Shown: one piece after another, positions 1 through 64,000 of the stretch | Position numbering within the stretch: position 1 is the first letter of the stretch | Layout: every line of letters starts with the position of its first letter | NCBI RefSeq assembly: GCF_002954245.1 | Contig: NZ_PPTG01000029.1 | Location: forward strand, 248,001-312,000 | Origin: Cryobacterium aureum | GTDB taxonomy: Bacteria; Actinomycetota; Actinomycetes; Actinomycetales; Microbacteriaceae | DNA: 64,000 bases | Direction of reading: 5' to 3' | Translations under genes and position numbers: made by a program | The notes under the pieces: model-generated | What the model saw: only the letters and a program-made list of their open reading frames with translations | Told to the model about the DNA's origin: nothing | Database searches by the model: none

Positions 1-736
1 GCAGCCCGCTGATCGGCATGGTGCCTTTCGAGGCCAGAAAGATCTCCACGGAGCCGATCGTGCCTGCGCGCAGCTGGTTGAAGGCCAGCGAGTTATCCGA
101 TAATACTTCTTTGGGTGCCCCGCATGCAGCGATTGCCCGTTCGAGCACGTCCTTGGCATCAGCACTTTTCTCATGACGCGAATACGCGTCGGAGCCCACG
201 TCGTAACGGCTTGCGTCGTCGAGCAGTTGATACACCGTGACGGTTTTCCCGTTCGCCAGCCGGTACTCGAACGCGTCCAGTTGCCACAGCGACATCGCCG
301 TCGCGCGCACGAACGGGATGTAGGACGACTTCGGTCGCTTCCTCGGTGACGCGTCCACCTGCCCGACGCTTACCAGAAGACGTGCAATCGTCGCCACCGA
401 CGGAACCTGCCCTCCGGGGAACCCGCTGTCCATGGCCGCTTCGTAGTAGATCGAGCGGGGACCATAATCCCAGCCATCAGTCTTGAGCTGTTTGCGGATC
501 TTCACCACCTCATTCACGACGACCTGCCCATAACGCCGGGCCGGGACCTTCGGGGCGCGGGAGCGCGGGTGCAGCGCAGCAGCAGCCTCGTGGACAGCGC
601 GCCCGCGGATCTTATAGAACACGCTCCGAGAGATCTTCAGAGAGCGCCAGAACCCGATAATCGACAGCGCGTGAGGCTGGACCGGGTCGTAATTCATGAT
701 CGCGGCACGAGTCTGCGGTGAAAGAGAATTCGTCAT
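1..736 (-). CDS. IS481-like transposase, C-terminus beyond window edge
   Basis: Transposase with a DDE integrase core, read from 736 down to the window edge (245 codons visible). The protein begins MTNSLSPQTRAAIMNYDPVQ. It has an N-terminal helix-turn-helix region (SLKISRSVFYKIRGRA). The first acidic residue of the catalytic core lies in LWQLDAFEY and the second in LSDNSLAFN; the third would lie outside the window. The ATG at 736 is preferred over the internal ATG at 697 because the intervening residues are typical of the family and the frame is open. Three tandem repeats lie directly upstream (758-829), as expected for an element end. No frameshift is visible in the part present, so the gene may be intact. 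Confidence 0.85.
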   Translation of the reverse strand, partial: MTNSLSPQTRAAIMNYDPVQPHALSIIGFWRSLKISRSVFYKIRGRAVHEAAAALHPRSRAPKVPARRYGQVVVNEVVKIRKQLKTDGWDYGPRSIYYEAAMDSGFPGGQVPSVATIARLLVSVGQVDASPRKRPKSSYIPFVRATAMSLWQLDAFEYRLANGKTVTVYQLLDDASRYDVGSDAYSRHEKSADAKDVLERAIAACGAPKEVLSDNSLAFNQLRAGTIGSVEIFLASKGTMPISGL

Positions 737-757
737 TCCCTAACTATCATCGGCGTA

Positions 758-829
758 AGTGTCGCCGATGCTGTGAGACACAGTGTCCACGATGTCATGA
801 GATCGTGTGTCCACGATGCGCTGAGACAG
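758..829. repeat. Three tandem 24-bp imperfect repeats at the IS481-like element end
   Basis: Three consecutive 24-bp units occupy 758-781, 782-805 and 806-829. All share a GTGTC(G/C)(C/A)CGATG core followed by a TGAGA core at the same spacing. They lie between the transposase start and the probable element tip, which reads TGTCC on the minus strand at 833. They are probably transposase-binding sites. The exact tip is inferred. Confidence 0.6.
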
Positions 830-927
830 GACATTCCGGGTACACGGTAGCGTTGGCGGGTGGTGAACTGCTCTCGTGTGAGAGGGCCACGCATCAGGCG
901 TGGTCCTTTTCAGTAAGGGGCGGGGTC

Positions 928-1146
928 ATGGCGGACTATCGAAAAATCTTGGGGTTGTTGCTGGAGGGGCGGAGTTACCGCGAGGTCGTGGAGATCGCGG
1001 GGTGCTCCCATCACGACGTGGCCCGGGTCCGGCAAGAGGTCCAGCAACGCGGTCTCACCTCGACCGTCGCGGTCAGCGACGTCGAGCTGGCCGAGTGGTT
1101 CCCCGACGGGCGCCGGAACGTATCGGAAGAGTATGACCAGCCCGAC
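928..1146 (+). pseudogene. istA: IS21-family istA, 5' fragment (outer, interrupted element)
   Basis: This is the N-terminal 73 residues of an IS21-family IstA transposase. The protein starts MADYRKILGLLLEGRSYREV, a helix-turn-helix, and runs to YDQPD, where homology stops abruptly. The ATG at 928 is chosen because family proteins start with this MADYRKI motif. The reading frame continues upstream, but that part looks random. The rest of the gene resumes near 2930, so the gene was split by a second IS21-family element whose left end begins at about 1148. The fragment cannot encode a working transposase. Confidence 0.8.
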
Positions 1147-1147
1147 T

Positions 1148-1198
1148 TGTTAACGCCAACTGAAAACAGGGCCAGAAACGCCAACTGAAAATAGAGCC
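1148..1198. mobile_element. Left end of the inner IS21-family element with two 22-bp repeats
   Basis: The tip reads TGTTAACGCC at 1148. Two near-identical 22-bp direct repeats follow at 1152-1173 and 1177-1198, sharing AACGCCAACTGAAAA and ending in GCC, at 25-bp spacing. Multiple terminal repeats containing CAACTGAAAA are characteristic of IS21-family ends, where IstA binds. The position immediately after the truncated outer istA marks the insertion point. No intact right end was found downstream. Confidence 0.75.
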
Positions 1199-1215
1199 AC
1201 CAACCATCATGGAAG

Positions 1216-2457
1216 GTGATCAAATTGGATGATTGGGCAGAGATTCGCCACCTGCATTCGACGGGGAAGCATTCGAAACGGGAGATAGCCCGGCTGGTCG
1301 GAGTGTCCCGGGGCACGGTGGATCGGGCGTTGGCAGTGGATCGGTCGCCGACGTATCAGCGGGAGCCGACGCGGTCGAGTTTCGACGTGTTTGCCGGCCA
1401 GGTGCGGGTGTTGCTCGCGGTGACGCCAACGATGCCGGCAGCGACCGCGGCCGAGCGGGTGGGTTGGTCGGGGTCTCCGTCACTCTTCCGGGCCAAGATC
1501 GCCGAGCTGCGGCCGGAGTATGCGGTGCCGGATCCCGCGGATCGGCTGGTGCACCCGCCCGGGTTCCAGGTCCAATGTGATCTCTGGTTCCCGCACGAAG
1601 ACCTGCCGTTGGGCCATGACCAGGCTGCTGCACCGCCGGTTTTGGTGATGACGTCAACGTTCTCCGGGTTCATCCAGGCCCGCATGTTGCCCTCGCGGAC
1701 GACGCCGGATCTGCTCGGCGGGATGTGGTCGTTGCTGCAGGAGGCCGAGGCCGTTCCCGCCCGGCTGACGTGGGATAACGAGACCGGCATCGGGCCCGGG
1801 AAGCTCACCGAGCCGGCCGCCGCGTTCGCCGGTACGCTCGGCACGCAGATCAAGCTGCTCAAGGCCCGCGATCCTGAGTCCAAGGGCATGGTCGAGCGGA
1901 TGAATCGCTTCTTCCGGAGCCGCTTCACGTCGGGGCGCGCCTTCACATCTCCCGACGACTTCAATCAGCAGCTGGCCGGCTGGCTGCCCATCGCGAACAA
2001 CCGTCTCTCCCGGTCGCGACGAGGGCGGCCGGGAGACCTGGTCAGCATCGACCGGGCGGCGATGCGCGGACTTCCGCCGATGGCGCCGGAGGTGATGTTC
2101 CGCAACAGCGTCCGGCTCCCAAGGGATTACTACGTTCGCGCGTTCAGCAACGACTACTCCGTCGACCCAGCCATGATCGGCCGGGTCGTTGACGTGGCCG
2201 CGAGCCTGGAGCGCGTGACCGTCCATCACGACGGGGTACTCGTCGCCGAGCATCGCCGGAAATGGGCCCGGCAACTGACCGTCACCGACCCGGCACATGT
2301 TCTCCGCGCGGCCGAGCTGCGCGCCCAGTTCCAAGCCCAACGCGCGCGCCGGCCCACGGTCATAGCCGTCGTTGAAATGGCCTCACTGGTCCGCTACGAC
2401 GAGCTCTTCAGCGTTGACATCGACGCCGCACCGACCGTGTTGGCGGTCGCGTCATGA
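1216..2457 (+). CDS. istA: IS21-family transposase IstA (inner element)
   Basis: Full-length transposase of 413 residues in an IS21-family element. Residues 1-50 form a helix-turn-helix DNA-binding region (KREIARLVGVSRGTVDRAL). The DDE core is visible with FQVQCDLWFP (first Asp), LTWDNETGIG (second Asp) and ESKGMVERMNRFFRS (Glu). The start is GTG 1216 after a GGAAG-like ribosome site. It overlaps istB by four bases (ATGA), the usual IstA/IstB coupling. The gene appears intact, but its partner istB is broken, so the element is probably immobile on its own. It is only distantly similar to the outer element's IstA. Confidence 0.9.
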   Translation: MIKLDDWAEIRHLHSTGKHSKREIARLVGVSRGTVDRALAVDRSPTYQREPTRSSFDVFAGQVRVLLAVTPTMPAATAAERVGWSGSPSLFRAKIAELRPEYAVPDPADRLVHPPGFQVQCDLWFPHEDLPLGHDQAAAPPVLVMTSTFSGFIQARMLPSRTTPDLLGGMWSLLQEAEAVPARLTWDNETGIGPGKLTEPAAAFAGTLGTQIKLLKARDPESKGMVERMNRFFRSRFTSGRAFTSPDDFNQQLAGWLPIANNRLSRSRRGRPGDLVSIDRAAMRGLPPMAPEVMFRNSVRLPRDYYVRAFSNDYSVDPAMIGRVVDVAASLERVTVHHDGVLVAEHRRKWARQLTVTDPAHVLRAAELRAQFQAQRARRPTVIAVVEMASLVRYDELFSVDIDAAPTVLAVAS

Positions 2458-2940
2458 CCGGCTCGGAAGCGACCTGGCAGATCGAGTACTACGCCCGCAC
2501 ATTGCGGGCACCGCGGATCAGTGAAGCGTTCCGGCGTCTGGGCGACCAAGCCCGCGACGCGGGTTGGTCCCATGAGGAATACCTCGCCGCAGTGCTCTCC
2601 AAGGAGGTCTCCGAACGCGAGGCATCCGGAGCCGCGCTGCGGATCAAGGCCGCCCGGTTCCCGGGTCACAAGACTCTCGAGGACTTTAACTTCGATCATC
2701 AGCCCTCCGCCGATCGGAACCTGATCGCGCACCTGGGCACGAGCGTGTTCCTCACCGAAGCGAAGAATGTCGTCCTCCTCGGGCCCCCGGGACCAGGAAA
2801 ACACACCTCGCCGCCGGCATCGGGATCAAGGCCGCTAAAGCCGGCCACCGGGTCCTCTTCGACACCGCGACGGGCTGGGTGACTCGACTCCAAGAGGCCC
2901 ACTCGAGGGGAAAACTCGCCGCCGTGTTGGCGTGGCGGCG
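2454..2940 (+). pseudogene. istB: IS21-family helper ATPase IstB, frameshifted and truncated
   Basis: The gene starts at ATG 2454, overlapping istA. The N-terminal domain (RISEAFRRLGDQARDAGW) is normal up to the Walker A motif, which reads GPPGPGK and then falls out of frame. Restoring one A in the A-run at 2798-2801 gives GPPGPGKTHLAAGIGIKAAK and then TATGWVTRLQEAHSRGKLAA. Homology stops there, before Walker B. The sequence then passes directly into the outer istA. The gene therefore has two lesions, a one-base deletion and loss of about the last half. A programmed frameshift is unlikely because the 3' part is also missing. Confidence 0.8.
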
Positions 2941-4248
2941 TTACGTCGACACGAAAGATGCGGGGAAGAAGTACGGGTATTCGCAGTTCTGCGCTCTGTT
3001 CACCGACTACCTCCGCACCCATGACCTGGTTGCGGTGCTGCGCCATGAGCCAGGTCGGGCGATCTAGTGGACTGGGCCGGCGACACGATGGACGTCGTCG
3101 ACACCATCACCGGCGAGGTCGTGAAGGCGATTTTGTTCGTGGCGGTGTTGCCGTTTTCGGGGCTGATGTTCTGCCGCGCTCATGCGGATATGAAGTCTCC
3201 GGCGTGGCTCGACGCGCACGTTCAAGCGTTCGCGTTCTTCGGCGGCGTGACACAGATCGTCGTGCCGGACAACCCGACGACGTCCACCCACCAAACTCAC
3301 AAGGGTGATGCGGAGCGGGTCGTCAACGCCAGATATCAGCAGTTCGCTGATCACTACCAGACGGCAATTGTCCCGGCCAGGGTGAAGAAGCCGCGCGACA
3401 AAGCTGCAGCCGCGAATGCGGTGAACGTCGTCAACAAACGCGTCATCGGCTACCTCGAGGACAACGTCTTCACGACGCTGGGCGAGTTGAATGCCGCGAT
3501 CGAGGAACGGGTGCGGGAGATCAACCGCGACATCCGCCGCGCCGACGACACCACCCGATGGAGCGATTCGACGCCGAAGAGCGAGAGCTGTTAGGCCCAC
3601 TGCCGGATGGGGGGTTCGAGGACGTCGAGTGGAAGGAGCTGAAGGCGGCCCGGAACTACCACGTCACCGCAGACACACAACGGTATTCCGTGCCCTTCGG
3701 GCTGGCTGGCAGGCAAGCTGCTGCGGCTTCGGCTGACGTCGTCACGGGTGACGGTCTTCGACAGACACGAGAGCATCTGCAAACACCCGCGGCTGACAGT
3801 CCGCAAAGACCAATACTCGACCCTGCCGGACCATGTCCCGCCGCAGCACCGCGATATCGACGGGCTGTGGTCCCGGAGATGGTTCACCGACCGGGCGCGC
3901 AGCGTCGGGCCGGCCACCGTCACCGTGATCGAGCAGATCCTCGACAGCCAGGCCATCGAGGCGCAGGGCTACCTGTCCTGCCAGAACATCCTTGACGGCC
4001 TGGGCAAGAACAACCGGGAACGGCTGGAGGCGGCCTGCCAGGGGCTCGTGAACCGCAGCGCCCATCCGACCTATTCGACACTGAAACGGTTGATGGCGGC
4101 GATCGACAGCGATGCGAAGAAGCCGCGGCCGATGGTCCCAGCGGCTTCGACACGCAAGCGCGTCAGCACGGTCGTTTTCCGCGACATCATGCCGGACGTT
4201 TATGTCCGCGACGCCTCTCACTATGCACGCGACGAGGAGGGCAAGTGA
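2930..4248 (+). pseudogene. istA: IS21-family istA, 3' part of the outer element, multiply frameshifted
   Basis: This continues the IstA begun at 928-1146. It reads RRYVDTKDAGKKYGYSQFCA, then VDWAGDTMDVVDTITGEVVK with the first catalytic Asp, VVPDNPTT with the second, and a C-terminus ending VYVRDASHYARDEEGK. Three frame breaks are visible. One base is missing near 3066, giving an in-frame TAG. One G is missing near 3561. One extra base lies at about 3714. The gene is non-functional. Its stop codon overlaps an ATG (TGATG at 4246-4250) that would have started the partner istB. Confidence 0.8.
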
Positions 4249-4286
4249 TGTTCACCAGCGTTGATTACGACAAGTTCCGCATCTAA
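4248..4286 (+). pseudogene. istB: Remnant of outer-element istB start (12 codons)
   Basis: An ATG overlapping the istA stop opens a 12-codon frame, MFTSVDYDKFRI, ended by TAA. The position is exactly where IS21-family istB begins. The rest of istB and the right end of the element are missing, so a deletion or recombination removed them. The identification rests on position, as the peptide is too short for a homology call. Confidence 0.45.
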
Positions 4287-4317
4287 CCAATCAACCCCCG
4301 TCGGCATCAAGCGTAAG

Positions 4318-4537
4318 GCGTTCGCGTCAACTCGGTCAGCCCCGGCTACACAGCTACACCGATGGCTCTGAGCCCCGAGGTCTGCCCTCTCGTCGGGGGG
4401 TCCAAAAAGATATCCCGATGGCCAGACTGGCCAAGCCGTCGGAGCTCGTGGGCCCCATCATCTTCCGTTTGAGCGATGCGGCCTCCTACGTGACGAGCGT
4501 CGACCTGCTGCTCGATGGAGGTGCCGTCGCCTGGTGA
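4318..4537 (+). pseudogene. C-terminal fragment of a short-chain dehydrogenase, frameshifted
   Basis: From 4326 one frame reads VNSVSPGYTATPMALSPE, the post-catalytic segment of classical SDRs. After a frame change near 4408 it reads KDIPMARLAKPSELVGPIIF and then DAASYVTSVDLLLDGGAVAW with a TGA at 4535-4537. Both pieces belong to one SDR C-terminus. The Rossmann fold and the catalytic Ser-Tyr-Lys are absent. It is a decayed tail left beside the insertion-element cluster. Confidence 0.7.
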
Positions 4538-4607
4538 GATATACGGGCTGGGATACACCCCGATCTCAACAGGGTGCTCGCCGCGACCGGCGCGCGGTTC
4601 TGAAGCA

Positions 4608-4625
4608 TCGTCTAGATCTAGACGA
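4608..4625. repeat. 18-bp perfect palindrome at the esterase 3' end
   Basis: TCGTCTAGATCTAGACGA at 4608-4625 is a perfect palindrome and includes the stop codon of the minus-strand esterase (TAG at 4620-4618). There is no T-run, so it is not an obvious terminator. It could be a protein-binding site or chance; its function is unknown. Confidence 0.5.
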
Positions 4626-5778
4626 CGGCCGCCGCACGCGGCGCGACGGCACGCACGAAGGCGCCGAGGCGACGGTAGACCTCCTGCGATTCCGGGTGCG
4701 TGTCGTCCTGTTGCCAGGTGTGCTTGGTATTGACGCTGCGCCGGCCATAGATCAGCGTGTCGACCCGAATCTTGCGTGCCCGCAGCGCCTCGATGAAGTT
4801 GAGGTTGGCGCGATAGAAATAGTCGCGCTCCGACGTCGTGACGAAGACCGGCGGAAAACCGCGGTCGAGCCACTCGATCGGCGACATGAAACGGGCGGCC
4901 GCACGCAGGTGCAGTCCGCGGCCGCGCTCGGGCAGCAGCATCCGCACAAAATTGAGGCTCAGCACAAACCCACGGTCGAACAGCACTGAGAAATCGGCGA
5001 TGCTGCAGTGCTGCACGAGGCCGCGCAGGTTGCGGGCAGCGACCGGCGGCGCAATGTCGTAGTGGTCAGCGAGCTCGGGTTCAAAGGCCGCGGCGGTGAG
5101 CAGCGCCGCGATATGGCCGCCGGCCGAGTCGCCGCCGAGCACGATGCGGGTCGGGTCTCCCCCGTAGGCGGCGACATTGCGGGCGACCCAGTCGAGCACG
5201 GCGTTGCCGTCCTTCATCATGTGTCCCAGCTGAAACCGGGTGGCCATGCGGTAATTCGCGTTGATGACGACCATGCCCTCGGCGGCCTGGCTCGCGCAGT
5301 ACTTGGTGAGCGGGTCTTTGTCGCCCGAAGTCCAGCCGCCGCCGTGAAAATATACGTACACGGGCAAGGGGTCAGCGCCCGCTGCGCGCTTGGGAACGAG
5401 AACGTCGAGCCGGTGAATCTTCTGGCCATCACCGATGTAGTCCAGATCGAGGTCGTACTCGACCGAATCGATCGGGTGCAGGTTGAACTTGTGCACCGGT
5501 GCCGGGCGGCGCAGCATCAGCGCACGCCACGCCCAGACTGGCAGCCGACGAATGCCCGTCTCCCGGTGCGCCGAACGGTCAACGGTCACGCCGTCAGCGT
5601 GCAAACGGATGCCGTGCAGCCAAGCCGGCACAGGCCTGGCTGGGTTCTCTGATGAAGATCGGGGGCTGCTGGGGGAAACGGGACGAGCAGTGTCGAACGT
5701 GGTGCTGGTATTACTCACTGCCTGAGGATAAGTCGACTCCCCCGAATCCCCGCTGGGAGTTACCCCATTTGGGGACAA
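4618..5778 (-). CDS. Alpha/beta-hydrolase, HSL-like carboxylesterase
   Basis: Esterase or lipase of the hormone-sensitive-lipase group (386 residues). The oxyanion-hole motif HGGGW lies at residues 145-149. The nucleophile elbow GGDSAGGH places the catalytic Ser at about 218. An Asp follows in TSERDYF and the catalytic His lies in NTKHTW near the C-terminus. There is no signal peptide, so a cytoplasmic enzyme on small esters is likely; the substrate is unknown. The first 85 or so residues are low-complexity and may not all be translated. The ATG at 5778 has GGGAG upstream, while a GTG twenty codons downstream has no clear ribosome site. It stands alone, next to the insertion-sequence cluster. 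Confidence 0.85.
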   Translation of the reverse strand: MSPNGVTPSGDSGESTYPQAVSNTSTTFDTARPVSPSSPRSSSENPARPVPAWLHGIRLHADGVTVDRSAHRETGIRRLPVWAWRALMLRRPAPVHKFNLHPIDSVEYDLDLDYIGDGQKIHRLDVLVPKRAAGADPLPVYVYFHGGGWTSGDKDPLTKYCASQAAEGMVVINANYRMATRFQLGHMMKDGNAVLDWVARNVAAYGGDPTRIVLGGDSAGGHIAALLTAAAFEPELADHYDIAPPVAARNLRGLVQHCSIADFSVLFDRGFVLSLNFVRMLLPERGRGLHLRAAARFMSPIEWLDRGFPPVFVTTSERDYFYRANLNFIEALRARKIRVDTLIYGRRSVNTKHTWQQDDTHPESQEVYRRLGAFVRAVAPRAAAVV

Positions 5779-5801
5779 CTCCCGGTTTCACGGGCCGCAC
5801 C

Positions 5802-6326
5802 TCAGGCCGCGGATGCCCCACCCGCGACCCCGGTCGCCTCCAGCACCGCACGCGCAAGCGTGTGAAAGTGCAGGTTGAAGCCTAGTACGCCCGGTGTGGA
5901 CTGCGAGTCGAGGTCGAGCGTCGGCACATCAACGGCGTGCACGATGAACTGGTAACGGTGGGTGCCGGTTCCCGGCGGCGGGCCGGCACCGATGAACGAG
6001 GTGAGACGCACCTCGTTGGGAAGCACGAGCGAGCCGGCCGGCAGGGTATCGATTCCGGCAGCTAGCTCGGTGACGGATACCGGCAGGTTGGCCACGGCCC
6101 AATGCCAGAATCCGGAGCCGGTCGGGGCGTCGGGGTCGTACACGGTGAGGGCGAAACTCTGGGTCTCGGCGGGGAAACCCGACCAGGAGAGCTGGGGGGA
6201 TACATCCGCTCCCCCCGCGTCGGCTCCGTACTGGGCTGGGCGCAGCTGGCCACCGTCAGTCAGGTCGGTGCTGGTGAGTGAGAACTGGGGCACCTCGCCG
6301 AAGCGGGCAAGCGGGTCGATGGTCAC
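5802..6326 (-). CDS. YbhB/YbcL family PEBP-like protein
   Basis: Cytoplasmic phosphatidylethanolamine-binding-protein fold (174 residues), of the kind annotated as Raf-kinase-inhibitor-like in bacteria. The two signature segments are present: DPDAPTGSGFWHW at about residues 64-76 and the pocket loop GAGPPPGTGTHRYQF. The ATG at 6326 follows AGGAGG at suitable spacing. Its role in bacteria is poorly defined. It is on the same strand as the esterase but separated by a short gap, so co-transcription is possible and not proven. Confidence 0.9.
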   Translation of the reverse strand: MTIDPLARFGEVPQFSLTSTDLTDGGQLRPAQYGADAGGADVSPQLSWSGFPAETQSFALTVYDPDAPTGSGFWHWAVANLPVSVTELAAGIDTLPAGSLVLPNEVRLTSFIGAGPPPGTGTHRYQFIVHAVDVPTLDLDSQSTPGVLGFNLHFHTLARAVLEATGVAGGASAA

Positions 6327-6370
6327 GGACGGCCTCCTGAATGCGCGACGGAGTGTGGCGTTTCGTTAGC

Positions 6371-7171
6371 CTACGCCGCGGGTTCGTGCACGAGCTCAAG
6401 AATACTGCTGTACAGAGCACGAAATTGGGGCTCTGCGCTCATCGCGGCCAGGCGTGGTCTGGCCAACGGCACCGTGAGATCGGCGCGGATTCGGCCGGGG
6501 CGGCGGCTCATCACGAGTACCCGGTCGGACGTGATGATGGCCTCTTCGATGTCGTGGGTGATCATGAGCACGGTGAGTTTGTGCTGCTCCCACACCCGGG
6601 TGAGCAGGGTTTGCATCTCCCTCCGGGTGAGGGCGTCGAGCGCGCCGAAAGGTTCGTCCATCAGCAGAATTTGCGGCTTGTAGCTGAGCGAGCGGGCGAT
6701 CGCGACGCGCTGCTGCATGCCACCGGAGAGTTCACGCGGGAACGCATTCTCGAACCCGGCCAGGCCGACCAGGGCCAGAAACTGCTGCGCCGTGCTAGCT
6801 CGTTCTGCCCGGCTCAACGGCTCGTCCTGCAGGGCGAACTGCACGTTCTGCTGCGCGGTCAGCCAGGGCAGCAGGGTGAATCCCTGAAAGACCACACCGC
6901 GATCGCGGCCAGGGCCGGTGACCGGCACGCCGTCCACGGTGACCGAGCCGGCGTCCTGCTCGGTCAGGCCGGCGATGATCGAGAGCAGGGTGCTTTTGCC
7001 ACAGCCGGAGGTGCCGACGACCGAGACAAACTCGTTCGCGAACAGATCGAGGGAGACCCCCTCGAGGGCGTGCACGTCACCGAAGCTCTTGCTGAGGTCT
7101 CGAATCGACACCTTGGGGACGGCTGTTTCTGCCGTGCGCACAACGGATGCCTCGCGCGAGTCAACGCTCAT
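6371..7171 (-). CDS. NitT/TauT-type ABC transporter ATP-binding protein
   Basis: ATPase of an importer for an organic anion such as a sulfonate, nitrate or pyrimidine precursor (266 residues). It has Walker A GTSGCGKSTLL, a Q-loop in VFQGFTLLPWL, the signature LSGGMQQRVAIARSL, Walker B LLMDEPFGALDA and a switch His in ITHDIEEA. The start is the ATG at 7171, with AGAGGA nine bases upstream; a longer frame exists but is not family-like. The start overlaps the permease stop by four bases (ATGA), so the two are translationally coupled. The substrate cannot be read from this protein. Confidence 0.92.
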   Translation of the reverse strand: MSVDSREASVVRTAETAVPKVSIRDLSKSFGDVHALEGVSLDLFANEFVSVVGTSGCGKSTLLSIIAGLTEQDAGSVTVDGVPVTGPGRDRGVVFQGFTLLPWLTAQQNVQFALQDEPLSRAERASTAQQFLALVGLAGFENAFPRELSGGMQQRVAIARSLSYKPQILLMDEPFGALDALTRREMQTLLTRVWEQHKLTVLMITHDIEEAIITSDRVLVMSRRPGRIRADLTVPLARPRLAAMSAEPQFRALYSSILELVHEPAA

Positions 7172-7842
7172 CGGCTGGTCCTCTCGTAACGGAACATGCG
7201 TCGTCCCCACGCGCGCATGAACTGGTCGGTGACCAGGCCGAGAACGCCGAGGATGAGCACGTAGGTGATGATCGTGTCGGTCTGGAAGTAGCGCTGCCCG
7301 AGCGTAATGCGATACCCGAGCCCGCTCGAAGCGGCGACCAGTTCGGCGACCACGAGCCAGGTCCAGGCCCAACCAAGAGTGATGCGCAGGGCATCCCAGA
7401 TGCGCGGAGCGGAAGACCGCAACACGATGCGGGTCAGAATCTGGCCGTTGCCAAGGCCCAGGGTCTCGCCGAGGTCAATCAGGCTGCGGGGGGTCTGGCG
7501 CACGGCATCCGCTATCAGCAGCACCTGCTGAAAGAACGTACCCATCCAGATGATCAGAAACTTCTGTCCGTCGTCGATGCCGGCCCACAGAATGGTCAGC
7601 GGCACGAACGCCACCACCGGCATGTACCGCACGAAGTCGATGAGCGGTTCGAGGGCGGCCTCGATGCGGGTCGAAGTGCCAATCAGAATGCCGATGGGAA
7701 CGGCCATCACGGTGGCCAGCAGAAAGCCGGCGGCGATGCGGTAGACGCTGGCCGAGGCATCCGTCAGCAGTTCACCGTTCTGCAGCTGCGTAACGAATCG
7801 CTCGCCGACCGCCACCGGCGACGGCAGAAACAGTGGCGACAC
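7168..7842 (-). CDS. NitT/TauT-type ABC transporter permease (start uncertain)
   Basis: Inner-membrane permease of the SsuC/TauC group. The EAA loop is visible as DLGETLGLGNGQ, followed by IVLRSSAPRIWDALRITLGW. The first canonical start is GTG 7842, which gives 224 residues and omits the first transmembrane helix. Upstream in the same frame, back to 7983, the DNA encodes a plausible helix 1 (LLISISTFAGLVALWSLATL) with no ATG, GTG or TTG. At the expected junction the sequence reads TGATC, where a coupled TGATG start would be normal. Either an ATC or CTG start is used, or the start codon was lost. The gene lies between the substrate-binding protein and ATPase genes. Confidence 0.85.
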   Translation of the reverse strand: MSPLFLPSPVAVGERFVTQLQNGELLTDASASVYRIAAGFLLATVMAVPIGILIGTSTRIEAALEPLIDFVRYMPVVAFVPLTILWAGIDDGQKFLIIWMGTFFQQVLLIADAVRQTPRSLIDLGETLGLGNGQILTRIVLRSSAPRIWDALRITLGWAWTWLVVAELVAASSGLGYRITLGQRYFQTDTIITYVLILGVLGLVTDQFMRAWGRRMFRYERTSR

Positions 7843-7982
7843 CAGCCCGGTCAGGGTCGCAAGCGACCACAGGGCGACCAGCCCGGCGAAGGTGCTGATG
7901 GAGATCAGCAGGTACTGCCGCCGGCTGATTTTCTGGCCGAGGTGACGCCGGCGCCTGACCGGCCGGGCCGCGAGAGCGCCGA

Positions 7983-8972
7983 TCAGTTCGCCACGAACTG
8001 CGGGTCGACCAGCGCGCTCAGGTCGACATCGCCGCTAACGATACCGGCGGCCTGAGCTGCCTTGAGCACGAGGGGCATCGCGTCACTGAGAAAACTGCCG
8101 CCGAGTTCTTCGGCGTTCTGGGCCCCGTCGTAGAAGATGACGCCGTCGAAGGCGGAGGCAAGGGCCTCAGCGTCTTCCCCCACGGCGTCGGCGATGATGG
8201 CTCGACCGGCGGTCTGGTCGGCGTTGTACGAGTCGAGGGCGAGACCCCAGGAGGAGACGAGTGCCTGAATCGTGTCGGGGTGTTCGGCGATGAAGTCGTC
8301 GCTGACCACGAGCACGTCGCTGATCAGGCCGGGGAGTTCGTCGGCGCTGAACAGCACGCCGAGGTCTGCGTCTTCGGCGAGGGCAGTCTGAATGTACGGC
8401 TCGTAGGTGACGGCGGCGTCAACCTTGCCGCCGATCAGGGCCACACCGGCATCGGCCGCGTTCATCGGCACCGCCACGATGTCGTCGAGGGTCATGCCGG
8501 CATCCTCGAGGGCGTAGTTGAGCAGCAGATCGGAGGTCGTGCCCTGCTCGTAGGCGACCTTCTTTCCGGCGAGGTCGGCGATCGACTCGATGCCGGCGGG
8601 AGCGATGATCGCGTCGGCGGTCGTGCTGACGTCTTCGATGAGCACGATCTTGATCGGCACGCCGGCCTGCTGCATGAGCATGGCCGTGTGGGTGGCGACG
8701 TTGGCCACGTCGACGTTGCCGGAGATGAACGCCGCGTTGACCTCGGCGTCGCCCTCGAACTCGGTCTGCTCGACGGTGAGGCCGGCGTCGGCGAAGATGC
8801 CGTCGGTCTCGGCGATGTACCAGGGGCCGTAGCCGATCCACGGCATCGTCGCCATGCGCACGGCCTGCGTTTTGTCGGCAGCGGTAGTGGCGGCGGGCGT
8901 GCCGGCGCAACCGGCGAGCAGGGTGATGGCGGCAGCGGTGGCGAGCGCGGCCACGATTCGAGTGCGTCCCAT
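7983..8972 (-). CDS. NitT/TauT-type ABC transporter substrate-binding lipoprotein
   Basis: Solute-binding lipoprotein of 329 residues. The signal peptide MGRTRIVAALATAAAITLLA ends in the lipobox LLAGC, so the mature protein is lipid-anchored outside the membrane. The NMT1/SsuA fold is supported by MPWIGYGPWYIAETDGIF at the N-terminus, which contacts ligand in this family, and by ISGNVDVANVATHTAMLMQQ. It is the first gene of a three-gene importer with the permease and ATPase. The ligand could be a sulfonate, taurine, a pyrimidine precursor or a similar anion; nothing in the sequence decides this. Confidence 0.9.
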   Translation of the reverse strand: MGRTRIVAALATAAAITLLAGCAGTPAATTAADKTQAVRMATMPWIGYGPWYIAETDGIFADAGLTVEQTEFEGDAEVNAAFISGNVDVANVATHTAMLMQQAGVPIKIVLIEDVSTTADAIIAPAGIESIADLAGKKVAYEQGTTSDLLLNYALEDAGMTLDDIVAVPMNAADAGVALIGGKVDAAVTYEPYIQTALAEDADLGVLFSADELPGLISDVLVVSDDFIAEHPDTIQALVSSWGLALDSYNADQTAGRAIIADAVGEDAEALASAFDGVIFYDGAQNAEELGGSFLSDAMPLVLKAAQAAGIVSGDVDLSALVDPQFVAN

Positions 8973-9078
8973 GGGGAGTCCATTCCGGATTACGTGTAAC
9001 TTCCCGAGCGGATGCCACTGTCAACGACCCTAGCGAAGTGTGGGGCCTACACTGTGCCCTCCGGCAACGGCGGCCTCG

Positions 9079-9084
9079 TAAAAT
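9079..9084 (+). promoter_or_regulatory. -10 box of trhO, leaderless arrangement
   Basis: TAAAAT lies exactly six bases before the ATG at 9091. Transcription would begin at or next to the start codon. The same spacing recurs at several genes in this window. Confidence 0.6.
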
Positions 9085-9090
9085 AGGCCC

Positions 9091-10017
9091 ATGGCCATTC
9101 CGAAGATTCTGCTCTTTTACATCTTCACGCCGTTGGCTGACCCCGATGCGGTGCGGCTGTGGCAACGCGACCTGTGCGCCGGGCTCGGCCTGCGCGGGCG
9201 CATCCTCATTTCGAAAGACGGCCTGAACGGCACGGTCGGCGGTGACCTGCCCGCCATCAAGAAGTACATCCGCAAGACTCGCGACTACCCGGCATTCAAG
9301 AACATCGATTTCAAGTTCAGCGAGGGAACTGGGCTCGACTCGCGCGGCCACAGCCTCGACTTTCCGAAGCTCGTGGTGAAGGTGCGCGAGGAAATCGTGA
9401 GCTTCGGCGCTCCCGGCGAGCTCAAGGTCGACACCGCCGGAGTGGTCGGCGGTGGCGTCAAGCTGCAGCCGGCCGAACTCAACGCGCTCGTCGCCGAGCG
9501 CGGCGACGAGGTCGTCTTCTTCGACGGGCGCAATCGGTTCGAGGCCGAGATCGGCCACTTTCGAGACGCAGTCGTGCCCGACGTGGCCAATACCCGGGAG
9601 TTCGTGGCCGAGCTCGACAGCGGCAAGTACGACCATCTCAAGGGCAAGCCGGTCGTGACCTACTGCACCGGCGGCATCCGTTGTGAGGTGCTGAGCGGTC
9701 TCATGAAGTCGCGTGGTTTCGGCGAGGTGTACCAGCTGGACGGCGGCATCGTTCGTTACGGCGAGGCTTTCGGTAATGAGGGCCTGTGGTCGGGTTCGCT
9801 CTACGTCTTCGACCAGCGGATGTCCATCGACTTCGCTCCGGGGGCTGCCGTGCTCGGTGTCTGCCGGGTATGCGCGGTGCCGACGGCGAACATGCTCAAC
9901 TGCCGAAACGCCTCCTGCCGGGAGCAGCTCGTGGTGTGCCCCGAGTGCGTCGCGCTGGCGACGCCCGCCTGCGAGCTGCACGCCGGGTTGCCCCTAACCA
10001 GAGGGCCCGGGGCATAA
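9091..10017 (+). CDS. trhO: tRNA uridine(34) hydroxylase TrhO (rhodanese family)
   Basis: TrhO (YceA family, 308 residues) hydroxylates U34 in the tRNA wobble position, an oxygen-dependent step toward 5-methoxyuridine or cmo5U. It has an N-terminal acylphosphatase-like domain ([14 protein letters not shown]), then a rhodanese domain with [15 protein letters not shown] and the active loop YCTGGIRCE, placing the catalytic Cys at about 192. A C-terminal Cys cluster (CRVC, then CRNASC and CPEC) is typical of the family and may bind zinc. The length matches the family. It is transcribed alone, with a leaderless start after TAAAAT. Confidence 0.93.
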
Positions 10018-10083
10018 AGCCCGGTCGCTGCGTAAAACGGCCTACCGGGTAATAGGGTGGAAAGCACCGAAGAGGGGAGTCGG

Positions 10084-10986
10084 ATGCCCACCGGCGCTGT
10101 TATCGAATTCAGGAGCATCAGCAAACGCTTTGGCGGGGTCGCCGCGGTCAACGACCTGTCGTTCACGGTGGAACCCGGCCGGGTCACCGGCTTTCTCGGG
10201 CCGAACGGTGCCGGCAAGACCACGTCCCTGCGCATCCTGCTCGGGCTGGTCGCAGCCAGCAGCGGCACAGCCACGTTCGGCGGCGTGCGCTACCGTGACC
10301 TGCCGCATCCGCTCAAAACGGTGGGCGCCGCCCTCGAAGCGGCAAGCTTTCACCCGGGGCGCACCGCCCGAAGCCACCTCGGCGTCTACGCGATCGCGGC
10401 CGGGCTGCCGCGCACCCGGGTCATGGAGGTGCTCACCCAGGTGGGTCTTGCCGCCCACGCCGCCCAGCGCGTCGGCGGCTACTCGCTCGGCATGCGCCAA
10501 CGCCTTGGCCTGGCCTACGCCCTGCTCGGCGACCCGGGAGTGCTCGTGCTCGACGAGCCGATCAACGGACTCGACCCGGAGGGTATCCGCTGGATTCGCG
10601 GATTTCTGCGCGACATGGCCGCCGAGGGTCGCACCGTTCTGGTGAGCTCGCACCTGCTCTCCGAGGTGCAGCAAAGCGTGGACGACGTCGTCATCATCGC
10701 CCGCGGCGAACTCGTCCACCTCGGCCCGCTGTCAAGCCTCGACACGGATGCCGCGCCCCTGACGATCGTCGATTCTCCCGACCGCGAGAACCTCAAAGCC
10801 GCGCTCACGGCGGCCGGCATCGCCTTCTCGATCGGCCGCACCGGGCTGCTGGCAGCGACGGGCGACCCGGCACTGCTCGGCCACCTCGCCTTCGCAGCCG
10901 GGGTCGAGCTGAGCGTGCTGCATCGGCAGAAAGCCGGCCTCGAAGACTCGTTTCTCGCCCTCGTCGGCGGAGGCCACACGCTATGA
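10084..10986 (+). CDS. ABC transporter ATP-binding protein (ABC-2 exporter type)
   Basis: ATPase of 300 residues driving an export or drug-resistance type ABC system. It has Walker A GPNGAGKTTSLRIL, the signature YSLGMRQRLGLA and Walker B VLVLDEPINGLDP, with a His in SSHLLSEV. The ATG at 10084 is preferred to the GTG at 10057 because GAGGGGAG lies at ideal spacing before it. The stop overlaps the permease start by four bases, so both subunits are made together. The substrate is unknown. This resembles BcrA/NatA-like two-gene systems. Confidence 0.92.
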   Translation: MPTGAVIEFRSISKRFGGVAAVNDLSFTVEPGRVTGFLGPNGAGKTTSLRILLGLVAASSGTATFGGVRYRDLPHPLKTVGAALEAASFHPGRTARSHLGVYAIAAGLPRTRVMEVLTQVGLAAHAAQRVGGYSLGMRQRLGLAYALLGDPGVLVLDEPINGLDPEGIRWIRGFLRDMAAEGRTVLVSSHLLSEVQQSVDDVVIIARGELVHLGPLSSLDTDAAPLTIVDSPDRENLKAALTAAGIAFSIGRTGLLAATGDPALLGHLAFAAGVELSVLHRQKAGLEDSFLALVGGGHTL

Positions 10987-11816
10987 ACATGTTCCTGCGG
11001 TCTGTTTCGGCCGAATTCGCCAAGATCTTCACGACCCGCCTGTGGTGGATCCTCGCTATAGTTCTGTTCTGTTACATCGGCCTGCTGGCAGGCGGCCTCG
11101 CTGCACTGTTCGCGGGCATACAAACCGGCGTGATCAGCCCGGACGCCGTGAACACGGGTGGCGGAGCGGTCAGCTTCGGCAGCCTCCCGCCGCTCGTTTA
11201 CAGCTTCGCCTCCTCGGTCGGCTACGTCTTTCCGGTGCTGATCGGTGCCCTCGCGACGACCGGTGAGTTTCGCCACCAGACCCTCACCCCCACCTTCCTG
11301 GCCACACCCCGCCGCGGCCTCGTGCTCGGCGCGAAGACGGTGACGCTGGTCCTGGTCGGCGCGGGATTCGGGGTCGTCGCGCTGACGGCATCCGTCGGTA
11401 TAGGTGGTGGGGTGCTGAGCGCGTTCGGGGTGGACGCGCTGCTACTCGACTCAGAGACTTGGCTACTGGTCGCTCGCACCCTGCTTGCCATGGGCCTGTG
11501 GGCGGCGATCGGCGTGGGCCTCGGCGTGCTCGTGCCGAACCAGGTCGCCTCGATCGTGATCGTGCTGGCCTTCACCCAGTTCGTCGAACCGCTGCTGCGG
11601 CTGGCGGCATCTTTTCTCGAGGTCACCGCGAAGATCGGCAACTTTCTTCCTGGCGCCGCGAGTGATGCCCTGGTCGGCGCGAGCGTCTTCACCATGGCGA
11701 GCCCGGCCGGAACCGCGCCGCTTGGCTGGTGGCAGGGCGGTTTCGTGCTGCTCGGTTACGCCGTGGCCGCGACCGTGATCGGCTATGCCGTGAGCTGGAA
11801 GAAAGACGTCACCTAG
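10983..11816 (+). CDS. ABC-2 type transporter permease
   Basis: Integral membrane partner of the preceding ATPase (277 residues). The N-terminus (FLRSVSAEFAKIFTTRLWWI) enters the first membrane helix. About six hydrophobic stretches are visible, and a short soluble segment (GEFRHQTLTPTFLATPRR) between helices is typical of ABC-2 permeases such as NatB. It begins inside the ATPase stop codon (ATGA). No regulator gene adjoins the pair, so the exported substrate is unknown. Confidence 0.88.
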   Translation: MNMFLRSVSAEFAKIFTTRLWWILAIVLFCYIGLLAGGLAALFAGIQTGVISPDAVNTGGGAVSFGSLPPLVYSFASSVGYVFPVLIGALATTGEFRHQTLTPTFLATPRRGLVLGAKTVTLVLVGAGFGVVALTASVGIGGGVLSAFGVDALLLDSETWLLVARTLLAMGLWAAIGVGLGVLVPNQVASIVIVLAFTQFVEPLLRLAASFLEVTAKIGNFLPGAASDALVGASVFTMASPAGTAPLGWWQGGFVLLGYAVAATVIGYAVSWKKDVT

Positions 11817-11915
11817 CGCGCTGCGCCGGAAGTCCGCTGCATTTTTCGTCGATCGAGCTGATCGAGATCACCGTTGACGGACGTTGGGCGGTCTGCGGAA
11901 CCTGCCCATTCTTCG

Positions 11916-11991
11916 GTGGTCGAGCCTGTCGACCCCCACACGAGCACCGCGAGACCACCGCGAGCCTCTGGTCGAGCTTGTCGAGACCCCC
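11916..11991. repeat. Two copies of a REP-like GGTCGAGC(C/T)TGTCGA element
   Basis: In the 295-bp gap between the exporter permease and the HNH gene, TGGTCGAGCCTGTCGA (from about 11918) and TGGTCGAGCTTGTCGA (from about 11969) are followed by CCCCC-type ends. The motif is an imperfect palindrome like short REP elements scattered in actinobacterial intergenic DNA. I see no gene in the rest of this gap. Confidence 0.5.
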
Positions 11992-12099
11992 ATCGACCAA
12001 CGCGAGCCGTCTCGAAAACGCGACCAACTATTGGAAAGCGACTTCGCGCAAAAATCCCGATACGTCTGAGAATACCTCGACTTGAGGGGTTGAGTTTGG

Positions 12100-12105
12100 T
12101 ACACT
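12100..12105 (+). promoter_or_regulatory. -10 box of the DUF222-HNH gene, leaderless arrangement
   Basis: TACACT lies six bases before the ATG at 12112, the same spacing as at trhO, hemA and nucS. A -35-like CTCGAC lies about 18 bases further upstream. Confidence 0.5.
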
Positions 12106-12111
12106 TGTTCT

Positions 12112-12522
12112 ATGAGCCGGAGCGGCGACACCCCCAAGCAAGGACTGGTCGATCCGTTCTTCGCTTGTCACGGCTACCCGCCTTCCACACTCGAGGAGCG
12201 CGCCGAGTTCGAGGCGTTCTGGGCGCAGTGCCAGGCCGATTGGCGAGTCGAAATTGCCGAGGGGCTCGGAGAATTCGCCCCGGACGATGCCCCCGAACAG
12301 GTCGGCCCGGAACCCGTCAACCTGAAATCGGTGAGCCCGATAGCTGACCGTCCGGTGCTGATTGACGGTCCACCGATTCCGATCAGCCTTGACCTGACCG
12401 AGGTGTTCGCTGCGGTGCCGCCGGAGCATCTGTTCGATGGGGACCTCCGCGAGGAGATCCTCTACGCTGAGTACCTCGCGGCCAATTTCCTCCCGAATGA
12501 GGGCGCCACTGACGAGCTCTAG
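12112..12522 (+). CDS. N-terminal part of a DUF222-HNH protein, ended by an in-frame TAG
   Basis: This 136-codon frame ends at TAG 12520-12522. The same frame then stays open to 13989 and encodes a DUF222-HNH endonuclease-like protein. The segment around the stop is an acidic, proline-rich linker (PNEGATDEL, then after the stop PDPAAADQSDSSGADPD). The likely ancestral protein was about 625 residues. The N-terminal 136 residues match no domain I recognise. They are rich in Glu and Pro, with PPSTLEERAEFEAFWAQCQA near the start. Either an amber mutation has split the gene or the stop is read through. Confidence 0.6.
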   Translation: MSRSGDTPKQGLVDPFFACHGYPPSTLEERAEFEAFWAQCQADWRVEIAEGLGEFAPDDAPEQVGPEPVNLKSVSPIADRPVLIDGPPIPISLDLTEVFAAVPPEHLFDGDLREEILYAEYLAANFLPNEGATDEL

Positions 12523-12642
12523 CCTGATCCGGCTGCCGCTGACCAGTCAGACTCATCCGGCGCTGACCCGGACCAACCCGACCCGGCCGACGGCAGCCCG
12601 GCGGAGACGCTGAGTCCGTTCCAACGCCGGCAGGCGCAGTTC

Positions 12643-13989
12643 GTGGACCGCACGCTCTACTTCGAGAAGATCATCGCCTGGGCGCAGGCGAGCAAGGCTG
12701 AGGTTCTTACCGAGGCGTGGGACTACACCACGAACACCGCCGAAACCGGCCGGCCCCTGGCTGGGCCGGGCCATGCGCATGACTGGGACGCGACGTTCGC
12801 CGCGCAGCAGGGCCTGGTCGCGGAGATGGCGTGTGCGCTGCGCATCCCGGCCGGCACCGCCTCCGGGCTGCTCCGAGAGAGCCGGCAACTGGTGGTCGAG
12901 CGGCCCGATACTCTCACCGCGCTCCGCGCCGGAGACATTTCCCTCCGCCACGCCCGCCGGGTGGTCGACCAGCTCGACTCCGTGCCGCAGCCCGCCCGCG
13001 CCGAACTGGAGGCGGTGTTGCTGCCGCACGCCAAACGCCTCACCGCGACGCAGTTCGACGGCAAGGCCCGGAAGCTCCGGGAACGGTTCCACCCCGACAG
13101 CATCACCGTGCGCCGCACCAAATGCCTCTCCGACCGCAAGGTGCTGTTCTTTCCCGATAAAGACGGCATGGCCACGCTCTGGTTGCGCGCCGCCGGCGAC
13201 GACCTGCAGGGCATCTACACCCGGGTCACCGACGCCGCCCTCAGCCTGCAAGGCCCCACTGAAGAGCGCACGCTGACACAGCTGCGCGCCGACGTCGCCA
13301 TCGATCTCCTCGCCCAAGGAGTCACCGGCAGCGGCCTCGGCGCCGGCCTCACCGCCAACGTCAACATCACCGTCCCCGTCCTCACCCTGATGGGACGATC
13401 TGTTGGCACGCGCGAGGAACCCGGCGACCTTGAAGGGTACGGGCCGATCGACCCGGAAACCGCCCGCCGCCTGGCCGGCACGGCGACGAGTTTTCTACGC
13501 ATCCTCACCCACCCGCACACCGGTGTCGTGCTCGACGTCAGCGCCGAACCCTTCCGGGTACCGGCGAGTCTGAAGAAATACCTGCGGCTGCGGGATGGCA
13601 CCTGCCGGTTCCCCGGCTGCAACCGCTCCGCCGGCCACAGCGACCTCGACCACACCGTGGACAAACAATTCGGCGGTCCCACCACCGCCACGAACCTGCA
13701 CTTTCTCTCTCCGGCGCACCACAACCTGAAGCACTTCAGTGACTGGAAAACCGTCGCTGACCCCGACGGCACCCTGCACTGGACCAGCCCCGCCGGCAAA
13801 CACTACGCCACCGACCCCGCCACCCGAATCAGCCCCCACCTACAACAAACCGCACCACAACCAGCAGAGTCAGAACAGTCAGAACCGCCGGACCCAGCCG
13901 AACCGCCACCACCGCCTCCGCCCGACCCATGGAACTCCGCCTCGTACCCCGACTGGAACACCGACAACTCCGACCAGTACCCGTTCTAG
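12643..13989 (+). CDS. DUF222 / HNH endonuclease domain protein (13E12-repeat type)
   Basis: Actinobacterial DUF222 protein with a C-terminal HNH nuclease motif, often multicopy and mobile-like. The DUF222 region covers roughly residues 1-290. The HNH part reads YLRLRDGTCRFPGCNRSAGH, then SDLDHTVDKQFGGPT and LSPAHHNLKHFSDW, so the metal-binding Cys pair and the His-Asn-His residues are present. The tail is proline-rich. The first usable start after the amber codon is GTG 12643, without a convincing ribosome site. The coding frame actually continues from 12523 and belongs to the preceding fragment. The substrate and role are unknown. Expression depends on readthrough or re-initiation. Confidence 0.75.
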   Translation: MDRTLYFEKIIAWAQASKAEVLTEAWDYTTNTAETGRPLAGPGHAHDWDATFAAQQGLVAEMACALRIPAGTASGLLRESRQLVVERPDTLTALRAGDISLRHARRVVDQLDSVPQPARAELEAVLLPHAKRLTATQFDGKARKLRERFHPDSITVRRTKCLSDRKVLFFPDKDGMATLWLRAAGDDLQGIYTRVTDAALSLQGPTEERTLTQLRADVAIDLLAQGVTGSGLGAGLTANVNITVPVLTLMGRSVGTREEPGDLEGYGPIDPETARRLAGTATSFLRILTHPHTGVVLDVSAEPFRVPASLKKYLRLRDGTCRFPGCNRSAGHSDLDHTVDKQFGGPTTATNLHFLSPAHHNLKHFSDWKTVADPDGTLHWTSPAGKHYATDPATRISPHLQQTAPQPAESEQSEPPDPAEPPPPPPPDPWNSASYPDWNTDNSDQYPF

Positions 13990-14004
13990 GATCCGGCGCC
14001 TCAG

Positions 14005-14664
14005 ATTCGATCGCTCAGCGACTACTCCGCGAGCGTTTTGGGGGACTCCCCCCAACCGTATTGGCCGCTGAATGCCTCCGGCCGAACGAGCCCCCTCGCC
14101 TCGGCTCCCCCCGACGCCTACGGCGCCGCCATCTCCTGCGCTAAACCTGTTTTGTACTGGCGCCTGGGTGAATCCAACGGAACGAAAGCGATCGACTCAT
14201 CGGCTTCGGATCAGCCCGGAACCTACTCGGATTCGGTCAGCCTGGGCACCGCCGGACTGGTCAATGGCACGAGCAACACGGCCGCAGCGTTTAGCCGCGG
14301 GATCGTCAGCAGTGACACCCGGATTGATGCTCCCGACAGCTATGCGCTAGAGGCCTGTTTCAGCACGACGACGACGCAGGGTGGAAAGATCATCGGATTC
14401 GGCAGCGCTTCTACCGGATTGTCGGACAACTCTGATCGGCACGTCTACCTGCAAGACGATGGTCGCCTGGTATTTGGCACCTGGACCGGGCAGACCAACA
14501 CCATCGTGACCGAGCCCAGGTAGCACGATGGAGCGCCGCACTATGTGCTCGCACAGCAGTCGTCTGACGGCATGGCGCTCTACGTTGATGGCGCTCTCGT
14601 CGGCACTAATCCGCAGACGGGTGCCCAGGGGCACCCCGGCTATTGGCGGGCCCTTCCGACCTAG
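14005..14664 (+). pseudogene. Fragment of a LamG-domain surface protein, interrupted by TAG
   Basis: The open frame from about 14005 encodes DSPQPYWPLN, then CAKPVLYWRLGESNGTKAID and further LamG (concanavalin-like) strands. It is stopped by TAG at 14521-14523. The same frame continues with HYVLAQQSSDGMALYVDGAL and VGTNPQTGAQG to a second TAG at 14662. These are typical LamG repeat sequences of large secreted actinobacterial proteins. There is no start codon with a signal peptide and no complete domain, so this is a remnant left next to the HNH gene. The final TAG overlaps the stop of the opposing gene in a CCTAGG palindrome. Confidence 0.7.
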
Positions 14665-15011
14665 GTCGGCAGCTTGAGCGAGTCGACGAAGTCAGCCGCG
14701 TGCTGGCTGGTGAGAATGACGCGGGCGAATTCTTCATCGACCAAGTCGATCACCACGGCCGAGCGGTGACGCTTGATCGAGACGAAGTCCTTACCGCCGT
14801 GAAACTTCCAGGTTCCGGCGGCCACGATGAGCGGAACGATCGAGCCGAGGGCACGAATTCCGCGCAGCCAGATCCACGGATCCTCGGTGATGATCACTGA
14901 GCGGATGTTCTCGCGCTGCACCACGATCGACTCACGTCTAAGCGCGAGGGTTCTCTCCGCGCGCGTCAGGTGGATCTCGAGCCGGTCAGAATGCACGCTC
15001 AGGGAAGCCAT
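14661..15011 (-). CDS. Conserved hypothetical protein, PH-domain-like
   Basis: Small protein of 116 residues. It has alternating beta-strand character (LEIHLTRAERTLALRRESIV), then a short hydrophobic stretch (GIRALGSIVPLIVAAG) and a strand with Phe-Asp (FVSIKRHRSAVVIDLVD). The pattern resembles small bacterial PH-like proteins of actinobacteria, but I cannot name a family with certainty. It lies directly downstream of the hem operon on the same strand, separated by 129 bp, so a separate transcript is likely. Confidence 0.7.
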   Translation of the reverse strand: MASLSVHSDRLEIHLTRAERTLALRRESIVVQRENIRSVIITEDPWIWLRGIRALGSIVPLIVAAGTWKFHGGKDFVSIKRHRSAVVIDLVDEEFARVILTSQHAADFVDSLKLPT

Positions 15012-15140
15012 TGTTCCAGTCTGCCCGGTTGCAAGCGAAAACCCGTTGTCTGAACCTCACAAAGCGGTAACGTCCCAGCGCAGGAACTCTCCAATCGCAG
15101 CGGATGACCGCTGTCGGCCACGCTCATCCGCTCCCCCAGG

Positions 15141-16514
15141 TCAGCCCTGCGGGGTTGCTGCGGCCGCAGCCTTGGCCGCAGCGGGGAGCGCCTCGAAAAT
15201 ACGCCCGATAGCGCTCTGGTCGTGCGCGTCGGAGACGAACCAGGCCTCGAACACGCTCGGCGGCAGCGACACCCCGCCGTCGAGCATCGCGTGAAAGAAC
15301 GGTGCGTAGCGAAACGCCTCCTGGCGCTGCACGTCAGCGTAGGTGCGCGGGGCGCAGCCCCGTGCTTCCTCGCCGAACACGAAGCTGAACAGGTTGCCGG
15401 CCCGCTGCACCCGGTGCGCGACGCCCTCGGCCGCGAGGGAGGCTGACACCGCCTCAGAGAGGATGATGGCGGTGGCGTTGAGCCGGTCGTACACGCTGTC
15501 ATCGAGCAGGTTGAGCGTCGCGATGCCGGCTGCGACGGCGACCGGGTTGCCCGACAGCGTTCCGGCCTGGTAGACCGGGCCGGTGGGTGCCAGAAAGTCC
15601 ATCACGTCGGCCCGGCCGCCGAGGGCGGCGACGGGAAGGCCTCCGCCGATGATCTTGCCGAAGGTGAGCAGGTCGGGTGTGTAGAACTCTTCGCCGGCCG
15701 ACTCGAGGCTGCTGGTTTCGAGGCCCCAGAAGCCGGAACGGCTCACGCGAAAGCCGGTGAGCACCTCGTCGAGGATGAGTAGGGCGCCGTTGGAGTGCGC
15801 GATCGCCGACAGCGCCGCGTTGAAGCCGGCATCCGGGGCGACGACGCCCATGTTAGCGGCGGCGGCCTCGGTGATGATCGCGGCGATGCGCCCGGGGTGT
15901 GCCTCGAAGGCCGCCCGCACGGCGTCCAGGTCGTTGTACGGCAGCACGAGCGTCTGCGCGGCGGTGGCAGCGGTGACGCCGGCCGATCCGGGCAGGGCGA
16001 GGGTGGCGAGCCCGGAGCCGGCCTGGGCGAGCAGTCCGTCGGAGTGGCCGTGATAGTGACCGGCGAACTTGATCAGCAGATCCCGGCCGGTGAAGCCACG
16101 GGCCAGGCGAATGGCGGTCATGGTCGCTTCCGTGCCGGTGGACACCAGGCGTAGCTTCTCCACCGCTCCGACCCGCTCGGCGACGAGTTCAGCCAGTTCG
16201 GTCTCGGCCGGCGTCGACGCACCGAACGAGAGCCCGAGGGCGGCGGCGTTTTGCACGGCCTTGATGACCTCGGGATGCGCGTGGCCGAGAATTGCCGGTC
16301 CCCACGAATTGACCAGGTCGACATACTCCCGGCCGTCGGAGTCCGTGACGTAAGCTCCCGCAGCCTTGACGAGAAACAGCGGAGTGCCGCCCACCGAGCC
16401 GAAGGCGCGCACCGGCGAGTTGACTCCCCCGGGAATCACACGTCGGGCGCGGTCGAACAGCTCGTCGTTGTGCGTGGCCGTGTGTTCCGTTGACGTTGAC
16501 ATCGTGTCGGTCAT
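15141..16514 (-). CDS. hemL: Glutamate-1-semialdehyde 2,1-aminomutase HemL
   Basis: HemL converts glutamate-1-semialdehyde to 5-aminolevulinate, the second step of C5-pathway haem synthesis, using pyridoxal phosphate. The protein (457 residues) has [20 protein letters not shown] at the N-terminus, [18 protein letters not shown] for cofactor phosphate binding, and the PLP Lys at about 287 in [14 protein letters not shown]. The length fits the family. Its ATG overlaps the hemB stop (ATGA), so it is the last gene of the hemQ-H-C-D-B-L run. The upstream partner in the pathway, HemA, lies about 10 kb away on the other strand. Confidence 0.97.
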
Positions 16515-17494
16515 GATTGCTCCTCCTTGAGCCAGGTGGCCAGTTCAACGGCCCAGTAGGTGAGAACGGCATCAGCGCCGGCTCGACGGATGCTGAGCAC
16601 CGACTCTTCGACGGCGCGTCGCCGGTCGATCCAGCCCTGTGCGGCTGCGGCTTCGATCATGGCGTATTCGCCGGAGACTTGGTATGCCCAAACCGGAATA
16701 TTACTCATGGCAGCGATTTCGGCGAGCACGTCGAGATAGCTGCCGGCCGGCTTGACCATGACGATATCGGCGCCCTCGTCGATGTCGAGCTGGGCTTCCC
16801 GCACACCCTCGCGACGGTTGGCGGGGTCGAGCTGGTAAGTGCGGCGGTCGCCGACCAGGGTGGAGGCGACCGCTTCGCGGAACGGGCCGTAGAAGGCGGA
16901 GGCGTACTTGGCCGAGTAGGCGAGCACGGCTGTGTCTTCAAAGCCGTTGGCATCGAGGGTCTCGCGCACGGCGGCCACCTGGCCGTCCATCATTCCGGAG
17001 AGTCCCAGCAGGGCGGATCCGGCGGTGGCCTGGGCCAGCGCCATGTCGCGGTAGCGCTCGAGCGTGGCGTCGTTGTCGACGTGGCCGTCGGCCGCGAGCA
17101 CGCCGCAGTGGCCGTGGTCGGTGAATTCATCCAGGCACAGGTCGGTCTGCACGACCAGGGCGTCGCCGATCTCGTCAACGAGAGCGCGGGTGGCCACGTT
17201 GAGAATGCCCTTGGGATCGGTTGCGCCGGTTCCGGTCGCGTCGCGCACATCGGGAACCCCGAACAGCATGATGCCGCCAATGCCGGCTTCGGCCGCTTCA
17301 ACGACGGCGCGTCGGGCACTGTCGATGCTGTGCTGCACGACACCGGGCATCGAGCTGATCGGGCGGGCGTCATCGCCTTCGCGCACGAACATGGGGAGCA
17401 CAAGCTCCGCCGGGTGGAGACGAATTTCGCTGGCCAGACGGCGAAGTGCGCCGCTGGTGCGCAGTCGTCGTGGGCGGATAATGGGGTTGGTCAC
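16511..17494 (-). CDS. hemB: Porphobilinogen synthase HemB
   Basis: HemB condenses two 5-aminolevulinate molecules to porphobilinogen (327 residues). The two active-site lysines lie in [17 protein letters not shown] and [16 protein letters not shown]. The metal loop reads [14 protein letters not shown]. It keeps the first and last Cys of the zinc type but has Asp at the middle position, so its metal preference is not obvious. The N-terminus [17 protein letters not shown] is typical. It overlaps hemL by four bases. A 95-bp gap separates it from hemD, without an evident terminator, so one transcript is plausible. Confidence 0.97.
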
Positions 17495-17589
17495 TCCTGT
17501 ACCCTACGCCGCCCGGCTGTGCGTTTCGTTATCCGCTCGTTACCTGCCCGAACAAACAAGACGACAGCGCCCAGCGCCGCTGTCGCGTG

Positions 17590-18378
17590 TCAGAGCGCCG
17601 GCGCGGTTCCGGCCAGCGCGGCGTCGACGAGCGCCTCAATGAGCGACTCGGCGCTGCGCTCCGAGGCGACAACGTCGACGCGCAGTCCGAGCGCCCGGGA
17701 GTCCCTGGCGGTCTGCGGTCCAATGCACGCGACGAGGGTGCGCTCGGGAATGTCGCCGAACTGTTCGCGCACCTGACGGGCCACGCTGCCGCTGGTGACG
17801 AGGACGGCGTGAACGAGGCCGTCCTTGACGTCGGCGACGACCTGGTCGCTGACCGGAACCCCGATGGTGCGGTAGGCGACGACGGATTCCACGTCGTGTC
17901 CGACCCGGCGCAGTCCCTCGGTGAGCAACGGCTTGGCGATCTCACTGCGGAGGGTCAGCACGCGCAGGGGAATGACGCCGGCAGTGGCGGTCTCCCATTC
18001 CTGGAGCAGCCCGCGTGCTGAGTTGTCTTCGGAGGGAACGATGTCCACGTGATAGCCGGCCGCGATGAGCGCGGCCGCGGTCGTTTCACCGACCGCGGCG
18101 ATGCGGGTTCCGGGAGCCACGACGGCCCGGTGCGACGACAGAACGTCCACGGTCGTGGCGCTCGTGATGGTCATCCAGTCGAAGTCGCCGGCGGCGAGGC
18201 GGGTCAGCGCCGCGTTCAGTGCCGGGGCGTCGTCGGTGGGGGCGAAGTTGATCATGGGAGCGACGATCGGATGCGCACCCTTGGCGCGCAGGTTTGCTGC
18301 CACCTGGTCTCCCCAGGGTCCGCCGCGCGGAACGAGAACTCGCCAGCCCGCGAGGGGCTTGGTCAGTCGATTGGTCAC
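17590..18378 (-). CDS. hemD: Uroporphyrinogen-III synthase HemD
   Basis: HemD cyclises hydroxymethylbilane to uroporphyrinogen III with inversion of ring D (262 residues). The family is poorly conserved. The call rests on the N-terminal PLAGWRVLVPRGGPWGDQVA, the conserved DWMTITSATTVDVL and a C-terminal VACIGPQTARDSRALGLRVD, and on its position just after hemC. The GTG at 18378 starts five bases after the hemC stop, consistent with translational coupling. The length is normal and no lesion is seen. Confidence 0.93.
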   Translation of the reverse strand: MTNRLTKPLAGWRVLVPRGGPWGDQVAANLRAKGAHPIVAPMINFAPTDDAPALNAALTRLAAGDFDWMTITSATTVDVLSSHRAVVAPGTRIAAVGETTAAALIAAGYHVDIVPSEDNSARGLLQEWETATAGVIPLRVLTLRSEIAKPLLTEGLRRVGHDVESVVAYRTIGVPVSDQVVADVKDGLVHAVLVTSGSVARQVREQFGDIPERTLVACIGPQTARDSRALGLRVDVVASERSAESLIEALVDAALAGTAPAL

Positions 18379-18382
18379 GTGG

Positions 18383-19336
18383 TTACTCAGTCACTTTCAG
18401 GGGAGCGAACTCGGCCGCGCCACCGGCCAGAAGATCTATGGATACTCGTTCGGCCACGTCGAGCGCGGCTTCGGTGAGATGGAGGGCGGAGTGGGAATCG
18501 GGGGTCGCCGCGTGCGAGCTCGTGATCTTGCGCGAGCCATCCGGGCTGTACACGGTGGCGGTGAGAAAGAGCAGACCATCGTCGACGACCGCGGTCGCAC
18601 CGATCGGTGCGGCACAGCCGGCCTCAAGGCGGGCCAGCACCGTGCGCTCGGCGGTGGTCGTCGCCTGGGTGGACACGTGGTTCATAGCGGCAAGCGCAAC
18701 GCTGAGCAGGCGTTCCGGCTTGCCGGCTCGCACCTCGATGGCGAGCGCACCCTGGCCAGGAGCGGTGGGCCAGGCCGAGAGGTCGAGATGCTCTGGCGCA
18801 AGGGAATCCAGGCGGCCGAGCCGACCAAGACCAGCAGCAGCGAGTACGACGGCATCGAGGTCGCCCTCGGCGACGCGTCCGAGGCGGGTGTCGATGTTGC
18901 CGCGAATGTCGACGACGGTCAGGTCGGGGCGTCGCTCGAGCAGCTGGGCGACGCGACGCGGCGAGCCGGTGCCGACCTTGGCCCCCTCTGGCAGGGTTTC
19001 CAGGGTGAAGCCGGCGCGCGCCACCAACACGTCGCGGGCATCCGCTCGCTTGGGTGTTGCGCCGATGACGAGGCCAGGGTGGGCCTCGGTGGGCAGGTCC
19101 TTGAACGAGTGCACGATGACGTCGCACTCGTCGTTCAGCAGGGCTTCCCTCAGGGCGCTCGCGAACACACCGGTGCCGCCGAGGGTCGAGAGCGGTTCGG
19201 TGGAGGTGTCGCCGTGCGTGGTGACGCGCACGATTTCGACCTCGACGCCGGCCGAGGCCGCGATGCGGTTCACGATGGTCTGCGTCTGTGCAAGGGCCAG
19301 GGCGCTCGCCCGGGTGCCTACGCGGATGACGGTCAC
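18383..19336 (-). CDS. hemC: Hydroxymethylbilane synthase HemC
   Basis: HemC (porphobilinogen deaminase, 317 residues) builds hydroxymethylbilane from four porphobilinogens. Visible motifs are VGTRASALALAQTQTIVN, VHSFKDLPTE with the catalytic Asp, GTGSPRRVAQL and GNIDTRL. The Cys at 241 in LEAGCAAPIGA carries the dipyrromethane cofactor. The start is the GTG at 19336, which overlaps the hemH stop codon (GTGA). A longer frame upstream is only the shadow of hemH. It is coupled to hemH before it and hemD after it. Confidence 0.97.
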   Translation of the reverse strand: MTVIRVGTRASALALAQTQTIVNRIAASAGVEVEIVRVTTHGDTSTEPLSTLGGTGVFASALREALLNDECDVIVHSFKDLPTEAHPGLVIGATPKRADARDVLVARAGFTLETLPEGAKVGTGSPRRVAQLLERRPDLTVVDIRGNIDTRLGRVAEGDLDAVVLAAAGLGRLGRLDSLAPEHLDLSAWPTAPGQGALAIEVRAGKPERLLSVALAAMNHVSTQATTTAERTVLARLEAGCAAPIGATAVVDDGLLFLTATVYSPDGSRKITSSHAATPDSHSALHLTEAALDVAERVSIDLLAGGAAEFAPLKVTE

Positions 19337-20457
19337 GGTGCCATCCCAGCGACGGCCGGCTTGAAGCCGAGGCGCACGTTTTCGCAGCAGCCGGGGCGGC
19401 ATACGTCGTACCAGGGACCGAGGTCGGTCTTGGCCGGGCGGTCGGAGGCCGGGGTGTCGTTCAGTCGTTCCTCGATCAGGTCGACGAGGCCGCTCACGAA
19501 GTCGGGCGAAACACCGGGAGTGGGCACACGCACGGCTTTGATGCCGAACTTCTCGCTCGTCTCCATCGCCTCGGTGTCGAGGTCCCACAGGACTTCCATG
19601 TGGTCGCTTACGAAACCCAGCGGCACGATGATGACAGCGCGGATGCCGCGGGCCGGCAGCAGGGCGATCGCATCGTTGATGTCGGGCTCGAGCCACGGCA
19701 TGCTGGGCGGGCCGCTGCGGGACTGGAAGACCAGCTGCCACTGTGTCTTGAGCTTCGATGTGGCGTCGTCCGGCTCCACTAGCGAGTCCATGATGACCTG
19801 GGCGACGGCACGGTGCTGCGCCGCGTAGGCGCCGCCCTCACCGAAGCCGCGCTCGGCCGGGCCGCTCTTGTTGGCGTCGGTCATCGGGATGGAGTGGGTC
19901 GAGAACAGAATCTCGACCTCGCTGTCCACATCGATGCCGGGGATGGCCAGGGCAACGTCCTTCAAGCCCTGGGTCACGCCGGTGATGAACGGGTCGACGA
20001 AGCCGGGGTGATCGAAGAACTGGCGGATCTTGTCGATGTGCACCGTGTCGTTCAGGCCTTTTTCGGTCAGCGCAGCGGCGAAGTCTTCGCGGTACTGGCG
20101 GCATCCGCTGTAGGAACTGTAAGCGCTTGTCGCGATCGCGAGCAGGCGGTTTTGGCCGGCCTCGTGCGCCTCACTGATCGTGTCCTTGAGGTATGGCGCC
20201 CAGTTGCGGTTGCCCCAGATCACGGGCAGGTCGATGCCGCGACGACTGAGTTCCACCTGCAGGGCGGCTTTCAGCACGCGGTTCTGGGAGTTGATCGGGC
20301 TGACGCCACCGTAGTGGCGGTAGTGCTTGGCGACGACTTCGAGGCGTTCCTCTGGAATGCCGCGGCCGCCGGTGACGTTGCGCAGAAACGGAATCACGTC
20401 GTCCTGGCCTTCCGGCCCGCCGAATCCGGCCAGAAGAACGGCGTCGTAGTGGGTCAT
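19333..20457 (-). CDS. hemH: Coproporphyrin III ferrochelatase (HemH/CpfC)
   Basis: This enzyme inserts iron into coproporphyrin III in the coproporphyrin-dependent pathway of actinobacteria and Firmicutes (374 residues). AVLLAGFGGPEGQDDVIPFL begins the fold. The active-site region includes STHSIPM and DHMEVLWDLDTEA. One Cys in YSSYSGCRQY plus the C-terminal CRPGCCEN match the cysteines that hold a [2Fe-2S] cluster in actinobacterial ferrochelatases. The ATG at 20457 overlaps the hemQ stop (TAATG) and the gene overlaps hemC. The presence of hemQ next door argues for the CpfC role over protoporphyrin ferrochelatase. Confidence 0.96.
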   Translation of the reverse strand: MTHYDAVLLAGFGGPEGQDDVIPFLRNVTGGRGIPEERLEVVAKHYRHYGGVSPINSQNRVLKAALQVELSRRGIDLPVIWGNRNWAPYLKDTISEAHEAGQNRLLAIATSAYSSYSGCRQYREDFAAALTEKGLNDTVHIDKIRQFFDHPGFVDPFITGVTQGLKDVALAIPGIDVDSEVEILFSTHSIPMTDANKSGPAERGFGEGGAYAAQHRAVAQVIMDSLVEPDDATSKLKTQWQLVFQSRSGPPSMPWLEPDINDAIALLPARGIRAVIIVPLGFVSDHMEVLWDLDTEAMETSEKFGIKAVRVPTPGVSPDFVSGLVDLIEERLNDTPASDRPAKTDLGPWYDVCRPGCCENVRLGFKPAVAGMAP

Positions 20458-21209
20458 TACTGCAGAACCTCGACGATCTCGGCGGTGGAGATTCGGCGTC
20501 CAGTGTAGAACGGGATCTCCTCGCGCACGTGGCGGCGGGCTTCGGTCTCGCGGAGGCCCCGCATGAGGTCGACGAGCTCGGTGAGTTCGTCGCTCTCGAT
20601 CGGAAGCAGCCACTCGTAGTCGCCGAGCGCGAAGGCCGAGACCGTGTTAGCGAGGGCTCCGCGGTAGGCGGCACCCTTACGCCCGTGGTCTGCCAGCATC
20701 TTGCTGCGCTCGGCGTCGGGAAGCAGGTACCACTCATAGCTGCGGACGAAGGGGTAAATGGTGAGCCAGCCCTTCGGTTCCACTCCGCGCAGGAAAGCTG
20801 GCACGTGACTCTTGTTGAACTCGGCGTCGCGGTGCACGCCCATGGCGTTCCAGGTGGGCAGCAAGCTCTTGAGCAGGCGGCTGCGGCGCAGTTCGCGGTT
20901 GGCCCATTGCAGGGTCTCAGCCTCTGGCGCGTGGGTCCAGATCATGACATCGGCATCGGCCTTGAGGCCGGAGACGTCATAGAAGCCGCGCACGGTGACG
21001 CCTTCGGCTTCGATGAGGGCCACGACGTCGTCGAGCTCATTGACCGCGTGCGGTACATCGCGGCCGTCGAGGTCATCCGGGTTGTGCGGATCTTTTCGCA
21101 GAACGGTAAAGAGGGTGAAGCCTTGCGGCGAAGCCGCGGATACCTCGGAATCGGTGGGGGTGGTGGGCTGAACGCTGGTTACTGCCTCTCCGGCAGCCGG
21201 GTGAGTCAT
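20457..21209 (-). CDS. hemQ: Coproheme decarboxylase (HemQ/ChdC)
   Basis: ChdC is the last step of the coproporphyrin-dependent pathway: it decarboxylates two propionates of coproheme to give haem b, using peroxide (250 residues, chlorite-dismutase fold). The region YPFVRSYEWYLLPDAERSKM carries the family's conserved Tyr and the ligand-binding segment. GLKADADVMIWTHAPEAETL and FALGDYEWLLPIESDEL are also typical. It begins a run of overlapping genes hemQ-hemH-hemC. The first 30 residues are variable and the exact start is not certain. Confidence 0.95.
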   Translation of the reverse strand: MTHPAAGEAVTSVQPTTPTDSEVSAASPQGFTLFTVLRKDPHNPDDLDGRDVPHAVNELDDVVALIEAEGVTVRGFYDVSGLKADADVMIWTHAPEAETLQWANRELRRSRLLKSLLPTWNAMGVHRDAEFNKSHVPAFLRGVEPKGWLTIYPFVRSYEWYLLPDAERSKMLADHGRKGAAYRGALANTVSAFALGDYEWLLPIESDELTELVDLMRGLRETEARRHVREEIPFYTGRRISTAEIVEVLQ

Positions 21210-21248
21210 GGGTCTAGTTTGCTCTTTATTGGGCCCGGCACCAAAATG

Positions 21249-21283
21249 AGCCCGCCGGTTCCTGTGAACCTACCGAGCGGGCT
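21249..21283 (-). terminator. Probable Rho-independent terminator after the DUF3618 gene
   Basis: AGCCCGC at 21249-21255 pairs with GCGGGCT at 21277-21283, and an inner stem GGTTC/GAACC lies between them. On the minus strand the stem is followed by CATTTTGG. It lies ten bases beyond the DUF3618 stop and would separate that unit from hemQ. Confidence 0.55.
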
Positions 21284-21292
21284 TGATCGGAA

Positions 21293-21574
21293 CTAGCGGT
21301 TCTTGGCCACCGCGGAGGCTCCGAACCAGACGATGACGCCCACGACGGTCGCCGCGCTGAGGGCAATGCCAACGAGGGCGGCTGGGCTGTCTTCACCGAG
21401 CTGACGCAGGGCGTGGGTGAGGCGACGCCGTTTGATGCGCAGTTGCTTGGGCAGGTTGAACTTATACTCAATCGCATCGAGCGTCGAGGCGAGTTCGGCC
21501 CGCGCGTGCCGCGCTTCGGCGCGAAGGTCGCCGATGCCGTGCTTCTCGGTCTGCGTGCCGCTATTTGGTGTCAT
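21293..21574 (-). CDS. DUF3618 domain protein
   Basis: Small single-pass membrane protein (93 residues). The soluble part reads GDLRAEARHARAELASTLDA and IEYKFNLPKQ, the DUF3618 signature, and a hydrophobic helix follows (ALVGIALSAATVVGVIVWFG). The ATG at 21574 is chosen because AGGGAG lies nine bases upstream; a longer start at 21598 lacks a site. It overlaps the holin-like gene by 14 bases. Such proteins commonly sit next to the holin-like gene in actinobacteria. The function is unknown, possibly in the envelope. Confidence 0.85.
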   Translation of the reverse strand: MTPNSGTQTEKHGIGDLRAEARHARAELASTLDAIEYKFNLPKQLRIKRRRLTHALRQLGEDSPAALVGIALSAATVVGVIVWFGASAVAKNR

Positions 21575-21980
21575 ATTCGCCAACTCCCTTGAATGCATCT
21601 GCGTCGTGACGGATGCTCGCGTGCACGCCCTCGGGGTCGGGTTTCGTGGCCGCCTTCACCCGATTGACACCGATGAGCACGAGGATGACAGCTATCAGCA
21701 CCAGCGCCACCGCCACGATGAGGGTGGCCAGCCACAGCGGCAGCACGAGAGCCAACGCGATCACCGCGAGGGCGACGAACACACCGAGGGCGAAAAAGAG
21801 GATGGCGGCAGCTACAATGAATAGGGCGGCACCGACCCCGAAGTTCTTGGCCTTCGTGGCGAACTCGGCCTTGAAGGCATCCAGTTCGGCTTTGACGAGG
21901 GCACTGATCTGGCCGGGCAGCTCCCCGATCAGGGCGAGCAACGGGCGTTTGCTCTTCGGGTTGAATCCACTGCTAGTCAC
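21561..21980 (-). CDS. Phage-holin-family (DUF1469-like) membrane protein
   Basis: Membrane protein of 139 residues with an N-terminal amphipathic segment (PLLALIGELPGQISALVKAE) and two strong hydrophobic helices (about residues 50-75 and 80-104). This is the superfamily annotated as phage holin or Actinobacteria holin-X. There are no phage genes nearby, so a chromosomal envelope protein is meant here. It sits between the YtxH-like and DUF3618 genes with overlap, as a likely operon. The physiological role is unknown. Confidence 0.85.
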   Translation of the reverse strand: MTSSGFNPKSKRPLLALIGELPGQISALVKAELDAFKAEFATKAKNFGVGAALFIVAAAILFFALGVFVALAVIALALVLPLWLATLIVAVALVLIAVILVLIGVNRVKAATKPDPEGVHASIRHDADAFKGVGEYDTK

Positions 21981-22049
21981 GGATTGCCTTCCCTAGATTC
22001 GGGTGTCGGTGTTTCGGGTGTCTGAGAATTCTACGAGTTAGTGTCGGGG

Positions 22050-22433
22050 TTACTGTGCGTCGGACTCGTCTTCGGTGGCGGGCTTGGCTTTGGGGGCCAC
22101 CTTCGGCTTGGGCTTGGGCTTCGCAGCGGCGGTGCGGCTCGTGGTCGTGCTCGCCTTGGCTGCTGGCGTGGTCGCGGCGGGGGTGGAACCGTGCCTCTTC
22201 TTAGCGACTGCCTGATTGACCGCTTTCTTGCCGACTTTGAACAGGGTGGCGGGAACATCGCCGACGAGTTCGAGAGCGGCGTCGCGCACCTCGGTCACCC
22301 GGCGCTGCACGGGCTTGGCGTTCCAGAGATCATTGGCAGCGGCAGCGATCTGGTCGTAGCGTTTGCGACCGGCACGTGCGCCGAGCACATAGCCGACGAG
22401 TCCGCCCGTGATGAACAGAAGCTTTCCGCGCAT
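22050..22433 (-). CDS. YtxH-like protein with Lys/Ala/Pro-rich tail
   Basis: 127 residues. The N-terminus LLFITGGLVGYVLGARAGRK is a glycine-rich membrane segment of the YtxH kind, followed by a short helical region (YDQIAAAANDLWNAKPVQRR). The last 50 residues are a basic, histone-H1-like tail of Ala, Lys, Pro and Thr repeats ending in EDESDAQ. The tail may be disordered or bind nucleic acid. It heads the three-gene small-protein unit that interrupts the two haem blocks. The function is unknown. Confidence 0.8.
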   Translation of the reverse strand: MRGKLLFITGGLVGYVLGARAGRKRYDQIAAAANDLWNAKPVQRRVTEVRDAALELVGDVPATLFKVGKKAVNQAVAKKRHGSTPAATTPAAKASTTTSRTAAAKPKPKPKVAPKAKPATEDESDAQ

Positions 22434-22548
22434 TGAGTCTCCACTTTCGTAAGGTCTCCCCAGAGTAACCCGGTTCGCCGTTTCGGTCTCGGGTGCGCTC
22501 GGTATGTCTCAGCGTGCTCGTATCAATACAGCAAGTGCACAGTTTCAG

Positions 22549-24141
22549 TTAGAGGTCTGGTGCCGTGATCGTGAGGCCAAGGGCGGCGTGCCGAATGCGG
22601 TCGCCGGCTTCGAGGGCGTGCGGAATGACCGAGGCCAGGCCGGTTCCGGCCAGCCAGGCACCGGTGATCTCCAAGGCGGGGGTGGCCGCGACGGCCTCGC
22701 GCACCTGGTGGGCGCGTTCGGGCGCGCCGAGGGTGGCCGGCGACAGGGCGTCACGCCACTCGGTACGGGCGAAGGCGCGAACGCAGCTGGCTGGCAGGGG
22801 TACACCGAGCAGGGTGGCCGCATCGTGCAGGGCAAGCGACTGCAGTTCGTCGTCGCTGAGATCGTCGGTGGGGTTGGGGTGGCCGGCCCGACCATAGGAC
22901 AGCCGCACGACGTGGCGGCCGGGACCGGCGGCTTCGGCGACCCAGGCCCACTTCGCGGTGACGTGGGTGAGCGCCTTCGCGGTGACGTCGGGAGCGTCGA
23001 TCGAGACGAGCACGCCGGTGCCGCGCGGATGCGCATCGAGGGCGGGCGCGTCAAGCACGAGGGAGGTGAGGGTGACCGCGGTCGGGGCGGGCCAGTCGAG
23101 TTCGGCGAGCGCATCGAACCGGGCGCCGAGCGGGTTGACCAGCCGCAGTGCCTGAGCGCCCTGGGTCGCGATGATGACGTAGCGGGCAGTGAGGGTCTCG
23201 GTGATGTTCGCGGGGGCGGCGGGGTCGAGCGGGGCGGCGGGGTCGGTCGGGGCGGCCGGCGCGGCATCCGCTCGCCGGGTGACGGTGACAGCCCAGGTCG
23301 GCGCATCATCGCTGCCGGAGCGAGCCAGGGTATCGGCCGTGGTGCCGGTGAGGATACTCACGTTGTGACGCTGGAGGGAGGTCACGATGGCGGCGGGCAG
23401 ACTCGCCATGCCGCCGAGCAGTCCGCCGACGTTGGAACCGGCCGGGGCACCGGAGCGCAGGGCCGATACCGCGCCGGAGAGCGATCCGGCGGTGGTGAGC
23501 GCACGGTTGAGTCCGGGGGCGACGACGTCGATCTCGAGGTCGACGGCGCTCGTGGTGTAGACGCCAGACGCGACCGGTTCCACGAGCCGGTCAAGTACGC
23601 GCTGGCCCATGCGCTTTTTCACGAGGTCACCAAGGCTGTGTTCGCGACCGATCGTGAGCACGGGCATGTGCCGGTCGAGGTAGGCGCGGATGGACCCCTT
23701 CCAGCCGATGACGCGGCGCACATCGTCGGCGAGTGGGGAACCGGGAATTCCGAGTACGCCGGCCTTGGGCAGCGGAACGCTGACCGAGGCATCCGCTGAC
23801 GGACGGGGGAGGGCACGACCGGCGGCGATCTTCTTCGAGCGGGCTCGGGACGGCGAGCCGGTGTTGAGTGCGGGCAGGTGCAGCCACGCACCGGCCACGT
23901 TGGGCGTGACGATCTGGTCGGTGAGCCCGAGATCCTCAACGAAGGCGGCCACTGTTCCCCCGCGCACCGCAAAACTTTCGGCACCGCTGTCGAGACTGAG
24001 CCCGTCGAGAACGTGGCCGGCAACCGGGCCACCGACGGTATCCGTTGCTTCGATGATGGTGACGCTGAGGCCAACCTGGGCGCATTCGCGGGCGGCGACC
24101 AGGCCGGCCACTCCCCCGCCGATCACGAGAACATCGATCAT
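22549..24141 (-). CDS. hemY: Coproporphyrinogen III oxidase (HemY/CgoX)
   Basis: FAD-dependent oxidase of 530 residues that makes coproporphyrin III in the coproporphyrin-dependent pathway; it is homologous to protoporphyrinogen oxidase HemY. The N-terminal dinucleotide fold IDVLVIGGGVAGLVAARECA is followed by VTIIEATDTVGG. The C-terminal FAD contact reads ITGAWLAGTGLASVIPHALE. The ATG at 24141 has AGGAG at good spacing, ten bases after the hemE stop. A proline-alanine stretch near residues 290-310 is an unusual low-complexity insert. The protein is slightly longer than typical, probably because of it. Confidence 0.94.
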   Translation of the reverse strand: MIDVLVIGGGVAGLVAARECAQVGLSVTIIEATDTVGGPVAGHVLDGLSLDSGAESFAVRGGTVAAFVEDLGLTDQIVTPNVAGAWLHLPALNTGSPSRARSKKIAAGRALPRPSADASVSVPLPKAGVLGIPGSPLADDVRRVIGWKGSIRAYLDRHMPVLTIGREHSLGDLVKKRMGQRVLDRLVEPVASGVYTTSAVDLEIDVVAPGLNRALTTAGSLSGAVSALRSGAPAGSNVGGLLGGMASLPAAIVTSLQRHNVSILTGTTADTLARSGSDDAPTWAVTVTRRADAAPAAPTDPAAPLDPAAPANITETLTARYVIIATQGAQALRLVNPLGARFDALAELDWPAPTAVTLTSLVLDAPALDAHPRGTGVLVSIDAPDVTAKALTHVTAKWAWVAEAAGPGRHVVRLSYGRAGHPNPTDDLSDDELQSLALHDAATLLGVPLPASCVRAFARTEWRDALSPATLGAPERAHQVREAVAATPALEITGAWLAGTGLASVIPHALEAGDRIRHAALGLTITAPDL

Positions 24142-24151
24142 TCTGCTGCTC

Positions 24152-25279
24152 CTATTCGGCCGCGCTGACGTCGTGCACGAGGCTGACCAGGCGGGTGAGC
24201 ACGTCGGGGTCGGTGTCTGGCGGCACGCCGTGACCCAGGTTGAGCACGTGCGAGGGCGCACTGCGTCCGCGTTCGAGCACGTCGCGCACGTGCGCTTCGA
24301 GCACTGGCCACGGAGCATTGAGCAGGGCCGGGTCAACGTTGCCCTGCACCGGAACGGCACCGCCCAGTCGGCGGTTGGCCTCATCGAGCGGCACCCGGTA
24401 GTCCACGCCCACCACGTCGGCACCGATGTTGTGCATTTCTTTGAGCAGTTCGCCGGTGCCCACGCCGAAGTGCACGATGGGCACGTTGCGGTCGCTTTCG
24501 GCAACGCTGTAGGTGAGGTCACGCACGTGGGCGATCGCAGCGGCCGACGCTGGTGCAACGGATGCCGCATAGTCGGCCAGCGAGAGCGCTCCGGCCCACG
24601 AGTCGAAGAGTTGGGCAGCGCTCGCGCCGGCGAGCACTTGCGCCCGCAGGAACCGACCGGTGACATCGGCGGTCCAGGCCATGAGCTTGGCCCAGGCCTC
24701 GGGTTCGGCGTGCATAAGCGTGCGGGCGTGGATATGGTCCTTCGACGGCCCGCCCTCGACCAGGTAGGCGGCGAGGGTGAACGGGGCACCAGCAAACCCG
24801 ATGAGCGGTGTCGACCCGAGTTGGGAGACGGCGAGCGCGACGGCAGCGCTGATCGGCGCGAGGGCCGTTTCGAGCAGGGCGGGGTCGAGGGAGGTGAGCT
24901 CGTCGACATCCGCTGAACTGCGCACGGCCTTGCCCAGAACTGGACCCTTGCCGGCCACGATCGACACGTCGACACCGACGAGCTTGAGGGGAACGACGAT
25001 ATCGCTGAAGAAGATTCCGGCGTCGACGTTGTGGCGGCGCACCGGCTGCAGCGAGATTTCGCTCGCCAATTCAGGGTCAAGGCACACGTCGAGCATGCGC
25101 GTTCCGACCCGCAATTCGCGGTATTCGGGCAGCGATCGCCCAGCCTGGCGCATGAACCACACTGGGGTCACAGCCGGCCGAGTGCCCTGGTAGGCCTGAA
25201 TCAGGCGAGAGTCGGCGGTGAGGCCGGTGGAGAGTGGATGCTGCGCGTCGAGGATCATCTCGACCATTGTCTCAAACAT
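24152..25279 (-). CDS. hemE: Uroporphyrinogen decarboxylase HemE
   Basis: HemE decarboxylates the four acetates of uroporphyrinogen III to give coproporphyrinogen III (375 residues). The N-terminal signature PVWFMRQAGRSLPEYRELR is present, with the substrate-binding Asp in FFSDIVVPLKLVGVDV. The second signature region GFAGAPFTLAAYLVEGGPSK also fits. The first ATG at 25279 has no ribosome site. An ATG four codons on is possible, with TATGTT seven bases before it as a leaderless -10. It forms a two-gene unit with hemY and is divergent from hemA, the 51-bp gap serving both. Confidence 0.96.
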   Translation of the reverse strand: MFETMVEMILDAQHPLSTGLTADSRLIQAYQGTRPAVTPVWFMRQAGRSLPEYRELRVGTRMLDVCLDPELASEISLQPVRRHNVDAGIFFSDIVVPLKLVGVDVSIVAGKGPVLGKAVRSSADVDELTSLDPALLETALAPISAAVALAVSQLGSTPLIGFAGAPFTLAAYLVEGGPSKDHIHARTLMHAEPEAWAKLMAWTADVTGRFLRAQVLAGASAAQLFDSWAGALSLADYAASVAPASAAAIAHVRDLTYSVAESDRNVPIVHFGVGTGELLKEMHNIGADVVGVDYRVPLDEANRRLGGAVPVQGNVDPALLNAPWPVLEAHVRDVLERGRSAPSHVLNLGHGVPPDTDPDVLTRLVSLVHDVSAAE

Positions 25280-25318
25280 ATGTGATGGTGCGCGCCGGAA
25301 GCGTACAGCATTGAGTCG

Positions 25319-25324
25319 TAGAAT
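25319..25324 (+). promoter_or_regulatory. -10 box of hemA, leaderless arrangement
   Basis: TAGAAT lies six bases before the GTG at 25331, within the 51-bp divergent hemE-hemA gap. Transcription would start at the initiation codon. Confidence 0.6.
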
Positions 25325-25330
25325 CGGGTA

Positions 25331-26695
25331 GTGCTAATTCTTTTGTCCGCCAGTCATAAAAACTCCACCTTCGATGTGCTGGAGAGATTGTCTGTGGGCG
25401 GGGGCTCGTCGGCCACGCGCATGGTTGAGCAGCACGGGCCACTCAGCGGTGCCGTCGTCGTCGCGACCTGCAACCGCTTTGAGGCCTACCTCGACCTGGA
25501 TGAGCCCTATGGCGTGTCACCGTTGCCCGCAGTGTTCGCCGCCATTGAGGCCGTGAGCGCCTCGAGCGGTCTCGACGCCGACGTTTTGCGCGATAATCTC
25601 ACCCTGGTGCACGGCAACGGCGTAGCCGAGCACCTGTTCGCGGTGACCAGCGGGCTCGAATCGGTTGTGGTCGGTGAGGTCGAGATCGCCGGCCAAGTGC
25701 GCCGCGCGCTCGAGCAGGCTCGGGCCGACGGCACCACGAGCCCCGAACTTGAGCGCCTGTTTCAGCGGGCCTCGCAGACCTCGCGCGGCGTCAAGAATCG
25801 CACCGGCATCGGTTCGGCCGGCCGCTCGATCGTGCGACTGGCTCTCGAACTAGCCGAAAGCCGGGTCAGCGACTGGTCGAGCGCAAGAATCCTGCTGGTG
25901 GGAACCGGCCGCTACGCCGGCGCGTCTCTCGCCGCCCTGCGCGACCGCGGAGCCGAGAACGTGCGAGTGTACTCGCCCTCGGGTCGGGCCGTCGGCTTCG
26001 CTACTTCGCACGACATCGACGCCGTTCCCGCCGAGGATTTCGCCGCCGAGGTGGCCCGTGCCGACGTCGTCGTCACCTGCACCCTGCGCGATGACCACGT
26101 GATTGACGCTGCCCTGATCACCCGTGGCCGCGGCGAGATCGGCACGGACCCGTTCGCGATTGCCGGAGCCACCGCCGACGCCCCGGCTCGCCTGTGCCCG
26201 GCCGATTCCGGCCCTGAAGCACCGCCGCAGCTCATCATCGACCTCGGTTTGCCCCGCAACGTCGCCCCTGATGTCACCCTGGTTCCCGGCGTCGAGCTTC
26301 TCGACCTCGAGACCATCAGCATCCACGCCCCACTCGAAGAACTCAATGCCACGACCGAGGCCCGCGAGATCGTGGGCAAGGCCGCGCGCAAGTTCTCCGA
26401 CGTCGCCGAAGAACAGAGCCTCACCCCGGCCGTCGTGGCCCTGCGCAGCTACGTGTTCGAGCTACGCGACGCCGAGATCGCCCGGGCTCGCAGCCGCGGG
26501 GACTCGAGTGAGGCCACCGAGTCGGCCCTGCGCCACCTGGCCGGTGTGCTGCTGCACACCCCCATGGTGCGCGCCCGCAACCTCGCCCGCGCGGGTGAGC
26601 AGGACGCCTACCTGACCGGCCTCGACGCCCTGTTCGGCATTGACGTCACACTGCCCGTCGCCGGCGCAGCGGATGCCGGCGCAATCGCCTCCTAG
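25331..26695 (+). CDS. hemA: Glutamyl-tRNA reductase HemA
   Basis: HemA reduces glutamyl-tRNA to glutamate-1-semialdehyde with NADPH, the committed step of haem synthesis (454 residues). The N-terminal SASHKNSTFDVLERLSV leads to the active-site Cys47 in VVATCNRFEAY. The conserved VVVGEVEIAGQVRRAL and FQRASQTSRGVKNRTGIG follow, then the NADPH fold ILLVGTGRYAGASL and the C-terminal dimerisation helix. The GTG start with TAGAAT at six-base spacing points to a leaderless mRNA. It is transcribed apart from the other hem genes, which permits separate control of the pathway's first step. Confidence 0.97.
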   Translation: MLILLSASHKNSTFDVLERLSVGGGSSATRMVEQHGPLSGAVVVATCNRFEAYLDLDEPYGVSPLPAVFAAIEAVSASSGLDADVLRDNLTLVHGNGVAEHLFAVTSGLESVVVGEVEIAGQVRRALEQARADGTTSPELERLFQRASQTSRGVKNRTGIGSAGRSIVRLALELAESRVSDWSSARILLVGTGRYAGASLAALRDRGAENVRVYSPSGRAVGFATSHDIDAVPAEDFAAEVARADVVVTCTLRDDHVIDAALITRGRGEIGTDPFAIAGATADAPARLCPADSGPEAPPQLIIDLGLPRNVAPDVTLVPGVELLDLETISIHAPLEELNATTEAREIVGKAARKFSDVAEEQSLTPAVVALRSYVFELRDAEIARARSRGDSSEATESALRHLAGVLLHTPMVRARNLARAGEQDAYLTGLDALFGIDVTLPVAGAADAGAIAS

Positions 26696-27732
26696 CTCAG
26701 CGCGATCAGGGTGACCCCGGCCGGCGAACCGGGCGTGGACATGGCGGCGAGGGCCGTCGGCGCTTCGGCCAGGGTGATGCGGCGGCTGATCAGGTCCTGC
26801 GGGCGCAGTCGCCCGCTCAGTACGAGATCGAGCAGCGCTGGATAGTCGTGGGCGGGCATACCGTGGCTGCCGAGCACGGTCAGTTCCCGCGCTATTACCG
26901 TGCCGAGCGGCATCCGCGGGTCGTCGGCCAGTAGCCCGATCTGCACGTGCCGTCCCCGAGTAGCCAGCGAGCGGATGCTGATGGCCACGGTATTCTCGCG
27001 GCCGAGCGCCTCGAGGCTCACCTGCGCGCCGTCCACGGTGAGCGCTCGAATGCGATCGACCACCTCGGAGTCGCTGAGCCCGGCCGAGTTGACCACGTGC
27101 GCCGCCCCAACGCGGGTCGCCGCCTCGAGCGCGTCGGCACTGATATCGACGGCGATGACCGTGGCGCCGAGCGCCTGCCCAATCATGACCGCGCTGAGGC
27201 CCACTCCGCCACAGCCGACGACCACGAGGGTTTCGCCCGCCTCGAGGCCCGCCTGGTGCACGAGCCCGCGATACGAGGTGGCGAACCGGCAGCCAAGTAG
27301 CGCAGCGGCCCCGGCGTCGAGATCGTCGGGGATGGCGATGAGGTTCACGTCGGCATGGTGCAGCGCGACCCGCTCGGCGTAGGATCCCCAATGGGTGAAG
27401 CCGGGCTGGGTCTGGTTGCGGCAGACCTGCCCATTGCCGGCGTCGCACTCCGGGCACTCGCCGCAGGCGCAGACGAAGGGCACTGTTACCCGCTGGCCCA
27501 CCCGAAATCGGCGCACCAGCGGCCCGACCGCATCGATCACGCCGACCAATTCATGCCCGGGAACGTGCGGCAGCGCGATGTCGGCGTCGTGGCCGAGCCA
27601 GCCGTGCCAGTCACTGCGGCAGAGGCCGGTTGCCTCCACTCGCACGATCACGCCGGCCGCGCTCAAACGCGGCTCCGGCAGCTCGCGCAGCACCGGAAGA
27701 ACACCGAACTCTTCGAAATAGACCGCTTTCAT
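26692..27732 (-). CDS. Zinc-dependent MDR alcohol dehydrogenase
   Basis: Medium-chain dehydrogenase of 346 residues, probably oxidising an alcohol with NAD(P). The catalytic zinc ligands lie in ATGLCRSDWHG and VPGHELVGVI. The structural zinc lobe is ACGECPECDAGNGQVC. The cofactor fold reads LVVVGCGGVGLSAVMIGQAL. The protein is intact and of normal length. The gene converges on hemA with a four-base overlap of the 3' ends. It is distant from the P450 cluster, and no neighbour suggests its substrate. Confidence 0.92.
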   Translation of the reverse strand: MKAVYFEEFGVLPVLRELPEPRLSAAGVIVRVEATGLCRSDWHGWLGHDADIALPHVPGHELVGVIDAVGPLVRRFRVGQRVTVPFVCACGECPECDAGNGQVCRNQTQPGFTHWGSYAERVALHHADVNLIAIPDDLDAGAAALLGCRFATSYRGLVHQAGLEAGETLVVVGCGGVGLSAVMIGQALGATVIAVDISADALEAATRVGAAHVVNSAGLSDSEVVDRIRALTVDGAQVSLEALGRENTVAISIRSLATRGRHVQIGLLADDPRMPLGTVIARELTVLGSHGMPAHDYPALLDLVLSGRLRPQDLISRRITLAEAPTALAAMSTPGSPAGVTLIALS

Positions 27733-27748
27733 GGTCTTATTCTGCCTG

Positions 27749-27768
27749 ACGGATGCCTGCGCATCCGT
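27749..27768. terminator. Hairpin made of two inverted copies of the CGGATGC motif
   Basis: ACGGATGC and GCATCCGT (8-bp arms, loop CTGC) lie between the dehydrogenase start and the glyS stop. A TTTT run follows on the plus strand only, although both neighbours are on the minus strand. Classical terminator function for glyS is therefore doubtful. The arms are the window-wide over-represented motif. Confidence 0.5.
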
Positions 27769-27776
27769 TTTGAGGG

Positions 27777-29162
27777 CTAGGCGCCGCGCAAACGCACCGC
27801 GAGGTAGGCCTCGAGCTCGGCGAGCGGCACGCGCTCCTGCGCCATGGTGTCGCGGTCGCGCACGGTGACGGCCTGGTCGTCGAGCGAGTCGAAGTCGACG
27901 GTGATGCAGTACGGCGTGCCAATCTCGTCCTGGCGACGGTAGCGGCGGCCGATGGCTCCGGCGTCGTCGAAGTCCACGTTCCAGAGCTGGCGCAGGTTCG
28001 CGGCGAGTTCGCGCGCCATCGGCGACAGCTTCTCGTTGCGCGACAGCGGCAGAATGGCGGCCTTCACCGGTGACAGACGCGGGTCGAGCTTGAGCACGGT
28101 GCGCTTGTCGACGCCGCCCTTATTGTTCGGAACCTCTTCTTCGACATAGGCGTCGACCAGGAAGGCCATCAGTGAACGGGTCAGGCCGGCGGCCGGCTCG
28201 ATCACCCACGGCGTCCAGCGCTCGTTCTTGGTCTGGTCGAAGTACGACAGATCCTTACCGGATGCCTTGGCATGGGTCGACAGGTCGAAGTCGCCACGGT
28301 TCGCCACGCCCTCGAGTTCGCCGAACTCGGTGCCGGTGAAGCCGAAGCGGTACTCAATGTCGACGGTGCGCTTGGAGTAGTGACTGAGCTTTTCCGCTGG
28401 GTGCTCGAACAGACGCAGATTCTCGGGGTTGATGCCGAGGTCGGTGTACCACTTCATGCGGGTGTCGATCCAGTACTGGTGCCAGGTCTCGTCAGTACCG
28501 GGCTCGACGAAGAATTCCATTTCCATCTGCTCGAACTCGCGGGTGCGAAAGATGAAGTTTCCGGGGGTGATCTCATTGCGAAAGCTCTTGCCGATCTGGC
28601 CGATGCCGAACGGCGGCTTGGAGCGCGACGCCTGAAGAACGTTGGCGAAGTTCACGAAGATGCCCTGCGCGGTTTCGGGGCGCAGATAGTGCATGCCGGC
28701 CTCGTCGTCGACCGGGCCGAGATAGGTCTTGAGCAGGCCGGAGAAAGCGCGCGGCTCGGTCCAGATGTGCCGGTTGCCGCAGTTGGGGCAGGCGATGTCA
28801 TCGAGGCCGTTTTCGGGCGGACGGCCCTTCTTCTCCTCATATTGCTCTTCGAGGTGATCGGCGCGAAAACGCTTGTGGCAGCTCGTGCACTCGATCAGCG
28901 GGTCGCTGAAGACCTCAACGTGACCGGATGCCTCCCAGACCTGGCGAGGCAGGATCACACTCGAGTCGAGGCCGACGACGTCGTCGCGACTCGTGACCAT
29001 CGAACGCCACCACTGCTTCTTGATGTTCTCCTTGAGCTCGACGCCGAGGGGCCCGTAGTCCCAAGCAGAGCGGGAACCGCCGTAGATCTCACCGGCCTGA
29101 AAAACAAAACCGCGGTGGCGGGCGAGGGCGATGACGGAATCAAGATGAGTGGGCGTCGCCAC
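27777..29162 (-). CDS. glyS: Glycyl-tRNA synthetase (alpha2 type)
   Basis: Class II synthetase charging tRNA-Gly (461 residues, the homodimeric type). The N-terminal [20 protein letters not shown] is followed by a zinc-binding insertion with CTSCHKRF and CPNCG. Motif 2 contains [20 protein letters not shown] and motif 3 [16 protein letters not shown]. The C-terminal anticodon-binding domain ends [17 protein letters not shown]. Length and motifs are complete. It is a single gene with its own promoter region upstream (29163-29324 also contains the cstA promoter). Confidence 0.97.
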
Positions 29163-29324
29163 GGTGGCTCCAATGGTCGAAGGCGCAGAATGCGGGCGAG
29201 TGCCCGGATACCCATTTTACGCACTCGATCTGGCCCTTTTCCCGCCACGGTGCTGAGCCATTCTCGCATCGAGGTAACGTAGAAAGGCAGATTCACAGCA
29301 TCTGCGTTGGCTCAAGGAGGAGAA

Positions 29325-31610
29325 ATGGGCGCCGCGTCCAGCACGTCAGAAGGCACGACCACACAACCGACCGCTCTGAAACGGATTCCGCACGACCTCG
29401 CGGTCGCCCTGGATCCCGAGGAGCTGGCCGCCCACGATCGCCAGTGGACACCCCTGAAAATTGCGATCTGGTCGGCTATTTCACTGCTCGGTGGCCTCAG
29501 CTGGGTCATGCTCGCCGTCGTGCGTGGCGAGACCGTGAACGCGATCTGGTTCGTGTTCGCCGCGATCTGCACCTATCTCATTGGCTACCGTTTCTACTCG
29601 AAGTTCATCGAGAAACACATCATTCGCCCCGACGACCGTCGGGCTACCCCGGCCGAGTACAAGGCCGACGGCAAGGACTTCGCCGCGACCGACCGCCGCG
29701 TATTGTTCGGCCACCACTTCGCCGCCATCGCCGGCGCTGGCCCCCTGGTCGGCCCCGTGCTGGCCGCCCAGCTTGGCTATCTGCCCGGCACCATTTGGAT
29801 CATCGTCGGCGTCGTTCTCGCCGGTGCTGTGCAGGACTACCTCGTGCTGCACTTTTCCATGCGTCGCGGCGGCCGATCCCTCGGCCAGATGGCTCGCGAT
29901 GAACTCGGTGTGATCGGTGGCACCGCAGCCCTTATCGCGACCCTCGTGATCATGGTGATCATCGTTGCCATCCTGGCCCTCGTGGTGACGAACGCCCTCG
30001 CCGAGAGCCCGTGGGGCGTCTTCTCGGTCGGAATGACCATCCCGATCGCGCTGTTCATGGGTTGCTACCTGCGCTTCTTCCGCCCGGGGAAGATCACCGA
30101 GATCTCGATCATCGGTTTCGTGCTGCTGATCGCTGCCATCATCGGCGGCGGCATGGTCAACGGCTCCGAATGGGGCCAGACCTACCTGCTGCTCGACAAG
30201 GTCACCATCGCCTGGGGCATTATCATCTACGGCTTTATCGCCGCGATTCTGCCGGTCTGGCTGCTGCTCGCCCCGCGCGATTATCTGTCGACGTTCATGA
30301 AAATCGGAACGATCGGCATGCTCGCCGTGGCGATCGTCATCATCCGCCCGGAGATCAGCGTGCCGGCCGTCAGCGAATTCGCCACGAGCGGCACCGGCCC
30401 AGTCGTGGCCGGAACCCTGTTCCCCTTCCTGTTCGTCACGATCGCCTGCGGCGCCCTCAGCGGTTTTCACGCGCTCATCGCCTCCGGCACCACACCCAAG
30501 CTCATTCAGAAGGAACGTCAGACCCGCTTCATCGGCTACGGCGGCATGCTCATGGAGTCCCTCGTGGCCATCATGGCTCTCGTTGCCGCGCTGTCGATCG
30601 ACCGCGGCATCTACTTCGCCATGAACTCCTCGCCCGCCCTCACCGGCGGCACCGTGCAGGGCGCGGTCGCCTTCGTGAACGGCCTTGGCCTCACCGGCGT
30701 CAACCTCACGCCGGACATGCTCACCGACATGGCCACCAACGTCGGCGAAGAAACCATCGTCTCCCGCACCGGCGGCGCGCCGACGCTCGCTGTCGGCCTC
30801 TCGCACATCATGCAGCAGCTCGTCGGCGGCACCTCCATGATGAGCTTCTGGTACCACTTCGCGATCATGTTCGAGGCCCTGTTCATTCTCACCGCAGTGG
30901 ATGCCGGCACCCGCGTCGCCCGCTTCATGCTGCAGGACAGCCTCGGCAACTTCTTTCCGAAATTCAAGAACACCTCCTGGCGTCCCGGCGCCTGGGCTGC
31001 AACGGCCGTCATGGTCGCCGCCTGGGGAGCCGTGCTGCTGATGGGAGTGACCGATCCGCTCGGCGGCATCAACACGCTGTTCCCGCTGTTCGGCATCGCC
31101 AACCAGCTGCTCGCCGCCATCGCCCTGGCCGTGTGCATGGCCATCGTCGCCAAGCGTGGCCTGTTCAAATACCTCTGGATCGTCGCGCTGCCGCTGGGTT
31201 TCGCCGCCGTGGTCACCATTTCTGCCTCGTTCCTGAAGATCTTCTCAACCACCCCCGGCATCGGCTACTTCGCGCAGAACCGCGCGTTCTCCGACGCCCT
31301 CGCCGCTGGCGAAACGAGCTTCGGGACTGCGCCGAACGTTCTCGCGATGGAGGCTGTTGTGCGCAACACGATGGTGCAGGGTGTGCTGTCCATCATCTTC
31401 GTCGTGCTCTCGATCATCGTTATCCTGACGGCGATCCAGGCCACCGTGCGCGCGTACCGCCAGCGCTCGAACGCCACGAGCGAGGATGATGCCGTGCAGT
31501 CGCAGATCTATGCTCCGGCTGGCTTCATCATGACCCCGCCCGAAAAGGTACTGCAGGCCGAGTGGGATGCCCTGCCCGTGCACAAGAAGATCACAATCAA
31601 GGGTCACTGA
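29325..31610 (+). CDS. cstA: Carbon starvation protein CstA (peptide/pyruvate transporter)
   Basis: Large polytopic membrane protein of 761 residues, in the family that imports pyruvate or peptides during carbon limitation. The N-terminal soluble part is followed by many membrane helices. The conserved HHFAAIAGAGPLVGPVLAAQ and GMTIPIALFMGCYLRFF are visible, as is SGFHALIASGTTPKLI. The ATG at 29325 is preceded by AAGGAGGAGAA, a strong ribosome site; an in-frame TTG eighteen bases earlier is rejected. Its TGA overlaps the start of ybdD, the usual partner. The C-terminal soluble tail is longer than in minimal homologues. Confidence 0.95.
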   Translation: MGAASSTSEGTTTQPTALKRIPHDLAVALDPEELAAHDRQWTPLKIAIWSAISLLGGLSWVMLAVVRGETVNAIWFVFAAICTYLIGYRFYSKFIEKHIIRPDDRRATPAEYKADGKDFAATDRRVLFGHHFAAIAGAGPLVGPVLAAQLGYLPGTIWIIVGVVLAGAVQDYLVLHFSMRRGGRSLGQMARDELGVIGGTAALIATLVIMVIIVAILALVVTNALAESPWGVFSVGMTIPIALFMGCYLRFFRPGKITEISIIGFVLLIAAIIGGGMVNGSEWGQTYLLLDKVTIAWGIIIYGFIAAILPVWLLLAPRDYLSTFMKIGTIGMLAVAIVIIRPEISVPAVSEFATSGTGPVVAGTLFPFLFVTIACGALSGFHALIASGTTPKLIQKERQTRFIGYGGMLMESLVAIMALVAALSIDRGIYFAMNSSPALTGGTVQGAVAFVNGLGLTGVNLTPDMLTDMATNVGEETIVSRTGGAPTLAVGLSHIMQQLVGGTSMMSFWYHFAIMFEALFILTAVDAGTRVARFMLQDSLGNFFPKFKNTSWRPGAWAATAVMVAAWGAVLLMGVTDPLGGINTLFPLFGIANQLLAAIALAVCMAIVAKRGLFKYLWIVALPLGFAAVVTISASFLKIFSTTPGIGYFAQNRAFSDALAAGETSFGTAPNVLAMEAVVRNTMVQGVLSIIFVVLSIIVILTAIQATVRAYRQRSNATSEDDAVQSQIYAPAGFIMTPPEKVLQAEWDALPVHKKITIKGH

Positions 31611-31837
31611 TGACCCTTCTGGCGGGCGTCCGCAGGGGCGCCCGCGGCGTGGTCTGGTATCTCAAAGGGGTTCTCGGTGAGGACGCTTATGAGAAGTATG
31701 TGGCGCACCACGCGAGTGAATGCGAAACGGATGCTGAGGTCGGCGGCCACGCGGAGCATCCGCTCCTGACCGAGCGCGAATTCTGGCGGGACCAGACTGA
31801 CCGGCAGGATAAGAACCCGCAGGGACGCTGCTGCTGA
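31610..31837 (+). CDS. YbdD/YjiX family small protein
   Basis: 75-residue CstA partner protein. The signature region VWYLKGVLGEDAYEKYVAHH is clear, with PLLTEREFWRDQTDRQDKNP and a terminal Cys pair. It starts inside the cstA stop codon (ATGA), giving translational coupling. In related systems the small protein is needed for full transporter activity; that is inferred here. Confidence 0.92.
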   Translation: MTLLAGVRRGARGVVWYLKGVLGEDAYEKYVAHHASECETDAEVGGHAEHPLLTEREFWRDQTDRQDKNPQGRCC

Positions 31838-31894
31838 CTGCCGGCGCGTGCTCGGCCACGGGCGGCCCTGCTCGATCGGCCGCTGCGGCCCGGC

Positions 31895-31900
31895 TAGTCT
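31895..31900 (+). promoter_or_regulatory. -10 box of the mannosyltransferase-like gene, leaderless arrangement
   Basis: TAGTCT lies six bases before the ATG at 31907, repeating the arrangement at trhO, hemA and nucS. Confidence 0.5.
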
Positions 31901-31906
31901 GGGGCG

Positions 31907-33106
31907 ATGACATCGGGGGGCGGGGCGCGGCGCACAAGCGCGCTCCGCACCCGCCTCGGGCGACTGCCGCCGTGGGGACTCGTGCTTCTGATCTGGGGCC
32001 TGTCGCGGCTGCTCACGACCACACTGCTCGGCACGCTGTTTGCCGTCGCCTCGCGGGCTGGCTGGACCTTCGCGAGCTATCGCCGCGACCCGAACTTCTT
32101 CACGTTCTCAGGGTCGTGGGATAGCTCGTTCTACCGGCAGATTGCCCTGCACGGGTATCCGACCGAGCTGCCGACGGATGCGAGCGGCAACGTCGAGCCG
32201 AATGCCTGGGCGTTTCTGCCGGTGTTTCCATGGCTCGGGCGCGGTGTGGCGGCGCTGACCGGCCTCGACTTCTACGTGGCGGGCGTGCTCGTGGCGACCC
32301 TGTTCGGGGCCCTGGCCGCGCTGGCTCTTTACCGCCTGCTGGAACCGCGCGTCGGGCACTATTCCGCGCTGTGGGCGGTCGCCCTGTTCTGTTTCGGGCC
32401 GCTGTCGTTCATTCTGCAGGTGGCCTACGCCGAGAGCCTGCTTCTGTTCCTGGTGTTCGCGAGCCTCTGGACGATGATGCCGCGGCACTACCTGCTGATG
32501 ATTCCGTTCGCCGCGGTGGCCGCGTTCACTCGGCCGGGCGTGCTCGCGCTGTCGCTCGCCCTGGCTCTCGTGCTGCTGCTGCGCTGGCGAGAACGCGAGC
32601 TCTTCCCCTGGCGTCAGCGCTTTGCGATCGTGGCCGCCGGACTGAGTATTGCCGCGGCCGGGCTAGCCTGGCCGCTCGTGGCCGGCGCCGTCACGGGCGT
32701 GCACGACGCCTATCTCGCGACCGAGCTGTCCTGGTGGACCGGCTTTGTCGGCCGGGTCGAATTCGTGCCGCTCACACCGTGGTTCCTGATGGCCGGTCGT
32801 TACCTCGGCGTGGCCGGCATCGTGCTGGTTCTGCTGCTCGTGGCCGGGTGTGGCTGGTGGTTGTCGCGGCGGGCGCTGCATCCGCTTCGGCCGGAGGTGG
32901 TGGCGTATTCGGCGAGCTACGGCCTCTACCTGGTGGCCGTGTTTCTGCCGCAGCAGAGCCTGTTTCGCCTGCTGCTGCCGCTGGCACCGCTGCTCGGTGA
33001 GCCGGCGATCGCCCGGTCGAGGCCGCTGCGTCGCGGCCTGCTGGTCGGGTCGATCGCCCTGCAGCCCGTGGCGATCTGGCTGCTCTGGTTTATCGGGTAC
33101 CCGTAG
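31907..33106 (+). CDS. GPI-mannosyltransferase-like (PIG-V type) membrane protein
   Basis: Polytopic membrane protein of 399 residues with about nine or ten hydrophobic segments. The first outer loop carries SGSWDSSFYRQIALHGYP, the WD/D motif region of PIG-V-like glycosyltransferases. Later AFLPVFPWLGRGVAALTG and FILQVAYAESLLLFLVFA match the conserved PxxP and YAES motifs of that family. It would use a polyprenyl-phosphate sugar to glycosylate an envelope acceptor. The acceptor is unknown. It is a single gene converging on xylB with a three-base gap. Confidence 0.85.
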   Translation: MTSGGGARRTSALRTRLGRLPPWGLVLLIWGLSRLLTTTLLGTLFAVASRAGWTFASYRRDPNFFTFSGSWDSSFYRQIALHGYPTELPTDASGNVEPNAWAFLPVFPWLGRGVAALTGLDFYVAGVLVATLFGALAALALYRLLEPRVGHYSALWAVALFCFGPLSFILQVAYAESLLLFLVFASLWTMMPRHYLLMIPFAAVAAFTRPGVLALSLALALVLLLRWRERELFPWRQRFAIVAAGLSIAAAGLAWPLVAGAVTGVHDAYLATELSWWTGFVGRVEFVPLTPWFLMAGRYLGVAGIVLVLLLVAGCGWWLSRRALHPLRPEVVAYSASYGLYLVAVFLPQQSLFRLLLPLAPLLGEPAIARSRPLRRGLLVGSIALQPVAIWLLWFIGYP

Positions 33107-33109
33107 CGT

Positions 33110-34519
33110 TCACACGCCGTAGATCAGGCCGCGCTGCTCGGCGTACCGGGCGCGCACGTCGACGGCCCAGTCCCGGGTGGCCGAGGGCGTAAGTTCGGTC
33201 GCGATCTCGCGCTTCCACTCGGGAAAGCTCCCGTCGAGCGCCCAGGCGGCCTGCCGGGCAGCGCCGAGGGCCACGTATTCGCCGGGGGCTGGCAGCACGA
33301 CCGGCACGCCGAAGACATCCGCTGCGATTTTCTGCACGGCGGGCGACTGTGAGCCGCCACCGATCAGAATGACCTGCCGCACGGGCACGCCCTGGCTGCG
33401 CAGCGAGTCGAGTGCGTCGGCGAGGCTGCAGACCAGACCCAAAACGGATGCCTGGGCCAGATTTTCGGGACGCATATTGCCCCGGCGCATGCCCGTGAGC
33501 GAGCCGGTGGCGTCCGGCAGGTTGGGGGTGCGTTCGCCGTCGAGGTAGGGCAGCATGAGCAAGCCGTCGGCGTCGATCGGGGCGCTCAACGCGAGGGCAC
33601 CGAAGCGCTCAATGTCGACGTCGAGCAGGCCGGCCGTCGCCACGAGCGTGCGGGCACCGTTGATGGTGGCTAGCAGGGGAAGCTGGCCGCCTGCAGCGTC
33701 GGCGAACCCGGCGACCGAGCCGGAGGCATCCGCTATCTGAGCAGCGGTGCTGGCGAACACGGTGCCGCTCGTGCCGATCGACACGATCACGTCGCCTTCT
33801 TCGGCCCCGAGGCCGAGTGCGGCCGAGGCGTTGTCGCCGGCGCCGGCCGAGACGATGACGCCGCCGCTGGTAACCCCGGCCCGCTCCGACGGGCCGAGCA
33901 CACGCGGAACCCGGGCTGCGCGGCCAAGGGCGGACTCGAGCAGATCGAGGCGGTACTCGTTGCTGTGCACCGAGAAGTAGCCGGTGCCGGAGGCATCGCT
34001 GCGGTCGGTTGTGGCCTCCGCGGGCCGGCCGAGAATGTTCCAGGTGAGCCAGTCGTGCGGCAGCAGCACCTGCTCGGCTCTGGCGGCGAGCTCGGGCCGG
34101 TTCTCGTGCAGCCAGGCCAGCTTCGTTATGGTGAACGAGGCGACCGGCACGACGCCGACCTCCTCAGCCCACATCGCGGCGCCGTACCGCTCGGTGAGCG
34201 CTTTCGCCTGCGGGGCACTGCGCACATCGTTCCAGAGCAGGGCGTCGTGCACGGGCATGCCGGTGTCATCGAGGGCGACCATACCGTGCTGCTGCGCGCT
34301 CACACCGAGAGCGAGCACGTTCTCAGCGCCGGCTGCCGCGTCGGCGCCTCCGGCTTTCTCGAAGGCCTCCCACCAGCGCTCGGGGTTGATGCTCGTGCCG
34401 TCGGGGTGGGGTGCGCTCTGCAGCTGCAACAGCTCGCCGGTGTCGGCGTCAACGCTCACAACCTTGCAACTCTGGGTCGAGGAATCGACTCCGACAACCA
34501 CACGACGATTCAGTGCCAA
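33110..34519 (-). CDS. xylB: Xylulokinase
   Basis: FGGY-family sugar kinase of 469 residues, phosphorylating D-xylulose with ATP. The N-terminal phosphate motif VGVDSSTQSCKVVSVDADTG, VSAQQHGMVALDDTG, the second phosphate loop VSIGTSGTVFAS and the adenosine motif LIGGGSQSPAVQKIAADVFG are all present. The TTG start at 34519 is supported by AAAGGAG at correct spacing. No xylose isomerase or transporter gene is beside it, so the physiological sugar is inferred from homology only. Confidence 0.93.
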   Translation of the reverse strand: MALNRRVVVGVDSSTQSCKVVSVDADTGELLQLQSAPHPDGTSINPERWWEAFEKAGGADAAAGAENVLALGVSAQQHGMVALDDTGMPVHDALLWNDVRSAPQAKALTERYGAAMWAEEVGVVPVASFTITKLAWLHENRPELAARAEQVLLPHDWLTWNILGRPAEATTDRSDASGTGYFSVHSNEYRLDLLESALGRAARVPRVLGPSERAGVTSGGVIVSAGAGDNASAALGLGAEEGDVIVSIGTSGTVFASTAAQIADASGSVAGFADAAGGQLPLLATINGARTLVATAGLLDVDIERFGALALSAPIDADGLLMLPYLDGERTPNLPDATGSLTGMRRGNMRPENLAQASVLGLVCSLADALDSLRSQGVPVRQVILIGGGSQSPAVQKIAADVFGVPVVLPAPGEYVALGAARQAAWALDGSFPEWKREIATELTPSATRDWAVDVRARYAEQRGLIYGV

Positions 34520-34598
34520 CGTATCTCCTTTGAAACCTAGTTGTGATCAGCCTAATCGCCGGCGGCATCCTTCTGCTCCCAGGTCGGCTGCGCGCGCC

Positions 34599-34685
34599 GA
34601 GCCGTGAGTTTCAGGCGCCGACCCGTGAGTCTTCACCCGTTGAATCGATTAAATCGGGGTTAAATCGGGGTGAAACTCACGGCTC
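34599..34685. repeat. Palindromic dispersed repeat, copy 1 (15-bp perfect arms)
   Basis: GAGCCGTGAGTTTCA at 34599-34613 is perfectly inverted at 34671-34685. The loop contains GTTGAATCGATTAAATCGG (34639-34657) and a tandem AAATCGGGGT. The core recurs at 36837-36855 with two differences. It is intergenic, between xylB and the membrane-protein pair. Confidence 0.6.
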
Positions 34686-34691
34686 GAAAGG

Positions 34692-35483
34692 CTAGCGCTC
34701 GAGCGGCTCACCGAACAGCGCGAACAGCCAGACCACGATCGACAGAATCACCATCCCCCAGGTGATCGCACCCAGAAACAGGCGAGTGGAGATCGACGGG
34801 CGCACCTCGGGCGAGCCGCCCGGGTCGACAATCGCGTCGTCGTGCAGGGAATGGCGCGCCTGGCTCCAGATCGCCGGGACGAGCACGAGCAACGCAGAGA
34901 CGATCACGATCGGCAGAGCCGGCACCGTAAGGAGCGCGGCGCCGTTGCCCCACCGGCCGAGAGTCAGCGAGGTGGCTAGCCCCAACAGGGCCGCGACCAC
35001 GACCATCCACGGGCGAAGGCGCAGACGTGCGAGCACCTTGAGTAGTGTCGGCACGATCACCACGACAATGACCACGGCAACCACGACGACGAGAGTGACC
35101 AGATCGAGCTCGACCGCCTCGCCGTGCACGAGCGGCAATGCTGAAAGCAGGAAGCCGAAAAGCCCGAGCACCCCGAGACCGGACAAGAGTCCCCCACGGT
35201 TCACCCGGCGCAGAGGGATGGTCTCAAGGCCGAGCTCGGCCGCGTAGCGTCGGGGGCTGCCGAAGCAGGCCTCGGCGCTCGTTCCGGCATCGGCGAGAAA
35301 CTCTCGGGCGCTGGCCAGGGCATCGCCGATGTCGCTGCCGGGCACGCCGAGCAGCCGCAGTTCGATGGTGAACTCGTCAAACCAGGTGGCGTCATCCGTT
35401 TCGATCGCGGTCGAAAGCGCCGCCTCTTCAGAGCGGATGCCGGCCCTACCGCTGTCGGGATCGCGCGGGTTGCTGGTCGTCAT
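34692..35483 (-). CDS. Membrane protein, paralogue 1 of a PadR-linked pair
   Basis: 263 residues. The N-terminal 90 residues form a soluble helical domain containing FDEFTIELRLLGVPGSDIGD and REFLADAGTSAEACFGSPRR. About six hydrophobic segments follow. The same layout and N-domain occur in the next gene, so the two are paralogues. Proteins of this kind beside PadR regulators are often annotated as DUF1700- or HAAS-type, and the short soluble helical domain fits that. The ATG at 35483 is chosen because the part of the frame before it is the shadow of the neighbouring gene. The function is unknown. Confidence 0.8.
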   Translation of the reverse strand: MTTSNPRDPDSGRAGIRSEEAALSTAIETDDATWFDEFTIELRLLGVPGSDIGDALASAREFLADAGTSAEACFGSPRRYAAELGLETIPLRRVNRGGLLSGLGVLGLFGFLLSALPLVHGEAVELDLVTLVVVVAVVIVVVIVPTLLKVLARLRLRPWMVVVAALLGLATSLTLGRWGNGAALLTVPALPIVIVSALLVLVPAIWSQARHSLHDDAIVDPGGSPEVRPSISTRLFLGAITWGMVILSIVVWLFALFGEPLER

Positions 35484-35514
35484 GATTCGGCCTCTTCTGT
35501 TGCTGGATCGGACA

Positions 35515-36351
35515 TCAATTGTTCGGGTAGAGGGCGAATATGAGCACGAAGCTGATAGCACCATAGATGACCATGATCCAGTTGGCGCCCACGGCGAATA
35601 GGCGCACCCCGAGGGACGGGAGGGTCGGGGCACCGGTGCCCGGCTCGATGATCAGATCCGCCTGCAGGTTCTGGTGCACCTGGTTCCAGATCGCGGGCGC
35701 CAGCAGCAGGATTCCGGCCCCGATGGCGACCGGCAGTGCCGGAACGCTGAACAGCACCGCCTGCCCCCACCAGACGCTGAGCAGAACCGGACCGAAACCG
35801 CCGAATGATACCCCGGCCACGATCAACCCCACCGTTCGCGGGCGGTTCCGCGCGCGCAAGAGAACGGAAACGATTCTCGGCAACAGGCCCAACACGAGGA
35901 GCGTCACCCCGAGGGACACGACCATCCACAGTCGTACGGCCAGACCGTCGTCACCGCCCGCGAGGGGGTATGCCGTATAGCCGAGCACCACCAGCCCGAT
36001 CAGCCCGATTCCGTTGGTCAGTAATGCCTCCGTAATCGACTTCCCTGCGTCGGGAAGTGTCGGCAAATCGAGCTCGACGGCGTAGCGGGCGGCGCTGCCA
36101 AACGACTCCTCGGCACGGGCGCCGGAATCGGCGAGAAACTCGCGGACGCTGGCCACGGCATCGCCGATGGCGGCGCCGGGTACCTCGAGCAGGCGCAGTT
36201 CGATCGTGAAATCGTCAAGCCAGGCCGCGTTGTCGGTCTCCCGTGCGGTTTCAGTCACGCTGATACCGGCTGGGTCGCCGAGCGAGTCGACAATGCCCGT
36301 GTCGGCGTTGCCGGAATCGCTGCTGTCGTGATCGTGCGGGTTGCTGGTCAT
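35515..36351 (-). CDS. Membrane protein, paralogue 2 of a PadR-linked pair
   Basis: 278 residues. The N-domain (LDDFTIELRLLEVPGAAIGD, REFLADSGARAEESFGSAAR) is closely related to that of paralogue 1. The C-terminal half has about six membrane helices ending FVLIFALYPNN. The ATG overlaps the PadR stop codon, so it is coupled to the regulator. In other PadR-HAAS systems such proteins are controlled by the adjacent regulator and affect the envelope. That role is an inference here. Confidence 0.8.
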   Translation of the reverse strand: MTSNPHDHDSSDSGNADTGIVDSLGDPAGISVTETARETDNAAWLDDFTIELRLLEVPGAAIGDAVASVREFLADSGARAEESFGSAARYAVELDLPTLPDAGKSITEALLTNGIGLIGLVVLGYTAYPLAGGDDGLAVRLWMVVSLGVTLLVLGLLPRIVSVLLRARNRPRTVGLIVAGVSFGGFGPVLLSVWWGQAVLFSVPALPVAIGAGILLLAPAIWNQVHQNLQADLIIEPGTGAPTLPSLGVRLFAVGANWIMVIYGAISFVLIFALYPNN

Positions 36352-36692
36352 GATTCGGCCGGCCCTTTCTGCAGGTGGTCGTGCACGGTAGTGGAGAAAA
36401 GTTGCCAGTGAGCGGACTGTTCGGCCAACTCACGCTGTCCGTCGTCGGTGAGCGAGAAGTATTTGCGCCCAGGTCCCCCGGCGCCCGGTCGCCATTCGGC
36501 GGCGATCCAGCCGGCCGCCTCGAAGCGAGTGAGCAGCGGATAAAGCGTGCCGCCCTTGATGGCGCCGAACCCGGCCGCTTCGAGCGCGGTCGCGATCGCA
36601 TAGCCATAGGTCGGGCCGGGCGCGAGCGCGCGCAGCACGCAGAGGCTGAGGGCCGCGCGCATCCAATCGGCTGGCCAGGGTTTCGGTTGCAC
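36348..36692 (-). CDS. PadR family transcriptional regulator
   Basis: DNA-binding repressor-type protein (114 residues). The winged-helix region reads LCVLRALAPGPTYGYAIATA and LYPLLTRFEAAGWIAAEWRP, followed by GRKYFSLTDDGQRELAEQ. The PadR signature residues YGY and LYP are present. It starts at GTG 36692 with no ribosome site, so leaderless expression is likely. It is the first gene of a three-gene operon with the paralogous membrane proteins. A short palindrome directly upstream may be its own operator. Confidence 0.92.
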   Translation of the reverse strand: MQPKPWPADWMRAALSLCVLRALAPGPTYGYAIATALEAAGFGAIKGGTLYPLLTRFEAAGWIAAEWRPGAGGPGRKYFSLTDDGQRELAEQSAHWQLFSTTVHDHLQKGPAES

Positions 36693-36713
36693 AACTACAT
36701 AGTTTCACTAGTT
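36693..36713 (-). promoter_or_regulatory. Candidate PadR operator/promoter
   Basis: AACTACATAGTT (36693-36704, 5-bp arms) lies directly next to the GTG start, with a further CACTAGTT to 36713. The position overlaps where RNA polymerase would bind, which suits autoregulation. It is inferred from symmetry only. Confidence 0.4.
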
Positions 36714-36815
36714 AGTCAGCCTGTCTACTTGGGCCCAATTCCACCCAGTGACCCAGGCCGATTGGCGGGAGTGACTGGCGCGCGAACCAGTGGCGCCCCA
36801 AGGAGGCCCCGGTCG

Positions 36816-36874
36816 CCGAGGTGCGAGTCTTGGGTTGTTGAACCGATTGAATCGGCTCGAGACTCTCGCCTCGG
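36816..36874. repeat. Palindromic dispersed repeat, copy 2
   Basis: Arms CCGAGGTGCGAGTCT (36816-36830) and AGACTCTCGCCTCGG (36860-36874) pair at 12 of 15 positions. The loop contains GTTGAACCGATTGAATCGG (36837-36855), 17 of 19 identical to the core of copy 1 near 34640. It lies in the 217-bp gap between PadR and the serine hydrolase; I see nothing else there. Confidence 0.55.
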
Positions 36875-36909
36875 CGCGCGAAAATCCCGAGGCGGCCGAA
36901 CGGGCGCGC

Positions 36910-37851
36910 TCAGTGCACGTACTCCAGCAGATCAGCACCGACCGCGCGCATGCCGCCCTGAACCGCGAGCCGCGTCATGAGCCGGGTATCGTCGAACATC
37001 AGCGTGACGGCGTAGGTCACTCCGGCACGCGGACCGCGCAGAATTCCCACCTCGCTGCGCACCCCCGTGGCCGTTCCGGTCGTGTTGACCATGAGCAGGC
37101 CGTGGTCGCTCTCCCGGTGCGCCAATGGATCGAGTCCGAACGCACCGGCAACGAGCGACAGGTCGGTGTTGAGCGACAGCCAGCCAATCACCCGCGCGCT
37201 GGTCTCGGCATCGACGATTTCGCCGCGGGCGAGCGCGGTGAACAGCCAGGTGAGCTCCTTGGCGCTGCCCACCGACAGCTGTGGGGCGTCATCCGGGCCG
37301 CGCTTGTCGCGCACGAGGTCGAGCAGCGCCGTGCGACTGAGGCCAAGCTGCTCGGTGCGGGCGCGCACCGAGTGCAGCCCGACGGCACGAATGAGCACGT
37401 TCGTCGCGAGGTTGTCGCTGGTCGCGCCGACCAGGGCGGCGAGGTCGGCGACGCCGAGCCGCGAAATCTGCAGGTGCTGCCAGATTCCAGAATCGCCCAC
37501 GGCATCCGCAGTCAACCGCTCGAGCATCGTGGCCAGGCCGAACTCGGCATCCTGCAGCCGGGCCGCCACCTCGATCAGCAGGAGCACCTTGCCAACGCTC
37601 GCCGTGGGCATCGACACGTGATCGTCGACCGAGAACAGCACCCGCCCGGTCGCGAGGTCGGTCGCCCGCGCCGAAACCTGCACCCCGTTGAGGGCGAGGT
37701 CGCCGAGGGACGCGAAGCCGCGGGCGAAGTTCTCCGGCGAATCGGTCGTGCGGTGTTTACCGCCGGGAAGCGCCGCGTGGCGGGAACGGGCCGGGCCAGC
37801 ATCCGCTCGACTGGTAGCAGCGCTGTCGCCGTCACGCCTGGACAAGACCAC
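36910..37851 (-). CDS. Class A beta-lactamase-like serine hydrolase lacking the KTG lysine
   Basis: Serine hydrolase of the penicillin-binding/class A fold (313 residues). The catalytic tetrad SVGK places Ser85 and Lys88 in MPTASVGKVLLLIEVAA. The SDN motif is at 145-147. The expected KTG motif reads TTG at about 257-259, so the Lys is replaced by Thr. The Glu-containing omega loop is not recognisable. There is no signal peptide. It is therefore unlikely to be a beta-lactamase and is better called an esterase or amidase of unknown substrate. The GTG at 37851 follows AAGGGA. Confidence 0.8.
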   Translation of the reverse strand: MVLSRRDGDSAATSRADAGPARSRHAALPGGKHRTTDSPENFARGFASLGDLALNGVQVSARATDLATGRVLFSVDDHVSMPTASVGKVLLLIEVAARLQDAEFGLATMLERLTADAVGDSGIWQHLQISRLGVADLAALVGATSDNLATNVLIRAVGLHSVRARTEQLGLSRTALLDLVRDKRGPDDAPQLSVGSAKELTWLFTALARGEIVDAETSARVIGWLSLNTDLSLVAGAFGLDPLAHRESDHGLLMVNTTGTATGVRSEVGILRGPRAGVTYAVTLMFDDTRLMTRLAVQGGMRAVGADLLEYVH

Positions 37852-37949
37852 TGGGTCTATCCCTTCTTCGGCAAACGCCCCGCGCCTGCCTCATCCCCGG
37901 CTCAGAAGAGCTCGTTCTTACACTAACCCCAGTCGGGGGGACAATTGCG

Positions 37950-39914
37950 CTACCAGATGGTGACGCGCTTCTCGGGGGCGAGGTAGAGGGCATCCGCTTC
38001 GCCCACCTGGAACGCCTCGTAAAACGCGGGAATGTTGCTGACGATCTGGTTGCAGCGAAACTCGTTCGGCGAGTGCGGGTCGATGGCCAGCAAGCGGATG
38101 GCCTCAGCGTCGCGCAATTTCATTTGCCAGGCCTGGGCCCAGCTGAGGAAGAATCGTTCAGCGCCGGTGAGGCCGTCGATGACCGGGCTTTCTGAACCGT
38201 TCAACGAGAGCAGGTAGGCCTTCCAGGCGATGGAGAGCCCGCCGAGGTCTCCGATGTTCTCGCCGATGGTGAGCGCACCGTTGACGGTGTTGCCCGGGAT
38301 GGCTTTCGGTTCGAGGCCCTCGAACTGGGCGATCAGCGCGGTCGTGCGCGTTTCGAACGCGGCCTTGTCGTCGGCGGTCCACCAGTCGATGAGGCGTCCG
38401 TCGCCGTCGTACTTGGAGCCCTGGTCGTCGAAGCCGTGGCCGATCTCGTGGCCGATGACCGCGCCGATCGCACCGTAGTTGGCGGCCGGGTCGCGCGCAT
38501 CGTCGAAGAACGGAAACTGCAAGATGGCGGCCGGAAAGACAATTTCGTTGAATCCGGGGTTGTAATAGGCGTTGATGGTCTGCGGGGTCATGAACCATTC
38601 GTCGCGGTCGAGCGGCTTGCCGATCTTGCCGAGCTCACGCTGAAACTCGAATTCGCCGGCGGCCTTGACGTTGCTGATCAGGTCGTCGGCGGTGATCGCG
38701 AGGCTCGAATAGTCGCGCCATTTCACCGGGTAGCCGATTTTCGGCGTGAATTTGCTCAGCTTCTCGAGGGCTCTCGTGCGTGTTTCTTCGGTCATCCAGT
38801 CGAGGGTGCCGATGCTGTTCTCGTAGGCCGCGACGAGGTTGGCCACGAGCACGTCCATGCTCTCCTTGGCGCTGGGCTTGAAGTGGCGCTGCACGTAGAT
38901 GCGGCCGACGGCCTCGCCGAGCGCGCCCTCGACCAGGGAGACGCCGCGCTTCCAGCGGTCGCGCAGCTGCGGGGTTCCGCTCAGGGTGCGACCGTAGAAG
39001 TCGAAGTTCGCCTCGACGAATTCACCAGACAAATACGCGGCACTCGAGCGGATGACCTGCCACCGCAGCCAGTCCTGCCACGATTCAAGGCGGTCCTCGG
39101 TGAGGGCGGCGGCGAGGCCGACGATGTAGCTGGGCTCGCGTACGACGACCTCGGTGAGGGCACCGGCCGGGGCATCGAGGCCCTCGAGCCAGAGGTCAAC
39201 GTCAGCGCCAGCGGCGAGCGCCGAGACCTGGTCCCAGGTGCGCAGGTTGTAGGTTTTCTCGCTGTCGCGGGTCGCGACCTTGTCCCAGTGGTGCGAGGCG
39301 AGTTCGGTTTCGAGGTCGAAGACGCGCGCTGCACGCTCGGCGGCGCCGACGAAACCGGCGAGGGTGAACATCCGCTCGAGAAACTGCTGGTACTTGGCGC
39401 GAATGTCGGCGAACTTCTCTTCGCGGTAGTACGACTCGTCGGGCAGGCCGATGCCGCCCTGCGCGATGAAAACGAGGTAGCGTTCCGGGTTGCCCGGGTC
39501 GTTGTCGACGTAGAGGTGGAAGGCACCGGCCACTCCGCCGCGTTCGAGGCGACCGAGAGTCGCGAGCAGTTCGGAGATGGTGGTGACCGCGTCGACCGCT
39601 GCGAGATCTGCGGCCAGCGGGGTGGCACCGAGCGCTTCGATGCGTTCTTCGTCGAGGAAGCTCGTATAGAGGTCGCCGAACTTGCGCTCGAGAGTGCCGG
39701 CGGGGGCAGTCTGTGCCTCGACGATGATCTCGCGAACGGCTTTCTCGGCGTCTTCGGCGAGCATCATGAAGGAGCCCCACCGGGCCTTGTCGGCGGGGAT
39801 CTCGCTGCGCGCGATCCACTTTCCGTTCACGTGCCGAAAGAGGTCGTCTTGCGGGCGCACCTCCGGGTCGAGTTCGCTCTGGTTGATTCCGGATGCAGTC
39901 GCCAGCTCAGTCAT
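37950..39914 (-). CDS. M13 family zinc metallopeptidase (PepO/neprilysin-like)
   Basis: Peptidase of 654 residues acting on oligopeptides. The zinc site HEIGHGFDDQGSKYDGDG supplies two His, and the third ligand Glu is in GENIGDLGGL. The substrate-backbone motif NAYYNPGFNEIVFPAAILQF is present. The N-terminus (DLFRHVNGKWI) is the typical M13 start and has no signal peptide, so the enzyme is cytoplasmic, as in other actinobacteria. It is intact, stands alone, and has a 200-bp featureless gap upstream (39915-40114). Confidence 0.96.
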   Translation of the reverse strand: MTELATASGINQSELDPEVRPQDDLFRHVNGKWIARSEIPADKARWGSFMMLAEDAEKAVREIIVEAQTAPAGTLERKFGDLYTSFLDEERIEALGATPLAADLAAVDAVTTISELLATLGRLERGGVAGAFHLYVDNDPGNPERYLVFIAQGGIGLPDESYYREEKFADIRAKYQQFLERMFTLAGFVGAAERAARVFDLETELASHHWDKVATRDSEKTYNLRTWDQVSALAAGADVDLWLEGLDAPAGALTEVVVREPSYIVGLAAALTEDRLESWQDWLRWQVIRSSAAYLSGEFVEANFDFYGRTLSGTPQLRDRWKRGVSLVEGALGEAVGRIYVQRHFKPSAKESMDVLVANLVAAYENSIGTLDWMTEETRTRALEKLSKFTPKIGYPVKWRDYSSLAITADDLISNVKAAGEFEFQRELGKIGKPLDRDEWFMTPQTINAYYNPGFNEIVFPAAILQFPFFDDARDPAANYGAIGAVIGHEIGHGFDDQGSKYDGDGRLIDWWTADDKAAFETRTTALIAQFEGLEPKAIPGNTVNGALTIGENIGDLGGLSIAWKAYLLSLNGSESPVIDGLTGAERFFLSWAQAWQMKLRDAEAIRLLAIDPHSPNEFRCNQIVSNIPAFYEAFQVGEADALYLAPEKRVTIW

Positions 39915-40114
39915 GCGTTCAGCCTATCCGGGTGGGGTGACAGGGAGCCGTATGTGGCGGGCGCTCGTGGGTTCGGCAGGTAGCCGCCCCCTCTTTGGCT
40001 GCGCGCTTCGGTAACCGGCGTAGCGCGTACCCAAATGGGGCGCGGTCGTGGGTGCACACGCCGCGGACAACTTCTATGAACGGATGCGCGCGGTCAGAGC
40101 CTCACGGGCGCGCG

Positions 40115-40345
40115 TCATCGATGTGCCGGGGTGACGCCCGTCTTTTCGGTGAGCGAAGCATGCGTTAGTGCTTCCAGCCGGGACATGCCGCGGCCCGTGT
40201 AGATGACCCGCACGTGGCGGAAGTCGTCGACGAGTTGAAAGAGGTCACGGTCGCCGGTGATGATGTCGACCCGCCATTGCGGGCGCCAGTCGTTGTCCCA
40301 GCAGGCCACGATCCGCCGAGCGCATGCCCGCGCCCGATCCTGGTC
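40115..40345 (-). pseudogene. Fragment of a 5'-3' exonuclease (Pol I-type)
   Basis: The minus-strand frame reads WRVDIITGDRDLFQLVDDFR and then HVRVIYTGRGMSRLEAL before a stop. This matches the metal-binding core of PolA-like 5'-3' exonucleases (VTGDRDLFQLV). Nothing of the N-terminal part or of the helix-hairpin-helix after it remains. The upstream boundary falls exactly where a 64-bp dispersed repeat begins (40348). It is a decayed remnant with no function expected. Confidence 0.65.
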
Positions 40346-40347
40346 GC

Positions 40348-40411
40348 CGCGCCAGGTACGGGTGGGCGCGCCATCTGTAGGTGGCGCGGCGACCCGCAAC
40401 TGGCGCGGCGA
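40348..40411. repeat. 64-bp dispersed repeat, copy 1
   Basis: GC-rich 64-bp element, 54 of 64 positions identical to 43635-43698. The shared block TAGGTGGCGCGG lies in the middle. It is at the broken edge of the exonuclease fragment and just downstream of pntB. Confidence 0.6.
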
Positions 40412-40441
40412 TGGCGGTGGTGCGGCGTCGGGCGCGGCCAC

Positions 40442-41860
40442 CTAGAGCGCCTTGAGCTCCTCGGTCACCTGGGCGACGGACTTCTTCGCGTCGCCGAAGA
40501 GCATCGTCGTGTTGGCCGCGAAGAACAGCGGGTTTTCGATGCCGGCGAAGCCCGAGCTCATCGAGCGTTTGAGCACGATCACTGACCGGGATTCGGTCAC
40601 GTTGAGCACGGGCATACCGAAGATGGGCGAGTTCGGGTCGGTGCGCGCCGCGGGGTTGGTGACGTCGTTGGCGCCGACGACGATGGTGACGTCGGTTCGC
40701 GAGAACTCGCCGTTGATGTCGTCCATCTCCTTCATCGCGTCGTAGGAGACATCGGCTTCGGCGAGGAGCACGTTCATATGCCCCGGCATGCGCCCGGCCA
40801 CCGGGTGGATCGCATACTTGACCTCGATGCCGCGGGATTCGAGGGCCTTGGCCATGTCCTTGACGGCGTGCTGTGCCTGGGCGACGGCGAGGCCGTAGCC
40901 GGGCACGACGATGACCTGGTTGGCGTAGGCGAGCTTGATGGCGGCATCCGCTGCTGAAGTGGATTTCGCGTGCTGGTCACCGCTGCTCGTGGCCGCAACG
41001 CCCGTGGAGCCACCACCAAAGCCGCCGGCCACGACCGAGAGAATCGACCGGTTCATGGCCTTCGCCATGAGGTTGGTCAGGATGGTGCCCGACGCCCCGA
41101 CGATCATGCCGGCGACGATCATCGCGATGTTGTTCAGGGCGAGGCCCGCCGCTGCCGCCGAGAGCCCGGTGAGAGCATTCAGCAGCGAGATGACCACGGG
41201 CATGTCTGCACCGCCGATCGGGAGCACGGTCGTGACCCCGAGGATACCGGCCAGGATCAGAATGGCACCGAACCAGACGGGATCCGCCCCGGTATTGGCC
41301 GAGCCGATCCCCACGATCACGGCCGCGACGACGGAACCGAGGAACAGGATCGCGTTCAGCGGCTGCTGCAACCGGCCGACCGACAGCGGATGCCCGGGCA
41401 GAATCTGCTGCAGTTTCATAAAGGCGACGATCGACCCCCAGAACGACAACGACCCGATGATGGCCGCGAACAGCGAAGCGATCACGAGCGGAAGCACCGG
41501 GCCGGACGCAGCGCGGAGGCCGGTGAAGCCGTCACTTTCGATAAATTCGCCCCAGGCGATGAGGGCGACGGTTCCGCCACCGACGCCGTTGAACAGGGCG
41601 ACGAGCTGCGGCACCGCCGTCATCTTCACCTTGCGGGCGGGCGGGATGCCGATGATCACGCCCACGACGAGGGCGGCGATGATCACCAGCCAGCTGCTGG
41701 TCTCGCGGATGTGGATCAGAGTCGCGATGAAGGCGACGCCCATGCCGGCCGCGGCGATCTTGTTGCCGCGCACGGCAGACCGGGGCGCCGTCAGCCCCGA
41801 CAATCCAAGAATGAACATGGCGAACGCGACGATATAGAGGGCGTAAACGAGGATGTCCAT
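40442..41860 (-). CDS. pntB: NAD(P) transhydrogenase subunit beta
   Basis: Membrane and NADP-binding subunit of proton-translocating transhydrogenase (472 residues), which moves hydride between NADH and NADP+. The N-terminal half is a bundle of about eight helices. The C-terminal domain III contains the NADP-binding VVPGYGLAVAQAQHAVKDMA and GRMPGHMNVLLAEADVSYDA, then VVIVGAND-like VTIVVGANDVTNPAART. It lies two bases after the short alpha-2 gene, in the operon order alpha1-alpha2-beta. Complete. Confidence 0.96.
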   Translation of the reverse strand: MDILVYALYIVAFAMFILGLSGLTAPRSAVRGNKIAAAGMGVAFIATLIHIRETSSWLVIIAALVVGVIIGIPPARKVKMTAVPQLVALFNGVGGGTVALIAWGEFIESDGFTGLRAASGPVLPLVIASLFAAIIGSLSFWGSIVAFMKLQQILPGHPLSVGRLQQPLNAILFLGSVVAAVIVGIGSANTGADPVWFGAILILAGILGVTTVLPIGGADMPVVISLLNALTGLSAAAAGLALNNIAMIVAGMIVGASGTILTNLMAKAMNRSILSVVAGGFGGGSTGVAATSSGDQHAKSTSAADAAIKLAYANQVIVVPGYGLAVAQAQHAVKDMAKALESRGIEVKYAIHPVAGRMPGHMNVLLAEADVSYDAMKEMDDINGEFSRTDVTIVVGANDVTNPAARTDPNSPIFGMPVLNVTESRSVIVLKRSMSSGFAGIENPLFFAANTTMLFGDAKKSVAQVTEELKAL

Positions 41861-41862
41861 GG

Positions 41863-42183
41863 TCAGTTCTTCCCGTCGGTTGCACCGGTGGCGGGGCGGG
41901 TCTTGAACATTGCGAGCATGCGGTCGGTCACGACGAACCCGCCGATGACATTCACCGTTCCGAACACGATCGCCACGAACGAGATGATCTGCAGCGGGAC
42001 GCTCGGGTTGTGCGCGGTGCCGAGCACCACGAGGGCACCGAGCACAACGATGCCGTGGATGGCGTTGGTGCCCGACATGAGCGGGGTGTGCAGCGTGTTG
42101 GGCACCTTGGAGATGACGGCGAAGCCGATGAAGCCCGAAAGCACGAGAATGGCGATGTTCGCCAGAAAGCCGGTGTAGTCCAT
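41863..42183 (-). CDS. NAD(P) transhydrogenase subunit alpha, membrane part
   Basis: 106-residue membrane subunit, equivalent to the C-terminal helices of E. coli PntA, here encoded separately as in many actinobacteria and alphaproteobacteria. Three hydrophobic helices are visible. GFIGFAVISKVPNTLHTPLM and SGTNAIHGIVVLGAL carry the typical conserved loop. It lies two bases after the preceding gene's stop and two bases before pntB, so all three subunits come from one mRNA. Confidence 0.93.
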   Translation of the reverse strand: MDYTGFLANIAILVLSGFIGFAVISKVPNTLHTPLMSGTNAIHGIVVLGALVVLGTAHNPSVPLQIISFVAIVFGTVNVIGGFVVTDRMLAMFKTRPATGATDGKN

Positions 42184-42185
42184 GG

Positions 42186-43301
42186 TCAGATCCTGTTCGT
42201 GACCGAGGCGCGCGTCACGCAGGAGAGCGCCACCACGTCGTCGGAATAGTCGGGGTCGAGTCGGCCGTCCCGCACGAGCAACTCGAGCAGGGCGGTGAGG
42301 TTCTTCGAGTAGAGCTCGCTGGCGTGCTCTGGCATGGTCGAGGGCAGGTTGAGCGGGGACGCAACGGTGACGCCGCCGATGACCACGGTCTCGCCGGGAA
42401 CGGTGAGTTCGCAGTTGCCGCCGGTCTCCCCGGCCATGTCGATCACGACACTGCCCGGTTTCATGCCGTGCACGGCCGCAGCGGTCACCAGCCGCGGCGC
42501 CGGGCGGCCCGGCACGAGGGCGGTGGTGATCACGACGTCGAACGTGGAAATCGCCGCCTCCAACGCGGTCTGCTGCGCGGCACGCTCCTCCGCGGTGAGC
42601 TCGCGGGCATAACCGCCGTCACCGGCCGCATCGATCCCCAGGTCGAGCCACTGGGCTCCCACCGATCGCACCTGATCGGCGACCTCCGGCCGTACGTCAT
42701 AACCGGTTGCACGACCACCGAGCCGTTTGGCGGTCGCGAGAGCCTGCAACCCCGCCACGCCAACGCCGAGCACGAGCACACTCGCCGGCTTGACCGTGCC
42801 GGCCGCCGTGGTGAGCATCGGAAAGAACCGGGTCGACAGCGACGCCGCAAGGATGACCGACTTGTAGCCGGCCACGTTGGCCTGCGACGAAAGAGCATCC
42901 ATCACCTGGGCCCGCGAGATGCGCGGGATCGCCTCCACCGCGTAACCGACGATGCCCGCGTTCTGCAGGGCGGCGATCTTGTTCTCCGTGTTGCGCGGTG
43001 CGAGGAACCCGATCAGGGTCGCGCCTGCCCTGAGCCGAACGATCTCGGTATCGGTGGGCGGAGCGACCTTGAGCACGATGTCGGCGCTCCAGGCATCACC
43101 GATGGTGGCGCCGGCGTCGACGTAGAGGTTGTCACCCATGAGGGCTTCCTCGCCCGCGCCGGACTCGACGACAACGTCGAGTCCCTTCGCGACCAGCGAC
43201 GCGACGGCTCGCGGCACCAGGGCAACGCGCCGCTCATCCGCCCCGCTCTCGCGAACGACGCCGATACTGGGTGCCTCGGGCTGTGGTTGGTTATCAGGCA
43301 C
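42186..43301 (-). CDS. pntA: NAD(P) transhydrogenase subunit alpha, NAD-binding part
   Basis: Soluble NAD(H)-binding subunit (371 residues), with an alanine-dehydrogenase-like fold. The N-terminal SIGVVRESGADERRVALVPR is the usual entry of the family. The dinucleotide loop reads VLVLGVGVAGLQALATAKRL and a second motif is VVIDMAGETGGNCELT. The GTG at 43301 has AAAGG upstream and starts just before the conserved block. An ATG at 43355 would add 18 unlike residues and is less likely. It is first in the pnt operon. Confidence 0.93.
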   Translation of the reverse strand: MPDNQPQPEAPSIGVVRESGADERRVALVPRAVASLVAKGLDVVVESGAGEEALMGDNLYVDAGATIGDAWSADIVLKVAPPTDTEIVRLRAGATLIGFLAPRNTENKIAALQNAGIVGYAVEAIPRISRAQVMDALSSQANVAGYKSVILAASLSTRFFPMLTTAAGTVKPASVLVLGVGVAGLQALATAKRLGGRATGYDVRPEVADQVRSVGAQWLDLGIDAAGDGGYARELTAEERAAQQTALEAAISTFDVVITTALVPGRPAPRLVTAAAVHGMKPGSVVIDMAGETGGNCELTVPGETVVIGGVTVASPLNLPSTMPEHASELYSKNLTALLELLVRDGRLDPDYSDDVVALSCVTRASVTNRI

Positions 43302-43772
43302 GATGGAGCCTTTCAAAGCGGATGTCCGCACACTCGTCACTGAGGCGGCACACATCCTTGCGGTCTGGAAGAGGTACCTGGGCCAGAAATGTTGTTACCG
43401 GCGCGTACCCGAAGCGTCCACGATCGGCAGAAGCTCCTGGAACGAACCTATCCAAGTGCGGCGTGGGATAGGCCTCTTTCGGGATAGCAATTTATGAAAG
43501 ATTCGGCATTCTTATCAATTCCGCAGGTTGCCCGGGTCGACTGGAGCCGATTTCACAGATTGAGCATTCGGCATCCGTTGTGCATTGTTGGCATTCTTGG
43601 CAGTTTCCAGGAGTGCGGCGGGTGGGCTGGTGGGCGCGCCCGGTACAGGTGGGCGCGCCCACTATAGGTGGCGCGGTGGCCCGTAGTTGGCGCGGCGACC
43701 GCGGAGGGTTGCGTGCACGCGGCGCCGTGCGTGGTGAGCGCGGCCGGCAGAGTGCGGCCGGCGCGCCCGCCG
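43302..43772. other. Non-coding stretch upstream of pnt and MATE genes
   Basis: No coding frame with family character was found here. The region should contain the pnt promoter near its left end, but no clear hexamers stand out. It holds the second copy of the 64-bp repeat at 43635-43698 and one copy of the octamer GGCATCCG at 43570-43577. Confidence 0.5.
43635..43698. repeat. 64-bp dispersed repeat, copy 2
   Basis: Same orientation as copy 1 (40348-40411), 54 of 64 identical by manual alignment. The two copies bracket the pnt operon. Both contain GGTGGGCGCGCC followed by TAGGTGGCGCGG. No coding capacity is evident. Confidence 0.6.
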
Positions 43773-43778
43773 TAGAGT
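43773..43778 (+). promoter_or_regulatory. -10 box of the MATE gene; an ATC, not ATG, lies six bases on
   Basis: TAGAGT is followed after six bases by ATC AAC in the MATE frame. At other genes here an ATG or GTG stands in that place. Confidence 0.35.
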
Positions 43779-43835
43779 CGAAGCATCAACATTTTTCGGG
43801 CTCAGCCCATCGACCGGGACATTCTGCGGCTCGCC

Positions 43836-45116
43836 GTGCCCGCACTCGGCGCGCTCGTGGCCGAGCCCCTGTTTCTGCTGGCCGATTCGGCCATGGTCGG
43901 GCACCTCGGAACGACACCGCTGGCCGGACTCGGCCTGGCCAGCGCTGTGCTGCAGACCATCATCGGTCTCATGGTCTTTCTCGCCTACAGCACCACCCCG
44001 GCCGTGGCCCGCTGGCTCGGGGCCGGCGACACGCGCCGGGCGGTGTCGGTCGGGATCGACGGGCTCTGGCTTGCCCTCGGCCTGGGCGTGCTGCTCGCGG
44101 CCTTCGGCCTGCTCGCTACCCCGGCGCTGGTCGGAGCGTTCGGCGCCGAAACGGCCGTGACAGCGGATGCCGCCAGCTACCTCGGCATCTCCATGTTCGG
44201 CCTGCCCGCCATGCTGCTGGTGTTCGCCGCCACCGGGCTGCTGCGCGGCCTGCAGGACACCCGTACCCCGCTCTACGTGGCCAGCATCGGTTTCGGCGCG
44301 AACATCGCGCTCAACTACGTGTTCATCTACCTGCTCGACTGGGGCATCGCCGGCTCGGCCGTCGGCACCGTCGTGGCTCAGTGGGGCATGGTCACCGTCT
44401 ACCTCGTTGTGGTCACCAAACACGCCCGGCACCACCTCGCGCCGCTGCGTCCGCATCGAAAAGGCATGTTGCTCGGCGCCCGGAGCGGCGGCTGGCTATT
44501 CCTCCGCACACTGAGCCTGCGCGCCGCCATGCTGCTCGCGGTGTTCGTCGCCGCGCAGCTCGGCTCCCCCGAACTCGCCGCCTTTCAGATCGCCATGACC
44601 CTGTTCGCGACGCTCGCCTTCGCCCTCGACGCCCTCGCGATCGCCGCCCAGGCCCTCGTCGGGCGCGGCCTCGGCGCCGGAGATGTGGCGCAGGTTCGCG
44701 CTGTGCTCCGCCGGTGCCTGGAGTGGGGCCTACTCGCCGGCCTCGTTCTCGCGGTCGTCGTGATCGGCACGAGCGGGGTGCTCGGGCACGCATTCACGAA
44801 TTCTGACGCGGTCACCCGGCTGCTGCCGGCAACCCTGATCGTGCTGGGGGCATCCGTCCCCCTCGGCGCGGTCGTGTTCGTGCTCGACGGTGTGCTGATC
44901 GGAGCCGGCGACGCCCGATACCTGGCCCTGACCGGGCTGATCAACTTCGCCGTCTTCGTACCGCTCGCTGTCGCCGTGCTGCTGTTGGCGCCAGCGGGAG
45001 CGCCCGGGCTCGCGCTGCTCATGGCAGCGTTCGCGCTCGGCTACCTCGGAGCGCGGGCTGTGACGCTCGGCCTGCGCGCCCGCAGCCTGGCCTGGATGGT
45101 CATCGGCGCGCGCTAA
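43836..45116 (+). CDS. MATE family efflux transporter
   Basis: Multidrug and toxin extrusion transporter of the DinF type (426 residues, about 12 helices). ALGALVAEPLFLLADSAMVG and HLGTTPLAGLGLASAVLQ form the first helices, and the repeat half begins near residue 220. GTG 43836 is the first canonical start. The frame stays open back to 43776 and encodes IDRDILRLA, which is normal family sequence, so the true start is likely upstream at a non-standard codon. The gene converges on the aldehyde dehydrogenase with a four-base overlap and is not part of that cluster. Confidence 0.9.
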   Translation: MPALGALVAEPLFLLADSAMVGHLGTTPLAGLGLASAVLQTIIGLMVFLAYSTTPAVARWLGAGDTRRAVSVGIDGLWLALGLGVLLAAFGLLATPALVGAFGAETAVTADAASYLGISMFGLPAMLLVFAATGLLRGLQDTRTPLYVASIGFGANIALNYVFIYLLDWGIAGSAVGTVVAQWGMVTVYLVVVTKHARHHLAPLRPHRKGMLLGARSGGWLFLRTLSLRAAMLLAVFVAAQLGSPELAAFQIAMTLFATLAFALDALAIAAQALVGRGLGAGDVAQVRAVLRRCLEWGLLAGLVLAVVVIGTSGVLGHAFTNSDAVTRLLPATLIVLGASVPLGAVVFVLDGVLIGAGDARYLALTGLINFAVFVPLAVAVLLLAPAGAPGLALLMAAFALGYLGARAVTLGLRARSLAWMVIGAR

Positions 45117-46603
45117 ACCGTCGAGCGGATGCGGCGGTGCACCGACTGCGGCGAGAGATAGGCCTTGAGCCCCTCCGGTCCGAACTCGGCGCCGAGGCCC
45201 GAATCGTGCCGGCCGGCGAACGGCGCTGCATGGTTGGAGGCGAAGAAGCCGAGGCCGACCGATCCGGTATCGAGGCGCCCGGCGAGCGCGAACGCCCGGT
45301 CGGGGTCTGCGGAGAAGATCGTGCCGCCGAGCCCGAATGACGTGTTGTTGGCGAGCGCCACTCCCTCGTCGATCGAGGAGTAACGCAGGATCGACAGCAC
45401 CGGTCCGAAGATCTCTTCCCGGGCGATGCGCATGTCCGGCGTCACGTCGGCGAACACCGTCGGCTTCACGAAAAATCCCAGATCAAAGCCGGAAGGCACG
45501 TCGCCGCCGGTGGTAGCGCGGGCACCTTCGGACACGCCGCTGCGAAGATACTCGCGCACGGTCTGCTCCTGGGCGCGCGTGGCAGCCGGCCCGAACACGG
45601 TGTCGGGCTCCATCGGATCGCCCTGTTTGGCAGCCGCGATGGTGGCGGTGACCATATCGACGAGCTCGTCGTAGCGCTCGGCCGGGGCGAGAATTCGGGT
45701 CGAAATGTAACAGGTTTGCCCGGTGTTGCGCAGGCAGGTGCGAATCAGCACCGTCGACAGGGCGTCGAGGTCGACGTCGGGCAGCACGAGCGCCGACGAC
45801 TTTCCCCCCAGTTCGAGCGTGACCGGTCGCAGCAACTGCCCGCAAGCCCCGGCGATCGTGCGGCCGACCGGGGTCGACCCGGTGAAGGCCACCTTGTCGA
45901 TGCCGCGGTGCTTGACCAGCGCGTCGCCGAACGAGCCGGGGCCGGTGACGAGGTTGATCACCCCGGCGGGGATTCCAGCGGCGACGGCGGCGTCGATGAT
46001 GAGCCGCACCGACAGCGGCGTCGGCGAGGCCGGTTTGATCACGACGGTGCAGCCGGCCATCAGGGCCGGCGCGAGCTTGGCGACGACGAGGTTGATCGGA
46101 AAATTCCACGGCGCGATTAGCGCGCAGACCCCGATCGGGTCCTGCCGCACCACGGTTTCGCCCGATCCGTCGGGAAAGGGGCGAACGTCGGGCGTCTCGA
46201 GCAGGCCGGCGAGCGAGGCGAAGTAACGAAAAATCGAGGCGGCGTTGCCGGCGGCCCGCGAGGATTCCGCAACCGGCGACCCGTTCTCCCAGGTGTTGGT
46301 GTGCGAGATGGCCTCGGCGCGCTTGTCGACCTCGTCGGCCAGCCGCAGCAGAAAGCCGGCGCGGTCTGTGGGGGTCAGGGCGCGCCATCCGCTGAACGCA
46401 CGGCGGGCGGCCCCCACGACACGGTCGAGATCGGCGACGGACGCCTGCGGCACCGACCCCCAGACCTCCTCCGTTGCCGGGTTGGTCACCAGGGTACGGC
46501 CGACACCGGTGGCCGGCGACCAGTCTCCGTCGATGAAGAGGTCGTCGGTGTGCCGGTAGGGCAGGTTGGCGGTCACCGGCTTAGCGTCTACCAGGCTGGT
46601 CAT
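45113..46603 (-). CDS. Aldehyde dehydrogenase of the P450 cluster (CreC-like role)
   Basis: NAD(P)-dependent aldehyde dehydrogenase, 496 residues. It has the catalytic Glu in TLELGGKSSALVLPD, the catalytic Cys in RNTGQTCYIS, the cofactor region APWNFPINLVVAKLAPALMA and the C-terminal EEIFGPVLSIL. The start ATG 46603 overlaps the HD gene stop (ATGA), tying it to the cluster. In the proposed pathway it would oxidise the side-chain aldehyde, for example a 4-hydroxybenzaldehyde, to the acid. The substrate is inferred from context. It is the last gene of the co-directional block. Confidence 0.93.
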   Translation of the reverse strand: MTSLVDAKPVTANLPYRHTDDLFIDGDWSPATGVGRTLVTNPATEEVWGSVPQASVADLDRVVGAARRAFSGWRALTPTDRAGFLLRLADEVDKRAEAISHTNTWENGSPVAESSRAAGNAASIFRYFASLAGLLETPDVRPFPDGSGETVVRQDPIGVCALIAPWNFPINLVVAKLAPALMAGCTVVIKPASPTPLSVRLIIDAAVAAGIPAGVINLVTGPGSFGDALVKHRGIDKVAFTGSTPVGRTIAGACGQLLRPVTLELGGKSSALVLPDVDLDALSTVLIRTCLRNTGQTCYISTRILAPAERYDELVDMVTATIAAAKQGDPMEPDTVFGPAATRAQEQTVREYLRSGVSEGARATTGGDVPSGFDLGFFVKPTVFADVTPDMRIAREEIFGPVLSILRYSSIDEGVALANNTSFGLGGTIFSADPDRAFALAGRLDTGSVGLGFFASNHAAPFAGRHDSGLGAEFGPEGLKAYLSPQSVHRRIRSTV

Positions 46604-47283
46604 GCGCCGCTGCCGTCGAGCGCGGGCGCGTCGATGCCGGTGGCCAGCACCTCCGTTTGTAGCAGGGCTTCGGCGCGGTCGAGCTCGGTGAGAGCCATCT
46701 CGTGTGCGGCCGCGGTGATCAGCTCGGGAAGGATGTCGGTGCGCAGCCGCCGGCAATAAGCGGATGGCTCCTGGCCGAACCAGCCGGAGGCGAGCGCGAT
46801 GCCGGTGGTGGTGAAGCGCCAGAGGCGATCCGCGTCGCGCACGAGGGAATCCTCGATCGAGTAGCTCTCGGTGCGGGTGTCGTGCCCATCGATGATGTCG
46901 GTGACGCGCGCCACGAAGTCCAGATCGTAGCCGAGAGCTGGCAGCACCTCGCGGGCGATCTCGCAGCCCTTGATCTCGTGTTCGTAGCGGATGTCGGCCT
47001 GCCGCCAGTTGGCGCCAAACCCCTCCGAAATAATTTTGGTCTCGTCGACCCGGGCCCAGCCGGTGTCGTGCAGCAGGATTGCCACGCGCACGACGAGCGC
47101 ATCCGCCTCGGGGTAGGCCAGGCAGAGACGCTCGGCGAACGCGAACGAGATGGGAATGTGGATGTCATTCGAGCGCGAGCGCATCTCGGGGCGCACCGCC
47201 CGCCAGAGGGCGTTGAGGTCGACCGAGGTGACCCCCGCCGCGATGGGGGAGGTGTCGACGAGTTCTTCGGTCTGCAGTGTCAT
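46600..47283 (-). CDS. HD-domain phosphohydrolase, proposed aryl-phosphate phosphatase (CreD-like)
   Basis: Metal-dependent HD-superfamily protein, 227 residues. A His in NDIHIPISFAFAERL, the HD pair in VRVAILLHDTGWARVD, later His residues in RYEHEIKGCEIARE and IIDGHDTR, and the terminal Asp in VRDADRLWRF give the full H-HD-D metal set. HD proteins hydrolyse phosphomonoesters or nucleotides. In the Corynebacterium Cre system a phosphohydrolase removes the phosphate placed on the phenol, and this gene occupies that niche. It sits four bases after the reductase gene and overlaps the dehydrogenase gene. Confidence 0.85.
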   Translation of the reverse strand: MTLQTEELVDTSPIAAGVTSVDLNALWRAVRPEMRSRSNDIHIPISFAFAERLCLAYPEADALVVRVAILLHDTGWARVDETKIISEGFGANWRQADIRYEHEIKGCEIAREVLPALGYDLDFVARVTDIIDGHDTRTESYSIEDSLVRDADRLWRFTTTGIALASGWFGQEPSAYCRRLRTDILPELITAAAHEMALTELDRAEALLQTEVLATGIDAPALDGSGA

Positions 47284-47287
47284 GGGG

Positions 47288-48553
47288 TCACTTTCCGATC
47301 AAAACGGGCACGGCAGGAAGGAATAGTTTCTTGAGCGGCAGCGACAGGTCGTCGGCGCGGTCTGCGGGCAGGTGCTGCCCGGAGTGCAGCATGGCGCGCA
47401 CGGCGATGAAGTCGAGCGGCCGGTTCACGCAGTCGGCGGCGATGAGTTGCCCGGCGCGGTAGTACAGCACCGAGAACTTCTCGGTCTCGGGGTCACCGCG
47501 CAGCACGATCTGGTCGTGGCCGCCGCTGAGACCGGCGATCTGCAGTTTGAGGTCGGCCTGGTCGCTCCAGAACCACGGCACGGTCGAGTATTCGGCCGGC
47601 AGGCGAAGCAGCGTCGCGGCGGCGACCTTGGCCTGCTCGACCGCATTCTGCACGCTTTCAAGGCGAAGCCTCTCGATGCCGCCGGGGGTCAGCGAAGGGT
47701 TCGGCAGGTTGGCGCAGTCTCCCGCGGCCACGGTGAGGCCGTCGGAGCAGAGCGCGCTCGAGTCGACGACAATGCCGTTGTCGACCGCAAGACCGAGCTG
47801 TTTGGCTAGTTCGGTACGTGGGATGACGCCGACGCCAATGAGTACGACGTCGGCCGGGATCACGTCGCCGCTGGCCAGTTCGACCCCGGTCACCCGGTCG
47901 TGCGACCCGACAAATCGGCTGACCTGGGCGTTCAGGACCACCCGGGTGCCGCGGCGCCGGTGCGCCGCGAGGTAGAACGCGCTCGTCGCTTCGGAGACGG
48001 CTCGGCCGACGAGTCGGGGCGCAGCCTCCAGTACGGTCACGGTCTTGCCGGCAGCGCGGGCTCCGGCCGCTACCTCGAGTCCGATGAACCCGCCGCCGAC
48101 GACGACCACGTTCTGGGCCGTGTGCAGTCTCTGTTCGAGAAGGGCGGCATCCGTTGCTGTGCGCAGGTAGCTGACGCCCCCGAGTTCACTGCCCTCGAAT
48201 GGAATCTGGCGCGGAATGGCGCCGGTGGTGAGGGCGAGCCGGGCAAATTCGAACCGCCGGCCGGACTGCGCCGTGGCCACCCCGCCAGTCGAGTCGCGCT
48301 CCATGGAGACGATGCGTTCCCGCGTGACGAGCTCAATTCTGTGCTCGGCGTAGAACTCGTGGGTGCGAAAGGTGAGCGAGTCGGCCGTGGCGTCGCCCTT
48401 GAGAAACGCCTTCGACAGCGGCGGGCGTTGGTACGGCGCGTGCGGCTCTTCGCCGACGAGCACGATCGGCTCGGTATCGCCGAGTTCGCGCAGACTCGAC
48501 GCGAGCTGCACGCCGGCCTGGCAGGCGCCAATGATGAGGGTTCCGGTTCGCAT
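47288..48553 (-). CDS. Ferredoxin reductase for the P450 system (CreE-like)
   Basis: FAD- and NAD(P)H-dependent reductase of the putidaredoxin/rhodocoxin-reductase type (421 residues). The N-terminal FAD fold reads LIIGACQAGVQLASSLRELG, with Ala-Cys where most families have Gly-x-Gly. The second fold is VVVGGGFIGLEVAAGARAAG. The FAD-closing motif is VAAGDCANLPNPSLTPG. It passes electrons to the neighbouring 2Fe-2S ferredoxin, which serves the P450. It lies three bases after the ferredoxin gene and four before the HD gene. Confidence 0.93.
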   Translation of the reverse strand: MRTGTLIIGACQAGVQLASSLRELGDTEPIVLVGEEPHAPYQRPPLSKAFLKGDATADSLTFRTHEFYAEHRIELVTRERIVSMERDSTGGVATAQSGRRFEFARLALTTGAIPRQIPFEGSELGGVSYLRTATDAALLEQRLHTAQNVVVVGGGFIGLEVAAGARAAGKTVTVLEAAPRLVGRAVSEATSAFYLAAHRRRGTRVVLNAQVSRFVGSHDRVTGVELASGDVIPADVVLIGVGVIPRTELAKQLGLAVDNGIVVDSSALCSDGLTVAAGDCANLPNPSLTPGGIERLRLESVQNAVEQAKVAAATLLRLPAEYSTVPWFWSDQADLKLQIAGLSGGHDQIVLRGDPETEKFSVLYYRAGQLIAADCVNRPLDFIAVRAMLHSGQHLPADRADDLSLPLKKLFLPAVPVLIGK

Positions 48554-48556
48554 GGT

Positions 48557-48868
48557 CTACACCTGCGTTTCGGGAGTGGTGACGCGAATATCGGTGTCGC
48601 GCAGCTTGAGCTGGCAAGACAGCCGGGAGTTGGACTCGCGGTCGACGGCGGTGCCGTCGAGCATGTCGTCCTCGAGGTCCTCCATGGGAGGAAAGACGCT
48701 GTCGGCGCAGACGAAGACGTGGCAGGTGGCACAGGAGAGACTGCCGCCGCACTCGGCGACGATGCCGGGAACGCCGTTGCGCACGGCGGTCTCCATGACG
48801 GAGTCGCCGGCGAATCCCGCGACGGCCGTTTCACTGCCGGTGGCAGAAATATAGGTTACAGAGGGCAT
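48557..48868 (-). CDS. 2Fe-2S ferredoxin, putidaredoxin type (CreF-like)
   Basis: Adrenodoxin/putidaredoxin-type ferredoxin of 103 residues. The four cluster ligands are seen in AECGGSLSCATCHVFV (C-x5-C-x2-C) and SRLSCQLKL about 36 residues on. The acidic PPMEDLEDDMLDG segment, which docks to partners in this family, is present. The ATG at 48868 follows AAGGAG at good spacing; a longer frame is not family-like. It is the natural electron donor of the cluster's P450. Confidence 0.95.
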   Translation of the reverse strand: MPSVTYISATGSETAVAGFAGDSVMETAVRNGVPGIVAECGGSLSCATCHVFVCADSVFPPMEDLEDDMLDGTAVDRESNSRLSCQLKLRDTDIRVTTPETQV

Positions 48869-48878
48869 TGAGATCTCC

Positions 48879-49661
48879 TTACAAAAACTGTCGGCCACCG
48901 TCGACCACGAGGGTCTGGCCGGTGATGTAGCGGGAGCCGGGGCCGGCCAGAAACAGGGCGGCCCTGACGATGTCGTCGGGCTCGCTAGCCCGTTTGATGG
49001 AGCCGCGGTCGACGCCGTACTCGGCGGCGCCCTCGATCAGGCCGTAGCTGGCCTCGGTGAGGGTGAAGCCGGGGGCGATCGCGTTCACGGTGATATTGCG
49101 GTCGCCGAGTTCCTTGGCGAGCACCCGGGTGAGGGCGATCACGCCGCCCTTCGAGGCCACGTAGTGCGCCCACTGGGCGGATCCGCTGAGCACGGTCGCG
49201 CTCGACAAGTTGATCACCGCGGCCCCGTCAGCCAGATAGGGCGAGCAGGCGCGGGTGACCAGCCAGGGGCCCTTGAGGTTGACGGCCATCACACGGTCCC
49301 ACTCGTCGACGTCGATCTCCTCGAACGGCGACCGGGTGATGGTGGCGTAGATCGCCGCGTTGTTGATGATGACGTCGATCCGGCCGTTCTCACCAGCGAA
49401 CGCCGCGGCATCCGCTGCCAGCTGGGTGACTGAGTCGAGCTGCGTGACGTTAGCCGCGAGGGCGAGGGCGGTGCCGCCGGCCGCCTCGAGGAGCGCCACG
49501 GTCTGCTGAGCGCCCTCGAGGTTGGTGTCGGCGACGACCACCCGGTCACCCTGGGCCGCAAAGCCCAGGGCAAAGGCACGGCCCAGCCCGCCGGCGGCGC
49601 CGGTGATCAGCACCGTTCGAACAGGTCCAAGAGCGGGCTGGTCCGTGCGCGGATCAGGCAT
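48879..49661 (-). CDS. SDR alcohol dehydrogenase of the P450 cluster (CreG-like role)
   Basis: Classical short-chain dehydrogenase, 260 residues. It has the cofactor loop LITGAAGGLGRAFALGFAAQ, the NNAA motif in VIINNAAIYATI, catalytic Ser in INLSSATVL and Tyr-Lys in HYVASKGGVIAL, then VNAIAPGFTLTE. It overlaps the PEP-utilising gene by eight bases and precedes the ferredoxin by ten. In the proposed pathway it oxidises the hydroxylated alkyl side chain to the aldehyde. The substrate is inferred from context. Confidence 0.92.
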   Translation of the reverse strand: MPDPRTDQPALGPVRTVLITGAAGGLGRAFALGFAAQGDRVVVADTNLEGAQQTVALLEAAGGTALALAANVTQLDSVTQLAADAAAFAGENGRIDVIINNAAIYATITRSPFEEIDVDEWDRVMAVNLKGPWLVTRACSPYLADGAAVINLSSATVLSGSAQWAHYVASKGGVIALTRVLAKELGDRNITVNAIAPGFTLTEASYGLIEGAAEYGVDRGSIKRASEPDDIVRAALFLAGPGSRYITGQTLVVDGGRQFL

Positions 49662-51570
49662 GGCTGCCTTCGAGAACGGGGCCGTCCAGCGCCTGCTCCA
49701 ATTGAATGACCGCGTCGCCGGCCAGGCTGAGGTCGTGCTTGTGCCCCTCAGCGGCCTGATCGTCGACGATGGTGACGGTGCCGTTGTTGCCGTCGACGCG
49801 CAGCCACTGCCCGGTCACGATCTGCGACGAGGCTGTACCGGTTCCAGTGACGGCCGGCATGCCGTATTCCCGGCAGACGATGGCCGCGTGGCTCATCATG
49901 CCGCCGATGTCGGTGACCGTGGCCCGAATCTTGCCGAAGATCGGTCCCCACGACGGTGCCGTGACGGGGGCGACGAGGATGTCACCCTCCTGCACCTCGG
50001 ACAGCTGGTCAGAGCTGCTAATGACCCGGGCCGGTCCTTCGGCCACACCGCTCGAGGCCGCCATGCCGCGGAATTCTCCCTCCGGTGCGTCGGAATCGCC
50101 GAGCCAGTTCTTGATCTGGTCGCTCGTGATGCCCCAGAGCATGAGGGTGAACGGTTCGGTGATGACGGCCGGTGGGGTGTTGAGGGCGGGCTGCGGGCGC
50201 TGCTGCTGCAGGGCATCCACTATGACGCGGCGACGCTCGACCTCCTCTGGCCAGTACGACGGGCCGATCGCCGGAGCGCCGACCGCCCAACCGGTGACGT
50301 AGTCAAACAGGGCCTCGCGCACCTCGTCGCGGCGCAGAAAGAACATGCCGTCGGCGTCAGGCCAGAAGCCTTGCTCCTGCAGCATCGCCGAAAGCTGGCG
50401 GGCCTTGCGCCAGAACACGCCCATGGTCCAGTGCTCGATGTAGAAGTTGTGGTTCTCGACGTAGGGGTAGACCTGGCGGGCCAGGCCGAGCTTGCCCTCG
50501 AAGGCGGCGAGCTGTTCGGGGCTGAGCAGCTCCGAGTACTCCTCAGTGATGCGGTCGCGTTCGGCGACCAGTTCGGCGACCGGGCGGTCGATGGTCTGGC
50601 CGGCCTGCAGGCGAGCGATGTAGTCGCTGATGTAGCCGAGCGGCAGTTCGAGGTGGTCGAGCCAGTACTTGTCGTGGGCGTAGAAACCGTTGCCGACGGT
50701 GAAGTTGAACCACGGGTCCTTCGCCTCGTTGAAGGCGGCGATCCACTCGGCACCGCAATTAGCCGCTTCGATGCCGGCCAGGGTCTGCTCCGGGTTCGCG
50801 GTGTTACCGAACAGGCCGGTCAGGCCCAGTTCGATGGCGAGCTTGGCGAGCTTTTTGAGCTCGTCGTCTGGCCGGAACAGCTCCATGTCCACGCCCTGCA
50901 CCATCTTCGCGACGGCCTGGTCCGGAATGCCAGGAAAGACCTCCTTGCAGAAGCTGAAGAAGTCGAGGTAGGCCACGTAGCCGAGGTTGAGAAACTCGAA
51001 GTGGTACTGCCAGGCGCGGTAGGTGAGTGCGATCAGTGCGTCGTAATGGGCGAGCAGGTCGTTGTTCGGGCCGGTACCCTTGCCGCTCGTGACGTCATTG
51101 ATAGCGACTTTGTCGGGCAGGGCGTCGAAGTTGAGCGCGCCCAGCTCGTCGATCGTGCCGCGAATCTTGCCCTGCCACTGCTCGAGCAGGGTCTCCCAGT
51201 TCTGAAAGTAGTGGCCGGCGCGCACCATGAACTCGGGCACGCGCGGGGCGATCTCCGCCTCGGGCACTCCCACCGGCGACATGAACACGTAGCCGTTGTG
51301 AATGCGAAACTCGATGCCGTTGGCCGGCGGAATGAGCAGGTGGCGAGTGTTGTACTGGCCGAGGCACGACACGGCGAACTCGAAGCCGATCGTCTCGAAC
51401 GGCTTGGTCACGGTGGGCCAATGCTGGCTGTCGCAGAACCAGAACTTGGCCTCTTCGACCTCGCGGCGGTTCTCCTGGAACACCAGGTTGTAGGCGTATA
51501 GGTCTTTCCAGCCCTCGGCGCCCTCGGCCGGAGCCTGGTCATAGGGGCTGGGAAATGACTTCTCTGTCAT
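49654..51570 (-). CDS. PEP-utilising phosphohistidine protein, aryl-phosphate synthase subunit
   Basis: 638 residues in two parts. Residues 1-490 are a largely helical region with no motif I can assign; it probably binds the acceptor substrate. Residues about 510-605 form the swivelling phosphohistidine domain of PEP synthase-like enzymes, with the phospho-accepting His at about 561 in TDIGGMMSHAAIVCREYGMP and a preceding GDILVAPVTAPSW. The ATP-grasp half needed to load that His is missing here and is found fused to the P450 in the next gene upstream. Together they would form a split dikinase-type kinase like Cre 4-cresol phosphate synthase. The domain order resembles rifampin phosphotransferase. 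Confidence 0.88.
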   Translation of the reverse strand: MTEKSFPSPYDQAPAEGAEGWKDLYAYNLVFQENRREVEEAKFWFCDSQHWPTVTKPFETIGFEFAVSCLGQYNTRHLLIPPANGIEFRIHNGYVFMSPVGVPEAEIAPRVPEFMVRAGHYFQNWETLLEQWQGKIRGTIDELGALNFDALPDKVAINDVTSGKGTGPNNDLLAHYDALIALTYRAWQYHFEFLNLGYVAYLDFFSFCKEVFPGIPDQAVAKMVQGVDMELFRPDDELKKLAKLAIELGLTGLFGNTANPEQTLAGIEAANCGAEWIAAFNEAKDPWFNFTVGNGFYAHDKYWLDHLELPLGYISDYIARLQAGQTIDRPVAELVAERDRITEEYSELLSPEQLAAFEGKLGLARQVYPYVENHNFYIEHWTMGVFWRKARQLSAMLQEQGFWPDADGMFFLRRDEVREALFDYVTGWAVGAPAIGPSYWPEEVERRRVIVDALQQQRPQPALNTPPAVITEPFTLMLWGITSDQIKNWLGDSDAPEGEFRGMAASSGVAEGPARVISSSDQLSEVQEGDILVAPVTAPSWGPIFGKIRATVTDIGGMMSHAAIVCREYGMPAVTGTGTASSQIVTGQWLRVDGNNGTVTIVDDQAAEGHKHDLSLAGDAVIQLEQALDGPVLEGSHA

Positions 51571-51637
51571 AAGAAAACCGTTCTCGAAAGTGGTGCGCGG
51601 GTGAAATGACTTTCAAAGCGGATGGTGCAGGTCGGGT

Positions 51638-54067
51638 TTATATCGTTGGCTTACCGGCCTGCACCAGTAGTGATCGGGTGATGCTCTCGATGCCGAAGTG
51701 CCTATTAACAGCGGCGGCTGTGGGAGCGGGGGCGGCGGCATCCGTTTTCGTGCCGGAGGAGTGCACGGTCTCGGGACGGGACTGCAGCAGCAACAGGTTC
51801 TGCCCATCGGGCAGGTCACGGTCGAGGGCCCACTCGATGTCCTGGGGGCATCTGAAGTGCTTCTCGGCCTTCTTGGCGATGGTCGCGATGGCGGTGATCT
51901 CGGTCTCGCTGATCGAAAGTACGGCGCGGCGCGCGGCCGAGACCTCGAGTTCGACCAGTGCCCTGTTGGCCGCATCGGGTACGAGCTCGGCGTGCTTGTC
52001 GCCGATCACCCGCTTAACCACCATGAGCATGATCTTGTCGACGGTGACGTTGTCGGGGGTGACGAGGCCGGAGACGACGAGTTCGCCGAGGCCGTAGGAG
52101 GCCTCCATGACGATCTTGGAGCGGTCGCCAGTGGTCGGATCCATGGTGATGGCGACGCCGGCGGCGCGGGCGTTGACCATCTTCTGCACGGCGACGGCCA
52201 TGGAGAGGCCCTCGTTCGGGATGTTGTTCCTGAGCCGATAGGTGATGGCGCGGGAGGTGAACAGTGACGCCCAGCAGCGACGGATGTGCTCGGTGACGTC
52301 GTCGATACCGTTCAGCCAGAGATAGGTGTCTTGCTGGCCGGCGAAGCTCGCGTCGGGCAGGTCTTCAGCCGTAGCAGAGGAGCGCACGGCCACCGGAACC
52401 GGCCCGCTGAACCTGGTTTGGAGCGCGTGGTACGCGGCAACGAAGTCGGCGCGCACGTCGGCGGGCACCGGGCGGCTTTCGATCTCGAACCGCAATTGGG
52501 CCGAGACCCGGTCGACCTCGGCCACGTCGTCGACGTCGAGGTTGGCCAGCAGCGCGTGAATGTCCTGCTCAATACCGGCGGCCGCGATGAAGGCGTCGTA
52601 GGAGGCCGTAGTGATGGCGAATCCGGGCGGCACCGGCATGCCGGCCTGGGTGAGGGCGACCAGCGAGGCGCATTTGCCGCCGAGCAGGTCGTGGCGGGGC
52701 GCATCCGTCCCATCAAAGAATTGAATGTACGGTGTGGTGGTCATGCCCGTTTCTCCCCAGGTAACGGGCACAGCGGTGGGCGCCCTAAACGACAGATTGT
52801 CTCCGAACACGATTCTTTCGGCGTCGATCAGGCGCAGTCCGGGGGCCGCCTTCAGGGTCTCTTCGACGACGATCTTGTCTTGCATCTTGGCGAGCATGTT
52901 GCCGAGGCAGTAGTGGATGCCGACGCCGAACGACAGGTGGTTGCGGGCGTTCACCCGGTTGATGTCAAAAATTTCAGGCTGTTCGAAGGTGCCAGGGTCG
53001 CGGTTGGCCGACCCCATCAGCAAGAGGATGTTCGACCCGGCGGGTATCTGCACGCCGCCGATCTCGGTGTCGACCAACGCCTTGCGTCGCCAGCCCACGA
53101 TGCTCGGGGAGAAGCGCAGCGTCTCGTCGATCGCGGCCGAGATACGGCTCGGGTCCTCGATGAGCTTCTGCCACTCGGCGGGATGGGCGAGCAGCTCGCG
53201 AATGGTGTTAGAGATGAGCGTGGTGGTGGTCTCGTGGCCGGCGAAGAGCAGGCTGTAACAGACCGAGGCGATCTCGTGGTCGGAGATCTCGGAGCCGGTG
53301 GACTGCGCCTGCACGAGGTCGAAGACGAGGTTGTCGCCGTTGTCGCCCTTCGCGAGCTGCTCGTGCGCGTTGGAGACGAGGCGCAGGCACTCGGTCCAGT
53401 AGTCAACGAGGTTGTGCGCGTGCGGAATCTGCTCGTCGTCGCTCAGGTCGCCCCAGGTCATCGCCGCGCGGGAATCGGACCACTTCTTGTAGGTCGAGAC
53501 CATCTCAGGCCCCACACCGAGCAAGCCAAGGATCGTGATCGTGGGGATGTCCACCGCGACGTCTTTCAAGAAGTCGCCTTGTCCGGTGGGGTGGGCCAGC
53601 ATCTGCTGCAGCAGGCGCGCGGTGTTCTCGCGAATGGTGGGTTCGAGGGCCTTGTAGCGACGGGGCGTGAATTCCTTCTGCACGATGGCGCGCATACGGG
53701 TGTGCTCAGGGGGAATGCGAGCGCTGAGGCCGGAGTAGGCGGTGAAGCCGCCGTCGTTCATGATTTTGGTGGCCGCGGCGCCGCGGGCCCGCACCGGGGC
53801 CTGGGCGTTCTCGCTGCTGAAGACCTTCCAGTTGTCGAAAATGGCCTTCACGTCGTCGTAGCGGGAAACGACGAAGTAGCCGATCTCGTCGTCAAACATG
53901 ACCGGTTCGTTGTCGCGCAGCGCGGTGTACGAGGGGAACGGATCGGTCATGGCGAACGGGGCATAACCGTGGTTCTTGGTGTTGGAACCGTGTTCCGGGG
54001 CGCCGTGGGCGACCGGGCATTGGCCGGTTGCGGCGGTCGGGTGGGCGGGTGCGGACTGAGCGGTCAC
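51638..54067 (-). CDS. Cytochrome P450 fused to a PEP/pyruvate-dikinase ATP-grasp domain
   Basis: 809 residues. Residues 1-441 are a soluble bacterial P450: I-helix oxygen motif AGHETTTT at 276-283, ETLR at 315-318 and haem loop FGVGIHYCLG with Cys387. Residues 442-809 are a PPDK/PEP-synthase N-terminal ATP-grasp domain: LLGGKCASLVALTQAGMPVP, VAVRSSATAEDLPDASFAGQ and LLLLQSRPET. At the joint the P450 tail VTWGETG continues directly into MTTTPYIQFF with no stop. The internal ATG at 52744 has GGGGAG nine bases upstream, so a separate second protein could also be made. The start is GTG 54067 after AAGGAG. Its partner is the phosphohistidine protein downstream. A recent loss of the stop between two formerly overlapping genes is plausible. 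Confidence 0.9.
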   Translation of the reverse strand: MTAQSAPAHPTAATGQCPVAHGAPEHGSNTKNHGYAPFAMTDPFPSYTALRDNEPVMFDDEIGYFVVSRYDDVKAIFDNWKVFSSENAQAPVRARGAAATKIMNDGGFTAYSGLSARIPPEHTRMRAIVQKEFTPRRYKALEPTIRENTARLLQQMLAHPTGQGDFLKDVAVDIPTITILGLLGVGPEMVSTYKKWSDSRAAMTWGDLSDDEQIPHAHNLVDYWTECLRLVSNAHEQLAKGDNGDNLVFDLVQAQSTGSEISDHEIASVCYSLLFAGHETTTTLISNTIRELLAHPAEWQKLIEDPSRISAAIDETLRFSPSIVGWRRKALVDTEIGGVQIPAGSNILLLMGSANRDPGTFEQPEIFDINRVNARNHLSFGVGIHYCLGNMLAKMQDKIVVEETLKAAPGLRLIDAERIVFGDNLSFRAPTAVPVTWGETGMTTTPYIQFFDGTDAPRHDLLGGKCASLVALTQAGMPVPPGFAITTASYDAFIAAAGIEQDIHALLANLDVDDVAEVDRVSAQLRFEIESRPVPADVRADFVAAYHALQTRFSGPVPVAVRSSATAEDLPDASFAGQQDTYLWLNGIDDVTEHIRRCWASLFTSRAITYRLRNNIPNEGLSMAVAVQKMVNARAAGVAITMDPTTGDRSKIVMEASYGLGELVVSGLVTPDNVTVDKIMLMVVKRVIGDKHAELVPDAANRALVELEVSAARRAVLSISETEITAIATIAKKAEKHFRCPQDIEWALDRDLPDGQNLLLLQSRPETVHSSGTKTDAAAPAPTAAAVNRHFGIESITRSLLVQAGKPTI

Positions 54068-54146
54068 GATGGCTCCTTGTTTGCTTTTCTCAACTTTGAG
54101 GTCGACGAGGTCTGTCTAAGGCGCGTGGGTAACGAAATACTCCGGA

Positions 54147-54162
54147 CCATCCCACTGGATGG
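54147..54162. promoter_or_regulatory. Candidate operator upstream of the P450-fusion gene
   Basis: CCATC and GATGG arms separated by six bases lie in the 103-bp gap between the regulator and the P450-fusion gene. The spot fits an IclR-type operator, but the evidence is symmetry alone. Confidence 0.3.
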
Positions 54163-54170
54163 AAGTGGCT

Positions 54171-54977
54171 TCACTGTTGGGTGGGTTTTTGCATGCTGGC
54201 CGGCACGCGCAGGGCGGCGGCCGGCAGGTGCGCGATTCCGGCCTGGATGCGCTGCGCGGTGCCCTGCAGCACGGGCAGGTAACGCTCCAGCTGGTGGGCG
54301 CGAGAGGTAGGCAGCACGATGCCGAGCGCTCCGAAAATTTGACCGGGAGATTGGAATACCGGCACCGCGAGCGAGCACGAGCCCTGCCGCACTTCTTCGG
54401 AGGCGAGCGCGAATCCGGATTCCTTGATCTTGGCGAGTTCCCGGCGCAACTCGGCTGGGTCGGTCTTGGTGAGCGGGGTGCGGCGCACGAGTTCACCGTC
54501 GAGCACGGCGTTCTGCACCCACTCCTCCTCGAAAGCGAGAATGGCGCGACCAACGGCGGTGGCGTGCAAGGGCAGGCGTCCGCCGACCCGGCCGGCCTGC
54601 GGCACGCGCCGGCTGCCGTAGACCCGGTCGATGTAGAGCACCTCGGCGCCATCACGAATGGCGAGGTGCACGGTCTCCTGGGTGAGCCCGAACAGGTCTT
54701 GCAGGTAGGGGCGGGCGACATCGCGCAGCTTGCGACCGGCATGCTGGCCTAGTTCCCACAGGCGCAGGCCAATCTGGTAGCGGCCCTGGGCATCCCGTTG
54801 CACGGCACCCCACGTCTCGAGTTCGCCGAGCAGGCGGTGAGCTGTGCTCTGCGGCAGCCCACTTTCCCGGCTGATCTCCGACAGCGAGCGAGCGGATGCA
54901 CTGTGCTCGAACGCCGCCAGGAGGCTCAGCACGCGGCTGGTCACCGACTGGCCGGGGGCGTTCGCGCGACCGGCCAT
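54171..54977 (-). CDS. IclR family transcriptional regulator of the P450 cluster
   Basis: 268-residue regulator. The N-terminal winged helix reads RVLSLLAAFEHSASARSLSE then ISRESGLPQSTAHRLLGELE. The C-terminal effector domain has LPLHATAVGRAILAFEEEW and the late LGIVLPTSRAHQLERYLPVL. The ATG at 54977 with GAGG upstream is preferred to a TTG at 54992. It lies directly before the P450-fusion gene on the same strand. IclR proteins commonly control aromatic-compound catabolism and respond to a pathway metabolite, which fits the cluster. Confidence 0.93.
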   Translation of the reverse strand: MAGRANAPGQSVTSRVLSLLAAFEHSASARSLSEISRESGLPQSTAHRLLGELETWGAVQRDAQGRYQIGLRLWELGQHAGRKLRDVARPYLQDLFGLTQETVHLAIRDGAEVLYIDRVYGSRRVPQAGRVGGRLPLHATAVGRAILAFEEEWVQNAVLDGELVRRTPLTKTDPAELRRELAKIKESGFALASEEVRQGSCSLAVPVFQSPGQIFGALGIVLPTSRAHQLERYLPVLQGTAQRIQAGIAHLPAAALRVPASMQKPTQQ

Positions 54978-55091
54978 GGTGCCTCGTTTCAAGTTTTTCG
55001 CGCGCCGTCATCGCGCTGGCAGGCTCACTCTAGCCAGCGGCGGCCCGGCGGCGCGAGGGTCGAAAGTCCCCCATTCGGGGCCCGGCCAGGG

Positions 55092-56372
55092 CTATGCGAG
55101 CGGGTAGGCGAGGGCGTTCTGACAGATGCCCAGCGTCACGCGGTCGCCGAGCCGGGGCAGGTCGGGCGCTGCAATGCGGGCGCGCACCGCCGTTTTCTCC
55201 GCGTCAGCGAGAGCGAAGCTGACCAGGGCATCGTGGCCGGCGTAGGCGATGGCCGTTACGACGGCATCCGTTGTTGGCTGGGCCGAACCTCGCGCGCCCA
55301 AGGTCAGCCATTCCGGGCGAAGCAGCACGCGCACGCTCGTTCCGTCGGCGGGAGTGGATGCTGCGCCCCGCTCGCCCAGTGGCGCACTCGACGACTGCTC
55401 GGGCCCTGGCTGCACGGGCACGGCCGGCGCTCCCATCCAGTCTGCAGCGACTGACCCCAGGGCACACTCCACCCGGCCGTTGCTCCACTGGCCGCCCTGT
55501 TCGACGGTGTCGCCGACGAATCCGGCGACCCACGGGTCTATCGGGCGTTCGTAGACATCCGCTGGAGTGCCGAACTGCAAAATCTCGCCGCCGCGCATGA
55601 CGGCTACGAAGTCGGCGAGGGACAGCGCCTCTTCCTGGTCGTGAGTCACGAGCAGGCTGGTGTTGTGCTGGCCACGCAGCAGGGCGGCGACCTCGGTGCG
55701 CAGCGCCGCCCGCAGCAGCGGGTCGAGGGCCGCGAACGGTTCGTCGAGCAGCATAAGGTCGGGCCGCGGGGCGAGAGCACGGGCCAGCGAAACGCGCTGC
55801 GCCTGGCCGCCAGAGAGCTGGGCGGGGGCGCGATCCACGAGTTCGGCCAGACCCACCAGAGTGGCGAGCTCTGTGATGCGGGCCGCGCGGCTGGTCTGGC
55901 GACCTCGGTCGGGGCTGATCGGGGCCGGGGTGAGAAGGGTCGAATGCAGCGAGGCCGGTCGCGTGCGGGCCGCTCGCCCGCGTCGCGTGAGACCGGCGAG
56001 CAGCCCCCCGGAAGTCTCGCCGGGTTCGCAGTACAGGTCGTCGCTCTGCCTGGTGCGCGGCAGCCCGAAGCCGATGTTCTCGCCCACTGTGAGGTGCGGA
56101 AACAGTGAGGCGTCCTGCGGGACCCAGCCCATTCCGCGTTTCTCCGGCGCGCGCTGCACCCCGGGGCCGGTGACGAGGCGTCCGCCGACGGTAATGGTGC
56201 CGGCGGTGACCGGCAACAAACCCGCGACCGCGCGCAGGAGTGTGGTCTTGCCGCATCCGCTCGGACCGAGAACGGCCACGAGCGAGCCGCGCGGTATGTG
56301 CAGGCTGACGTCGTCGAGCACCCGCGTGTCACCGTAGGCGACGCGGAGCCCCTCGATCGATACCCAGCCCAT
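55092..56372 (-). CDS. Iron(III) ABC transporter ATP-binding protein with an inserted linker
   Basis: ATPase of the FbpC/PotA group, 426 residues. It has Walker [18 protein letters not shown], a Q-loop in [13 protein letters not shown], the signature [15 protein letters not shown], Walker [14 protein letters not shown] and the switch His in [16 protein letters not shown]-type C-terminal domain follows. Between the Q-loop and the signature, about 50 extra residues rich in Arg, Thr and Pro (from [10 protein letters not shown] to RGRQTSRAA) lengthen the helical domain. The ATG at 56372 shares a base with the permease stop. The operon context with an iron box supports Fe(III) as substrate. Confidence 0.9.
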
Positions 56373-57952
56373 CAGTTCTCCCTTGCCGTGCCGCGGATAC
56401 CGGAGAGCAGCACCGCGGGCACCATCGCCACGAGCACGAGCGCCGCCGCATAGGGCGCTGCAGCGCCGAACTCGAACAGGGCCGTGCGACTCCACAACTC
56501 GGTCGCGAGCGTAGACACGCCCGTCGGCCGCAGCAGCAGCGTCGCTGGCAATTCTTTCATGGCAGAGATGGCCACGAGCAGTGCGCCGATCGCGATGCCG
56601 GGCAGGGCGAGGCGCGCGGTGACCCGCCACCAGGTTTGAAAAGCTGAGAGGCCGAGCATGCGCGAGACGTCGCCGAGGCTCGCCGGCACCGCAGCGATGC
56701 CGCTGCGCATGCTGCCGATGGCACGCGGCATGAACAGTACGACGTAGGCGAAAACCAGCACGAGCGAGGTTTGGTAGAACATCGGAACCGCAGCGAGCGC
56801 GAAAAAGACCAGCGAGAGGCCCACGACAATTCCGGGCAGGGCGTGGCCGAGAAAGCCCACGGCCTCGATCACGGCGACCAGGCGCCCCTGATGGCGAGCG
56901 GCGAGCGCGGCGATCGGCAGCGCCACGAGCACGGCCACTATGGCGGCGGTGAGCGCGAGCCCCAGGGTCGCGCCAATCGCTTCGACCAGGCGAGGAACGT
57001 CGATGGCGCGCAGGGTTTCGGCTTCGAGCAGGCGGCTGAGCAGTCCGACTACCGGAACCACCACCCCGGCGATCGGCGCGGCGAGCAGCACTGCGGCATA
57101 GAGCGGGGCCATTTTTCCGGGGGCCCGCGCCGGCATCGTGCTACGACCGGGCACACTGGAGACCTGGCGGCGGCTGCGACGTTCGCCGGCCACAACAACG
57201 AGCGCGAGCACCACGAGCACCAGCGCGAGCAGCGCGGCCTGATTGCGGTCGAAACTCGCGCCGTAGGCGGCGTTGATTCCCCAGGTGAGCGTCTGAAACC
57301 GCAGCATTGAGACGAGTCCGAAGTCACTCAGCGAGTAGAGACAGACCAGGAGCGCCCCGGCGATCGCGGCCGGACGAATCTGCGGCCAGGTCGCGGCCGC
57401 AAAAGCACGCAGCGGCCCGCGACCGAGGGTGCGAGCCACCGATTCCAGATCAGCGGATGCCCCGCGCAGCGCTGCCGCAACCGGAAGCGTCACGTAGGGG
57501 GTGCAGACCATGGTCATGACGAACCAGCTCGCCCAGAAGCCATGGAGGTGCGGAAACCAGACCAGCCAACCGTAGGCAGCGAGGTAGCTCGGCACCGCGA
57601 GCGGCAGCGCCGAAACCAGCAGCAGCGTGCGCTGGAACGGCAGACGGATGCGCGTGAGAATCCAGGCGCAAATCGTGCCGAGCACGAGGCAGGACAGGGT
57701 GACGGCCGCGGCGAGCAGCGCGGTGTTGATCGTGAGCTGCAGCACCCGCGGCCGCACGAGGGTGTCGAGCAGTTCAGTCAGGCCAGCTTCGGTCGTACGC
57801 ACCACGAGGTAGACCAGGGGAATGGCGGCGGTCGCGGCGCACAGGGCGGCAAGCACGAGGAGCCAGGGTGGAGCACCGAAGCGGTATCGGGCAGGCGCGC
57901 GGAGCGGGGCTGGGGCATCCGTTTCGGGCGGCGGAAGGAGCAGTTCGGTCAT
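56372..57952 (-). CDS. Iron(III) ABC transporter permease (FbpB type, double domain)
   Basis: Fused two-domain permease of 526 residues with about twelve helices. Each half carries an EAA-like loop: LESVARTLGRGPLRAFAAAT in the first and VSRMLGLSAFQTWWRVTARL in the second. This internal duplication is characteristic of FbpB/SfuB ferric permeases. Its stop overlaps the ATPase start (TGATG). A 72-bp gap separates it from the binding-protein gene upstream, consistent with one operon. Confidence 0.92.
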   Translation of the reverse strand: MTELLLPPPETDAPAPLRAPARYRFGAPPWLLVLAALCAATAAIPLVYLVVRTTEAGLTELLDTLVRPRVLQLTINTALLAAAVTLSCLVLGTICAWILTRIRLPFQRTLLLVSALPLAVPSYLAAYGWLVWFPHLHGFWASWFVMTMVCTPYVTLPVAAALRGASADLESVARTLGRGPLRAFAAATWPQIRPAAIAGALLVCLYSLSDFGLVSMLRFQTLTWGINAAYGASFDRNQAALLALVLVVLALVVVAGERRSRRQVSSVPGRSTMPARAPGKMAPLYAAVLLAAPIAGVVVPVVGLLSRLLEAETLRAIDVPRLVEAIGATLGLALTAAIVAVLVALPIAALAARHQGRLVAVIEAVGFLGHALPGIVVGLSLVFFALAAVPMFYQTSLVLVFAYVVLFMPRAIGSMRSGIAAVPASLGDVSRMLGLSAFQTWWRVTARLALPGIAIGALLVAISAMKELPATLLLRPTGVSTLATELWSRTALFEFGAAAPYAAALVLVAMVPAVLLSGIRGTAREN

Positions 57953-58024
57953 GCGAAACTCGTAACGCCGGGTAGGGCGCGGCTGCCGACCTGAGCCTGC
58001 AACCGCACCTTCACTGCTTCAATA

Positions 58025-59062
58025 TTAGATCAGGCCGTGCTTGCCGAGCAGGGTCTGGGTGTCTTCGAGGGTGTCGAGGTCGGCGAGGTCGAGGTCGGGG
58101 TTGACGAGCGAGTCGAGCGCGGGCAAGCCGACCGGGGCATCGATGCCATCGATCAGCGGGTACTCGAAGGTTTCGTCGACGAAGTACTGCTGCGCCTCGG
58201 CGCCGACGAGGTAATCGATGAACTCGAGCGCATCGGCGTCCTCGGCGGCTCCGGCGAGCAGGCCGGCGCCGGTGACGTTCACAATGGATCCAGCATCGCC
58301 AGCCTCCGGGTAGGAGAGCTGGGCGCGCATGTTGGCCTCGCCGGTTTCGGCGGCTTGGGCGAACCAGTAGTAGTGGTTGATGAGCCCGGCCTCGATGACC
58401 CCGTCGTTGACGGCGGCGAGAATGGCGCGGTTGTTGTCGAAGATGACCGGGTTGTTGGCGGCAACGGCCTTGACCCACTCGTCGGCGGCCGCCTCGCCAT
58501 TCAGCACCCGGTAGGCGGTGACGAAGGCCTGAAAGCTTGCGTTGGTCGGGGCGATGCCGAACTTTCCGGACCAAGCCGGGTCGGTGAAGGCGTCAACGGA
58601 TGTTGGCACGTCGGCCGCACTCATCGCCTCGCTGTCATAGGTGATCACCCGGGCCCGGCCGGTGACGCCGACCCAGGTGTCGTCGGTCGAGGTGAATCCG
58701 GCGGGCGCCGCGTCGGTCGTCGCGGCGGGCAGCGTCGCGAACAGGTCAGCATTGGCGAGAGCGCCGAGCGCACCGGCGTCCTGCGCGAGAAAGACCTGGG
58801 CGGGTGTGGCATCGCCCTCTTCGAGCAGCAGTGCGCCGAGCTCGGCCGTGTTGCCGTAACGCACCTCGACGCTGATGCCGCTCTGTTCTTCGAACTGGTC
58901 GATGAGCGGCTGGATGAGCGCTTCGTCGCGACCCGAGTAGAGGGTGAAGGCGTTGTCGCTGGTTTCCGCTGGGGTTGACGGCTCGGCGGCCTGGGTGCAG
59001 CCGGCAAGGGCAAGGACAGAGGCACCGGCCAGGAGGGCGGCGACAGGGAACGGGATGCGCAT
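58025..59062 (-). CDS. Iron(III)-binding lipoprotein (FbpA type)
   Basis: Solute-binding lipoprotein of 345 residues. A signal peptide MRIPFPVAALLAGASVLALA leads to the lipobox LALAGC, so it is anchored outside the cell membrane. FTLYSGRDEALIQPLIDQF and ITYDSEAM are typical of ferric-binding proteins. The NHYYWF motif supplies the paired tyrosines that bind iron in FbpA. It is first in the binding protein-permease-ATPase order. An iron box lies 30 bases upstream, pointing to repression by a DtxR/IdeR regulator when iron is plentiful. Confidence 0.92.
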   Translation of the reverse strand: MRIPFPVAALLAGASVLALAGCTQAAEPSTPAETSDNAFTLYSGRDEALIQPLIDQFEEQSGISVEVRYGNTAELGALLLEEGDATPAQVFLAQDAGALGALANADLFATLPAATTDAAPAGFTSTDDTWVGVTGRARVITYDSEAMSAADVPTSVDAFTDPAWSGKFGIAPTNASFQAFVTAYRVLNGEAAADEWVKAVAANNPVIFDNNRAILAAVNDGVIEAGLINHYYWFAQAAETGEANMRAQLSYPEAGDAGSIVNVTGAGLLAGAAEDADALEFIDYLVGAEAQQYFVDETFEYPLIDGIDAPVGLPALDSLVNPDLDLADLDTLEDTQTLLGKHGLI

Positions 59063-59091
59063 GGGACTCCAGAGACGTGGCGAACGATTTC

Positions 59092-59110
59092 TAAGGTAAG
59101 GCTACGCTAA
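59092..59110. promoter_or_regulatory. DtxR/IdeR-like iron box
   Basis: TAAGGTAAGGCTACGCTAA matches 15 of 19 positions of the TTAGGTTAGGCTAACCTAA consensus. It lies 30 bases upstream of the ferric-binding lipoprotein gene, where a repressor would cover the promoter. Confidence 0.7.
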
Positions 59111-59298
59111 CTTTGGCGCCGGGGCGAATCGTGGGTCCGTTCGACAGAGGCAAGCCGCATGGCCTCGCTGGCCGCGACGCCCATCCTGTGGCGGAGAACG
59201 CGAGGGGAATAGCCCGCGTCAGCAGACCGTTGACCCCACTGAACGATGCGGTTCAGGCACTCGCTGCCTGTCTCGTCCGATACAAAGGAATGACAATT

Positions 59299-60108
59299 GT
59301 GGATCTAACCAACCGACACGGCATCATCACCGGAGCAGGGCAGGGAATAGGGCGGGCCCTGGCTGTCGAATTCGGATCGCGAGGCGCACATCTGCTCCTG
59401 GTCGGCCGAAAAGAGTCAACGCTTACCGCGACCGCCCAATTGGTCGAAGCGGCCGGCGGCACGGCCGAAATTTTGACGCAGGATCTCACCCTGCCCACGA
59501 GTGTTGACCGAGTTTTTGAGGCCGTCGAGTCGTGGCCCACCGTCGACCTACTCGTGAACAATGCCGGCAACGTTCGCGCCGGCCGGCTCGAACTGACCAG
59601 CGAGGCCGATATTCGATCGATGATCGATCTCAACCTCGTTGCCCCCGTGCTTTTGACCCGGGCTCTATTGCCTCGTCTTCGCGCCGGCGCCGACCGCGAC
59701 AGCATTATCTTGAACATATCCAGCGGAATCGCTCTCGTCGGCATGCCGTTCTATTCCGTATACGCCGCCACCAAGGCTGGCCTCGCTCGTTTCGGAGAAT
59801 CCCTGCGGCGCGAATTGACCGGATTGGGAGTGCACGTCGCGACCGTCTACCCGGGCGCGACGGATACGGACATGATGTCATCTCAGAACGCCGCCGCCTC
59901 ACCGGGCTGGGAGCGTCGATCCCTCGACGACGTCATCACCGATGTGCTGGCCGGGCTGGAGGCCGGCGACCACGAAATCAATACGGCCCCCGAAGGCCGA
60001 CGTGGCATGCAGGAGCTCAACATCTCAGACCCCATGGCCGTCGATGCCGCGATGGCGCCCGGGCTCGCAGATTTGGAATCCGCGGTTCGAGACCACCGCA
60101 GTATCTAG
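59299..60108 (+). CDS. SDR family oxidoreductase
   Basis: Short-chain dehydrogenase, about 269 residues. It has the cofactor loop GIITGAGQGIGRALAVEFGS, NNAG in LLVNNAGNVRAGRL, catalytic Ser in ILNISSGIALVG and Tyr-Lys in YSVYAATKAGLARF, followed by VYPGATDTDMM. GTG 59299 is chosen since AAAGGA lies nine bases before it; the ATG at 59290 touches that site and is less likely. The codons are less GC-biased than the neighbours (many ATT, TTG and GAA), which may hint at acquisition. The substrate is unknown. Confidence 0.88.
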   Translation: MDLTNRHGIITGAGQGIGRALAVEFGSRGAHLLLVGRKESTLTATAQLVEAAGGTAEILTQDLTLPTSVDRVFEAVESWPTVDLLVNNAGNVRAGRLELTSEADIRSMIDLNLVAPVLLTRALLPRLRAGADRDSIILNISSGIALVGMPFYSVYAATKAGLARFGESLRRELTGLGVHVATVYPGATDTDMMSSQNAAASPGWERRSLDDVITDVLAGLEAGDHEINTAPEGRRGMQELNISDPMAVDAAMAPGLADLESAVRDHRSI

Positions 60109-60202
60109 CAGTTCGTTCGGGCGGCATCCGCTATACCTTTGACCTATCTGCCCGAATCGTGTCGAGGCCGTCCACTCCCGTTCAGGAACCCCGTGCCCCC
60201 TT

Positions 60203-61459
60203 GTGATCACCCCCGCTGAGTCTTTCGCGTCCGCCAATAATGCGCCTACACGCCCAGCCCTGCTCGGCTGGCGCAACGCCGTATTCGCGGCGTTCTTCGT
60301 GGCCGGGCTCGGCCTGGCCAGCTGGATGTCGCGGGTTCCCGCCGTGCGCGACGGCCTCGACCTCGACACCGCCCAGGTCGGCATTCTGATCTTCGGGCTC
60401 TCCGCCGGCTCGGTGATCGGCCTGCTGATCGCCGCGGGCCTGCTCGCTCGCCTCGGTGCCCGCCGGGCCATGCTGCTCAGCACGACGATGTCAGCGACCG
60501 GGCTCATGCTCATGGGCGCGGGCGTCACCCTCGTGCCCTCGGCCCCATTCGTGTTCGTGGCCCTCGCGGTCTTCGGCATCGGCATGGGATCCCTCGACGT
60601 CATGATGAACGTCGAGGGCGCGGCGGCCGAGCGCGCCATCGGCCGCACGCTCATGCCGCTCATGCATGCCTGCTTCAGCCTCGGTACGGTGGTCGGCGCG
60701 CTCGGCGGCGCCGCCGCATCCGCTTGGCAGGTATCGGTGTTCTGGCATCTGTTGGTCATGGCCGTGCTCGTTTTGGGCACGATCGTCGTTGCCGTGCGGT
60801 TTCTACCGGCAATCGAGATCGATCCAGAAACGGATGCTCCACGGCTCACCTGGCGTGACCGCCTGCGTGACAGTCTCTCCGTTTGGCGCGACCGCAAACT
60901 GCTTCTGATCGGCCTCATCGTGCTCGGCATGACCTTTGCCGAGGGCTCAGCCAACGACTGGCTCGCCCTCGCCTCGGTCGACGGACACGGGTTCAGCAAC
61001 ACCGACGGTGCGATCGTTTTCGGCGTCTTCGTAGCCGCCATGACCGTAGGCCGTGTGATCGGCGGACCGGTGCTCGATCGGTTCGGCCGGGTTCCGGTGC
61101 TGCGCGCCTGCGCCGTCGTGGGCATTGCGGGGCTCGTGCTGTTCATCCTCGCGCCGAACACCCTGCTCATCTTCGTCGGCATCGTTCTCTGGGGCCTCGG
61201 CGCCTCGCTCGGATTTCCGGTGGGCATGTCGGCGGCCGCCGACGACACCAAGAACGCGGCCGCCCGGGTCAGCGCCGTGGCCATAATCGGCTACTTCGCC
61301 TTTTTGGTCGGGCCGCCCGTACTTGGGCTGCTCGGCGAGGCCTGGGGAATTCTCAACGCCCTCTACCTGGTTTTGGTCCTGATGGTGCTGGCCGGGCTGG
61401 CGGCCCCGGCGGCGCGGCCGTCGGCATCCGGTGCGAACCATTCGGGCTCACGCGGTTAA
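60203..61459 (+). CDS. MFS transporter
   Basis: Major facilitator of 418 residues with 12 hydrophobic helices. WRNAVFAAFFVAGLGLASWM is the first helix, and LLIAAGLLARLGARRAMLLS contains the family's loop 2-3 motif. ALGGAAASAWQVSVFWHLLV lies midway. It resembles the bacterial YbjJ/FucP-like group. The start is GTG 60203, shortly after a CCCCCTT-rich stretch without a clear ribosome site. Its stop lies inside the nucS -10 region. The substrate is unknown. Confidence 0.9.
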   Translation: MITPAESFASANNAPTRPALLGWRNAVFAAFFVAGLGLASWMSRVPAVRDGLDLDTAQVGILIFGLSAGSVIGLLIAAGLLARLGARRAMLLSTTMSATGLMLMGAGVTLVPSAPFVFVALAVFGIGMGSLDVMMNVEGAAAERAIGRTLMPLMHACFSLGTVVGALGGAAASAWQVSVFWHLLVMAVLVLGTIVVAVRFLPAIEIDPETDAPRLTWRDRLRDSLSVWRDRKLLLIGLIVLGMTFAEGSANDWLALASVDGHGFSNTDGAIVFGVFVAAMTVGRVIGGPVLDRFGRVPVLRACAVVGIAGLVLFILAPNTLLIFVGIVLWGLGASLGFPVGMSAAADDTKNAAARVSAVAIIGYFAFLVGPPVLGLLGEAWGILNALYLVLVLMVLAGLAAPAARPSASGANHSGSRG

Positions 61460-61462
61460 GAT
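61457..61462 (+). promoter_or_regulatory. -10 box of nucS, leaderless arrangement
   Basis: TAAGAT begins at the stop codon of the MFS gene and ends six bases before the GTG of nucS, giving nucS its own leaderless transcript. Confidence 0.6.
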
Positions 61463-61468
61463 CGACCA

Positions 61469-62164
61469 GTGCGCCTTGTAATTGCGAAATGTTCCGTTGA
61501 GTATGCCGGGCGCCTCAGCGCGCACCTGCCGATGGCCACCCGCCTGCTGATGCTCAAGTCCGACGGCAGTGTTCTGGTGCACTCCGACGGCGGCTCCTAT
61601 AAGCCGCTGAACTGGATGAGCCCGCCTTGTTCGGTCACGATCTCCGAACCCGACAGTGATCAAGCGGATGCCGGTATCACCGCCCTTTGGACGGTCACCC
61701 ATGCCAAGACCGCCGACCAACTCGTGGTCAGCGTCTACGAGGTGCAGCACGATTCAGCGCACGAACTCGGCATCGACCCCGGCCTGATCAAGGACGGCGC
61801 CGAGTCACACCTGCAGAAGCTGCTGGCCGAGCACATCCACCTGCTCGGTGACGGCTTCACCTTCGTGCGCCGCGAATACATGACGGCGATCGGGCCCGTC
61901 GATATTCTCGCGCAGGACGCGAGCGGCCGATCCGTCGCGGTAGAACTGAAGCGCAACGGTGATATCGACGGCGTCGAGCAGCTCACGCGCTACCTCGAAC
62001 TCATGAACCGCGACCCACATCTGGCGCCGGTCAGCGGGGTTTTTGCCGCGCAAACGATCAAACCGCAGGCGCGCAAACTGGCCGAGGATCGCGGCATCCG
62101 CTGCCTGCTGCTCGACTACGACGCCATGCGGGGGCTGGACGACACGGCCTCGAAGCTCTTCTAG
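61469..62164 (+). CDS. nucS: Mismatch-specific endonuclease NucS (EndoMS)
   Basis: NucS performs mismatch repair in actinobacteria, which lack MutS/MutL, by cutting both strands at mismatches (231 residues). The N-terminal beta domain starts [20 protein letters not shown]. The nuclease domain has [12 protein letters not shown] with the catalytic Asp and [20 protein letters not shown] with Glu and Lys. The family C-terminal tail ends in LF (SKLF), suited to sliding-clamp contact. The length is normal. The start is GTG 61469. Confidence 0.96.
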
Positions 62165-62250
62165 TTCGGCGTACCGCGCAGGCCGACGACCACTAACCGG
62201 GCAAAAGCTGAGAAATAATGGGCAAATGGGGGAAGTACGTTGAGATCGCC

Positions 62251-62256
62251 TAGGCT
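62251..62256 (+). promoter_or_regulatory. -10 box of the HAD phosphatase gene, leaderless arrangement
   Basis: TAGGCT lies seven bases before the GTG at 62264, close to the spacing seen at other leaderless genes here. Confidence 0.45.
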
Positions 62257-62263
62257 GGTGCGA

Positions 62264-62932
62264 GTGAATCCCACTCTGACGCGCACCTGGAGCGCCATCC
62301 TCTTTGACCTCGACGGAACCATCACCGATTCCGCCCCGGCCATCACCAGCTCTTTGGCCCGCACCTTCACGTTGCTCGGCCGCCCCGTTCCCTCCGCTGC
62401 GGAACTCCTCGCCTATGTCGGCCCGCCGATGCTCGAGGCCTTTCAGGAATACGCGGGCATGACCGCCGACGAAGCCCGCGAGGCCATCTCGGTCTACCGA
62501 GCTGAATATCACGGCACTGCAGCGCTGGATACGGCCGTCTTTCCCGGCATCGCCGGTCTGCTTGAGCGCATCCACGCGGCCGGGATTCCGCTTGCCCTGG
62601 CCACCAGTAAGCCGGAACTGAGTGCGGTCGCCATCCTGACTCACTTTGACCTCGCGAAGTATTTCACGGCAACGGTCGGTGCCTCCGCTGACGAGACCCG
62701 CAGCCACAAGGCCGACATCGTCGCCGAGGCCCTGGCGCGCCTCGCAGCAACCGGCGTCGACACCAGCGGTGCCGTCATGGTCGGCGACCGCAGCTACGAC
62801 GCCATCGGCGCCCAGGCCAACGGCATTCCCGCCATTTTGGTGGAGTGGGGCTACGGCTCGCCCGCCGAAGCCGCCGCGGCGACCGCCGTGGTGCACTCGA
62901 CCGACCAACTCGGCCGGTTGCTGCTCGGCTGA
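62264..62932 (+). CDS. HAD family phosphatase, phosphoglycolate-phosphatase-like
   Basis: Haloacid-dehalogenase superfamily hydrolase, 222 residues. Motif I is ILFDLDGTITDSAP with the nucleophile Asp, motif II is LALATSKPE, and motifs III and IV are a Lys in HKADIVAEAL and VMVGDRSYDAIGA. A helical cap lies between motifs I and II. It resembles Gph/PpaX phosphoglycolate or pyrophosphate phosphatases; the substrate is not certain. GTG 62264 is preferred to a TTG at 62240 because the family starts a few residues before motif I and a -10 box lies just upstream. Confidence 0.9.
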   Translation: MNPTLTRTWSAILFDLDGTITDSAPAITSSLARTFTLLGRPVPSAAELLAYVGPPMLEAFQEYAGMTADEAREAISVYRAEYHGTAALDTAVFPGIAGLLERIHAAGIPLALATSKPELSAVAILTHFDLAKYFTATVGASADETRSHKADIVAEALARLAATGVDTSGAVMVGDRSYDAIGAQANGIPAILVEWGYGSPAEAAAATAVVHSTDQLGRLLLG

Positions 62933-63016
62933 TCCCTACCGGCCGGGGGCGCGTGCAGCTTTCGGCCGCGCGCGCAGCAAACCGTGTGCCGTCCGTCGCC
63001 TCGCGTGCCCCAGCCG

Positions 63017-64000
63017 CTAGGAGTCAAAGCCGAGGCCCAACGCGTCGAGGGTCTTGAGTAGGGCGTTGCGCTTGCCGCGGTTGTGGTCGGCGCGGTCCAG
63101 CGCCCACCGGGTGGCCTGAATTCCAGCGGATGCGATCGGTTCCGGCGGGAACGAAAGCGGACGGCCCCGCACCATCGCCAGTTCAGTGCGCTCAGTGGTG
63201 CGGCCGGCCAGCTGGTCGAGCATTACCCGGGCGGCGAAGTGCGTCGCGCCGACGCCGAGGCCGGTGAATCCGGCCGCGTAGCTGATGCGCCCGCCGCGAG
63301 CCTGCCCGAAGAAGGCGCAAAACTGGGTCGAAGTGTCGATGGCACCGGCCCATTTGTGGCTGAACCGCACCCCGGCCAGCTGCGGAAACGTCGTGAAGAA
63401 GTGACTCGCGAGCTTGGCAAAGGTCTCCGGCCGGTTCTCATAGCCGCTGCGCACCTGGCGGCCGTAGTGATAGACCGCGTCGTAGCCGCCGAACAGAATG
63501 CGATTGTCGGCGCTCAGCCGGTAGTAGTGAAACTGGTTGGCCAGGTCACTGAGGCCCTGCCTGTGCTGCCAGCCGATCGCGGCGAGCTGGTTCGCGTCGA
63601 GCGGTTCGGTCATGAGCACGTAATCATAGACCGGCACGGTCAAAAGTTTGTTGCGCTTGAGCAGGGACGGAAAGACGTTCGTGGCGAGGGCTGTCTTTCG
63701 GGCGGTCACGGTACCGCCTGCCGTCACGACCCGGGTGCCGTGTGCCGTCGTGAGTCCGGCCGTGTCGAGGTTCTGCACGAGCGAATGCTCGAAGATCTCG
63801 ACCCCGAGGTCGGTGGCCACGCGGGCCAGCTCGGCGGCGAGCTTGCCGGGATGCACGAGGGCGTTGCTGGCTTGATGCCAGACCCCGGCCAGGTAGGTCG
63901 GTGAGGCAACCTCCGCCTGCACCGCCGTCTGGTCCAGAAACACGGTGTTCTCGTCGGCCTTCTCCTCGCGCAGCCACTCCACCTGGTGCTCCTCGACCGC
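63017..64000 (-). CDS. FAD-dependent amine/amino-acid oxidase, N-terminus beyond window
   Basis: C-terminal 327 residues of a DAO-family flavoprotein. The frame is open to the window edge, so the start lies outside. LAGVWHQASNALVHPGKLAA and VTARKTALATNVFPSLLKRN belong to the substrate and FAD domains. FGGYDAVYHYGRQV and the final FTGLGVGATHFAARVMLDQL match the gamma-glutamylputrescine oxidase (PuuB) group. The FAD-binding GxGxxG motif is not in view. It probably oxidises an amine or N-methyl amino acid. Confidence 0.88.
   Translation of the reverse strand, partial: AVEEHQVEWLREEKADENTVFLDQTAVQAEVASPTYLAGVWHQASNALVHPGKLAAELARVATDLGVEIFEHSLVQNLDTAGLTTAHGTRVVTAGGTVTARKTALATNVFPSLLKRNKLLTVPVYDYVLMTEPLDANQLAAIGWQHRQGLSDLANQFHYYRLSADNRILFGGYDAVYHYGRQVRSGYENRPETFAKLASHFFTTFPQLAGVRFSHKWAGAIDTSTQFCAFFGQARGGRISYAAGFTGLGVGATHFAARVMLDQLAGRTTERTELAMVRGRPLSFPPEPIASAGIQATRWALDRADHNRGKRNALLKTLDALGLGFDS

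Follow-up and report, generated by a model that had tools for sequence, protein, structure and literature searches.

A cytochrome P450 and an ATP-grasp kinase half in one reading frame within the cre operon of Cryobacterium aureum

Within the window, by which we mean the whole 64,000-nucleotide stretch of Cryobacterium aureum DNA that was analysed, a single open frame, 809 codons long and opened by GTG, runs on the minus strand from 54067 to 51638, and no internal stop separates the two domains that it encodes. The first part (52747–54067, residues 1–440) is a cytochrome P450, to which Pfam p450 aligns over residues 113–406 of the fused protein (E 1.8e-30) and which carries the haem motif FGVGIHYCLG with Cys387. 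The second part (51638–52744) starts from a former start codon, ATG at codon 442, and is an ATP-grasp domain (Pfam PPDK_N, residues 460–778, E 7.6e-107). An earlier note on this DNA had described a P450 with haem Cys387 followed in one frame by a dikinase-type ATP-grasp domain; the ORF listing and Pfam agree with that description, and the strand is the minus strand. Among solved chains, 5xjn/7ccf and 5gwe come closest to the P450 part, aligning over residues 29–438 at an E of about 1e-181; the structure table labels them simply cytochrome P450, and we take them to be CreJ. The fused gene, creJ-creI, is present in one full-length copy in its own genome, where a second P450 shares only 28 % identity with it. 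Opposite to it, on the plus strand (52286–54310), lies a 674-aa open frame that is probably a shadow frame owed to the high GC of the coding strand.

Downstream of the fused gene, and on the same strand, lie creH to creC. The nearest of these, creH (49654–51570), encodes the half of the dikinase that binds the phenol and contains the phosphohistidine swivel domain, with the sequence TDIGGMMSH containing His561 (Pfam PEP-utilizers, NCBIfam PRK08296). It is followed by creG (48879–49661; a short-chain dehydrogenase by Pfam), creF (48557–48898; a 2Fe-2S ferredoxin, Pfam Fer2), creE (47288–48553; a ferredoxin reductase, Pfam Pyr_redox_2 and Reductase_C), creD (46600–47283; an HD-domain phosphohydrolase, Pfam HD) and creC (45113–46603), a putative aldehyde dehydrogenase recognized by its operon position and the look of its sequence. 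The start of creC was set at the ATG overlapping the creD stop, and a creC orthologue adjoins creD in five of the eight loci compared. Upstream of creJ stands a gene for an IclR-type regulator (54171–54992, minus strand; Pfam HTH_IclR and IclR_C). The cre operon of Corynebacterium glutamicum runs from creC to creJ (cg0637–cg0645) in the order tabulated in PMC7764795, and its content, with a CreHI kinase and a CreJEF P450 system, as well as its creC–creJ order, match the window as far as that source sets them out. The same order is found in two Corynebacterium sp. loci, among others (L040). The window encodes a P450 of the CreJ type, a dikinase in two parts (ATP-grasp CreI by PPDK_N, and swivel CreH with a conserved histidine by PEP-utilizers and TDIGGMMSH) and, arranged as in C. 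glutamicum, a ferredoxin, a reductase, an HD phosphohydrolase and an alcohol dehydrogenase. It is a variant in that creI and creJ, which are separate genes in C. glutamicum, share one frame here. Judged from its sequence, the locus is a cre operon (creC-D-E-F-G-H-I-J), through which 4-cresol and similar alkylphenols would be degraded after an initial phosphorylation; the earlier attribution to the Cre alkylphenol system, with separate genes elsewhere, is borne out.

The fused frame is not a chance ORF, because both proteins in three close relatives are 90–94 % identical to its halves and because dN/dS for both halves against relatives L045, L046 and L050 is 0.07–0.13, values in which a recent joint would leave no trace. 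By this measure both halves of the gene are under purifying selection. A structure of the fused chain predicted from 74 aligned rows has a mean pLDDT of 84.5 and a pTM of 0.65. Confidence is good over most of each domain and drops below 50 at the joint, residues 440–443. As the prediction gives two confident domains, the chain can plausibly fold as two domains.

At the junction, in the region TGGGGAGAAACGGGCATGACC (52741–52765, minus strand), the P450 stop is lost and there are 27 bases from the Trp codon of the P450 to the Tyr codon of the kinase. The internal ATG at 52744 is kept, 15 bases ahead of the Tyr codon, and GGGGAG (52753–52758), a possible ribosome-binding site for it, stands eight bases further ahead; both elements, which the second domain was said to retain as its own, could be located. 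A search of the genus matched 20 of 57 genomes, among which only the window genome carries the two parts in a single frame. In all 19 other genomes with the pair the kinase is out of frame with the P450, and the idea that fusion is a conserved trait of the genus was rejected on these grounds. Measured in these 19 from the last P450 Trp codon to the kinase Tyr or Phe codon, the spacer is 26 bases in 14, 65 in four and 50 in one. The genes overlap by ATGA or GTGA in 14 (13 of those with 26 bases, plus L120) and by TGATG in four, and one (L127) has no overlap. Where the nearest relatives read GGAGAAACGAA-ATGA, the window reads GGAGAAACGGGCATGA, which is one base longer and carries substitutions too (GGC against AA in near relatives), the change in length amounting to one base within a short stretch of G (GGG). 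This comparison indicates that the two-gene overlapping state is ancestral in the genus and that the fusion is derived in the window. The fallback offered in the earlier note, a recent one-base change at a former gene overlap, accords with the spacer of 27 bases against 26 in 14 of the 19, and appears to be the best reading of the window fusion. In Cryobacterium breve (L066, L123) the kinase match starts only at query residue 535, its N-terminal part apparently being in another frame.

The fusion is thus read as a recent net one-base event at an overlapping creJ-creI pair, in this strain or its recent line, and we think this probable. Its main rival, which we rate as unlikely, is that sequencing or assembly added the base in error, the strain having two genes as its relatives do. 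Such an error would fit a single base in a G run, seen in one genome only, in a genus where every other member with the pair has two genes; in the strain's single assembly a base-calling error would, moreover, look identical. Against it, the junction bases differ by substitution and not in length alone. We looked for similar lesions by comparing 400,000 bases of the window contig with 202,745 bases of one relative (G412) and 400,000 of another (G405). Without a coding filter five split ORFs were flagged in the window genome, none of them with a Pfam match. With a GC3 filter, two and three were flagged in the window genome against the two relatives, and two and four in the relatives, the fusion itself being included in both of these last counts. 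When the flagged split ORFs were read individually, no other one-base frameshift was found in the window genome among the 102 ORFs shared with G412 and the 72 shared with G405. ORF 204 is a frameshift in G405 and not in the window genome, whereas in ORF 246 it is the window genome that is broken, by a larger deletion; ORFs 92 and 262 resemble shadow or overextended frames. Five others (ORFs 95, 207, 285, 76 and 260), with N-terminal differences only, were read as overextended starts, 285 being the least clear. Flags for in-frame stops fell on nine ORFs in the window genome (three and six by comparison) and on four and two in the relatives. A real mutation is favoured over a sequence error, short of proof, because no other one-base frameshift occurs among the ORFs compared; on the side of error stand the nine ORFs flagged for in-frame stops and a frame break of another kind in the window genome, near contig position 326300. 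There, at about 326200–326650 of contig C42 (L162), a larger deletion has split a gene whose G405 counterpart is whole (195 aa).

Searches were extended beyond the genus, with matches in 33 of 398 genomes of the family (at 1e-60), eight of 396 in the order, none of them but the window's having a single frame, and four of 394 in the class; a search around Prescottella matched 16 of 401 genomes (at 1e-120). From a wide search the best 80 of 552 stretches encoding relatives were kept (79 loci). The junction comparison covered 170 loci, with 31 raw stretches left out, and its 134 distinct rows comprised six fused, 118 separate and 10 without an adjacent pair; one locus (L180) is counted among the 118 although its junction is joined, a frameshift upstream in the P450 having hidden the fusion. 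None of the 22 matching plasmid records holds the fused form, and the two that cover at least 80 % of the query are both annotated as two genes. Among the open-access papers listed by literature searches, none dealt with a P450 joined to a dikinase-type ATP-grasp domain.

A CreJ-CreI fusion is common to six genomes around Prescottella, including Prescottella agglutinans (L034, L177–L182). Five of the 14 genomes of the genus of P. agglutinans matched, four of them in one uninterrupted frame; the fifth (G447; L180, L181) keeps the fused junction, and its P450 is broken by a frameshift near residue 392. The sixth fused genome (G535, L182) is a family member outside the genus Prescottella and the only match among six genomes of its own genus group; between its IclR-type gene and the fused gene there is, at L182:860–1306, a stretch that shares 42 % identity with CreD. 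The earlier note would have taken its claim as refuted if homologues were always encoded as a pair of genes overlapping by ATGA here: an ATGA or GTGA overlap is indeed what 14 of the 19 genus members have, whereas the six Prescottella-group genomes are truly fused. As in the window, their order is P450 and then ATP-grasp, and in L034 the whole cre operon surrounds the fusion. Their dedicated linkers of 27, 48 or 66 bases (between tblastn ends) vary in sequence and keep the frame, and after the last GTG codons of the P450 they contain no ATG, GTG or TTG with which the kinase could start, whereas the window keeps its ATG. A tree made by a quick method with SH-aLRT as its sole measure of support, from 99 of 123 rows after 24 near-redundant rows had been removed by hand, joins the six Prescottella-group fusions in one supported clade (99) and places the window as a lone tip among unfused Cryobacterium, on a branch of 0.041, similar to the 0.031–0.059 of its neighbours. 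On this tree the window fusion does not share descent with that of the Prescottella group, and the latter is of independent origin. A single origin of all fused forms was rejected, as well-supported branches force two state changes.

What the fused domain does can be considered by analogy with HpeHI, the two-component kinase of hydroxyphenylethanone catabolism (PMC12167813). As far as that source describes the system, HpeI is the ATP-grasp part, and HpeH holds the swivel and substrate parts with the motif T/SXXGGXXXH; the ATP-grasp protein binds ATP and phosphorylates a histidine on its partner (PMC12167813). The HpeH motif, as given there, is matched by TDIGGMMSH of the window CreH, whereas the HpeHI kinase includes no P450 and has a different substrate, and the window has its ATP-grasp part joined to a P450. 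By the HpeHI scheme, the fused domain would be CreI, the ATP-binding half that phosphorylates the CreH histidine, and CreH would hold the phenol. The proposal that fusion tethers substrate phosphorylation to oxidation therefore needs correcting: the P450 is tethered only to the ATP-binding half, which would not itself act on the phenol, and phosphate transfer to the phenol would need CreH, encoded by a separate gene and the one to hold the phenol under the scheme in PMC12167813. In the window, as in the three Prescottella loci inspected for this (L034, L177 and L182), creH is a gene apart from the fusion.

Under the one-base reading, creJ and creI, ancestrally separate with a four-base overlap, would have become one frame through the net gain of a base immediately ahead of that overlap. 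The main product would now be a CreJ-CreI protein of about 809 residues, both domains of which presumably fold and work as before. CreH would dock on the tethered CreI, take phosphate on His561 and pass it to the phenol; CreJ, with CreF and CreE, would then oxidize the methyl group of the aryl phosphate, and CreD would remove the phosphate last. The former start codon and its GGGGAG site survive, so that a certain amount of free CreI may still arise; its translation would begin anew and no longer be coupled to the P450 stop. We infer the function of the fused protein from sequence, and we expect the window fusion to be close to neutral.

Two further readings, whose likelihoods are not mutually exclusive with the foregoing since effects of channelling and dosage can add to a real event, concern what the joint would do. 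It might mainly change dosage, in that losing the stop-start coupling would lower free CreI and leave the fused P450 a minor or damaged product. The former overlap implied coupled translation, and the GGGGAG site and ATG are still present; both halves, however, are conserved without decay, and the fused Prescottella proteins show that the P450–kinase order is tolerated, which leaves this reading improbable. Still harder to credit is that selection has favoured the fusion as a functional architecture, channelling phosphorylated phenol from kinase to P450. The independent, same-order fusion in six Prescottella-group genomes, with in-frame linkers lacking a start codon, speaks for it; yet the fusion is a single tip in the window's line, any spacer peptide in the window amounts to a few residues at most, and the phenol would be phosphorylated on CreH and not on the fused CreI, judging from HpeHI as partially described, so that any channelling would be indirect.

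As a newborn one-base joint, the window fusion would show the first step of a route that the Prescottella group has completed. We tentatively put forward, as a possibility that we hold with some doubt, that the CreJ-CreI fusion, with at least two origins, is a genuine architecture open to selection, which equips a P450 with the ATP-grasp half of the kinase that activates its substrate. The window would then represent its birth by one base at a gene overlap, with free kinase still possible from the old start, and the Prescottella group its finished form without a start codon. Natural P450 fusions are mostly to electron-transfer partners, and one to a portion of a kinase that phosphorylates the substrate would be unusual. 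The one-base newborn and the old, fixed fusion with a linker make a ready pair for testing whether tethering helps, in a phosphorylate–oxidize–dephosphorylate route that is already in use for biocatalysis. More generally, four-base overlaps leave operon neighbours one indel short of fusion.

The same ATP-grasp and swivel domains as in the window CreI and CreH occur in rifampin phosphotransferase (RPH), a single-chain dikinase, and NCBIfam RIF_Ptrans_rph matches both window kinase proteins, below its cut-off. In RPH, however, the ATP-grasp part is joined to the substrate and swivel domains and not to a P450. A joint of the RPH kind is found in Kocuria dechangensis (L038:7276–10230), where CreI and CreH share one 985-aa, rifampin-phosphotransferase-like frame; no other of the 125 adjacent pairs, a per-locus count that includes duplicates, is joined in this way.
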